A stretch of 27,783 nucleotides of DNA, taken from positions 1 to 27,783 of the IMG/VR virus record IMGVR_UViG_3300032087_005396; one strand, given 5' to 3'. Numbering within the stretch: the stretch's first letter is position 1; every line of letters starts with the position of its first letter. Below, one piece after another: positions 1 to 27,783 of this stretch. Both the position numbers and the translations under genes were made by a program. The notes under the pieces are model-generated. The model worked only from the letters and a program-made list of their open reading frames with translations, searched no databases and was not told where the DNA came from. This DNA is from a virus.

Positions 1-8
1 CTTAATTA

Positions 9-434
9 ATGGGCGCAGAAAGTGACGTTTTGACATGGTTGCAAGATTCGCTTTTTATGAACATCAAAGGCGTTGGCCCTAATGTTTTTGCGTACAATAT
101 AGAGCACCTAACCACTGACATAATGCCAGCTATAACTATCCGTTTGATTAACGCATCGGAAACAGAAGCAAGCACACTAAAAAATAATCATAAGCGCTTA
201 GACTTCGCTATTGGAATTCACACGATAAACGGCACCGCGTTCTGGCATGTTAAAATGCTTTGTGATATCAGGGAAAGAGTAACCCAGGTTTTAGAAACAA
301 TGCCATTACCAAGTAGCGTGGTGGATTTTACAGAAGAAAGCGCCGGTTCATTCGAGGCGCGTACAGAATTAGAAAGGCCGGTTTTGTCACAAGAGATCAA
401 CTATTCTTTTTTAGTTAAAGAGACTGATTACTAA
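9..434 (+). CDS. Tail terminator/tail completion-like protein
   Basis: 141 residues. An in-frame TAA at 3-5 shows the gene is complete even though it begins at the window edge. No motif is diagnostic, but its position directly before the tail-tube gene, its size, and an alpha/beta pattern (amphipathic N-terminal helix, central beta hairpin, final ERPVLSQEINYSFLVK strand) fit the gpU/tail-terminator or head-tail connector families. It shares length and the C-terminal ERPxL...NYxxxxK pattern with the next gene, so the two look like diverged tandem paralogs. The stop overlaps the next start by one base (TAATG), indicating translational coupling in the late tail operon. The role is inferred from context and the exact family is uncertain. 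Confidence 0.55.
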   Translation: MGAESDVLTWLQDSLFMNIKGVGPNVFAYNIEHLTTDIMPAITIRLINASETEASTLKNNHKRLDFAIGIHTINGTAFWHVKMLCDIRERVTQVLETMPLPSSVVDFTEESAGSFEARTELERPVLSQEINYSFLVKETDY

Positions 435-859
435 TGCATCCATCCGAGCAAGTATTAAATGACATTTATAACAAGCTTGATCTATCTGTGAATGGTTTGA
501 AAAATGTCTTTTGGGTTGATGAAAAGGTTGGCTTGCAAGACTTACCGGCGTGCATTATTAACGTGACTGGAGAATCCATAGAAGAGTACCACAACCACTT
601 TTACAAGGTTGTGCTTGATGTTGAGCTTAAATATATTGTGATTGACGAAGGGTTCAACAGGGACGCTACAAAGATTTTAACTATAGCAGATGATGCAGAC
701 GCTTTATTAAAAGACATCACAACAAGACTACCAAATATAATGAGGTTCTCAGAGGTTGGCAGTTCTGAATTAGAAGATTCGGCAGACGTTGAAAGGCCGC
801 TTTTGATGCTTACACGTAATTACGGAATCACTTATAAACGCACTAGAGGGTTGTCATAA
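434..859 (+). CDS. Tail terminator-like protein, paralog of preceding gene
   Basis: 141 residues, the same length as the preceding gene. It ends with ERPLLMLTRNYGITYK, matching that gene's ERPVLSQEINYSFLVK. The N-terminus (EQVLNDIYNKL) is an amphipathic helix followed by LPACIINVTGES, the helix-then-strand start typical of phage tail-terminator proteins. In siphoviruses this protein caps the tail tube at the head-proximal end and stops tube polymerisation. Its position immediately before the tube gene supports that role. It overlaps the next start by one base (TAATG). Which of the two paralogs is the true terminator cannot be told from sequence; the other may be a head-tail joining or completion protein. 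Confidence 0.55.
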   Translation: MHPSEQVLNDIYNKLDLSVNGLKNVFWVDEKVGLQDLPACIINVTGESIEEYHNHFYKVVLDVELKYIVIDEGFNRDATKILTIADDADALLKDITTRLPNIMRFSEVGSSELEDSADVERPLLMLTRNYGITYKRTRGLS

Positions 860-1779
860 TGTTAATACGTCGAGAGGCAATACTATTCGAACTCGAAAGC
901 ACATACCGAGACAGCACAACCGCCGATGCCTCAGACGCGGTTTTCGTGTTTGACGTCAATTGGTCAAACGAGGCTAAAACGCTACAGCGCCAAGGCCCAT
1001 CTGACACACTAGCCAGTTTTCAGACTGTCTACGGCGGTAGAACTGCATCAGTAACTTTTAAAGTTGAGCTTAAAGGTTCTGGCACTGCCGGCGATGCTCC
1101 AGAGTTTGGTAAATTGCTCCAAGCTTGCGGTATGTCTGAGACTATCGCAGCGAGCACCAGCGTTACATACGCGCCAGACACTACAAGCATTCCTAGCGGC
1201 GTGCTGTATTACTACCAAGACGGCAAATTGAAAATACTGCGCGGTGTTCGTGGCAATGCTAAATTCGTTCTAGAGGCGCGTGAGTACGGAATGATTGAGT
1301 TTACAATGACTGGCCACCCAGTGGCTGAAACTGACGCGGCTATTGTTAACCCAAGCTATAGCTCAGTCATACCGCCTCAGATTGTCGGGGGTGCTGTTGC
1401 AATTGGTGGTACTTCCGTTGAAGTGACTAAAGTAGAAATTGATTTAACCAACGAAATTGCACAGCCTTTAAGTATTAACGAGGCTAACGGCGTTGGTGAG
1501 ATTCGAATAGCCAGCCGAGATGTATCGGGAACAATTGACCCTGAATCCGAATTAGTGGCTACTAACCCATTCGAGTCCGACTGGACCAGCAACTCTACCA
1601 ATTCATTCACTACGGGTGCAATTGGTGGGACCGCTGGAAACATTTACACAATCACTAGCTCAAACCTTTATTACAAAGATATCCAAGAAGGTGAGCGCGA
1701 AGGTATCAGAACCCAAGATATACAAATTGGTTTTGCTGAATCCTCAGGTGATGATGAAATTAGCGTGGTGTTTACATGA
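859..1779 (+). CDS. Major tail tube protein
   Basis: 306 residues. The opening (MLIRREAILFELESTYRDST), a duplicated beta-rich layout, the 'GGRTASVTFKVELKGSG' segment near residues 60-77 and the acidic C-terminus match phage tail-tube proteins (Phage_tube-type families). Hexameric rings of this protein stack around the tape measure to form the tail lumen. The length is at the upper end for a siphovirus tube, suggesting an extra surface domain around residues 170-300. It lies between terminator-like genes and the chaperone gene, the canonical position. The stop overlaps the chaperone start (ATGA). Family recognition is from memory of sequence patterns, with no profile search behind it. Confidence 0.8.
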   Translation: MLIRREAILFELESTYRDSTTADASDAVFVFDVNWSNEAKTLQRQGPSDTLASFQTVYGGRTASVTFKVELKGSGTAGDAPEFGKLLQACGMSETIAASTSVTYAPDTTSIPSGVLYYYQDGKLKILRGVRGNAKFVLEAREYGMIEFTMTGHPVAETDAAIVNPSYSSVIPPQIVGGAVAIGGTSVEVTKVEIDLTNEIAQPLSINEANGVGEIRIASRDVSGTIDPESELVATNPFESDWTSNSTNSFTTGAIGGTAGNIYTITSSNLYYKDIQEGEREGIRTQDIQIGFAESSGDDEISVVFT

Positions 1780-2108
1780 TAAAGCTTAGAAAATCCTTAC
1801 CGGAATTTATACACGAAATTGATGGGTGCAAGTTTACCTTGCGCCCCTTCTCAGAAATCGAGTTGGAGCAGTTCAATCATTTGAACCTTGACGTGTTTAA
1901 AAAGGGCTTGATGGCCTTTTCCCCTGAGTCAGTTGCTTACTGCCTAAAGAACTGCTTAATGGGTTGGGATGGTGTGTGTGGTGAGGATGGGGAAGAAATA
2001 CCCTTTAAACAAGGCGACGAGAAATATTTGCCTTTTAAGGTTCGCTCGTCTCTAGTTGCCGAGGTATTTATGGGCAGCATTGTCACTGAAGACGAAAAAA
2101 AAAGTTAG
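1776..2108 (+). CDS. Tail assembly chaperone, short form (lambda gpG-like)
   Basis: 110 residues. The start ATG overlaps the tube-gene stop (ATGA). It opens with LRKSLPEFIHEIDGCKFTLRPFSEIE, typical of lambda gpG/HK97 gp13-type chaperones, and ends in an A-rich slip site. Such proteins bind the tape measure during tail assembly and are absent from the virion. Position between tube and tape measure is diagnostic. The zero-frame stop TAG is at 2106-2108, two codons after the slippery run at 2095-2103; a minority of ribosomes should shift and make the long form listed separately. Confidence 0.85.
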   Translation: MIKLRKSLPEFIHEIDGCKFTLRPFSEIELEQFNHLNLDVFKKGLMAFSPESVAYCLKNCLMGWDGVCGEDGEEIPFKQGDEKYLPFKVRSSLVAEVFMGSIVTEDEKKS

Positions 2109-2446
2109 TCGTTAGCTATACCGTAGCGTCAAACAAAGACGCATTTGATTGTTCTAACTGTAAGTGGGGGAAGCATTGCGATGCATCAAACCCAGCATCA
2201 TCGGAAATTTTCGAAATCCGTGTGCCAGGTTACCACATCAAGCAAAATACGTGCTTCTTACCCGAATATGATAAAGACTCGTCTTTATGGCTCAGGTTAT
2301 ACAGCAGTTACAAAGACGGGCATTTGCTCAACTCAGGCGGGCTATCTAACCAGCCCGCTCCCTATCTCGAAGCTATGAGGTTAATAAGTTGGCTGGTAAT
2401 GCAAGAATTAGAATCACAGCGGAAAACAGGACAAAGGCAGCCGTAA
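1776..2446 (+). CDS. Tail assembly chaperone, -1 frameshift product (GT-like)
   Basis: Predicted fusion of 223 residues: 109 zero-frame codons (1776-2102), then a -1 slip and 114 codons from 2102 to a TAA at 2444-2446. The shift site is A AAA AAA at 2096-2102 inside nine A's. The -1 frame opens only at 2090, just after a TGA at 2087-2089, and stays open for about 350 nt without its own well-placed start, as expected for a T-type extension. The extension has a C-x2-C-x5-C motif (CSNCKWGKHC) and an aromatic-rich end. In lambda, GT links the tape measure to tube subunits. The extension overlaps the tape-measure start by 58 nt. Frame and slip site are seen directly; function is by analogy. Confidence 0.85.
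2095..2127 (+). other. Programmed -1 frameshift site (slippery run plus small stem-loop)
   Basis: Nine A's at 2095-2103 contain the heptamer A AAA AAA in register with the zero frame (GAA AAA AAA AGT TAG). A short stem-loop, GCTAT-ACC-GTAGC at 2115-2127, follows 12 nt downstream. The spacing is a little longer than the usual 5-9 nt, so the hairpin may be only a weak stimulator. The zero-frame stop TAG comes six bases after the heptamer. Confidence 0.8.
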
Positions 2447-4305
2447 CACAAGCTAGAAAAGATTTCGACAAGCTGTCTAATTCGCTCAAATTAAACAATA
2501 TTGCATTGGCGTCAATTCCTGCACTAATGGGCGCGGTCGTAGCTAGTCAAACCCAAATGATAGCCACAACCGCGAAGCTAGCCAAGCAGGTTAATATTTC
2601 AACCGAAAGCCTAACTGCTCTAACATACGCATTCACTCGTGACGGAACAATCAGTTCTGAAAACTTCACTGATGCAATGGAAGAATTGCAGATAAAGATG
2701 GGCGAGGCGGCGATAACCGGCAAGGGTATGCTTGTCGATGCTTTGAAAGAGTTCGGAATAACAATAAAAGACATTAGGACACTAGAGCCTGATGAAATCA
2801 TTTTCAAACTTTCTGATGCAATCCAAAACCTTGGTGATCGAACAAAAGGAATCCACCTTCTTGATGAAATATTTGGAGGCGAAGGTGCCAAGTTCATCAC
2901 GACAATGGACCGAGGTTCCGAAGCTATCAAAAAGCTTGGCGACGAAGGTCGAAAGCTTGGGGTTGTTTATTCTGACGAGGAAGCTAAAAAGGTAGTAGAG
3001 TTCAAAAAGTCTTTTGATAAGGTGGCCGACTCACTAGTAGGGCTTGGGAATGATATAACTATTTTTGTGGCTGGGCCAGGAAAAGCCCTGTTAGATTGGG
3101 TGGGCGAACTTCTTGAAGATTCAAAAGGCATGGCCAAGACTTTCGGTAAGTCGGTCGGATTCATGTTTTCAGGCGTTGATATAGGGACTGAAACTGGAAG
3201 TTATGACCAACTTTTGCAAATGGCTTCAGACCAAAGAGAATGGGTAAACCTTTTAGATAGGGCTTTGAATAACCTTAGGAAAAGCGGTAGGGCCACAAAT
3301 GAGCAGATTAGAGACACTGAAGCAAAACTAGCCGCAGCAACAGATACTCTTGATCGATATTATTCTACTTTGAGAAGCATGAGAGAAACCGGCGCTACAA
3401 GCGTTACAAAAGCCGGTGAGGGGCCATTAATAAATGTTGGTTCTGGTCAACCTCAAGAAAAAATGAAACTCCCCATATTCGACCTTGAAAATGTTGACGA
3501 GCTAAAGGACTGGCTGAGCCTCGTGGGCGAAGGTCGAAAGGAAATAGCTAACCAAGAACAAAGCGAGATACAAAAAAGGTATAACGCAGAGTTAGCAATG
3601 GCACAAGCGGCCTATGAAGAACGAAAAATAATACAAGACCAGGAACGAGAAGATAACAAGCAGCGAGCCGCAGAGTGGGCGGCAGTTTGGGAAAGTGCTA
3701 CAAATAGTTTTAGCCAAGGGATAGGAGATGCCTTCGCCACTGCAATAGTAGATCAAGAAAGCCTTGGCAAAGGGCTTCAATCCGTTATGCGTTCTGTGAC
3801 AAAAGAGGTTATTTCAAGCCTTATAAAAATAGGCGTACAGCAGGCAATACAAGCGGCACTCGGAAAAGGTCAGTTAGCAGCAAGTACAGCGGCGGGAATT
3901 GGTAGCGCGGCAGCACTTACAGCCGCGTATGGGCCAGCGGCATTGGCCGCTAACATCGCCACGCTTGGTGGCGCAGCCTTGGCCGCAGCAGCATCGGCAC
4001 CCACGGCAGCCGCAGCACATATAGCCGCAATGAAAGGTGCGGGGGTGTTGGGCCAGGCTCACGATGGCCTTGATTACGTGCCTCAAACCGGAACGTATTT
4101 GTTAGAAAAGGGCGAGCGCGTAGTAAAGAAAGAAGATAATAAGTCAATGATGTCCGGCGGCATGGGTAACTCATATAATTTCACAATACAAGCAATGGAC
4201 ACGCAAACAGGTGTCGATTTTCTAATGAAAAATGAAAACGCAATTGTGTCAATGATACAAGATAAATACGATTCACGAGGTGAAAAAGGCGGGCCAATGC
4301 GATGA
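2389..4305 (+). CDS. Tail tape measure protein
   Basis: 638 residues. It starts at TTG with a GAGG ribosome site 8 nt upstream, inside the end of the GT frame. The N-terminal third (residues about 5-200) is helical, with the segment NISTESLTALTYAFTRDG and 'IHLLDEIFGGEGAKFI' found in phage tape-measure proteins. A hydrophobic helix lies near 37-55, and a long Ala/Gly-rich hydrophobic stretch near 485-550 is typical of the membrane-inserting region. The C-terminus (AHDGLDYVP..TGTYLLEKGERVV) resembles lambda-type tape-measure ends. It sets tail length and enters the cell envelope on infection. At about 0.15 nm per residue the tail would be near 95 nm (inference). The stop overlaps the next ATG (ATGA). 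Confidence 0.92.
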   Translation: MAGNARIRITAENRTKAAVTQARKDFDKLSNSLKLNNIALASIPALMGAVVASQTQMIATTAKLAKQVNISTESLTALTYAFTRDGTISSENFTDAMEELQIKMGEAAITGKGMLVDALKEFGITIKDIRTLEPDEIIFKLSDAIQNLGDRTKGIHLLDEIFGGEGAKFITTMDRGSEAIKKLGDEGRKLGVVYSDEEAKKVVEFKKSFDKVADSLVGLGNDITIFVAGPGKALLDWVGELLEDSKGMAKTFGKSVGFMFSGVDIGTETGSYDQLLQMASDQREWVNLLDRALNNLRKSGRATNEQIRDTEAKLAAATDTLDRYYSTLRSMRETGATSVTKAGEGPLINVGSGQPQEKMKLPIFDLENVDELKDWLSLVGEGRKEIANQEQSEIQKRYNAELAMAQAAYEERKIIQDQEREDNKQRAAEWAAVWESATNSFSQGIGDAFATAIVDQESLGKGLQSVMRSVTKEVISSLIKIGVQQAIQAALGKGQLAASTAAGIGSAAALTAAYGPAALAANIATLGGAALAAAASAPTAAAAHIAAMKGAGVLGQAHDGLDYVPQTGTYLLEKGERVVKKEDNKSMMSGGMGNSYNFTIQAMDTQTGVDFLMKNENAIVSMIQDKYDSRGEKGGPMR

Positions 4306-4898
4306 GCGGACAGCTAAGCACGACATTTGAGATTGGTACCATTGAACTTACAAGTGATTTTACTGTGTTTCGTTCGCGCTCCCTTAGCGGCAAGCGGTTT
4401 GCACGCCAGGGGGAGTATCATTTATGGCGCTTGAAAGTTTCATTTAATAGACTGTTGCCCGATGAAATACGCCCCCTGATGGCTTTTTTAAACTCTCAGC
4501 GCGGCGGATATGAAACTTTTACAATAATTCCAGACAGTTTGAAAACGCCACGCGGCAATTGGGGCACTGTTACAGTTTCGAGCGTGACCGATGATAACAC
4601 TATTGTGATGACCGGATTTTCCAACAGTGATTCAGACGCAGTTAAGGCCGGCGATGTTTTCACGATAGCCGGTGACACAAAGGTCTATATGGTAAATTCA
4701 GACGCTACAAGCGATGGTTCAGGCAATGCGACCGTTAATTTTGACCCTGATTTAGTTGCCACACCAAGCGGTGGCGCAGCGGTAACACATACCAACGTGG
4801 CATTCACGGTTGAGCAAGACAAGAACACGGTAAGCTGGAAACGTTCAGGGCCATTTTATGATTCTTTCACAATTGATTTAGTTGAGGCTATGGTGTGA
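4302..4898 (+). CDS. Distal tail / minor tail protein
   Basis: 198 residues, directly after the tape measure and coupled to it by an ATGA overlap. It is beta-rich: N-terminal strands, a loop 'FLNSQRGGYETFTI' near residues 63-76 common in phage minor tail proteins, a central module (GTVTVSSVTDDNTIVMTGF...AGDVFTIAGDTKVYMV) that looks like an inserted beta domain, and a C-terminal strand returning to the core (TVSWKRSGPFYDSFTIDL). By position it corresponds to lambda gpM or a distal tail protein joining the tube to the tip complex. The central domain (about 87-150) may be a later insertion. The role is by position and fold pattern. Confidence 0.65.
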   Translation: MSGQLSTTFEIGTIELTSDFTVFRSRSLSGKRFARQGEYHLWRLKVSFNRLLPDEIRPLMAFLNSQRGGYETFTIIPDSLKTPRGNWGTVTVSSVTDDNTIVMTGFSNSDSDAVKAGDVFTIAGDTKVYMVNSDATSDGSGNATVNFDPDLVATPSGGAAVTHTNVAFTVEQDKNTVSWKRSGPFYDSFTIDLVEAMV

Positions 4899-5455
4899 TT
4901 AGGACACTAACAGCGGCACAGAAAACTGAAATGAACGCCAACCAGTCGAGGCACCATTGGCTGTTTAGGGTAGACACTGGCACGCCCCTACTTTTAACGA
5001 CTTGTTATAAAGATATCGTATACAATAGTGAAACGTATTTAAGTAATGCGTTTTTGCTGAAGCTTCCTGTAATTGATGACGATATGGATTTGAAGGTAAG
5101 GCGCTATAAATTCAAGCTAAGCGCAGTTAATCAGGCCAATACAGCAGCGTTTTTATTAACGCCGCCCTACTTTAAAAAAGTGGACCTTTATAAGTTTTGG
5201 TTAGATGATGCGGGCACTATGATTGGGAACCCAGTGCTAAGGTTTAGCGGGTATTTCTCAAGTTTTAGCAACAAGTTTGATCAGCAAAAAGGAAATTCAG
5301 AAATGGAGATCGATGCGGTAAGCGAGTTTGTGGATTTTGAGAGAATAAACGGCAGGCAAACCAACGACAGCAGCCAGCAGCGTGTATTCAGTGGTGATAC
5401 TGGTTTGCGACATAGCGAAGTAAAATACGAAGATTTAGGATGGGGTAAAGCCTAG
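4895..5455 (+). CDS. DUF2163-like minor tail (hub) protein
   Basis: 186 residues, GTG start overlapping the previous stop (GTGTGA). The C-terminus 'RINGRQTNDSSQQRVFSGDTG' closely matches the 'GRRTN..SQQR.FPGD.G' signature I associate with DUF2163/BR0599-type phage tail proteins. The central 'MDLKVRRYKFKLSAVN' and 'VLRFSGYFSSFSNKFD' segments are typical beta strands of the hub fold. These proteins sit between the distal tail protein and the tip attachment protein, the equivalent of lambda L. The next gene follows without a gap (TAGATG). Confidence 0.7.
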   Translation: MIRTLTAAQKTEMNANQSRHHWLFRVDTGTPLLLTTCYKDIVYNSETYLSNAFLLKLPVIDDDMDLKVRRYKFKLSAVNQANTAAFLLTPPYFKKVDLYKFWLDDAGTMIGNPVLRFSGYFSSFSNKFDQQKGNSEMEIDAVSEFVDFERINGRQTNDSSQQRVFSGDTGLRHSEVKYEDLGWGKA

Positions 5456-8128
5456 ATGGGTTTATTCACAATACTAGCGATTGTTTTCGCTTTCACGGCG
5501 GCACTTACCATAGAGCCTATACGTGATTTTTTGTTTGGTGATTTGGATGAGCTTGGAGAAAAGAACCCAGGGCGAGGAACTACAATAACCAAGCGCGGAA
5601 GCTTGGAAAACATACCTGTAATATACGGCCAAAGGCGAACGGGTGGGATAGTAAATTTCAAAGGTGTTGAGGGAAGTACAAACGAGTACCTTTGGATTGA
5701 GTTTATATTAGCTGAGGGCGAGTGTGAAGATATTGTAATGATGTACTTGGACGGTAACGAGTACACAGATTCGAAATATTCTGGGCTTGTTACTCTAACA
5801 AAATACCTTGGCACTGATGCGCAAACATACGACACAAACCTTGAATCAAAATTCGCGGATTATTCAATCACCGACCACGGCAAAGGGCTTTGTAAAGCCG
5901 TAGTCAAGTTAAAATACAACCAGGAAAACATGCCGAGAGAGCCTAAGTTTGAGTTCCTAGTTCAAGGTAAAAAGTTATATGACACACGCACAACCACCAC
6001 ATCATACGGCACTAACCCAGCACTGGCATTGTATGACTATCTCACAAACTCGCGCTATGGTGCGGGATACAAGATTAGCCCTTCTCAGCTCGTCACATCA
6101 GATTTTGACAGCGCAGCAAACTATTGCGAGACACAAATTGAAATCTACTCAGGAGCAGGAACAAATACAGACTACTATCAAATAAATGGTGTGATAGATA
6201 CAGGAAAGAACGTAAGAAAAAACATCATAGAAATATTGAACAGCTTCAATGCCCATCTTATTCCCGATGGCGACAAATACCGATTAATCGTTGAAAAGGA
6301 CGAAACCAGCGCATTAAGCCTTAATAGTGACAATATAATCGACAGCAGCGTCACTTACGCGATTAATGACGTCAAAGAGCGTTACAATGAAATTGTAGTT
6401 GACTACCCCAACGAAGAAAACAACTACCTCGATGATCAGTTCATTGAGCAAGACGCCACGCTATTATCAAACGACAATAACAAAGAAAGCCAGAAGCGAA
6501 TAAAGAACTATTTAGACGTTAATCAGTACCGTATAGGCCACTTTGGGCGAATTGTTCTCAAGAAGTCACGGCAAGGGATAGCTGTTGGCCTAACTGTTAA
6601 TGAATCCGGTTTTGAAATACTACCAGGTGCTATAGTTGATTTAACGTTAGATGAGCCTGGCTGGTCTGCTAAAAAGTTTCGAGTGTTGAAAGTTAAAGAA
6701 CTAGAAGGCGGTAACGTGGCCATGAACTTGTTAGAGCATGAGTCAACAGTATATGACCGTACTGTACCAGTTGCCGCACCTACCCCGCCGGATACTTACT
6801 TACCGGACCCGTTCAGCGTTGCTCAAGTTACTGGATTATCCGCAGTAAGTGGTATCACCCATGTAATAACAAATAGCGCGGGCGACTTGGTGGCTAGAAT
6901 CCTTTTAAGCTGGACCGCCTTAGATGATGTTTTTGTAACTACTTACGAAATACGCGCAAGACTAAACGGTGCCACAGATTGGCTATACCAAACGCCAGCC
7001 ATTGGTGGCTCAACTACAAGCCAATACATAATAGGTTTCAAAGATGGTGATTTAGTTGATTTGCAGGTGCGCGCAGTTAACTCGCGTGGCGTTGTTGGCG
7101 CATGGTCGCAAACCCTACAGCACACTGTTGAGGGTGTCGCAGGAAACCCCCCAGACGTCGATGTGTTCACAGTTACGGCAGACCCCGATGGCACGCGCCT
7201 AGCAACTTTTGAAATAAACACACCGCCTATTGATTTGGCAGGTTATAAGATCCGGTACAGCAGCAACCAAAGCGAAGTATGGGCGAATATGGACCCGCTG
7301 CACGAAGGTGTTTTAACTCAATCGCCCCATGAATTTAATTCACTGGCCGAGGGCGCTTATAGGTTTGCAGTGAAAGCTTGCGACCGAGGCGGTAGAGAAT
7401 CAGATAACGCGGTCTATGTTATAGCTGACCTACCCGCCAGACGATTAGGTGCAATATTAAGGACCGATAACCCTAGGGGCCAGGGTTGGCCTGGCACTTT
7501 GACAAATTGTAGGATCGAACCATCAGACAATAGCCTTGTTGGAACAACTAACACAACATGGACAACGGCAAGCGGCACATGGGATAGTTATAATGAGAGT
7601 TGGTTTTTTGACACTGTAGACAGTTTCACTTACCAATTCTCAACTATCGATTTAGGTACTATTTTAAGCGTTAACATTGACGTTCAAGCTACTACGGAAT
7701 ACGGCTCTACAACCTCAACCGAGGTGCGCTATAGCGATGATGATGTTACATATTCAGCGTGGGTTAATATTAATTCAGCGGGTTTAATATCGGGGCGTTA
7801 TTTGCAGGTTAAAATAACCGTCACCAATACCGGCGATATACCAAAACTTAATAACATGAATATCTATGTTGGCGGTGATTCTATAGTTGATTACTTTAGG
7901 CTGTTGGATACGAGCGGATTAACTAAAGAAAATGACGGCGTTAGAATTCCAATACGTTCTGATTTTCAACAGATAACAGACGTTAATATAAGCCTTCAAA
8001 GCGTTGGGGCAAATGCTTCTTGGGAATTTATAGACCTAGACGAAACCAACGGGCCATTAATAAAAATGTATGATGGTAATGGTAATTATATTTATCCGAC
8101 AATTTCAGCACAAGTAATAGGAGTTTAA
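5456..8128 (+). CDS. Tail tip attachment / host specificity protein (J-like)
   Basis: 890 residues, the largest tail-tip protein here. Residues 1-20 are hydrophobic (MGLFTILAIVFAFTAALTIE), seen at the start of many Phage-tail_3-type proteins. The core (about 40-440) includes 'ENIPVIYGQRRTGGIVNF', 'PALALYDYLTNSRYGAGY' and a late 'YNEIVVDYPN' segment matching the J/Phage-tail_3 hub fold. Two fibronectin type III-like domains follow (about 455-560 and 565-660), then a beta-rich C-terminal part ending near 890 that probably carries host-binding or fibre-docking surface. It forms the trimeric tip spike that contacts the host receptor. Fits lambda J in position and size (J is 1132 residues); the shorter length reflects fewer C-terminal modules. 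Confidence 0.85.
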   Translation: MGLFTILAIVFAFTAALTIEPIRDFLFGDLDELGEKNPGRGTTITKRGSLENIPVIYGQRRTGGIVNFKGVEGSTNEYLWIEFILAEGECEDIVMMYLDGNEYTDSKYSGLVTLTKYLGTDAQTYDTNLESKFADYSITDHGKGLCKAVVKLKYNQENMPREPKFEFLVQGKKLYDTRTTTTSYGTNPALALYDYLTNSRYGAGYKISPSQLVTSDFDSAANYCETQIEIYSGAGTNTDYYQINGVIDTGKNVRKNIIEILNSFNAHLIPDGDKYRLIVEKDETSALSLNSDNIIDSSVTYAINDVKERYNEIVVDYPNEENNYLDDQFIEQDATLLSNDNNKESQKRIKNYLDVNQYRIGHFGRIVLKKSRQGIAVGLTVNESGFEILPGAIVDLTLDEPGWSAKKFRVLKVKELEGGNVAMNLLEHESTVYDRTVPVAAPTPPDTYLPDPFSVAQVTGLSAVSGITHVITNSAGDLVARILLSWTALDDVFVTTYEIRARLNGATDWLYQTPAIGGSTTSQYIIGFKDGDLVDLQVRAVNSRGVVGAWSQTLQHTVEGVAGNPPDVDVFTVTADPDGTRLATFEINTPPIDLAGYKIRYSSNQSEVWANMDPLHEGVLTQSPHEFNSLAEGAYRFAVKACDRGGRESDNAVYVIADLPARRLGAILRTDNPRGQGWPGTLTNCRIEPSDNSLVGTTNTTWTTASGTWDSYNESWFFDTVDSFTYQFSTIDLGTILSVNIDVQATTEYGSTTSTEVRYSDDDVTYSAWVNINSAGLISGRYLQVKITVTNTGDIPKLNNMNIYVGGDSIVDYFRLLDTSGLTKENDGVRIPIRSDFQQITDVNISLQSVGANASWEFIDLDETNGPLIKMYDGNGNYIYPTISAQVIGV

Positions 8129-8131
8129 GCG

Positions 8132-9334
8132 ATGGCATGGCCAAGCAGCGCAGGTTTAAGTAAAGCGAATTTTGACGCAGGAACCGACAGCCCAGCAAGC
8201 GCACGTTCTGAGCTTGAGGCTTTGTACGATCATGTTTTATTGATCAGTAATGAAGTCACAGACAGCGCTACAGTTTGGCATTCTGGAAATGATGGTGCTA
8301 CCTCTGGGCTTGATGCTGATTTGCTTGATGGTCAGCATGGTAGTTATTATCAGGATGCTAGCAACCTTAATGCGGGAACTGTACCGCTTGCTAGAATACC
8401 AACAACCCTAACAGGTAAATCAGCCGACCAATTAGATGGCCAGGAGGGCAGCTATTACCAGAACGCGAGTAACCTTAATTCGGGAACTGTACCACTTGCC
8501 CGATTGTCTGGTATAACAGCTACAGAGCTTGCGGCTGATTCGGTTGGGCAATCTGAAATAGCTTCTGGGGCAGTCCATCAAGGCGAACTAGACACTGGGC
8601 AAAGCGAGGTGTCTACGGCCCTATCCTCAGCTAGTTTAACATTACCTGGCGGGGAATATGGTTTTTACCCTAACGTAAAAAATGACAATACAGGTGATAG
8701 GGTTGGGGCCAGGATTGCAAATGAAACAAATGCATTAACCACGTACGCATCTAGAATATACTTAACAACAGATAACCAGACCGGAACATCATATGCTAAC
8801 CAGCGTTATGTAAACAGTTCCCCACCGCATAAGATTGAAGAAGTCGATTATCGAGACTTTATTTTTTTGCATATGAGTCCTAGTGGTGAGGTTATGAGCG
8901 GATGGATTGCTAACGACCCACCTTGGTATCACAACGGGCCAACCAAAGTGTCCCCTAACATTAAAATAGAAAAAGGTAAAAAACACCGAAGGTATAAAGT
9001 TATACCCGACGAATTAAAAGAACTTAAAAAAACCGATAGGAAAACCTATATAAAAGAGGTTTCCAAAATAGATTATATAGTTGAAGAAATAACACCAGAT
9101 ATTAAAAACGCGGACATGGCTCTACTACCGCACCCTTTCTCTGCGAGTGATTCAAACATTGTTATAATTGAGCCTGGTCAATCTGGGGTTTATAGAGATA
9201 TATGCGACCTATTCAACGAAGGCGAATCAGTTCTTGAATTAATACACGAAGGCTACTTGAAAGTAGACAACAGCGAAATAAACACTAACGGAAGGCCACC
9301 AGGTGTGCCGATGCACCGCATTAAGTGGAAGTAA
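8132..9334 (+). CDS. Tail fibre protein with DGQ-GSYY repeats
   Basis: 400 residues. The N-terminal half contains two copies of a fibre repeat, LLDGQHGSYYQDASNLNAGT at about 64-83 and QLDGQEGSYYQNASNLNSGT at 100-119, offset by 36 residues and both followed by VPLAR. These are characteristic of phage tail and side fibres and form trimeric shaft turns. The C-terminal half (from about 220) is a different charged domain (KKHRRYKVIPDELKEL) that may be the attachment or maturation part. The gene starts 3 nt after the tip protein stop. The host-range role is inferred from type and position. The C-terminal domain I do not recognise. Confidence 0.75.
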   Translation: MAWPSSAGLSKANFDAGTDSPASARSELEALYDHVLLISNEVTDSATVWHSGNDGATSGLDADLLDGQHGSYYQDASNLNAGTVPLARIPTTLTGKSADQLDGQEGSYYQNASNLNSGTVPLARLSGITATELAADSVGQSEIASGAVHQGELDTGQSEVSTALSSASLTLPGGEYGFYPNVKNDNTGDRVGARIANETNALTTYASRIYLTTDNQTGTSYANQRYVNSSPPHKIEEVDYRDFIFLHMSPSGEVMSGWIANDPPWYHNGPTKVSPNIKIEKGKKHRRYKVIPDELKELKKTDRKTYIKEVSKIDYIVEEITPDIKNADMALLPHPFSASDSNIVIIEPGQSGVYRDICDLFNEGESVLELIHEGYLKVDNSEINTNGRPPGVPMHRIKWK

Positions 9335-9364
9335 TACAACCAGCATGAAAAGGCTTTATAAAAG

Positions 9365-9823
9365 ATGGAAGCATTAATCACTTGGTTAGTAGAGCAAAAG
9401 CTTTTCATGCTAGCGTCATTCGCAACAGGGGCGCTAGTGATGCATATGGTCACTAACAAGCTGAACAAAGACAAAAACGAGTTAATGATCAGTACGCACG
9501 AAGAATTAAAAGACGAACTTGAGCAAACTCGAAAAGATTATGACGAAAAATTATACGATGCAGAGAAAAAGGCAAGGGAAGATCTAGAACGTTCTGACAA
9601 AAAATGTGAGGCGCGATTGTCGGCCATGGAAAGCAAACACAGTAAACAAATTGAAGAACTGCACGCATGTTACAAAAGCGACTTGAAACTAATGGAAGAG
9701 CGCCACGAAAAAGCAATTAAAGCGATTAAAGAGCTGGGCGAGTCTTCTGAACGTCGAATACTGGCTATGATTAAACTCGTTGGCGATATAAAACAGGAGG
9801 TTTTGAGAAATGGCAGAGAATAA
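9365..9823 (+). CDS. Membrane-anchored coiled-coil protein (i-spanin-like candidate)
   Basis: 152 residues. A single hydrophobic segment near 13-30 (FMLASFATGALVMHMV) is followed by about 110 residues of highly charged heptad-rich coiled coil (KDELEQTRKDYDEKLYDAEK). That N-in/C-out topology, size and late position resemble an inner-membrane spanin, but no o-spanin with a lipobox is embedded in or follows it, and the gene is flanked by structural genes, so a tail or assembly role is equally possible. A weak AAAGG ribosome site lies about 11 nt before ATG. It overlaps the next gene by 14 nt. Confidence 0.55.
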   Translation: MEALITWLVEQKLFMLASFATGALVMHMVTNKLNKDKNELMISTHEELKDELEQTRKDYDEKLYDAEKKAREDLERSDKKCEARLSAMESKHSKQIEELHACYKSDLKLMEERHEKAIKAIKELGESSERRILAMIKLVGDIKQEVLRNGRE

Positions 9824-11240
9824 AAGCGCTTTTGGTGAGCATGTAGCGTTGCCAGTATTAACCGAGATCATGACGTCATGCGCTTACGGTGTTATTGATG
9901 ATCGTAATGAGACATTTTCGGCAACAGGTGGGAGCGTCGATACTGAAGACAATCTTTTTAGATGCCAAACTGGCACAAGCGTTGGCGGGTACGGCGTTAT
10001 AAGAACAAAACACGCGATAGTCTATCATGCTGGCCAGGCCATACGGTCGCGTTTCACGGGTATGTTCACAGCAGGCGTCCCGCTTTCGCTTCAATTTGCT
10101 GGCCTTTTTTCTCTCACTGAGACTTTAGCTTTTGGTTATGATGGTGATTCTTTTGGGGTTATTTACGAGTCACACGGCCGCGCTGAATGCAGAGAATTAG
10201 AAGTAACATCAGCGGCAGGTGGCTCTGAATCTGCAACGATAACTTTTGACGGTGACTCAGCGACCGCAAATTTAACAGCGACCACGGCAGCCGGTAACGC
10301 TTTTGAAATTGCCAGAGATTTAAACGCTGATGCGACCTTGGGTGCAAAATGGAATTTTTTCCAAAATGATGGGCATGTTGTAGCTATTTCTAAAAGTGTC
10401 GGCCCAAAGTCCGGCACTTATTCATTCAGCAGCGCAACCGCCACGGCTACAATCACACAGCAAAAATCAGGTGTAGCCAAAACATCGGCGAACGTACCGC
10501 GCGAGCAGTGGAACATGAACGCCCATATGGTTATTGACCCCACAAAGATAAATATATATGAGGTTGATTATGGTTATCTGGGATCGTCTGCGATTACTTT
10601 TTCAGTTTATGATAACGAGGCCGGTCATTTTGTACCAGTTCATAGAATGGAATCTAAGAACCAGGCTAAGACTAATCTAGGCAATCCTAACCTTAAGGTA
10701 GGCTGGACAGCCGCGAGCTTGGGATCATCCGGTACTAATTTAATTGTAAAAGGTGCTTCGGCTTGTATTCAAAAAGTTAGCCAGGAGCACGAAATTGAAG
10801 TTGGAGCGCGTGCGGTTGAGTCGTCGAAAACCGGCGTTGATACTAACCTAGTAAACCTTATTACAATCAGAAATCGCGGCCATTACGGATATCTGTACAA
10901 TTTAGGCGAAATTCTAGCGGTCAGTGCGTCAATCAATAACGACCATAACAAGGCTATCAGGGTGGAATTCTTGAAAGACGCCACGCTTGGCGGTGTTTGC
11001 AATTTTACATACGCAAATAAAAATGACTCAATCCTGGAATATGACACGTCGGGAACAACAGTCACGGGCGGCGAGTTGATTGATTCGTTTCTTGTTGGCG
11101 CAACGTCATCCGAAAACTTTAATATTTTTGGGGTTCTTGAACCACTAGCACCACGCGAGACTTTGACGATTGCAGTTAAAACAGTGTCGGGATCAGGTGC
11201 AGCAGTCGATTGCGCCCTAGCATGGAAAGAGGACAAATAA
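9810..11240 (+). CDS. Putative virion structural protein (last gene of tail operon)
   Basis: 476 residues, strong ribosome site AGGAGG 9 nt before ATG, overlapping the coiled-coil gene. It has no signal peptide or membrane span and is rich in beta, Ser/Thr/Gly/Ala. A module at about 128-215 (ELEVTSAAGGSESATITF ... SFSSATATATITQQ) looks like an inserted beta domain. The end (EPLAPRETLTIAVKTVSGSG) is a beta strand/loop typical of surface proteins. I associate the overall pattern with large phage structural or receptor-contact proteins but cannot assign a family. Its position after the fibre gene and just before the bidirectional terminator suggests a late virion or fibre-associated protein. Confidence 0.6.
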   Translation: MAENKSAFGEHVALPVLTEIMTSCAYGVIDDRNETFSATGGSVDTEDNLFRCQTGTSVGGYGVIRTKHAIVYHAGQAIRSRFTGMFTAGVPLSLQFAGLFSLTETLAFGYDGDSFGVIYESHGRAECRELEVTSAAGGSESATITFDGDSATANLTATTAAGNAFEIARDLNADATLGAKWNFFQNDGHVVAISKSVGPKSGTYSFSSATATATITQQKSGVAKTSANVPREQWNMNAHMVIDPTKINIYEVDYGYLGSSAITFSVYDNEAGHFVPVHRMESKNQAKTNLGNPNLKVGWTAASLGSSGTNLIVKGASACIQKVSQEHEIEVGARAVESSKTGVDTNLVNLITIRNRGHYGYLYNLGEILAVSASINNDHNKAIRVEFLKDATLGGVCNFTYANKNDSILEYDTSGTTVTGGELIDSFLVGATSSENFNIFGVLEPLAPRETLTIAVKTVSGSGAAVDCALAWKEDK

Positions 11241-11242
11241 AA

Positions 11243-11269
11243 AAGGGGCGTTAAGCCCCTCACCTTTTT
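11243..11269. terminator. Bidirectional Rho-independent terminator
   Basis: Stem AGGGGC (11244-11249) / GCCCCT (11255-11260) with a 5-nt loop. On the minus strand the stem is followed directly by six T's (complement of the A-run at 11239-11244). On the plus strand it is followed by CACC then five T's. It separates two convergent operons: the plus-strand tail operon ending at 11240 and the minus-strand operon ending at 11268. Confidence 0.9.
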
Positions 11270-11636
11270 AGACAGTTTCGAATTTGTCTTGCCCAAAAAC
11301 ACCAATGAAATTGGTCGGCTTGTTGTCGTCTAGGTGCCGTTGGTACTCTATATGCATATGCGTTTCGTACTGGATCACATCGTAGTCATTGCCAAGGTAT
11401 TTAGTCAGCAATACCAGCAGCGAAGCCTTTTGAAGGTGACTAAGGTCGCGAGTTCTGATATCAATTGCATGGCCTTTTGGGTGTAGCGACTTTTCATTAC
11501 CGTTCAATGGCCTCATTGCATCCGTGACAACAAAGTCGACGCCCAACATCAAGAATACCTTGTCTAGGAAATCAATTGGCTTTTCCATTGATCGTTTCAA
11601 ACCATGCATTTGCACGCCATGTTTTATTTTGATCAT
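11268..11636 (-). CDS. Endolysin, M15-type zinc peptidase
   Basis: 122 residues from ATG at 11636, with a GGTGGG ribosome site upstream; a GTG at 11648 is in frame but less well placed. The fold signature is SLHPKGHAIDI (residues 50-60), matching the S-x-H-x-x-G-x-A-x-D zinc motif of M15 (VanY/L-Ala-D-Glu peptidase) enzymes, with H52 and D59 as ligands. ETHMHIEY (91-98) supplies the third histidine. Such phage enzymes cleave the peptide stem of peptidoglycan at lysis. There is no signal peptide, so a holin or equivalent is needed for export. It is the last gene of the minus-strand operon. Confidence 0.85.
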   Translation of the reverse strand: MIKIKHGVQMHGLKRSMEKPIDFLDKVFLMLGVDFVVTDAMRPLNGNEKSLHPKGHAIDIRTRDLSHLQKASLLVLLTKYLGNDYDVIQYETHMHIEYQRHLDDNKPTNFIGVFGQDKFETV

Positions 11637-11638
11637 TT

Positions 11639-11854
11639 TTATGCCCACCCCTTTCTGGCGCTTTTATAAGCTGTTACAGGAAACGTATTGTTAAAAATAT
11701 ATAGCTTACCTGTTTTATAATGCCTTCCTACAACACCGCGTCTGACGTCCCCATCGCTATCAATAAACTGTACCTTGTCGCCATACCTCACAATATCGCC
11801 ATTGCATAGTTTTACAGTCTTTTGGCGGAATAGTTTTTTGGCAAATTTGATCAT
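11639..11854 (-). CDS. Small hypothetical protein
   Basis: 71 residues from ATG at 11854 with GAGGG 8 nt upstream. The frame is open to 11965, but the earlier ATGs lack ribosome sites and would read through the 3' part of another likely gene, so the shorter form is preferred. The sequence (KTVKLCNGDIVRYGDKVQFI...RRGVVGRHYKTGKLYIF) looks like a small SH3-like or KOW-like beta barrel. It ends 3 nt before the endolysin ATG, which may couple the two. Function unknown. Confidence 0.6.
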   Translation of the reverse strand: MIKFAKKLFRQKTVKLCNGDIVRYGDKVQFIDSDGDVRRGVVGRHYKTGKLYIFNNTFPVTAYKSARKGWA

Positions 11855-11865
11855 ATAAAACACCC

Positions 11866-12060
11866 TCATATTAGATGCCACGGCCAAGGAACCAGGCCGA
11901 TCATTGACAATATACACCACAAAATAAAAAGCGCTATCGGGAAAGTATCCCAATAGCGCAACCATTTAGCGAACGCCTTTGCTTTCTTGCGCACCTTTTT
12001 GATTGTTATATTGCCCCTTCGTTTTATAACTTTTTTCTTCGGGTACTGGTTCCACTTCAT
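11866..12060 (-). CDS. Small basic single-span membrane protein (holin candidate)
   Basis: 64 residues. The first 34 are strongly basic (KKKVIKRRGN, KKVRKKAKAFAKW); a hydrophobic stretch follows (FPIALFILWCILSMIGLV) with the short tail PWPWHLI. That architecture fits a small phage inner-membrane protein and, two genes upstream of the endolysin, possibly a holin or lysis regulator. The ORF starts inside the 3' end of the dCTP deaminase gene (95 nt overlap), and no clear ribosome site precedes ATG 12060. A GTG at 11994 would give a shorter form. It competes with the upstream extension of the 11639-11854 frame; I prefer this reading because of the well-formed membrane span. Confidence 0.45.
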   Translation of the reverse strand: MKWNQYPKKKVIKRRGNITIKKVRKKAKAFAKWLRYWDTFPIALFILWCILSMIGLVPWPWHLI

Positions 12061-12496
12061 AAAACACCATCTGCCCTATTTTCATTCCTGGCTGCAATTT
12101 TATTGTGTGGTATTGCGTCACGTTGTGCAACTCTAAAGTTAACGTCGAACCATACCACCCAGGATCGCACCAACCAGCCAACAAATGGTTCAATCCATTG
12201 CGCGCCATACTGCTTTTTAACTTATACTCGGCGGCTATATTGTTCGGCAGATTAAAAACCTCTCGTGTTTCGGCCAAGCAAAATTCACCAGGTCTTATAT
12301 AAAACTGGTCGCCCTCTTCTATCACCATCGATAATGATGCGTCTCTGATGTCTACAGTTCGTGGGTTTACACATTCGAACCTAACGACATTACCCAAAGT
12401 GATATCAATCGAAGCGCCATTTATGTTATCAGGTTCAGCGTTTATTACGCCACTTTCGACCAGTTGAACAAGTCCGTTATAACTAATTAGACTCAT
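11966..12496 (-). CDS. dcd: dCTP deaminase (Dcd/dUTPase superfamily)
   Basis: 176 residues from ATG 12496, chosen because GGGGG lies 9 nt upstream; an in-frame extension to 12559 lacks one. Family motifs are clear: GASIDITLG (27-35), KSSMARNGL (94-102; S and R of the substrate loop), AGWCDPGWYGS (107-117), LTLELHN (119-125) with the catalytic glutamate at about 122, GMKIGQMVF (137-145) and the C-terminal YNNQKGAQ. It converts dCTP to dUTP, feeding dTTP synthesis, or acts as a bifunctional deaminase. The gene start overlaps the upstream gene by 14 nt, suggesting coupling. Length is close to the usual 180-195. Confidence 0.92.
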   Translation of the reverse strand: MSLISYNGLVQLVESGVINAEPDNINGASIDITLGNVVRFECVNPRTVDIRDASLSMVIEEGDQFYIRPGEFCLAETREVFNLPNNIAAEYKLKSSMARNGLNHLLAGWCDPGWYGSTLTLELHNVTQYHTIKLQPGMKIGQMVFYEVEPVPEEKSYKTKGQYNNQKGAQESKGVR

Positions 12497-12746
12497 GCGT
12501 ATGCACCCCCATGGAATATTTGACTGTCGGAGCGTCGATGTTGATCGGCTCGACGCCATGTTTGCGGATTTCTGCGTGTAGTTCCTCTTTCGAGTCTTGC
12601 AGCGTTCGCCCTTCGAATTTTCTAACTATGGCCTTACGTGTTTCAAAATCGATTGACGCTGGTATCATCTCGCTAATCGTTACGGCCCTTGAAATTCGTG
12701 CTAACTCTTTGCCGCCCATCCCCTTTTCACGGTTTTTAAAAAACAT
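12483..12746 (-). CDS. Hypothetical protein
   Basis: 87 residues, ATG at 12746 with GGGG 8 nt upstream. Charged and helical (KELARISRAVTISEMIPASI, ETRKAIVRKFEGRTL, KEELHAEIRKHG), soluble, with no recognised motif. The upstream microORF stop abuts its start (TAAATG) and its 3' end overlaps the dCTP deaminase start, so it sits in a tightly coupled run. Function unknown. Confidence 0.6.
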   Translation of the reverse strand: MFFKNREKGMGGKELARISRAVTISEMIPASIDFETRKAIVRKFEGRTLQDSKEELHAEIRKHGVEPINIDAPTVKYSMGVHTHESN

Positions 12747-12824
12747 TTAGTCATCCCCTATGCACATTAAAAAACAAGCTGATACTAAAACGCCAACGCA
12801 CATAATTACAATGAAAATCTCCAT
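12747..12824 (-). CDS. 25-residue membrane microprotein
   Basis: A 25-codon frame (begins MEIFIVIMCVGVLVSACF, ends IGDD). It is preceded by a strong AGAGGGG ribosome site about 7 nt before ATG 12824, starts one base after the upstream gene's stop and stops directly against the next ATG (TAAATG). Nearly all of it is one hydrophobic helix. A VSAC segment resembles a lipobox but would leave only about nine residues, so a lipoprotein is unlikely. The well-formed site and perfect packing between neighbours are the evidence for translation. Confidence 0.5.
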   Translation of the reverse strand: MEIFIVIMCVGVLVSACFLMCIGDD

Positions 12825-12825
12825 A

Positions 12826-13014
12826 TTAACACCCCTCTGGCAAGTTTCGTGATTGTAGCCCTGGCGTGGTTGGAAAACCGCAAGGATAACGCGATTCGAA
12901 TTGTTGGATCTGTTCTTGTGTTACTCGATGCTTTCCGCCATCGTAATCTTGCGAGCCCATGAAAACAAACAGTAAACCAGTGAACGCGGCCATTATTACC
13001 ATGATTGTTTTCAT
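12826..13014 (-). CDS. Small signal-anchored protein
   Basis: 62 residues from ATG 13014, with AGGAG 9 nt upstream and an ATGA overlap with the upstream gene. Residues 4-19 form a membrane span or signal anchor (MKTIMVIMAAFTGLLFVF), followed by a short polar tail with two cysteines. No lipobox is present. It could be a membrane-tethered lysis or superinfection-exclusion factor, but nothing in the sequence decides. Function unknown. Confidence 0.55.
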   Translation of the reverse strand: MKTIMVIMAAFTGLLFVFMGSQDYDGGKHRVTQEQIQQFESRYPCGFPTTPGLQSRNLPEGC

Positions 13015-13196
13015 TTCTCGTGTCTCCTGCATGCGTGGTCGTCGTATTCGCCATTGTCTACCAGTGCTTGGCCAACTGCATCACAATCTTTGAAGGCTTC
13101 AAACGTTATCGTCTTGGCCGGTATCAACTCCGCGTGTGTGCATTTTGTTACGTGTGGCGGACACAAAAATAACGTTAAGATGAAATATTCAATCAT
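13011..13196 (-). CDS. Small secreted cysteine-containing protein
   Basis: 61 residues. ATG 13196 has GGGAG 8 nt upstream. The hydrophobic N-terminus (MIEYFILTLFLC) followed by a short polar, Cys-containing domain (C12, C19, C38, C56) fits an exported small protein with possible disulfides (KTITFEAFKDCDAVGQAL). Similar small phage periplasmic proteins are common and uncharacterised. Its stop overlaps the next start (ATGA). Confidence 0.55.
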   Translation of the reverse strand: MIEYFILTLFLCPPHVTKCTHAELIPAKTITFEAFKDCDAVGQALVDNGEYDDHACRRHEK

Positions 13197-13208
13197 TTTG
13201 CTAGCTCC

Positions 13209-13430
13209 CTAGTTTGCGTAAACCTTTCTCAAGTAATCCGTTACAACTTGTTTTCTGACTTTTGCGGCACTGCTAAGGGCCAATTTACTGACCCGTTTAC
13301 CATCTTTGAAAAGCTTAACAGTGCCGCTTTTTACATCAACTTGATCAACTACATCGCCGAATATCTTCTGTATTTTTCGTTCCTGAGGCCCTAAAACTGG
13401 TTCCTCATTTCGTTCCCGCCCTTGCGCCAC
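13209..13430 (-). CDS. Small basic hypothetical protein
   Basis: 73 residues, start GTG 13430 (no in-frame ATG; weak AGG site). Helical and charged; residues 13-50 (LGPQERKIQKIFGDVVDQVD, KSGTVKLFKDGKRVSKLAL) suggest a small alpha+beta domain. No family recognised. It lies 17 nt after the multi-span membrane gene and 12 nt before the next gene in the same direction, consistent with one operon. Confidence 0.5.
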   Translation of the reverse strand: MAQGRERNEEPVLGPQERKIQKIFGDVVDQVDVKSGTVKLFKDGKRVSKLALSSAAKVRKQVVTDYLRKVYAN

Positions 13431-13447
13431 GGGGCCTGGAACGAAAT

Positions 13448-14119
13448 CTACCCCACACCCCTCAGTTCCGGCTTTTTTCCTTCATCTCTCGACCCCTTGA
13501 TTGACGCATTAGTCCGTAAACCCGCAATATATCCCATGATGCTACTACCGATAGCACCGCCGAGTGATAGCAAAAAGACCAACCCGATAACTATATACTG
13601 GCCAAATTTAACCCCTTGGAATTCCATCTGATGAGGGCTCCACTTAAAGTCATGATTGTCCAGCTCGGCGCGGGCGGCTTTCGATTGTTGTGTTAACTGC
13701 AACTGATTACAATCAGCAGACTTCGCAGTCTTACACCATTCACGATACCCAGCATCGTTAAGCGTGTTAATGTCGGCGCTCAAAGACTGGTGAAGTAGGG
13801 TGCTTTTATCTGCTGAATATTTCGCATATTCCATCCGCCCCCAACTTGTTACGAACGACAGACTAAAACTCGCAATGGTAAAGCCGATCCAGCACACTAG
13901 AACAACTTTTGAGATTGGTGCGAAACTACCGACTAAGGGTAGGGCGAGAGCAATTGCGGCAGCGATAGCCAAACCGCTAATGCTAAACATCCAACCCTGC
14001 CAGCTGTTAAAATCACTAAACATCCAAACGCACGCTAAGTTTCCGAGAAGATCAGCTATGACGAACAAAGCTGCGAATGGGTTGTCAAGATAAAACTGCT
14101 TACAATTGTTTAAATCCAT
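13448..14119 (-). CDS. Multi-span membrane protein
   Basis: 223 residues from ATG 14119 (GGAGG 8 nt upstream); an in-frame ATG at 14137 overlaps the previous stop (ATGA) but has no ribosome site. There are about four membrane segments: near 15-35 (FAALFVIADLLGNLACVW), 43-65, 70-95 and 170-195 (YIVIGLVFLLSLGGAIGSSI). A hydrophilic loop of about 80 residues with two cysteines (YREWCKTAKSADCNQLQ) separates spans 3 and 4. The C-terminus is polar and basic. It may belong to the lysis or host-membrane functions of this operon; the family is not recognised. Confidence 0.6.
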   Translation of the reverse strand: MDLNNCKQFYLDNPFAALFVIADLLGNLACVWMFSDFNSWQGWMFSISGLAIAAAIALALPLVGSFAPISKVVLVCWIGFTIASFSLSFVTSWGRMEYAKYSADKSTLLHQSLSADINTLNDAGYREWCKTAKSADCNQLQLTQQSKAARAELDNHDFKWSPHQMEFQGVKFGQYIVIGLVFLLSLGGAIGSSIMGYIAGLRTNASIKGSRDEGKKPELRGVG

Positions 14120-14133
14120 AGTTTGGCCCTCCC

Positions 14134-14376
14134 TCATAGCGAAAAATTTAGGTTTTTGAGCACCTGCTTAGTTTCGTAGAAACTGAGGTGATAGCGTGGT
14201 GCTATGTCCGCAGCTAGTTCGTGTGCGTACATATGCAACGGTGTGTTAGTGTCCCAGAGTTTAGAGATGGTGTTATATGCGATAGTCTCGACTACATCGC
14301 GATTAACTTCAGGGTATTTGTCCTGAACTGCGTCCGTGACTGATATTGCTATGACACCTAAAAATGCTTTGTCCAT
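14134..14376 (-). CDS. Hypothetical protein
   Basis: 80 residues. ATG 14376 has AAGGA upstream at suitable spacing. Largely helical and soluble, mildly hydrophobic at the N-terminus (MDKAFLGVIAISVTDAVQ), with 'YHLSFYETKQVLKNLNFSL' at the end. No motif recognised. It follows the HTH-like gene by 3 nt and its stop overlaps an ATG of the membrane protein frame. Confidence 0.5.
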   Translation of the reverse strand: MDKAFLGVIAISVTDAVQDKYPEVNRDVVETIAYNTISKLWDTNTPLHMYAHELAADIAPRYHLSFYETKQVLKNLNFSL

Positions 14377-14379
14377 TGT

Positions 14380-14574
14380 TTAACGTCCTTGTTTATGCCA
14401 GTTTTTAAACCCTAGTCGCTCAGCGTTTTTGATAGTTCGCGCTAGTTGGCTAGGTGCTATGTCGTAATCCATTGCTAAAACTTCCCAGCAAACATCAGGA
14501 TTTGATTCCATTTTCTCCATTATTTCAGCCACTTGCTCGATGCTTAATTTTGGCAGTGGCCCACGTTTACCCAT
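14380..14574 (-). CDS. Small homeodomain-like HTH protein
   Basis: 64 residues. It begins MGKRGPLPKLSIEQVAEIME and has a helix-turn-helix-like pattern at about 30-58 (CWEVLAMDYDIAPSQLARTI), similar to small phage DNA-binding or terminase-small-subunit-type N-termini. The start codon lies 5 nt after a GC-rich hairpin (14580-14601) and lacks a good ribosome site; it overlaps the previous stop by 8 nt, so translation probably depends on coupling. Likely DNA-binding, target unknown. Confidence 0.55.
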   Translation of the reverse strand: MGKRGPLPKLSIEQVAEIMEKMESNPDVCWEVLAMDYDIAPSQLARTIKNAERLGFKNWHKQGR

Positions 14575-14758
14575 TTAAAGCCCGCTGAATTTTAGGCGGG
14601 CACTCTTTGTTATTGTCTTCCCAATGCCAACCCTGGCCCCAGCGATGTATTGCTAATCGCCTAATTTCGTTTTTGAAAAGTGGCTTAATGATTACTATCG
14701 CTTGCTCAGTGTGGTCGATACCATGACGCGGTGCGCCGTGTCTTATTTCAACTCGCAT
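14567..14758 (-). CDS. Hypothetical protein
   Basis: 63 residues from ATG 14758, preceded by GGGGG 8 nt upstream. The frame is open to 14893, but earlier starts would overlap the zinc-ribbon gene heavily. The sequence has an N-terminal strand (MRVEIRHG), 'EQAIVIIKPLFKNEIRRLAI' and a Trp-rich end (RWGQGWHWEDNNKECP). No family recognised. It overlaps its neighbours by 11 and 8 nt, so it is probably translationally coupled. Confidence 0.5.
   Translation of the reverse strand: MRVEIRHGAPRHGIDHTEQAIVIIKPLFKNEIRRLAIHRWGQGWHWEDNNKECPPKIQRALNG
14580..14601 (-). other. Start-proximal hairpin
   Basis: Inverted repeat GCCCGC (14580-14585) / GCGGGC (14596-14601), 10-nt loop, just before the ATG at 14574 and inside the end of the upstream gene. 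In minus-strand mRNA it sits where a ribosome site should be and is followed by only three U's, so it is more likely a translational-coupling structure than a full terminator. Confidence 0.5.
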
Positions 14759-14936
14759 GATGTAACCCCCACAAAATAAACGCTCGGTTGTTGGCTTCAG
14801 CCAATAAATTGGCTTTGTGTTCTGCGATGTTACGTATACCGTTCGCTTCCCTTGCTCGGTTTCGCTTAACAGTGCAGGGGCGACATGTACCACTAGGGTA
14901 GCGGTCGTCTGTTCCGCAGGTTCGACAAATAGACAT
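14748..14936 (-). CDS. Small zinc-ribbon protein
   Basis: 62 residues from ATG 14936, with GAGGTG about 6 nt upstream and a 1-nt overlap with the preceding stop (TGATG). It carries C-x2-C at the start (CRTCG) and a second C-x2-C (CRPC) 15 residues later, followed by a basic helix (TVKRNRAREANGIRN). This is the zinc-ribbon arrangement seen at the N-termini of phage HNH-type proteins, here without a nuclease domain. Possibly nucleic-acid binding. Confidence 0.55.
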   Translation of the reverse strand: MSICRTCGTDDRYPSGTCRPCTVKRNRAREANGIRNIAEHKANLLAEANNRAFILWGLHHAS

Positions 14937-15202
14937 CACGCGCACCTCGTCTTACGTGTGGGCCTACAATCCACCGGCTCAGCGACAGGGCCGGGGAAAG
15001 TGTCCCAGCCGCCTAGTGGTTGTGCGTTGACATCGCTCATAGCTAAAACAAAAGCCAGGATGCCGATTAAAGCAGCGATGAAAAATGGTGTTGAGATGGC
15101 TTTTTGCTGGCTTCGCTGTTTGCATCTTTGTAGATGCTTTCGTGTGCGCTCAATGTCTCTATTCAACTCGTGTATTTTCTGCATTCGTGTCTTGTCGTCC
15201 AT
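14936..15202 (-). CDS. Single-span membrane protein (first gene of operon)
   Basis: 88 residues; ATG 15202 has AGAGGG 6 nt upstream. A basic N-terminal coiled coil (HELNRDIERTRKHLQRCKQR) leads to one membrane span (FFIAALIGILAFVLAM, about 40-55) and a short Pro/Gly-rich outside tail ending RPTRKTRCA. It is the first gene after the divergent AT-rich control region. Function unknown; topology suggests N-in, C-out. Confidence 0.55.
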   Translation of the reverse strand: MDDKTRMQKIHELNRDIERTRKHLQRCKQRSQQKAISTPFFIAALIGILAFVLAMSDVNAQPLGGWDTFPGPVAEPVDCRPTRKTRCA

Positions 15203-15306
15203 GATGTTCCCTCTTGTTGTTGGTTGGTATAAACAATATAATACAGAAATATATAGATGTATATATATAGATATAGATCGATTAGTTAAAAGACAGGAGG
15301 CCGCAA
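15203..15306. promoter_or_regulatory. Divergent AT-rich control region with plus-strand promoter
   Basis: 104 bp between the minus-strand small-gene operon (15202) and the plus-strand RHH gene (15307). A plus promoter is visible: TTGTTG at 15214-15219, 17-nt spacer, TATAAT at 15237-15242. ATATAGAT occurs three times (15251-15258, 15265-15272, 15271-15278) between promoter and gene, a possible operator for the adjacent RHH protein. A matching minus-strand promoter is likely in the same AT-rich DNA, but I cannot pick one with confidence. AGGAGG at about 15295-15300 serves the RHH ATG. Confidence 0.65.
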
Positions 15307-15474
15307 ATGACAGAAAGTAATAAGGAACAAGTTAACTTTTTATTAGATAGAGATGTTAAAGCGGAGATAATGCGCCTTTGCAAGGAGCGGGGGACTACAC
15401 TCACTTTCCTACTGCAAAAGCACATCAAGGAGGTGTTAAAAAATTCTCGTAAAGATGGGGACTATTTGCCGTAG
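15307..15474 (+). CDS. Small ribbon-helix-helix regulator, antisense to flanking operons
   Basis: 55 residues, starts MTESNKEQVNFLLDRDVKAE. An AGGAGG site lies about 7 nt before the ATG. The layout is a short beta strand (EQVNFLLDRD) then two helices (VKAEIMRLCKERG, TLTFLLQKHIKEVLKN), the Arc/MetJ-type ribbon-helix-helix fold; such dimers bind operators as transcription regulators. It is on the plus strand between two minus-strand operons. Its last 13 bases overlap the 3' end of the polymerase gene, and its promoter region is shared with the divergent small-gene operon, which it probably controls. Confidence 0.7.
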   Translation: MTESNKEQVNFLLDRDVKAEIMRLCKERGTTLTFLLQKHIKEVLKNSRKDGDYLP

Positions 15475-17381
15475 CGGAAACCTTCAACAGTATCGGCGTC
15501 TATGGGCAAACCATCAGCCCATGCAGGCGCCGTGGTCATCACTTCGGTTAGCTTATCCGCACAATGCCCCTCGACAACCAGCTCATCATGCACCGAAAAG
15601 AGCACTGGCAGATCAGCATCGTAAGCTCTAACAATTGCTTCCCGCATAAGATCAGCAGCAGCACCTTGAGTCGCGTTTTCAGACAAAATGATATGGGACA
15701 AAGCGCGGCGCGGCCATGGTTGTCCAGCTTTACGTTTGCCCGATCCCCATAGCACCGTTAATTTTTCGCTTGGCTCATCTTCCCACGGCGCTTGGTCCAT
15801 CTCCCATCGTGGTTGAGGGTAGGCGATAACACGGCCAGAGGGTAATTGCATCCAAAGCCAGTCGGGGTAGTTGTACAAAAAAGACAACCGGCCTTGCGTA
15901 AATACCTGGCCAGGATTTAATACGGCGTTTTGTGCAGCGCGGGCTAGGCCGTACCAAAAAGGCTTCGCCCATGGGTTGGCGTTACGCCAAGCTTCTTTTA
16001 TGTTTTCGGCTTCATCTTCAGACAACACCAGCCCATAATTTTTGGCCATGTTACGCAGTGCCCGCTGTCCACCCCCGAAACCTAGCGACAACACTGCACA
16101 TTTAGCGGCTTGTCTGGGGTCGTTTGGGGCGGTGCTGCCGGTGAACATCCTGTTAGCATTTTCTGTATAGATATCTCGACCTTCGCGAAATATATCAAGA
16201 ATACTTTCCCCAGCAGGATCGGCGCTAAGCCACGGCAAAACACGTGCCTCTATTTGACTGTAATCTGACCATGTGAGGCCATGCGGCGAGTGGATAGCAG
16301 ATCGAACCAAACGTGCGAGGGTGTCCGATGGTTTGTTAAGCGGAGCGCCAGCTAACACTAGATCAATCTGTTCTTGTGGGTTTTCGAAAACGTTACGTTT
16401 AAAATTTTGTAACTGTAGCCCGCGAGACGAAAAACGACCCGTCGAGCCAGCACCAGACCATATAAGCGAACCTCGCACACGGTTTGACACATGTGTGTCA
16501 GACATCGATTTGTATTTAGCAACAGTAGAGCCGCCAGCGTCCTCGATGAGTTCAGCGAAACGGCGTAGGCGGTCGGGTGTTTCTGGATTACTTAGCAGAG
16601 CGGTGCGCTTCTCTTTGTCAAAGGCTATCTTTTCGTTCTTTATAAGTGGTTTTATGTGGTCCTCTTCAAACTCACGGCGAAACCACGCATCACGGTCCTT
16701 TCTGGCGGTGTGCTTCTGAACACAACCATCGGTCAATTCGCACAATTGCGCGTTAACATCGGCTCGTATTTCTTCGGACCGTTCCAGGGCTGCCGTGGCA
16801 AATTGGATATCGACAGGCACACCGTGGTCGTTTATATCCTCAGTAATGTGGTACTGCCGCCATTGATCGGGTGTTATATCTGGCACCACTGACATAGCCA
16901 TCCTCATAGTTGCCACATCCATTTCACAGTAATCACGCATTGTCTCTTTATCGCCAGGTTTCCATTGTGTCAAAAACCCCGGAGCACTATATTCACGTAT
17001 GAGTCGAGCGCCTTCTTTTTGTTTCTGTATCGGTAGATCAAGAGCAATGCACAAATTGCCGAGCGAAGCGGGCAAGGATCGAGCGAGAGCGCGAGCAGAT
17101 GAGCACCGCCATTGGGTCAGGCCAACATCAATTTTCAGGACGTTCTCAAAAATCTGGCGCTCAAACGCTGCGTTATGGGCAGTGATGGCGCCGCCGTTTT
17201 TGATGTATTCAAGGACGGAAGCAGGGAAGGGCGCACCTTCCGAGAACCAGGTTGTGACGGGGTTGTCGTCGAAAGCGTATGACATACAAATTACTTGTGT
17301 CGTCTCGTGTCGTGCGTATTGATACAAACCGTGGGATTTAAGGCAACACTGCGAGCGGGTTTCTAAGTCTAGCCAAAGCAT
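15462..17381 (-). CDS. polA: Family A DNA polymerase with 3'-5' exonuclease domain
   Basis: 639 residues. ATG 17381 has AAGGAG 7 nt upstream. The N-terminal DEDD exonuclease shows LDLETRS (D5, E7), AHNAAFE (68-74) and YCEMD (151-155). The polymerase domain has motif A DYSQIEARVLPWL (373-385), motif B RQAAKCAVLSLGF (423-435) and motif C SVHDELVVE (596-604) with the catalytic HDE. No 5' nuclease domain is present, as in other phage PolA enzymes. In motif B the position equivalent to E. coli Pol I Phe762 is Leu431 and Tyr766 is Phe435. It is the replicative polymerase candidate and last gene of the replication operon; a small terminator lies just upstream. Confidence 0.96.
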   Translation of the reverse strand: MLWLDLETRSQCCLKSHGLYQYARHETTQVICMSYAFDDNPVTTWFSEGAPFPASVLEYIKNGGAITAHNAAFERQIFENVLKIDVGLTQWRCSSARALARSLPASLGNLCIALDLPIQKQKEGARLIREYSAPGFLTQWKPGDKETMRDYCEMDVATMRMAMSVVPDITPDQWRQYHITEDINDHGVPVDIQFATAALERSEEIRADVNAQLCELTDGCVQKHTARKDRDAWFRREFEEDHIKPLIKNEKIAFDKEKRTALLSNPETPDRLRRFAELIEDAGGSTVAKYKSMSDTHVSNRVRGSLIWSGAGSTGRFSSRGLQLQNFKRNVFENPQEQIDLVLAGAPLNKPSDTLARLVRSAIHSPHGLTWSDYSQIEARVLPWLSADPAGESILDIFREGRDIYTENANRMFTGSTAPNDPRQAAKCAVLSLGFGGGQRALRNMAKNYGLVLSEDEAENIKEAWRNANPWAKPFWYGLARAAQNAVLNPGQVFTQGRLSFLYNYPDWLWMQLPSGRVIAYPQPRWEMDQAPWEDEPSEKLTVLWGSGKRKAGQPWPRRALSHIILSENATQGAAADLMREAIVRAYDADLPVLFSVHDELVVEGHCADKLTEVMTTAPAWADGLPIDADTVEGFRYGK

Positions 17382-17397
17382 AAGTTAACTCCTTAAA

Positions 17398-17419
17398 GCA
17401 AAACCGCCCCGGAGGGCGG
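17398..17419 (-). terminator. Intra-operon hairpin/weak terminator before polA
   Basis: CCGCCC (17404-17409) / GGGCGG (17414-17419) with a 4-nt loop. On the minus strand the stem is followed by TTTTGCTTT and then the polymerase ribosome site. A GC-rich stem plus an interrupted T run suggests partial termination that lowers polymerase mRNA relative to the upstream ssDNA-binding-like gene; an mRNA-stabilising 3' hairpin is the alternative. Confidence 0.65.
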
Positions 17420-17437
17420 CGATGCGTTAGTGTTGGT

Positions 17438-18046
17438 TTATGCCTTGCGGCTTCGTGGCTCAAGCTTCGGGGTGCTGGTTTCCTCGTTTCCGTCTTGATC
17501 AGTCCATCCTACAATTTCAAGAACGGGTGAAAACACTTCGTCGCCGTTGTTGTTTGTATAGCTGTAACTGTTTAACTCGACCTTGGGGAAAATATAATCA
17601 CTACCGGCAACAGCTTTTCGCTTAACTTCAGCAATTACTTTATTAACCGCGTTTTTACCACCCATCGTACCGCTTTCAAAGGAAACGATTTCGTCACTAT
17701 CTTCCCACTTACCTTGGAAGCCTCGACCCTCGCTAGGGTAATCAAGCTGGCCGTTGGGTTTTTGTTTTGGTTCAGGCTGTTCTGGCATTGGCTCCATGAT
17801 AGATGCCATCACCTTAGTGCACTTGCGTTGGCTCCACAGAACCCACCCATGAACAAACGAGGCGGCATTGATGTGTAGGATTTGGCCGCTCACATCTTCC
17901 TTATCACGCCCATACTCCCAAGCATTGCGGCGAGCCGCGAATGATAGGAAGGTCATTTGTGCGCCGCTTCCGCCTGCATCAACTTCGGCAGTTGCTAGAG
18001 ACTGTTTCAGATCAGAGATGTTAGCTTGTACTGTTGGAAAACCCAT
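17438..18046 (-). CDS. Putative ssDNA-binding protein (DUF2815-like position)
   Basis: 202 residues; AAGGTGAG lies just before ATG 18046. Residues 35-130 have the beta-rich pattern of an OB-like domain (AWEYGRDKEDVSGQILHINA, SFVHGWVLWS), followed by an acidic, Pro-rich C-terminus (EETSTPKLEPRSRKA) that is however basic at the very end. In many phages the DUF2800 nuclease gene is followed by a DUF2815-type ssDNA-binding gene and then polA; the order here is the same. I cannot confirm the family from sequence; the role is inferred from synteny and shape. Confidence 0.55.
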   Translation of the reverse strand: MGFPTVQANISDLKQSLATAEVDAGGSGAQMTFLSFAARRNAWEYGRDKEDVSGQILHINAASFVHGWVLWSQRKCTKVMASIMEPMPEQPEPKQKPNGQLDYPSEGRGFQGKWEDSDEIVSFESGTMGGKNAVNKVIAEVKRKAVAGSDYIFPKVELNSYSYTNNNGDEVFSPVLEIVGWTDQDGNEETSTPKLEPRSRKA

Positions 18047-18070
18047 ATTTTCTCACCTTTTTGGTTTTGA

Positions 18071-18094
18071 TGGTCTGGCTTTATTGCCCGACCA
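18071..18094 (-). promoter_or_regulatory. 5' UTR hairpin
   Basis: Inverted repeat TGGTC-x-GGC / GCC-x-GACCA (18071-18075 with 18090-18094 and 18077-18079 with 18086-18088), 6-nt loop TTTATT, one central mismatch. It lies 25 nt upstream of the ssDNA-binding-like gene in a 76-nt gap after the DUF2800 gene. No T-tract follows on the minus strand, so it is not a terminator; it may control translation or mRNA processing. Confidence 0.45.
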
Positions 18095-18122
18095 CGGAAA
18101 TAATTATTAACTATCTTAATGA

Positions 18123-19217
18123 TTATTTCAACAACTTTTTTAATTTTTCTTCTGCGTCGATTACTATTGCGTCTTTTTTATCTGTTACGTGTGCCACTGT
18201 CGGCGCGCCTTCGGTGGTTTTGATAAGATCGGCCACTTTTTCTTTACCAAACAGCTTTTCAGCTTTGGCAGGGGAGAGCGGGGCAGTGTCTAGAATGTCA
18301 GGGCCGAGTATTTCTTGCAGATCAGCGGCGGGTAGGGACCATGTGCGGGTTCTTCGCCCAGCTACTAACTTGAGGTCGGGTATGCTCGCGCCTTGGCTTA
18401 GCTTTTCCTTACATTCTGCTTCGACTTCTTTTATCCAGGTTTTTAGGTCTTGTGCCAGTTGCCAAGCTTGACCTAGTGAGCTGGCCGAGGTTTTAGATAA
18501 AATCAGCGCTTTGGTCGCTTCTGCTTTTTTGTCGGGGCAATAAGGCGCTACGGGGCAATATTTACAGTGCGCGCCTGTTTGGCTTTTGTCGGGAGTTTCG
18601 AGTGCGTTTAACAGATCAATTTCAAAGTCGGTTATGTCGTCCGTGGTACACTCCCATATGTCAGGCAGGTCGGAGCACTTCGGCTGTATTATTGCCAACG
18701 CCCAATCAGTTACTTTTTCTAATATTTTCGCTGTGTTCTGATCATTTGCCGCTGACATCGCATAGAATTTTAATTGTGCGTTGTTTTCGGCTTTTACGGG
18801 TGTCTGGCCAAACTTGTAATCAATTACCAATGCCCGAGTGCCGCACTGTGATATCGCCAGCATATCAATAGAGCCGCCTATGCGGTCAGTCTCGTATTGA
18901 ACAAAGGGTTCGCAAAAGAACTCATCAACACCATACTTATCTAAAATCTGCTCGACTTGTTTGCGAGCAGATCGGAGCAGGGGCATATGATCTTTTGTGA
19001 GTATTATCCCTTTATATTGCAGGTTGCCAACTTGAGAGATGAATGATTCGCCCTTATCGTAATAATTTTCCATGGCGTCATGTAGCAGGTTGCCTTCATC
19101 CGCTGCGGTGTTACTGCGATTTGATGGCTTGTGATACTCTCTTCGCTTCACCCAAGCAGGGCAGGCGAGGGTGCGCTGGGCGGTCGAGCCGCCTATTAGT
19201 AGGTGTTTACTGGTCAT
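18123..19217 (-). CDS. RecB-like PD-(D/E)XK nuclease (DUF2800 family) with Fe-S cysteines
   Basis: 364 residues. AAAAGGAG lies 7 nt before ATG 19217. The PD-(D/E)XK core is visible: H46 in DEGNLLHDAME, D118 in GGSIDMLA, D133-x-K135 in VIDYKFG and Q148 in NNAQLKFYA. One N-terminal cysteine (C19, LACPAW) and a distal C-x2-C-x5-C (C218, C221, C227; HCKYCPVAPYC) reproduce the iron-sulfur staple spacing known in Cas4 and AddB. I assign it to DUF2800, a phage replication/recombination nuclease usually beside polA and an SNF2 helicase, as here. The C-terminal 90 residues are helical and charged. Confidence 0.85.
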   Translation of the reverse strand: MTSKHLLIGGSTAQRTLACPAWVKRREYHKPSNRSNTAADEGNLLHDAMENYYDKGESFISQVGNLQYKGIILTKDHMPLLRSARKQVEQILDKYGVDEFFCEPFVQYETDRIGGSIDMLAISQCGTRALVIDYKFGQTPVKAENNAQLKFYAMSAANDQNTAKILEKVTDWALAIIQPKCSDLPDIWECTTDDITDFEIDLLNALETPDKSQTGAHCKYCPVAPYCPDKKAEATKALILSKTSASSLGQAWQLAQDLKTWIKEVEAECKEKLSQGASIPDLKLVAGRRTRTWSLPAADLQEILGPDILDTAPLSPAKAEKLFGKEKVADLIKTTEGAPTVAHVTDKKDAIVIDAEEKLKKLLK

Positions 19218-19219
19218 GG

Positions 19220-20545
19220 TTACGCTCCTTTTGTGAAATCTGCGTCATGTTGTGATTTTTCATCGAGTCGCTTTTCAATGCGATCATCAATGCCAAGCGC
19301 GCGAAAATAAAAAACGTTGACATTTTCTTTTTGCCCGCGCCGCCACAGTCTAGCGTTAAGCTGATTTTTATTATCAAGGGACCATTGATTGCTTAGCCAG
19401 ATTATTGTTGAGCCGCCATGTTGGAGTTCTACACCATGCCCGGCTGATTTGGGGTGCAGAAGCATCACGGGTATTTGTTTTCGGTTCCAACGGGCGATAT
19501 TTTCGTTAGTGAGCATTTCGGCGGTGGGGCAGAGAGTCAAAAAGCGCTCTTTTTCTGGTATGTAGTTATAAACCACGAGCACATTACCGGCGGTCTGGTT
19601 GATCAGATCAATGGCTGCTTGTATACGAAATTCTGAAAGCCAAATTACGTTTTGCTCGTCGTCGTAGTAAAACCCGCACCCGAGCTGCGCAGCTTTTTGC
19701 GTGTCAGTGCCCGCCGTTGGTGATGTCATGCCGGGGAGGGCAGATGTTTTGATGAAAGTGTTGTTGGCCTCGATTAAGTGCTGGGGAGGGCTGATGTTTA
19801 TCGTGTTCTCGATTAATTCGGGCAGGTCTTGGCGGTAATCTGGCACGACATGGATTGATTGATGGGCCCGTTTGTAAAAATCGTCTTTTAGGTGTGGTTT
19901 AAGTTCCCAATTACGTTGGTGGCGGTCAGTTGGGTAAAACCAAGTGTTAAGGAATGACTCTTTACGGCTGCCAAAAGCGGTACCTTTATCGACCAAGAGT
20001 AACTGCATGTAAAGCTTATCGGGGCCTTCGTCAACTGGTGTACCTGTCAGACCGATTGACCAGAGCATACGTTTTGCGGCATTACGAAGTGATGACGCAT
20101 GTTTGCCGCCTGCGCTGGTGAGTTTTGTTGTTTCGTCAATTACCAAGCCGTCGAACGATTCAAAAAGCTTGTGCTCTTTGAACCAAGGCAACAGATTAAA
20201 CGTAGTAATTACTACCTGTGCCGGGCTTTTGATGGCTTCTAAACGTGCAGATGCGGAAAGCGAGCCAGAGGCTAGGGCGGTGGTTACGTGGTGGGTGTGC
20301 TCCCATGCGTCGAACTCAGATCTCCAAACCGTGTCTGCAATGCGGGGCGTGGTCACGATTAGGACTCTTGAAACATGGCCGCTGGCCAGGTTGTTACAGA
20401 TTGCAGTGGCGGCGATGATTGTTTTACCACTGCCAGGTTTGGCGATTATTAACATACCACCTTCAGTGGCGTGTTCAATGGCTGTCAGCTGGTCAGGGGT
20501 TAAGCAATCGCTGGACCTCCTCGAGTGATCGGACGGTGTGGACAT
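19220..20545 (-). CDS. SNF2-like superfamily 2 helicase
   Basis: 441 residues. ATG 20545 has AGGAG 10 nt upstream and lies inside the 3' end of the VRR-NUC gene (53-nt overlap). Motifs: Walker A KPGSGKT (36-42), Ia LIVTTPR (62-68), DETT box (137-140), SAT-like GLTGTP (165-170), and motif VI QLNARLWRRGQ (395-405), typical of the phage SNF2-type helicases that accompany VRR-NUC genes. It is shorter than cellular SNF2 proteins, lacking accessory domains. It probably remodels DNA for replication or recombination with the two adjacent nucleases. It ends 3 nt before the DUF2800 start. Confidence 0.92.
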   Translation of the reverse strand: MSTPSDHSRRSSDCLTPDQLTAIEHATEGGMLIIAKPGSGKTIIAATAICNNLASGHVSRVLIVTTPRIADTVWRSEFDAWEHTHHVTTALASGSLSASARLEAIKSPAQVVITTFNLLPWFKEHKLFESFDGLVIDETTKLTSAGGKHASSLRNAAKRMLWSIGLTGTPVDEGPDKLYMQLLLVDKGTAFGSRKESFLNTWFYPTDRHQRNWELKPHLKDDFYKRAHQSIHVVPDYRQDLPELIENTINISPPQHLIEANNTFIKTSALPGMTSPTAGTDTQKAAQLGCGFYYDDEQNVIWLSEFRIQAAIDLINQTAGNVLVVYNYIPEKERFLTLCPTAEMLTNENIARWNRKQIPVMLLHPKSAGHGVELQHGGSTIIWLSNQWSLDNKNQLNARLWRRGQKENVNVFYFRALGIDDRIEKRLDEKSQHDADFTKGA

Positions 20546-20765
20546 TCGCGTTTTGCTCCTTGAGTTGTTGGTGTATACGTTGTTGGTGTACGGAAAGCTT
20601 GCCTGTTTTGGTTTTTATTTCGACGAAATGAACCTCGCCAGATGGCAAAATAACTAATAGGTCAGGTAATCCACGAGTTGAAGTTGAATCGACCTTAACA
20701 ACAAGAATACCCGAATTCTTGAGATAGTCAATGATTTTCCTTTGCAAAACTCTTTCAGTAGTCAT
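20493..20765 (-). CDS. VRR-NUC domain nuclease
   Basis: 90 residues, ATG 20765 with GGGAG 10 nt upstream. A standalone VRR-NUC domain: E4 in MTTERVLQRK, D35 in RGLPDLLVI, and E49-x-K51 in HFVEIKTKTG with Q61/Q62 following, the PD-(D/E)XK catalytic set. Members resolve branched DNA structures, the activity known for the FAN1 VRR-NUC domain and phage homologs. Its strand, position as first gene of the replication operon and overlap with the helicase suggest a nuclease-helicase pair. Confidence 0.92.
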   Translation of the reverse strand: MTTERVLQRKIIDYLKNSGILVVKVDSTSTRGLPDLLVILPSGEVHFVEIKTKTGKLSVHQQRIHQQLKEQNANVHTVRSLEEVQRLLNP

Positions 20766-20770
20766 ATAAT
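20742..20770 (+). promoter_or_regulatory. Plus-strand promoter for RHH/HNH/primase operon
   Basis: TTGCAA (20742-20747), 17-nt spacer, TATAAT (20765-20770); a start site near 20777 is expected, 34 nt before the RHH ATG. The -10 box overlaps the start codon of the divergent VRR-NUC gene, so transcription of the two operons probably interferes or is co-regulated. Confidence 0.7.
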
Positions 20771-20810
20771 AAAAACTCCCATTAACGCAAAAGTATGTCG
20801 AGGTTAAGAA

Positions 20811-21026
20811 ATGATCGATTCAAACATCAAAGCAGCGGACTTGGCGCCGCTACAACTAGTAAGGAAAAAAGTAACTAAGGCCATGGTGCTAGATGTTGAG
20901 GTGGTAGAACTGATTGATGCCCTAGCAGAAAAAAATAGCACATCATTTAGCAAAATTGCACGGCACTTGCTCATTGAAGGTATTAAATCGTTAAGGGAGG
21001 GCGCCAGTGATGACGCCAAAGAGTAA
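20811..21026 (+). CDS. Ribbon-helix-helix regulator
   Basis: 71 residues; GAGG 7 nt before ATG. After about 20 N-terminal residues the RHH pattern appears: strand TKAMVLD, helix VEVVELIDALAEKN, turn, helix SFSKIARHLLIEGIKSL. Likely dimeric DNA-binding protein. It is divergent from the replication operon with only 45 bp between start codons, the classic position for a regulator of both. Its 3' end overlaps the HNH gene start by 17 nt. Confidence 0.75.
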   Translation: MIDSNIKAADLAPLQLVRKKVTKAMVLDVEVVELIDALAEKNSTSFSKIARHLLIEGIKSLREGASDDAKE

Positions 21027-21519
21027 GATCTGCACGAAGTGTGATATTGAGAAGCCATTAGAGGAATTTAGTAGACAAAAAGGCGGTAAGTTTGGTCGGC
21101 GGGCACACTGCAAGGTTTGTATGGCCGAATATCGTGAGGCAAACCGTGAGCAGAGACGCCAATATAAAAAAGCAAACCGTGAACGGTTACTTGAGCAGAA
21201 ACGCCGGTATTATGAAGCAAACCGTGAACGAATATCAGAGCAGAAACGCCGGTATTATGAAGCAAACCCCGAAAAATTTGCGGCAAACTGGGCAAAAAGA
21301 AGGGCGGCAAAAATAAACAGAACGCCAGCTTGGGCCGATCTTGATCATATACAGCAATTTTACGAAGCCAGGAAAGCAATATCAGACGCAACTGGGAGAG
21401 ATTACCACGTAGACCATGAGATACCGCTGCAAGGGAAAACGGTAAGTGGGCTACACGTGCCCAGTAATTTACAGATTATCCCGGCAGAGCGCAATTTATC
21501 AAAAAACAACACTTTCTAA
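21010..21519 (+). CDS. HNH endonuclease with zinc ribbon and 15-residue repeats
   Basis: 169 residues from ATG 21010 (GGAGG 9 nt upstream; a GTG at 21007 is in frame). The N-terminal zinc ribbon has C-x2-C (CTKC) and a second C-x2-C (CKVC) 22 residues later. A linker helix is built of 15-residue repeats (EQKRRYYEANRERIS). The C-terminal HNH core is YHVDHEIPLQGK...VPSNLQIIPAERNLSKNN, with DH, N and a final N/H-type pattern. Similar free-standing HNH enzymes are common in phages as homing-type or intron-less nucleases. It sits between the RHH gene and the primase in the same direction and ends 20 nt before a terminator hairpin. Confidence 0.88.
   Translation: MTPKSKICTKCDIEKPLEEFSRQKGGKFGRRAHCKVCMAEYREANREQRRQYKKANRERLLEQKRRYYEANRERISEQKRRYYEANPEKFAANWAKRRAAKINRTPAWADLDHIQQFYEARKAISDATGRDYHVDHEIPLQGKTVSGLHVPSNLQIIPAERNLSKNNTF
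21148..21282 (+). repeat. Tandem 45-bp in-frame repeats within HNH gene
   Basis: Three 45-bp units (21148-21192, 21193-21237, 21238-21282) encode E-Q-x-R-x-Y-x-x-A-N-x-E-x-x-x. Units 2 and 3 share 31 identical bases at their start (21193-21223 and 21238-21268). The copy number can probably change by slippage without altering the frame, lengthening or shortening the helical linker. Confidence 0.85.
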
Positions 21520-21536
21520 ACAGTACCACCAAAAGA

Positions 21537-21575
21537 AAAAGCCGCGTTAGGGGGTAACCTGCGCGGCTTCTTTAT
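21537..21575. terminator. Terminator hairpin after HNH gene
   Basis: AAGCCGCG (21539-21546) / CGCGGCTT (21562-21569) with an inner AGG/CCT pairing. Plus strand: followed by CTTT. Minus strand: followed by TTTTTCTTTT. It separates the HNH gene from the primase gene, whose ATG is at 21610. No promoter is obvious between them, so primase expression may depend on read-through. The minus-strand T-run has no matching minus gene. Confidence 0.7.
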
Positions 21576-21609
21576 CACACCAAACCAAAAACTCAAAACG
21601 GAGTATAAC

Positions 21610-23832
21610 ATGCGTATATCAAACAGACAATTTTTACAAGCAATATTTGGTGACGAATGGAGCACAGCACACGTCACTTCTTTTTTCGATGACCCGGGTG
21701 CCATAGATCAGGATCGGCGGGGTATTTGCTGGGCCGGGGGCGAAGCCGGGAGCTGGATACCTGAAAATGGTGAAAATCAGTACTTCACTATATCGCTGTT
21801 CCACAAAGACGGTGGCCGAGCTAATCGCAGAAAGACAAACTTTAAACAGTGTCATGTGATCGTCGCCGATGATGTAAAGGAAAAGCTACCAATAGAGCGA
21901 GTGGAGATGTTGCCAGAGCCCTCGTACAAGCTTTTGACATCGGCGGGCAGTGAACAATGGGGCTGGATACTGAAAACGCCTTGTAGCGAACGTGGTGTGG
22001 TTGAAGCGCTTTTGGATGGGTTAGTTGCAAAAGGTTTGGCGCCTGACGGGACAGACCCAGGAATGCGTGGCGTGACTCGCTATGTCAGATTGCCAGAGGG
22101 TACGAATACCAAAGCCAGTCGTAACAATTTTAAGTGTCAGATGTTGAGCTGGAAGCCAGAACTTAAGTACACGATGGACGGCTTGGCGAAAGTTTTTGAT
22201 ATAGACCTCACGCCAAAAGAAGAGAAACAGGTGGAGGCGGTAACCATGCCAGACCACCCAATCTGGGCGGCGGTGACTGTGACGGGGTACGGCGCTGACG
22301 GTTGGGTGCGGATAGATTGCCCGAACGCAGCCGCGCACAGTTCAGCAGATGCCAGCGGGGCAGCGGTTCGCACTTTAGTTGATGGGTCTGTGCAGTTTAA
22401 ATGCAACCATGGCCACTGTTCGAAGTTAAACGGTGCAAAAATTGTTAATAAACTGGGGATAACTGACGAGGTTGACCAGTATCAGCTTAGAGTTGCCAGA
22501 GCGGGGGCGGAAGCCTTAGCGGATAAACTCGGGCTTAGCGGGGGTGTGGGTGAACCGGAGGTGCAGAAAAAAGTGATCGATCCAAAAAGGTACATATTTA
22601 TCGCAGAAAAGAACAAATTCTGGGACTGTAAAACGCGTCAACTCATCACGCCAGTAGGAATTGACAACCGCTATTTGTCAGTGTATCCGAGGAAAAAAGG
22701 TAAAGGGGCGTCTGAGATGTTGTTACAAGGTTGCGGGTTGGATGATGAGGCGGATGGTATGTGTTGGGAGCCTACCGGATGGACTCGCCCAGGACGTGAT
22801 GAGGTGCTGGTACGTGTTGAGGGCCGCACACTTATTAACGAGTGGTCCGGTTTTAACGTAGCGCCCAATTTAGACTTGCCAGAACCCGACTTATGGCTTG
22901 AACATGCTGAGTACCTTTTGCCAGATGCGCGGGAACGTGAAGTGGTTTTGGACTATTTAGCGTGCATTGTCCAACGGATAGATGTTAAGCCGGATTATTG
23001 GTTAGTTCATCGTGGCGGCTTTGGTGTTGGTAAAGATTTATTTTATTCGGCTGTTATGTTTGGGCTTGGTGATGATATCGCTCGAACTATACACATTGAT
23101 AAGCTGTTAGATGGTTGGGGGGACTACATACGAGGGTTGAAGTTCGCCGCTGTAGAAGAGGTGGACAAGGCCCAAGATAAGAGAGTTGCCAACGCAATGA
23201 AAGTGATCTGTGCCTCTGGCGCTTCCAAATACCGCACGCTGAATTTAAAGGGCGGGGCGGTTGTAAGGCAGCGGGATTGCCTCGGTGGGGTTTTGATGTC
23301 AAATAAGCGCCACTGCTTAGCTGTTGAGGAGGGTGATCGTCGTTACTTTGTCGTTGATTCTTATATTGAGCCAAAGAGCGAAGATTACTATCAAAAACTG
23401 GCCGAATGGTACCGCCAGGGTGGCTATGAACAAGTGATGGGGTATCTTGGGAGACGTGACATAAGCAATTTTAACCCTCACAAGCTGCCATTCCGTACTG
23501 ATGGGCTAGAAGATTTGGTACGAGGTGGAAAATTCGACTATGAAAAGAACATGGACGAAATGGCGGCAGATCGTAGCGGGCTATTTTCGCGTGATTGGTT
23601 TAGCAAGATGGAACTACGGACCTTTGCCAAACAGTGCCAATGGAAGTGTGGTGTTAATGGGCTCGAAGAAGCTGTTCAGAATGTAGGCTATGTGTTTGTC
23701 GAAGTACAGAAGAAAATTGATGGAAAAAAGAACAAACTTGGCCGGTTTTGGGTTCGCCAAGAGGTGGCAAAAGATCGATCAGTTTCTGAGTTGTATGATG
23801 TTATGATCGAAAAAATGGGGTCTAAAAAATAG
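21610..23832 (+). CDS. RepB-type primase / SF3 helicase (DUF5906-like)
   Basis: 740 residues; GGAG 6 nt before ATG. Residues 35-200 match RepB-like archaeo-eukaryotic primases (YFTISLFHKDGGRANRRKTN, HVIVADDVKEK, PSYKLLTSAGSEQWGWIL, DPGMRGVTRYVRLPEGTN). A possible zinc site follows (C237, H243, C265, C270). The C-terminal part is an SF3/DUF5906-type helicase: Walker A HRGGFGVGKD (467-476), Walker B FAAVEEVDK (512-520), LMSNKRHCLAVEEGDRRYF (562-580) with the sensor Asn and Arg finger. It primes and unwinds at the origin, like the P4 alpha protein. A repeat-rich noncoding region follows directly, a candidate origin. Confidence 0.93.
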   Translation: MRISNRQFLQAIFGDEWSTAHVTSFFDDPGAIDQDRRGICWAGGEAGSWIPENGENQYFTISLFHKDGGRANRRKTNFKQCHVIVADDVKEKLPIERVEMLPEPSYKLLTSAGSEQWGWILKTPCSERGVVEALLDGLVAKGLAPDGTDPGMRGVTRYVRLPEGTNTKASRNNFKCQMLSWKPELKYTMDGLAKVFDIDLTPKEEKQVEAVTMPDHPIWAAVTVTGYGADGWVRIDCPNAAAHSSADASGAAVRTLVDGSVQFKCNHGHCSKLNGAKIVNKLGITDEVDQYQLRVARAGAEALADKLGLSGGVGEPEVQKKVIDPKRYIFIAEKNKFWDCKTRQLITPVGIDNRYLSVYPRKKGKGASEMLLQGCGLDDEADGMCWEPTGWTRPGRDEVLVRVEGRTLINEWSGFNVAPNLDLPEPDLWLEHAEYLLPDAREREVVLDYLACIVQRIDVKPDYWLVHRGGFGVGKDLFYSAVMFGLGDDIARTIHIDKLLDGWGDYIRGLKFAAVEEVDKAQDKRVANAMKVICASGASKYRTLNLKGGAVVRQRDCLGGVLMSNKRHCLAVEEGDRRYFVVDSYIEPKSEDYYQKLAEWYRQGGYEQVMGYLGRRDISNFNPHKLPFRTDGLEDLVRGGKFDYEKNMDEMAADRSGLFSRDWFSKMELRTFAKQCQWKCGVNGLEEAVQNVGYVFVEVQKKIDGKKNKLGRFWVRQEVAKDRSVSELYDVMIEKMGSKK

Positions 23833-24120
23833 CTGGGTATTTAGGGTACTGGGTACTTTTCGGTACCCGGTACCTAGTTGGTACCTAGAAAATTTTTTAA
23901 GTTTTTGGTACCGAAAAGTCCCTTGCCATGGGGGCTGTAGACGAAAGTACCCTAGTACCCTGGTTTTTTGGCAAAAAGTAGATTGGTGATATATAAACGT
24001 AAAATAGTACGTTTGGCAACCAAAACGTATAGAAAACGTACAGGGTGGCTATAGTAACGAGAGCTATGGAAAATGGTCAGGGTACCGGGGTACTAGGGTA
24101 CCGGCCTCTGGCGCACTGTG
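23833..24120. repeat. GGTACC/GTAC repeat cluster, candidate replication origin
   Basis: No plausible gene. Within 23843-24104 there are 13 GTAC tetramers, six of them GGTACC (23862, 23869, 23880, 23907, 24081, 24097). A 13-bp perfect inverted repeat ACTTTTCGGTACC (23855-23867) / GGTACCGAAAAGT (23907-23919) encloses a direct repeat GGTACCTAG (23869-23877 and 23880-23888) and an A/T-rich stretch. Flanking direct repeats: AGGGTACT/GGGTACT (23843-23857) on the left, and AGTACCCT twice (23946-23961), their inverse, on the right. A second cluster, AGGGTACCGG twice with GGGGTACT between, lies at 24079-24104. Position directly after a P4 alpha-like primase-helicase gene fits an iteron-type origin; an operator array is the alternative. 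Confidence 0.65.
23995..24042. repeat. AAACGTA repeats
   Basis: AAACGTA occurs at 23995-24001, inverted as TACGTTT at 24008-24014, and again at 24023-24029 and 24034-24040. The middle two form an imperfect hairpin (TACGTTTGG / CCAAAACGTA). They sit between the two GGTACC clusters and could be a second set of binding sites in the same control region. Confidence 0.5.
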
Positions 24121-24171
24121 ATATTGCTTGTTGCGGCAAGGCCGGTTTGACCAATTTCTATCGGTATGTGT

Positions 24172-24200
24172 TTGCGTTTTTAGATCAATTTTGGTACAGT
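24172..24200 (+). promoter_or_regulatory. Weak candidate promoter for leader copy 1
   Basis: TTGCGT (24172-24177), 17-nt spacer, TACAGT (24195-24200), which would start transcription near 24208, exactly where similarity to leader copy 2 begins. Both boxes are weak matches to the sigma-70 consensus, so this rests mainly on position. Confidence 0.4.
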
Positions 24201-24207
24201 TTTAGTC

Positions 24208-24310
24208 AGGCTTTCGACGGCCTGAATACAAAGTTGAAAAAGCTCAATCCTTGCGTATGTAACCTAACTTTGTGGGTAACGTCGAAACTACGCGAGGGTT
24301 GAGCTTTTTT
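24208..24310 (+). promoter_or_regulatory. Structured leader RNA / attenuator, copy 1
   Basis: Two alternative folds. Terminator: 21-bp stem 24237-24257 / 24289-24309 (two G-U pairs) ending in a U run, loop of 31 nt with a small ACC/GGT pairing. Competing fold: TTTCGACG (24212-24219) with CGTCGAAA (24280-24287) enclosing ACAAAGTT (24228-24235) with AACTTTGT (24266-24273). The latter helix pairs upstream sequence with the terminator loop, so the two cross and, with linkers of one base, cannot fully coexist. AGGTGA and the ATG of 24327 follow within 17 nt. The same architecture recurs at 25381 with compensatory changes. This is cis-acting control of the downstream gene; effector unknown. Confidence 0.8.
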
Positions 24311-24326
24311 ATTAGGTGAATGAGAT

Positions 24327-24539
24327 ATGAGTTTTGTTGGTAAAGTTTGTAAAGATTGCGGAGTCAAAAAACCTTTAGCTGATTTTGAATCAACTCACAA
24401 TCGTACAGGTAAGTACGCTTGTGTACCTCGATGTAAGCCGTGCAATAGCGAACACCGTAAACAGTACCGTATTCGTAAACGGGAGCAAGACAAGGCCGAA
24501 TTGGCAAAGCAGCCCATAGCTATAATTTTTCCACATTAG
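24327..24539 (+). CDS. Solo zinc-ribbon protein under leader copy 1
   Basis: 70 residues; AGGTGA about 8 nt before ATG. C-x2-C (CKDC) near residues 8-11 and CKPC near 36-39 flank KKPLADFESTHNRTGKYACV, followed by a basic helix (NSEHRKQYRIRKREQDK). This closely resembles the zinc-ribbon N-terminus of the HNH enzyme at 21010 (KPLEEF...CKVC...EYRE), but no HNH core follows and a terminator comes directly after. It may be a DNA/RNA-binding adaptor or the remnant of an HNH gene. The gene, its leader and its terminator (24208-24589) form a self-contained unit. Confidence 0.75.
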   Translation: MSFVGKVCKDCGVKKPLADFESTHNRTGKYACVPRCKPCNSEHRKQYRIRKREQDKAELAKQPIAIIFPH

Positions 24540-24563
24540 TATTGCGGTGTTTTTACCCACATT

Positions 24564-24589
24564 AGCCCCTAACCATTAGGGGCTTTTTT
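24564..24589 (+). terminator. Rho-independent terminator
   Basis: Perfect 9-bp stem AGCCCCTAA / TTAGGGGCT (24564-24572, 24576-24584), 3-nt loop, then a T run to 24589. Closes the zinc-ribbon unit, 25 nt after its stop. Confidence 0.92.
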
Positions 24590-24616
24590 ATTTGAACTAT
24601 TGAGGCAAAAGTACAC

Positions 24617-24874
24617 ATGACAGACATCAACAAAACATTAGACGAGCGACAACAGACACACGGCAGTTTTGAAAGTCACGCACGGATCAGCCAAGCACTC
24701 AAGGACGCTATGCAACTTGGCAAGTTTGCACAGTTAGACGATACACAGCGGGAAGCTTTGGAGATGATCGTCCACAAGATTGCACGCATACTTAATGGTA
24801 ACGCTGACCACAAAGACCACTGGCACGATATCGCTGGCTATTCTTTGCTCATTGAGAAACAGTTAGAGGGCTGA
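24617..24874 (+). CDS. DUF6378-like phage protein
   Basis: 85 residues; GAGG about 11 nt before ATG. The N-terminus (ERQQTHGSFESHARISQALK), the middle (ALEMIVHKIARILNGNADHK) and the end (DHWHDIAGYSLLIEKQLE) match a small all-helical phage family I know as DUF6378, with a conserved HG near the start, K-I-A-R and the D-x-W-x-D-I-A-G-Y signature. The layout of acidic residues and histidines on helices recalls all-alpha NTP pyrophosphohydrolases, but function is not established. It lies directly after a terminator without a clear promoter. Confidence 0.75.
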   Translation: MTDINKTLDERQQTHGSFESHARISQALKDAMQLGKFAQLDDTQREALEMIVHKIARILNGNADHKDHWHDIAGYSLLIEKQLEG

Positions 24875-24877
24875 CCG

Positions 24878-25078
24878 ATGGAACACATGATTTGGATGAT
24901 AATCGACCAAAAGCAAACACAGCTGAAAATTGATGTGGAGGTCGATCCAGACACTGGAACGGCTCAAATTTGGAAAGTGTGGGATTGTCTGGAAAATAAA
25001 CAGATCGAGCTATCAGGAGCCGAGAGATTAGTTCTGGCAGATAAGCTTAGCTACAAATACCTTGATATAATATTCTGA
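24878..25078 (+). CDS. Hypothetical protein
   Basis: 66 residues; GAGGG 8 nt before ATG, 3 nt after the preceding gene's stop, so probably co-translated with it. Small alpha+beta protein: strands MIWMIIDQKQTQLKIDVEVD and GTAQIWKVWDCLEN, then a helix (SGAERLVLADKLSYKYLDII). No family recognised. Confidence 0.6.
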   Translation: MEHMIWMIIDQKQTQLKIDVEVDPDTGTAQIWKVWDCLENKQIELSGAERLVLADKLSYKYLDIIF

Positions 25079-25380
25079 GAGCTTCTGTATTGCGCTGTGA
25101 GACGTTTTGGAGGTGATTTAGGGTCAATGTATAGGGTAGGGGTTCTGAGAGGGCTTAGAGAGCGTTTTAATAATACCCGCCGAGGCTCTTGGTGTCGTAA
25201 ACATTTACGGTCACATAATGCTCAAACTGGCGGGTTATTTTTTAACTAGTAAGTATTCCTTAGTGGTTGCGGTTTGTGCTATGATTGGTTTATCCCTTCA
25301 TAGGGTGGGTTCGAAATAAGGCACCTTCTTCTGCTTCGTCCGCCAAAACTAATCAGAGTTGGTGCCAGCTCTTTGTAACT
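25079..25380. other. Noncoding region with structured terminator and inverted repeats
   Basis: No convincing gene. A long-loop terminator-like structure lies at 25175-25243 (separate entry). A small hairpin CCCTtcatAGGG lies near 25293-25304. GGCACC (25319-25324) and GGTGCC (25361-25366) are an inverted pair just before leader copy 2. The remainder shows nothing I can interpret; a promoter for leader copy 2 is expected here but not clear. Confidence 0.5.
25175..25243 (+). terminator. Terminator with structured loop
   Basis: ACCCGCC (25175-25181) pairs with GGCGGGT (25229-25235), extended by A/T pairs, and is followed by a six-T run (25238-25243). The 47-nt loop holds a second hairpin: CGTAAA (25196-25201) / TTTACG (25204-25209) extended by GTG/CAC. 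It follows the gene ending at 25078 by nearly 100 nt. It may simply end that operon, but the large structured loop resembles an attenuator or small-RNA 3' end. Confidence 0.65.
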
Positions 25381-25480
25381 AGGCTTTCGACGGCCTAATC
25401 GCAAGTTGAAAAAGCTCAACCTTTGTACTGGTAGCCTATTTGCGGGCAACGTCGAAACAGTACGAGGGTTGAGCTTTTTT
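25381..25480 (+). promoter_or_regulatory. Structured leader RNA / attenuator, copy 2
   Basis: Same architecture as at 24208. Terminator: 22-bp stem 25409-25430 / 25458-25479, then a T run. Competing fold: TTTCGACG (25385-25392) with CGTCGAAA (25450-25457), enclosing a helix 25399-25406 / 25438-25445. Against copy 1, pairs change compensatorily: C-G, G-C, T-A, A-T in the terminator stem become T-A, A-T, C-G, T-A, and A-T, C-G, A-T in the inner alternative helix become C-G, G-C, C-G; the loop pair A-T becomes G-C. The TTTCGACG/CGTCGAAA strands are invariant. GGGTGA and the Rha ATG (25497) follow directly. Confidence 0.8.
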
Positions 25481-25496
25481 ATTGGGTGATTGAAAT

Positions 25497-26297
25497 ATGA
25501 ACGATTTGGTAATAGTGGAAGGTGAGCAATTAACAACCAATTCTATTTTAATAGCTGATGGCGTTGGGGTTCAGCATAAAAATGTTATTGCCTTGATACG
25601 TGATAATTTAGGGGATTTAGAAGAGTTTGGAGAAGTCGCGTTTGAAACGCGACTTAACTCGCAAGGTACGGCTACAGAATATGCAATACTTAATGAGCAA
25701 CAAGCGACCATCATAATTACGTATATGCGGAACACGGCAACAGTAAGAAAGTTTAAAAAGCTGCTAGTTAAACAGTTTTACGAAATGCGGGAAGCCCTAA
25801 AGAATTTACCCGACCCGCACGCGGCTATGATGGAGCGACTAGAGCTGGCAAGAACAGTGCCACGTGGTTACTTTTGTGTGTTTTATCAAAGCGTCGATGT
25901 TCAATACACACTGGCTAAACATATAAACTATGGGAAAGAATTAATACCTGACATTTCTATCGGCTGGCACTGGTCAGACTACATCACAAAACAGAAGCAA
26001 AATATAAAAAATAGTCGTATCAGGTGGGTCGATTTTAAATACCCGAAATCTTGGAACATGTTTGTGCCTTATGTTTGGGTTTATAACAATTCTTTTATGG
26101 GGGATTTTGACGACTGGTTCAGGGGTTTTTATCTACCGGAAAAATTCCCTAGCTATATAAAGGGGTGTGTTCAAAAAGGGAAATTACCTGCAAAAACAGT
26201 ATTAAAATTAATTAATGACATGGTTGAATTGGGTCAGTTGCCAAAAGATTCAATTTTAAAATGTTTACCTAAAAAAGAATTAAAATTATTAAAATAA
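25497..26297 (+). CDS. Rha-family phage regulatory protein with unknown C-terminal domain
   Basis: 266 residues; GGGTGA about 8 nt before ATG. Residues 1-100 match the Rha domain (SILIADGVGVQHKNVIALIR, EFGEVAFETR, YAILNEQQATIIITYMRNT, FKKLLVKQFYEMREAL). Rha proteins are temperate-phage regulatory proteins, often acting as moron-like genes that affect host range or immunity. The C-terminal 150 residues are unlike the usual Ant/KilA-C partners: aromatic-rich (WHWSDYITKQ, WVDFKYPKSWNMFVPYVWVY, DDWFRGFYLP) with a Lys-rich end. Codon use is AT-rich towards the end. It is enclosed by its own leader and a terminator at 26304. Confidence 0.85.
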   Translation: MNDLVIVEGEQLTTNSILIADGVGVQHKNVIALIRDNLGDLEEFGEVAFETRLNSQGTATEYAILNEQQATIIITYMRNTATVRKFKKLLVKQFYEMREALKNLPDPHAAMMERLELARTVPRGYFCVFYQSVDVQYTLAKHINYGKELIPDISIGWHWSDYITKQKQNIKNSRIRWVDFKYPKSWNMFVPYVWVYNNSFMGDFDDWFRGFYLPEKFPSYIKGCVQKGKLPAKTVLKLINDMVELGQLPKDSILKCLPKKELKLLK

Positions 26298-26303
26298 GTA
26301 AAT

Positions 26304-26336
26304 AAAAAAGGCCACGTAAAACACGCGGCCTTTTTT
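26304..26336. terminator. Bidirectional terminator
   Basis: AAAAAAGGCC (26304-26313) / GGCCTTTTTT (26327-26336) with an inner CGT/ACG pairing. It serves both the Rha gene (plus) and the minus-strand operon ending at 26338. Confidence 0.92.
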
Positions 26337-26337
26337 C

Positions 26338-26532
26338 TTAAACCCCCAACGACTTTATATAAGCCTCAATCATTTTTACTTTAACCTTCGGCACCGTGTA
26401 GCAAACCTTTACCAGTCCTTCAGCTTCCATTCTCGCTTTAACTTCAGCTCTTCGTGCTTTCTCTTTCTCAGCTTTTTGGCGTCTGCGAATCAAAGCTATT
26501 TCTTTTTTGTAGCGTTCAATATCTTCATTCAT
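26338..26532 (-). CDS. Small coiled-coil protein
   Basis: 64 residues; GGGAG about 10 nt before ATG 26532. Residues 3-38 are a highly charged helix (IERYKKEIALIRRRQKAEKE), followed by a short strand-helix end (VCYTVPKVKVKMIEAYIKSL) that resembles a single RHH-like half. It overlaps the upstream gene by 8 nt and is the last gene before the terminator. Function unknown. Confidence 0.6.
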   Translation of the reverse strand: MNEDIERYKKEIALIRRRQKAEKEKARRAEVKARMEAEGLVKVCYTVPKVKVKMIEAYIKSLGV

Positions 26533-26791
26533 AGCTCACTAGCTCCCATTCATCACACATGCACTGCATGCCCGTCACATCACACACATCAACGTCCGTA
26601 CCCGTACCCGCAACCGGCATCCATCGCAACATGTGCGGCTCAGTGCCGCGCTCCTTGGCGATATTAGAGCGCCAGGTCTTGTCGTCGGATATGAAACAGG
26701 CGAGGGCTTCACGCTGTTCTGATGTGTTGGTTATTGTATAAACCTCGTTCGGGTAATTAGGGTTGATGTACTCATGTACTTTGATTCGCAT
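26525..26791 (-). CDS. Hypothetical protein
   Basis: 88 residues; AAGGA upstream of ATG 26791. A soluble alpha+beta protein: MRIKVHEYINPNYPNEVYTI at the start, then a Cys-rich C-terminal part (DVCDVTGMQCMCDEWEL) with three cysteines within seven residues, possibly a metal site. It lies between the clamp-like gene (27 nt away) and the coiled-coil gene. Confidence 0.55.
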   Translation of the reverse strand: MRIKVHEYINPNYPNEVYTITNTSEQREALACFISDDKTWRSNIAKERGTEPHMLRWMPVAGTGTDVDVCDVTGMQCMCDEWELVSYE

Positions 26792-26818
26792 TTAACTATT
26801 CCTTTAGTTTGCCCGCCT

Positions 26819-27466
26819 CTATAATATGCGAGGCATGATAATGGCTTTGGTGTTCGCATCTATATCCAGCTGCATAACACCTTTATCGCTTATATACGCG
26901 TTTAGCATGTGCGCACCCAGAGACGCATCATATAAATAACTATATTTGTATGCGAAAATTTTATTGTGTGCAGGAATGCCTACAATCGCGCCATTGCTGG
27001 ATGGCTGTATATTATTAATATATTGCCAGATATCTTGTACAAGCTCGCCGCGCTGCGCTTGATCAAGATTGCTAGTAAAAACACTTACCATCTTCTCCGC
27101 GTGGTCACTATCACTCGGTGCTACATCAGGCGCTTTCTGTGATTTTTTTGTTGCGCGCGGTAGTTTGCCTTTTAGATTAGATTTAGTGGCGTGCAGCCTA
27201 TGGCCATCAGCTGCAACCATCCATTCCCCGTTTGCGTGAATATCCTCTAGCCAAGGCCTTACGTCCTTTCGCGCCGTGGCACAAGATAGCCATTGATAAA
27301 TGTTTCGCTTTAAGTGGCTTGGCGTCGGCTTGCGTAAGCCTAGCGCTTTGACAAGTATAGATTCCAATACGGATCTAGTGTCAGTGTGATAATTACCGGA
27401 CTTTAATAGATCATATATTTCTACAGCTATATTGTCAGTGGTAGATAATGATTCTAGTGTTATCAT
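26819..27466 (-). CDS. Protein with sliding-clamp-like motif
   Basis: 215 residues; AGGGG 8 nt before ATG 27466. Residues 68-92 (DVRPWLEDIHANGEWMVAAD, then GHRLH) closely match the first conserved motif of beta-clamp domains (V-A-T-D-G-H-R-L). The rest: a helical N-terminus (about 1-60), a polar linker (100-125), and a C-terminal strand-rich part (FAYKYSYLYDASLGAHMLNA, MQLDIDANTKAIIMPRIL) resembling the end of a clamp domain. It is shorter than DnaN (about 366), so it may be a one- or two-domain clamp-like fold used by phage. First gene of a minus-strand operon with an elaborate promoter. The clamp role is inference. Confidence 0.6.
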   Translation of the reverse strand: MITLESLSTTDNIAVEIYDLLKSGNYHTDTRSVLESILVKALGLRKPTPSHLKRNIYQWLSCATARKDVRPWLEDIHANGEWMVAADGHRLHATKSNLKGKLPRATKKSQKAPDVAPSDSDHAEKMVSVFTSNLDQAQRGELVQDIWQYINNIQPSSNGAIVGIPAHNKIFAYKYSYLYDASLGAHMLNAYISDKGVMQLDIDANTKAIIMPRIL

Positions 27467-27492
27467 GTTGCTATCCCCTGTTGGTTTGTGTG

Positions 27493-27511
27493 ATCAGCGT
27501 GTGTCGCTGAT
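27493..27511. promoter_or_regulatory. Palindromic 5' UTR hairpin
   Basis: ATCAGCG (27493-27499) / CGCTGAT (27505-27511), 5-nt loop, located at the expected start of the minus-strand transcript. It may stabilise the mRNA 5' end or be an operator. Confidence 0.55.
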
Positions 27512-27518
27512 GTAAGTA

Positions 27519-27547
27519 ACTATAGCAACACGCGTGAGGATAATCAA
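27519..27547 (-). promoter_or_regulatory. Promoter for clamp-like operon (minus strand)
   Basis: On the minus strand TTGATT (27547-27542), 17-nt spacer, TATAGT (27524-27519), giving a start near 27512. One CACGCGTG palindrome lies inside the spacer and another abuts the -35 box, so binding there should block polymerase. Confidence 0.7.
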
Positions 27548-27576
27548 GCACTCGTGCTAATTATTTTGCACGCGTG
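27529..27576. promoter_or_regulatory. Three operator-like palindromes, 20 bp apart
   Basis: CACGCGTG at 27529-27536, CACTCGTG at 27549-27556, CACGCGTG at 27569-27576: exactly 20 bp between starts, about two DNA turns, so a repressor would bind one face cooperatively. They overlap the minus-strand promoter and lie between it and the plus-strand promoter at 27629. The regulator is not identified in the window. Confidence 0.7.
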
Positions 27577-27628
27577 TTAATTGTTGATTGATAGTTGGTC
27601 TTATTGTTTACAGTAGAGCGGGCTATGT

Positions 27629-27657
27629 TTGACGGGGCAAAAAAGAGTGGGTATAGT
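27629..27657 (+). promoter_or_regulatory. Strong plus-strand promoter at right edge
   Basis: TTGACG (27629-27634), 17-nt spacer, TATAGT (27652-27657), start near 27664, reading out of the window. No gene start is visible from 27658 to 27783, so it must serve a gene beyond the right edge or a leader RNA. A separate TATAAT lies near 27700. Confidence 0.7.
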
Positions 27658-27783
27658 TTGACTCTATGAGACTGATATGTTAGTAACGCGCACGCGCATA
27701 TAATATAGGTGACGTGGCTAGCATAAAGTAGAAAAGTTTACAAGGTACTTTCTGGTTTACGGCTACTAAGCGGGTCGCAAACG

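Follow-up and report, generated by a model that had tools for sequence, protein, structure and literature searches.

An array of short repeated words at positions 23843-24104, directly behind the gene of a primase-helicase, is very probably a phage replication origin that follows the plan of SaPI/PICI origins and would be recognised by the adjacent enzyme. The window, i.e. the whole stretch of DNA that was analysed, corresponds to an entire IMG/VR virus record (27,783 bases), which probably represents only part of a larger tailed-phage genome. The window has every feature of the SaPI/PICI plan that can be read from a sequence and therefore, the array is taken as the putative origin bound by the adjacent enzyme. 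This origin plan has been reported as unique to PICIs, and its apparent presence on tailed phages, in the form of candidate origins, would be new. A search of open-access papers yielded no earlier description of such arrays in tailed phages.

The array starts 11 bp past the primase stop codon and hence, as stated in the earlier note, immediately after a primase and SF3 helicase gene. Thirteen GTAC tetramers were recounted (at 23846, 23853, 23863, 23870, 23881, 23908, 23947, 23955, 24007, 24038, 24082, 24090 and 24098), six of them as GGTACC. Both numbers agree with the earlier note, which had expected about one GTAC by chance in approx. 260 bp; the window average predicts 0.78. Local dinucleotide shuffles (n = 2000) contained 2.8 GTAC on average and never more than 8, compared to the 13 observed, and in whole-window shuffles (n = 200) the richest 256-bp stretch contained at most 7. 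A blastn search of the array against phages and plasmids gave no match.

The left iteron set at 23844-23961 comprises eight GTAC-core units (23846-23955), and the right set at 24079-24104 consists of three direct units GGGTACCGGGGTACTAGGGTACC; no strand is assigned to these or the following features. The sets are separated by an AT-rich spacer of approx. 117 bp (23962-24078) with two isolated GTACs at 24007 and 24038 and an AT content of 68-70% across 23960-24039. Within the left set, a 13-bp perfect inverted repeat is present as previously claimed, with its arms at 23855-23867 and 23907-23919. Between two GGTACC units lies an AT-rich tract (23886-23906; 70% AT across 23880-23919) that is a possible melting site. 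Longer, imperfect inverted pairs were found at 23852-23867/23907-23922 and 23947-23964/24084-24101. Read as RGGGTACY units, the order is two forward copies, reverse or palindromic copies, the AT tract with a GGTACC on either side, two reverse copies, the AT-rich spacer with the two isolated GTACs and finally three forward copies. The left-right symmetry around an AT-rich core, which the earlier note had described, is only approximate, with eight sites to the left and three to the right of a 60-70% AT stretch and two GTACs within it. An inflection of the GC skew, which had been suggested as a check, is absent: the skew did not change sign at the array in this 27.8-kb fragment, in which gene strand use confounds it.

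Conservation of the array in relatives had also been suggested as a check and was observed in L002, a 4.6-kb contig that was the only close relative found and whose primase is 98% identical to that of the window. L002 retained all 13 GTACs and every spacing with zero indels. The two arrays differ at 14 out of 262 positions, none of them inside a GTAC (hypergeometric P 0.04). The identity is 94.7% in the array versus 89.3% in the primase gene, where 190 out of 222 differences are located in third codon positions. Given the fact that the cores were kept while the flanking letters vary, and that L002 has AGTACC in place of two of the six GGTACC, the unit is RGGGTACY around a GTAC core. The six-base palindrome GGTACC, which the earlier note had regarded as the unit, was thereby ruled out.

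The initiator gene is located at 21610-23832 on the plus strand. Its product matched the PHROG 'DNA primase' (8e-17) but no Pfam family. It contains a predicted AEP primase domain (residues about 1-200), a Cys/His zinc-binding segment (about 237-270), an SF3 helicase with the Walker A motif GGFGVGKD (about 415-600) and a predicted C-terminal winged-helix-like domain (about 643-716). Profile comparison against the PDB yielded NrS-1 (4e-25) and SaPI5 PriRep1 (7pds, 8.5e-8). The AlphaFold2 model has a mean pLDDT of 75; the C-terminal domain was modelled with modest confidence (about 52-70) and displays a winged-helix-like order of elements. With Foldseek/VIA, the fold of residues 2-197 matched the AEP PrimPol of phage S-2L (Z 16.2) and RepB' (Z 11.6), while the helicase and C-terminal part were, among solved structures, most similar to the C-terminal region of the primase-polymerase of phage NrS-1 (Z 23.4 over 367 residues), in addition to the SaPI5 primase-helicase (7ola, Z 16.6) and SaPI5 PriRep1 on dsDNA (7pds, Z 13.8). 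According to this model, the protein is an AEP primase with an SF3 helicase that is closest in fold to NrS-1 polymerase and the SaPI5 primase-helicase. The enzyme had been described as P4 alpha-type. P4 alpha is likewise a primase with an SF3 helicase and an origin-binding winged helix on short repeats, a binding mode that may be shared by the window enzyme, but its primase is of the bacterial Toprim type (PMC4234260). Membership in the P4 alpha family was ruled out by the AEP match of residues 2-197, and the remainder resembles NrS-1 and SaPI5.

The left part of the window contains tail genes including a lambda-J-like tail fibre (central tail fibre J), followed by a leftward replication module with a family-A polymerase, a DUF2800 exonuclease and a DEAD helicase. 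The primase-helicase gene comes next, in rightward direction, with the array, small ORFs and the gene of a Rha-family regulator behind it. Just upstream of the primase, an ORF at 21007-21519 encodes repeated EANRE-type motifs and appears HNH endonuclease-like by eye. The protein encoded at 25497-26297 has a Rha regulator domain at its N-terminus, and its C-terminal part matched the BstA family of abortive-infection proteins (PHROG 6287, 3.5e-17). Downstream of the array, an element of approx. 120 nt occurs in two copies with 81% identity at 24208-24330 and 25381-25500. It comprises a long hairpin and possibly also a pseudoknot between TTTCGACGG and CGTCGAAA. Each copy lies directly upstream of an ORF, namely, a small Cys-rich ORF at 24327 and the Rha/BstA-like protein at 25497, and neither copy is present in L002. 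Within the window, the fold z-score was most extreme (-7.9) for 25351-25500. The single scan match to this element, L178, is located in GC-rich sequence, shows no visible hairpin similarity and is probably due to chance.

PICI origins are located immediately 3' of the initiator gene with two iteron sets around an AT-rich region; rep together with ori supported plasmid replication in E. coli, and the layout was described as not shared by any other known bacterial replicon (PMC6092414). The C-terminal domain of SaPI Rep recognises the downstream iterons, and that of Cch2 binds such repeats (PMC7581432). Like the origins of SaPIbov1, SaPI5 and EcCICFT073 (PMC6092414, PMC7581432), the window array is situated directly 3' of the initiator gene and its sites flank an AT-rich stretch, although in unequal sets. 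The SF3 helicase is homologous to SaPI5 PriRep1 (E 8.5e-8; fold Z 13.8-16.6). The array differs in its word and in its carrier, which is not a satellite but an ordinary tailed phage that has tail genes and a DNA polymerase of its own. A PICI, which relies on a helper phage for its capsid and tail, was ruled out for the window itself by the central tail fibre J among its tail genes and by the presence of a family-A polymerase, a helicase and an exonuclease.

Arrays recur at the same position behind other primase-helicase genes. The pattern GGGTACY..GGGTACY..RGTACCC was scanned over 2.9 million virus contigs and returned 62 stretches, the gene neighbours of which were compared by all-against-all BLASTP of ORFs with no prior assumptions. 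The largest shared neighbour family comprised 25 loci with a stop codon 1-15 nt from the GGGTAC array and consisted of primase-helicases in which an AAA_25 motor is combined with a primase domain of the Toprim or the PrimPol type. A second family (PrimPol and VapE, SF3) was found at five loci, where the gene ends 10-13 nt before the array. Besides the window pair, the primase-adjacent loci formed three nucleotide-similarity clusters, the largest of which joins Toprim and PrimPol enzymes. Among the 24 non-redundant scan clusters (window pair counted), only four had primase-adjacent arrays; the others were coding repeats (collagen-like ORFs) or had no explanation. As the scan searched for GGGTAC, the occurrence of this word with unrelated enzymes is not evidence of common descent. 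The finding is the shared position behind primase-helicase genes, not a shared word. Sequence profiles gave no link between the C-terminal domain of the window enzyme and those of AAA_25 or VapE enzymes. The model of one further enzyme (L128) was too poor for fold comparison (mean pLDDT 46); its C-terminus is winged-helix-like in element order.

Other words were found 3' of the primase-helicase in named phages that encode related enzymes, namely, GGTTCA in Alteromonas phages XX1924 and PB15, GGGACA in Salicola CGphi29 and isolate ct3Oc712, GGTACA in Idiomarinaceae 1N2-2 and AGGTTGTC in Yersinia YeP5. Seven further named phages were picked from hit lists before their DNA was inspected, and three of them had arrays (P 3e-4 against a control rate of 2%). 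Burkholderia AH2 carries 8 AGGTCC, four forward and then four reverse with an AT-rich core between them, while 9 AGGTGA and 7 TGGAAC are located behind the primase-helicase of Escherichia 683R1 and Flavobacterium lotta8-2, respectively. In a survey of 95 loci that took in the phages which had prompted it, 13% (12 loci) had at least 5 copies of one word past the stop codon compared to 2% of control stretches; the named-phage survey was small and partly hand-picked. In a comparison of 12 array-bearing loci, the array word occurs 6-13 times in the 260 nt past the stop codon versus 0-2 times in the 260 nt before the start codon; the analogous arrays are likewise not located at other places of these loci. 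Copies in the same orientation are common in these 3' arrays. Within the survey, most relatives of the window primase (about 31-36% identity) had no such array; L031 from the same primase family has an array of GGTAAG. No array was detected in isolates ct76p945 (L172) and ctLpZ231 (L175), Persinger, four Vibrio phages and BIP-1, and no GTAC clusters occur behind the Vibrio-phage relatives of the window primase.

A small core palindrome was observed in the arrays behind AAA_25 primase-helicases of L108, L118, L128, L119, L169 and L171. Its stem varies among relatives while self-complementarity is kept (CTCCCCTTTAGGGGAG / CTCTTCTTAAGAAGAG / GGCTCTCTAAAGAGAGCC / ACACACCTATATAGGTGTGT), which suggests selection on structure or two-fold symmetry. 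A 1052-aa gene of L168 that encodes a Toprim primase domain contains a dense in-frame GGGTACC array in its 3' part (3042-3318), perhaps an origin inside coding DNA. Dense GGGTAC arrays away from any recognised primase gene were seen in L131 (5835-6087), L110 (4237-4542) and L134 (1683-1989).

A structured noncoding RNA or 3' UTR element transcribed behind the primase, in which the GUAC palindromes would pair with each other, is an improbable explanation. The plus strand is predicted to fold far better than shuffled sequences (z -6.2 for the window, -7.5 for L002), and several changes between both sequences keep pairs: two U.G pairs of the first hairpin become U-A (23862 and 23869), and the double change T23953C/A24095G converts U-A into C-G. 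These substitutions, however, affect letters -1 and +5 of the RGGGTACY unit, which are degenerate, and with two sequences, window and L002, pairing and unit degeneracy are confounded. Inverted arrays of any word fold well, as the minus strand also does (z -5.1), and the strong predicted fold (z about -6 to -7.5) is probably a by-product of the inverted iterons. Rfam gave no match at the gathering threshold on either strand of the window, and permissive matches were at chance level only. The comparison with the other phages, where quite different words keep the position behind the initiator, favours DNA words. The RNA element was rejected, as the folds probably follow from inverted words and the layout recurs with unrelated words. 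Still less probable is an operator cluster for the control of early-region transcription, exerted by a phage regulator or by the initiator. Such a function would fit inverted short words that lie in a noncoding stretch flanked by transcribed genes, and the gene of the Rha-family regulator lies 1.4 kb downstream. Yet, the array comes after a stop codon and not before a start codon, and the gene common to array-bearing loci is the primase-helicase, not a regulator. Autoregulation of the initiator through the array would be compatible with an origin.

The origin could furthermore act as an extruded DNA stem-loop as in the crenarchaeal plasmid pRN1, with the GTAC words as mere stem sequence. Replication of pRN1 needs a region 3' of its AEP-SF3-winged-helix gene, which was reported to have no iterons and to require a 100-nt stem-loop; phage BIP-1 is said to have a similar one (PMC4234260). 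The window resembles pRN1 in the domain order of ORF904 (AEP primase, SF3 helicase and C-terminal winged helix, predicted in the window), in the position of the array in a noncoding stretch right behind the gene and in its strong inverted repeats. The latter are long in the window, and L002 has a 13-bp perfect hairpin. Repeated words dominate the window array, unlike pRN1, and BIP-1 has no word array. As DNA, the first hairpin of the window contains two G-T mismatches while every GTAC core is intact, and the direct copies common in phage arrays are contrary to a mere stem. Such a mode of action is considered unlikely.

The interpretation of the array as an origin recognised by the adjacent primase-helicase, already proposed in the earlier note, gained comparative support from the array kept in L002 and the analogous 3' arrays elsewhere. 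The evidence in hand comprises the array, its conservation and position, the recurrent 3' arrays and the homology of the enzyme to SaPI5/NrS-1. Counting against it are the mostly arrayless primase relatives with approx. 31-36% identity, the missing turn of the GC skew, the unequal sets (8 versus 3), the modest model confidence of the C-terminal domain and its lack of a profile link to the AAA_25 and VapE enzymes. Binding, melting, ring assembly and origin activity are inferred. The primase-helicase would bind the RGGGTACY units directly 3' of its own gene, most likely through the C-terminal winged-helix-like domain. The inverted site sets may assemble two facing helicase rings and the AT-rich stretches would melt. 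The SF3 motor would then unwind the DNA and the AEP domain would provide the family-A polymerase of the phage with its first primers.

More tentatively, tailed phages in general may share an origin cassette in which the gene of a self-loading primase-helicase, whose small C-terminal domain binds DNA, is directly followed by inverted copies of the word which this domain reads. Such a plan would be independent of the helicase superfamily (SF3 or the RecA-like AAA_25) and of the primase type (AEP or Toprim), and the word would change fast between relatives, so that origin identity would be an exchangeable module. If so, an origin plan considered to be confined to PICIs would apply to phages in general.

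For the majority of phages, the replication origin has yet to be located. Should the 3' arrays behind primase-helicase genes be origins, a search for inverted short words right past the stop codon would identify origin and initiator together in many phages, with the sequence as the only input. Moreover, this would provide paired protein and word data on how the C-terminal domain reads DNA and would correct the published claim of a layout confined to PICIs. It would also suggest how satellites could share or compete for the initiators of their helpers.

Follow-up and report, generated by a model that had tools for sequence, protein, structure and literature searches.

We identified two related leader RNAs, element A (positions 24208 to 24310) and element B (25381 to 25480), on the plus strand of a viral contig (IMG/VR record IMGVR_UViG_3300032087_005396; the whole stretch of 27,783 nt analysed is called the window below). 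Judging from their sequences and from folding models, these two leaders and two counterparts in other phages (C and D) appear to be cis-acting transcription attenuators in which an antiterminator and a terminator are mutually exclusive, a reading to which we assign a probability of about 0.63. Transcription attenuators consist of a leader preceding a gene, two rival folds, a terminator with its U run, and a ribosome site downstream. The same parts are present here, and prediction together with compensated pairs yields two rival leader folds before the gene, one of them an intrinsic terminator. In contrast to the known attenuators, the antiterminator hardly uses bases of the terminator arms: the 5' leader pairs with the apical part of the hairpin, and the exclusion would arise from topology. 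Nor did we recognise an aptamer, a leader peptide or a known binding protein in these leaders. This two-shape design probably represents a phage gene switch of a kind not described before, with termination, readthrough and regulation in the cell as its candidate roles.

The elements were examined by alignment, minimum free energy (MFE) folding and a nested-run test. The likeness between A and B extends from an AGGC (at 24208 and 25381, respectively) to the start codon, with 85% identity over 62 ungapped nucleotides in the 3' part; the 5' part aligns as two blocks without gaps, of 76% and 78% identity. An earlier note on this DNA had placed two elements of about 100 nt at these positions before two gene starts, and both coordinates and layout hold. 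In the MFE fold, each element begins with a 5' hairpin (AGGCT/GGCCT in A, 24208 to 24223; 25381 to 25396 in B). The terminator hairpin of 21-22 bp is built from a 5' arm (24237 to 24257 in A, 25409 to 25430 in B) and a 3' arm (24289 to 24309 and 25458 to 25479) continued by the T run to 24310 and 25480, respectively. Its arms, 21-22 nt long with 27-31 nt between them, are 90-91% complementary in both elements. The U run ends 16 nt 5' of the ATG (24327 and 25497), and a Shine-Dalgarno-like GGTGA lies in between (24315 to 24319 in A, kept in B at 25485 to 25489). The full elements have MFEs of -45.0 (A) and -45.9 (B) kcal/mol, corresponding to z-scores of -7.0 and -7.6 against dinucleotide shuffles, none of 200 being equally stable.

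Both elements can also form a rival fold, a two-part long-range helix. Its outer part joins TTTCGACG (24212 to 24219 in A, 25385 to 25392 in B) to CGTCGAAA (24280 to 24287 and 25450 to 25457). These complementary 8-mers are identical in A and B, and mostly unpaired in the terminator fold. The inner part joins ACAAAGTT (24228 to 24235) to AACTTTGT (24266 to 24273) in A, and CGCAAGT (25400 to 25406) to ATTTGCG (25438 to 25444) in B. By its topology, this helix would be incompatible with the full terminator. Two nested long-range runs with at least as many Watson-Crick pairs occurred in a single shuffle out of 5000 for each of A and B.

The terminator-state fold shared by A and B comprises 33 pairs, all of them standard in both sequences. 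Four differ between the elements on both sides (columns 47-85, 48-84, 49-83 and 55-70), and two on one side. For the rival fold, plain column alignment gives one two-sided (21-66) and one one-sided (20-67) change in the inner helix, and one one-sided change (13-70) in the outer helix; again every pair is kept. A shuffle control on these changes (25/500 for the terminator fold, 252/500 for the rival fold) is weak because just two sequences enter it. The note's statement that the changes preserve pairing is thus borne out, as is its loop pair turning from A-T to G-C, which is columns 55-70. Of the four consecutive changes it had listed in the long stem, three stand (47-85, 48-84, 49-83); the fourth (50-82) can pair in both elements, but the MFE fold of A pairs that base elsewhere. 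Its three changes in the inner helix are recovered only with a one-base re-registration, against the two found in the plain alignment. Its broader view, of a structured RNA with conserved pairing rather than a merely duplicated repeat, agrees with the compensated changes and with the homologues described below: a two-sequence covariance model (R1, built from A and B) and a homologue search, as had been proposed, were run, and other phages carry homologues in which the pairing is preserved, so that the main ground on which the note would have been abandoned does not apply.

Element C is the leader of a recombination operon in two Leptolyngbya/Plectonema phages (PP438408 and OP828577). It matches B by blastn (83% identity, E-value 2e-4, 50 query against 53 record nucleotides) up to the annotated ATG in PP438408; the start in OP828577 is annotated 9 nt earlier. 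Model R1 gives C 28.9 bits, in a run made after blastn had already picked it. The match between B and C rests partly on the U run and the tail, which also trail ordinary bacterial terminators. Element D, within an operon of Pseudomonas phage AH02, matches C (blastn, 71.5% over 119 nt, E-value 5e-6) and was not found by R1. Of the leaders in the window, only B gave a blastn link to other phages. In C and D the outer rival helix is TTGGCGG/CCGCCAA: the letters differ from those of A and B, while its place is the same and its pairing is kept. All outer helix pairs form in the four leaders (8/8 in A and B, 7/7 in C and D), as do those of the inner helix (8/8 in A, 7/7 in B with one G-T, 5/5 in C and 7/7 in D), and the terminator pairs number 21/21, 22/22, 18/19 and 18/19 in A to D, respectively. 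Between A/B and C/D, registered by hand at the outer end, 5 of 7 outer helix positions differ on both sides. The terminators of C and D differ on both sides at 7 of 19 pairs and have their single mismatch in common (hand count). In the nested-run test, 29 (C) and 8 (D) of 5000 shuffles were as good.

A fifth leader, E, precedes a homing-endonuclease gene of AH02 and had no equally good shuffle in the same test (0/5000). It was found by a sequence-blind architecture scan at a loose setting; this architecture is its sole support, and it overlaps an annotated small ORF. With a strict setting, picked when A to E had already been identified (chance matches are many at looser settings), the scan recovers all five. 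It returned none in four phages used as controls (180,977 bases), four in 210 other loci (1,362,250 bases), and none in ten triplet shuffles of the window, AH02 and Lbo240-yong2. Blastn of E in phages returned AH02 itself and short chance matches only. A MAFFT alignment of A to D gave a consensus fold with only part of the terminator and a weak tail hairpin, the arms being misplaced by plain alignment. In D3, the recombination genes are preceded by a gene of equal length (1,065 bases), and no such leader is present there. The note's suggestion of a system specific to this phage does not withstand these results, the element being present also before a recombination operon, a small-gene block and, by architecture only, a homing-endonuclease gene elsewhere.

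These comparisons bear on another explanation, that the elements are plain strong bidirectional terminators insulating mobile cassettes, with a long-range complementarity that arose incidentally or as a side effect of evolving palindromes. R1 does score both elements on the reverse strand too, in each of them the U run is faced by an A run, the segments around them differ in a relative of the window (see below), and the same tail follows ordinary terminators. Against this, the U run is 16, 16, 14 and 12 nt away from the ATG in A to D, so that transcripts of the gene have to pass the hairpin; and the nested complementarity is rare in shuffles, recurs in three different sequence classes and is compensated between phages. 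We consider the insulator explanation very unlikely.

Searches for further members covered several collections. The earlier impression that the elements match no described riboswitch or attenuator accords with Rfam, which gave no gathering-level match in the window; scans around A/B, C and D gave sub-threshold matches only. Four pattern scans of viral contigs with the letters of A and B returned 1, 0, 14 and 12 stretches. No such element was seen on reading locus L001 and the loci of the 12-stretch scan, the 14-stretch set being judged by R1 alone. R1 found no convincing match over L001, L004-L151 and L152-L167; its top scores (L085, 28.7 bits; L114, 24.1; L072, 18.4) belong to long palindromic repeats of a different type. 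Flavobacterium dominates among the matches listed from a pattern scan of genome contigs. Blastn of A against phages and plasmids gave no match at E-value ≤ 1. R1 returned none in 398 Pseudomonadota genomes, under stricter filters and with no positive control. The pattern TTGGCGG..CCGCCAA..TTTTT matched 18 of 369 genomes against 17 for its backward control (matches counted by hand, loci unread). The tail pattern (at most 3 mismatches) occurred in 31 of 398 genomes, at 34 places (16 with the backward control; hand count); among 30 of its loci read by eye, many are ordinary terminators and none has the element.

The gene following A (24327 to 24539, plus strand) encodes a 70-aa zinc-ribbon protein with matches to PHROGs families of endonuclease, HNH, endonuclease VII and Lar-like type (E-values 4.6e-8 to 1.4e-5), and is followed by a terminator-like hairpin (24564 to 24590, plus strand). 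The gene following B (25497 to 26297, plus strand, 266 aa) had been called a Rha gene. This holds for its N-terminus (Pfam Phage_pRha, residues 14-99, E-value 9.6e-17) and falls short for the remainder, which matches the PADLOC BstA model (PDLC02356, residues 102-242, E-value 8.3e-26), so that the product is a Rha-BstA fusion. PHROG BstA (E-value 3.5e-17) and tblastn to the BstA of BTP1 (28.8%, E-value 3e-8) agree. These matches assign the gene to the BstA family, with the C-terminal domain present; a small BstA group with the C-terminal region only appears in the excerpted account of PMC8585504. Element B may therefore control an abortive-infection-like gene. A hairpin following it (26301 to 26339) is listed by the terminator scan on the minus strand, and the sequence has a T run on the plus strand as well. 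The relative L147 (primase 98% identical where matched) is without both leaders and both genes. Its blastn blocks (window 21760-24141 to L147 1-2385, and 24607-25162 to 2423-2978) leave no aligned counterpart for 24142 to 24606, containing A, the zinc-ribbon gene and its terminator, nor for 25263 to 26523, containing B, the Rha-BstA gene and most of a small minus-strand gene.

In a second explanation, the elements could be dual-function small RNAs like IsrK of Gifsy-1 or c4 of P1, which, in the parts of PMC4825925 and PMC12197685 available, are likewise structured phage RNAs before an antirepressor-type gene. Most transcripts would end at the U run, and the RNA of about 100 nt thus released would act in trans through its exposed TTTCGACG and CGTCGAAA, its target being readthrough mRNA from either its own copy or the other one. 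As these 8-mers are identical in the two elements and mostly unpaired, A and B could indeed cross-pair. The excerpts of PMC4825925 describe the same layout for IsrK, with a terminated short form, a readthrough mRNA and alternative folds. The product of the gene following B opens with a Rha domain, and its matches in phage records are annotated as antirepressor or Rha-like regulator. Unlike IsrK and c4, A and B are without an Rfam match, even near threshold, and the leaders described here stand before unrelated genes, one of them within an operon. That one, D, begins 18 nt past the stop codon of gene 50 of AH02, which better fits a within-operon attenuator than a separate small-RNA gene. C and D hold just four nucleotides of a complementary strand inside the hairpin loop, so loop-first pairing in trans is not a common feature. 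We therefore regard the dual-function RNA as unlikely, less so than the insulator.

Attenuation by A to D would proceed as follows, starting from features read in the sequences: complementary strands, compensated changes, a place before the start codon and the same design in other phages. Behind the RNA polymerase, the nascent RNA would first make the 5' hairpin, and then the long-range helix, whose outer part joins the 5' strand to the sequence that later forms the apical part of the terminator and whose inner part is nested within. The terminator 5' arm would thus be locked in the loop. The emerging 3' arm could then displace this helix by forming the hairpin of 19-22 bp with its U run, and transcription would stop a few bases 5' of the Shine-Dalgarno-like site. 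Should a bound protein, a modified polymerase, a partner RNA or kinetics keep the rival helix in place, transcription would go on and the gene would be expressed. Prefix folding predicts this order, rival helix first and terminator later, for A, B, C and E; in D the outer helix appears at 78-90 nt and the inner helix is absent. Before the 3' arm is made, the rival fold reaches -20 to -24 kcal/mol in A and B, compared with about -45 for the terminator fold, so it must work kinetically or be stabilised. Its prefix energy is unexceptional (z = -2.0 for A, -1.1 for B), and a rival fold as stable as that of B occurs in 7.5% of 5000 random variants keeping the terminator. In a prefix minimum-energy test, the shuffle counts were 14/300 for B, 32/300 for C (weak) and 178/300 for D (not special).

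In A, B and C, the terminator form of a longer RNA may in addition hide the Shine-Dalgarno-like site, and the rival form free it, giving a tighter off state. The site is predicted to be largely paired in the free fold of these three and largely open with the outer helix forced; for B, the folding model pairs the GGTGA with AATCGC (25397-25402) in the terminator fold and leaves most of it unpaired in the rival fold. One might then take the covering of this site, rather than termination, as the main output. The site of D is open in both folds, two bases of that of E are paired in both, the covering in A varies with the length of sequence folded, and U runs are kept in all five leaders, all of which makes such translational control highly improbable as the main output.

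Several other identities were examined and rejected. Integron attC sites carry RYYYAAC/GTTRRRY core sites at cassette borders: B has both core sites and A lacks the first, and the segment borders (near 24142/24606 and 25263/26523) miss them. Type III toxin-antitoxin systems place a tandem-repeat RNA antitoxin before a ToxN-type toxin; no tandem repeat is listed in the leaders and no such protein family was matched. Inspection by eye gave no short reading frame that, together with a ribosome site, would convincingly point to leader-peptide attenuation, and no tRNA-like element was found. Kissing loops as a common feature are ruled out by the 4-nt hairpin loops of C and D. ESAS of cluster K mycobacteriophages are also repeated inverted-repeat elements beside the translation starts of several phage genes, with 17-bp repeats, mostly a 4-13 bp spacer and a 13-bp motif; the arms described here are 21-22 nt with 27-31 nt between, and the accessible part of that description mentions no terminator (PMC3203893). 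The motif GGGATAGGAGCCC of ESAS/SAS is absent from both strands of the window. The aba (anti-BstA) element, which B resembles in being short and placed at the 5' end of such a gene, spans 63 bp, overlaps the bstA start codon, is bounded by CCCGCC direct repeats and is DNA-based according to its authors (PMC8585504). In contrast, B lies upstream, has no CCCGCC (the only plus-strand copy in 24001-26400 is at 25176), has the design of a hairpin RNA and recurs before genes other than bstA. A BstA-specific leader is equally untenable, the element being absent by eye at all eight other BstA loci, two of which have an uncertain start.

Phage accessory and defence genes need silent and active phases, and the timing of such cassettes is mostly unknown. 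Standing ahead of a BstA-type gene, of a recombination operon and possibly of a homing-endonuclease gene, such a compact leader would serve all of them as a common control part. As its topology is conserved more than its letters, such leaders could have escaped Rfam-style catalogues. Tentatively, and with more doubt than confidence, these leaders may represent a whole class of phage RNA switch that has so far gone undescribed, sited where accessory, recombination and homing-endonuclease genes begin in phages unrelated to one another, and of which only the topology is kept as the letters turn over too fast for sequence searches; each terminated leader may even recognise only its own kind, giving private control, including that of BstA-type defence genes. 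The model is concrete and testable, and leaders of this design occur in phages whose hosts are named, AH02 of Pseudomonas and those of Leptolyngbya/Plectonema.

Element A (24208-24310) and element B (25381-25480) are homologous leaders. Aligning both copies shows that their common sequence runs from AGGCTTTCGACGGCCT through the start codon; immediately upstream of this stretch no likeness between the copies is evident. Each comprises a 5' hairpin and a terminator made up of a 21-22-bp hairpin and its U run, followed by GGTGA and then an ATG located 16 nt past the U run. The earlier note had claimed that pairing is preserved in both copies, and a 33-pair consensus fold is indeed intact in A and B, with two-sided changes at four pairs and one-sided changes at two. 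The folding energy of the full elements lies far below that of dinucleotide shuffles (z = -7.0 and -7.6). As the same note recognised no described riboswitch, so an Rfam scan of the window returned no match at the gathering level. Hits of the bglG type (19-21 bits against a cut-off of 80) were read as generic terminators.

Both leaders can also form a long-range fold, the rival of the terminator hairpin. Its outer helix joins TTTCGACG, near the 5' end, to the complementary CGTCGAAA in the apical part of the terminator hairpin, and nested in it is an inner helix (ACAAAGTT/AACTTTGT in A, CGCAAGT/ATTTGCG in B). Among 5000 shuffles of each element, one equalled the nested complementarity of A and one that of B; by its energy alone, the rival fold is unremarkable. 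According to the coordinates, 0-1 nt would remain in the full rival fold to cross a 20-bp helix, so that the full rival and full terminator folds would be mutually exclusive by topology. In prefix folding of A and B, the long-range fold is the most stable just before the 3' arm of the terminator exists, and is displaced by the terminator after that arm appears. The terminator fold is favoured by more than 20 kcal/mol; the rival must therefore act kinetically or be stabilised by something.

A blastn search with B matched 18 records, 16 of them by chance (21-30 nt). The other two matches (about 50 nt, 83%, E-value = 2e-4), here called element C, are in Leptolyngbya phage Lbo-JY16, where the match ends at a gene's annotated ATG, and in Plectonema phage Lbo240-yong2, where the start is annotated 9 nt earlier. 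Element C follows a promoter-like TTGACT-16-TATTCT, read from the sequence, and precedes a phage gene of unknown function (phrog_1376), a recombinase (Erf-like by PHROGs, Bet by annotation in one record) and an exonuclease. The tail TTTTTTATTGGGTGA is also found after ordinary terminators in bacteria, which makes the B-C match partly non-diagnostic; with small changes it recurs past such terminators in several Pseudomonadota genomes (loci L188-L217). The 5' half of C, which lies outside the blast match, has TTGGCGG, complementary to CCGCCAA in the terminator's apical part; this outer helix is arranged as in A and B but in other letters. TCAGT/ACTGA makes up the inner helix, and in folded prefixes the rival fold likewise gives way to the terminator. 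A covariance model built from A and B scored C, but only once blast had picked it.

Element C in turn matches 119 nt of Pseudomonas phage AH02 (71.5%, E-value = 5e-6). This element D, missed by the covariance model, begins 18 nt past the stop of gene 50 (annotated as a NimB-like recombination protein) and precedes gene 51, in surroundings that we read as a lambda-like early operon. The outer helix TTGGCGG/CCGCCAA is kept and TCAGCAA/TTGCTGA can form; in D prefixes the outer helix forms without the inner. The terminators of C and D show two-sided changes at 7 of 19 pairs and have one mismatch in common; the outer helix, aligned at its outer end, shows them at 5 of 7 positions between A/B and C/D. 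The two phages with element C (PP438408 for Lbo-JY16, OP828577 for Lbo240-yong2) are recorded for a Leptolyngbya/Plectonema host, and their leader closely resembles that of a Pseudomonas phage; whether the host is recorded correctly, or the leader was recently transferred, would merit a check.

A sequence-blind scan for terminator arms, a U run, a start codon and a 5' strand able to pair with the apical part recovers A, B, C and D, plus element E (AH02 22555-22693, minus strand), which precedes the gene of an HNH homing endonuclease. The nested Watson-Crick pairs of E number 19, a count that 0 of 5000 shuffles equalled. It is the least certain member, being supported by architecture only and overlapping a small ORF annotated as gene 28. 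At a strict setting, picked after A-E were known, the scan gave no hit in lambda, HK022, P22 and most of D3 (180,977 bases), four in 210 other loci (1,362,250 bases), and none when the window, AH02 and Lbo240-yong2 were triplet-shuffled ten times; chance hits become numerous as the setting is loosened. A hairpin near 27564 of the window, its apical part complementary to TGTTGCTAT, comes up in the lax scans and fails the strict setting. The covariance model found no member in 398 Pseudomonadota genomes.

By minimum energy, the shuffles as good per 300 number 0 for A, 14 for B, 32 for C, 178 for D and 4 for E; the rival fold of D is thus not special by this measure. In modelled longer RNAs, the Shine-Dalgarno-like site of A, B and C is predicted to be largely paired in the free fold and largely open once the outer helix is forced. 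It is predicted to be open in both folds of D, and to have two bases paired in both folds of E.

The contig L147 is a relative without either leader or either gene (primase 98% identical within the matched stretch; DNA 89.7% over 2,385 nt). Window segments 24142-24606 and 25263-26523 have no counterpart there, other sequence standing in their place; each leader was thus probably gained or lost jointly with its gene, in the manner of morons. A terminator-like hairpin follows each of the two genes. A further one, at 25164-25246 (CCCGCC..GGCGGGTTATTTTTT), weakly matches the Rfam abiF RNA (23.1 bits against a cut-off of 37, E-value = 0.34). L147 itself has a noncoding stretch (3016-3245) with a promoter-like TTGGCA-17-TATAGT and a strong terminator, the loop of which (GATTGGG) is complementary to an upstream CCCAATC. 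It may be a small RNA built along similar lines; no gene start was seen after it on its strand.

Downstream of A lies the gene for a zinc-ribbon protein of 70 residues, which is similar to parts of the HNH/endonuclease VII and Lar-like families of phages. Elsewhere, the window gene for an HNH-like zinc-ribbon protein (21007-21519) contains three 45-nt tandem repeats (21147-21281). The gene after B (25497-26297), called Rha in the earlier note, does encode a Rha domain (residues 14-99), but is more than that: the domain is fused to a BstA C-terminal domain (residues 102-242; PADLOC E-value = 8.3e-26, PHROG E-value = 3.5e-17). By its domains, the fusion may be a candidate defence protein; no description of a Rha domain joined to BstA was found in the open-access papers searched. 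According to PMC8585504, BstA is a prophage abortive-infection protein with a KilA-N-like N-terminus, a small group having only the C-terminal region in common, and its known self-immunity element, aba, spans 63 bp and overlaps the bstA start. Element B was considered as aba and rejected; it is not aba. A leader like B is absent at all eight other BstA loci inspected by eye.

Judging from the modelled folds, the leaders most likely act as a nascent-RNA switch: the rival helix would form first and the terminator later, and the choice between them would decide whether polymerase gets to the gene. Classical attenuators are their closest working analogues. Were the terminated leader to act in trans, IsrK of Gifsy-1 (PMC4825925) and c4 (PMC12197685) would come closest. 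We found no description of these leaders in the open-access papers searched on phage attenuators, RNA motifs, start-associated sequences and the three phages that carry C, D and E. The genes behind the leaders are varied, which speaks for a general cue of phage development rather than a metabolite of one pathway; the cue might be the state of the polymerase, an antitermination factor or a partner RNA.
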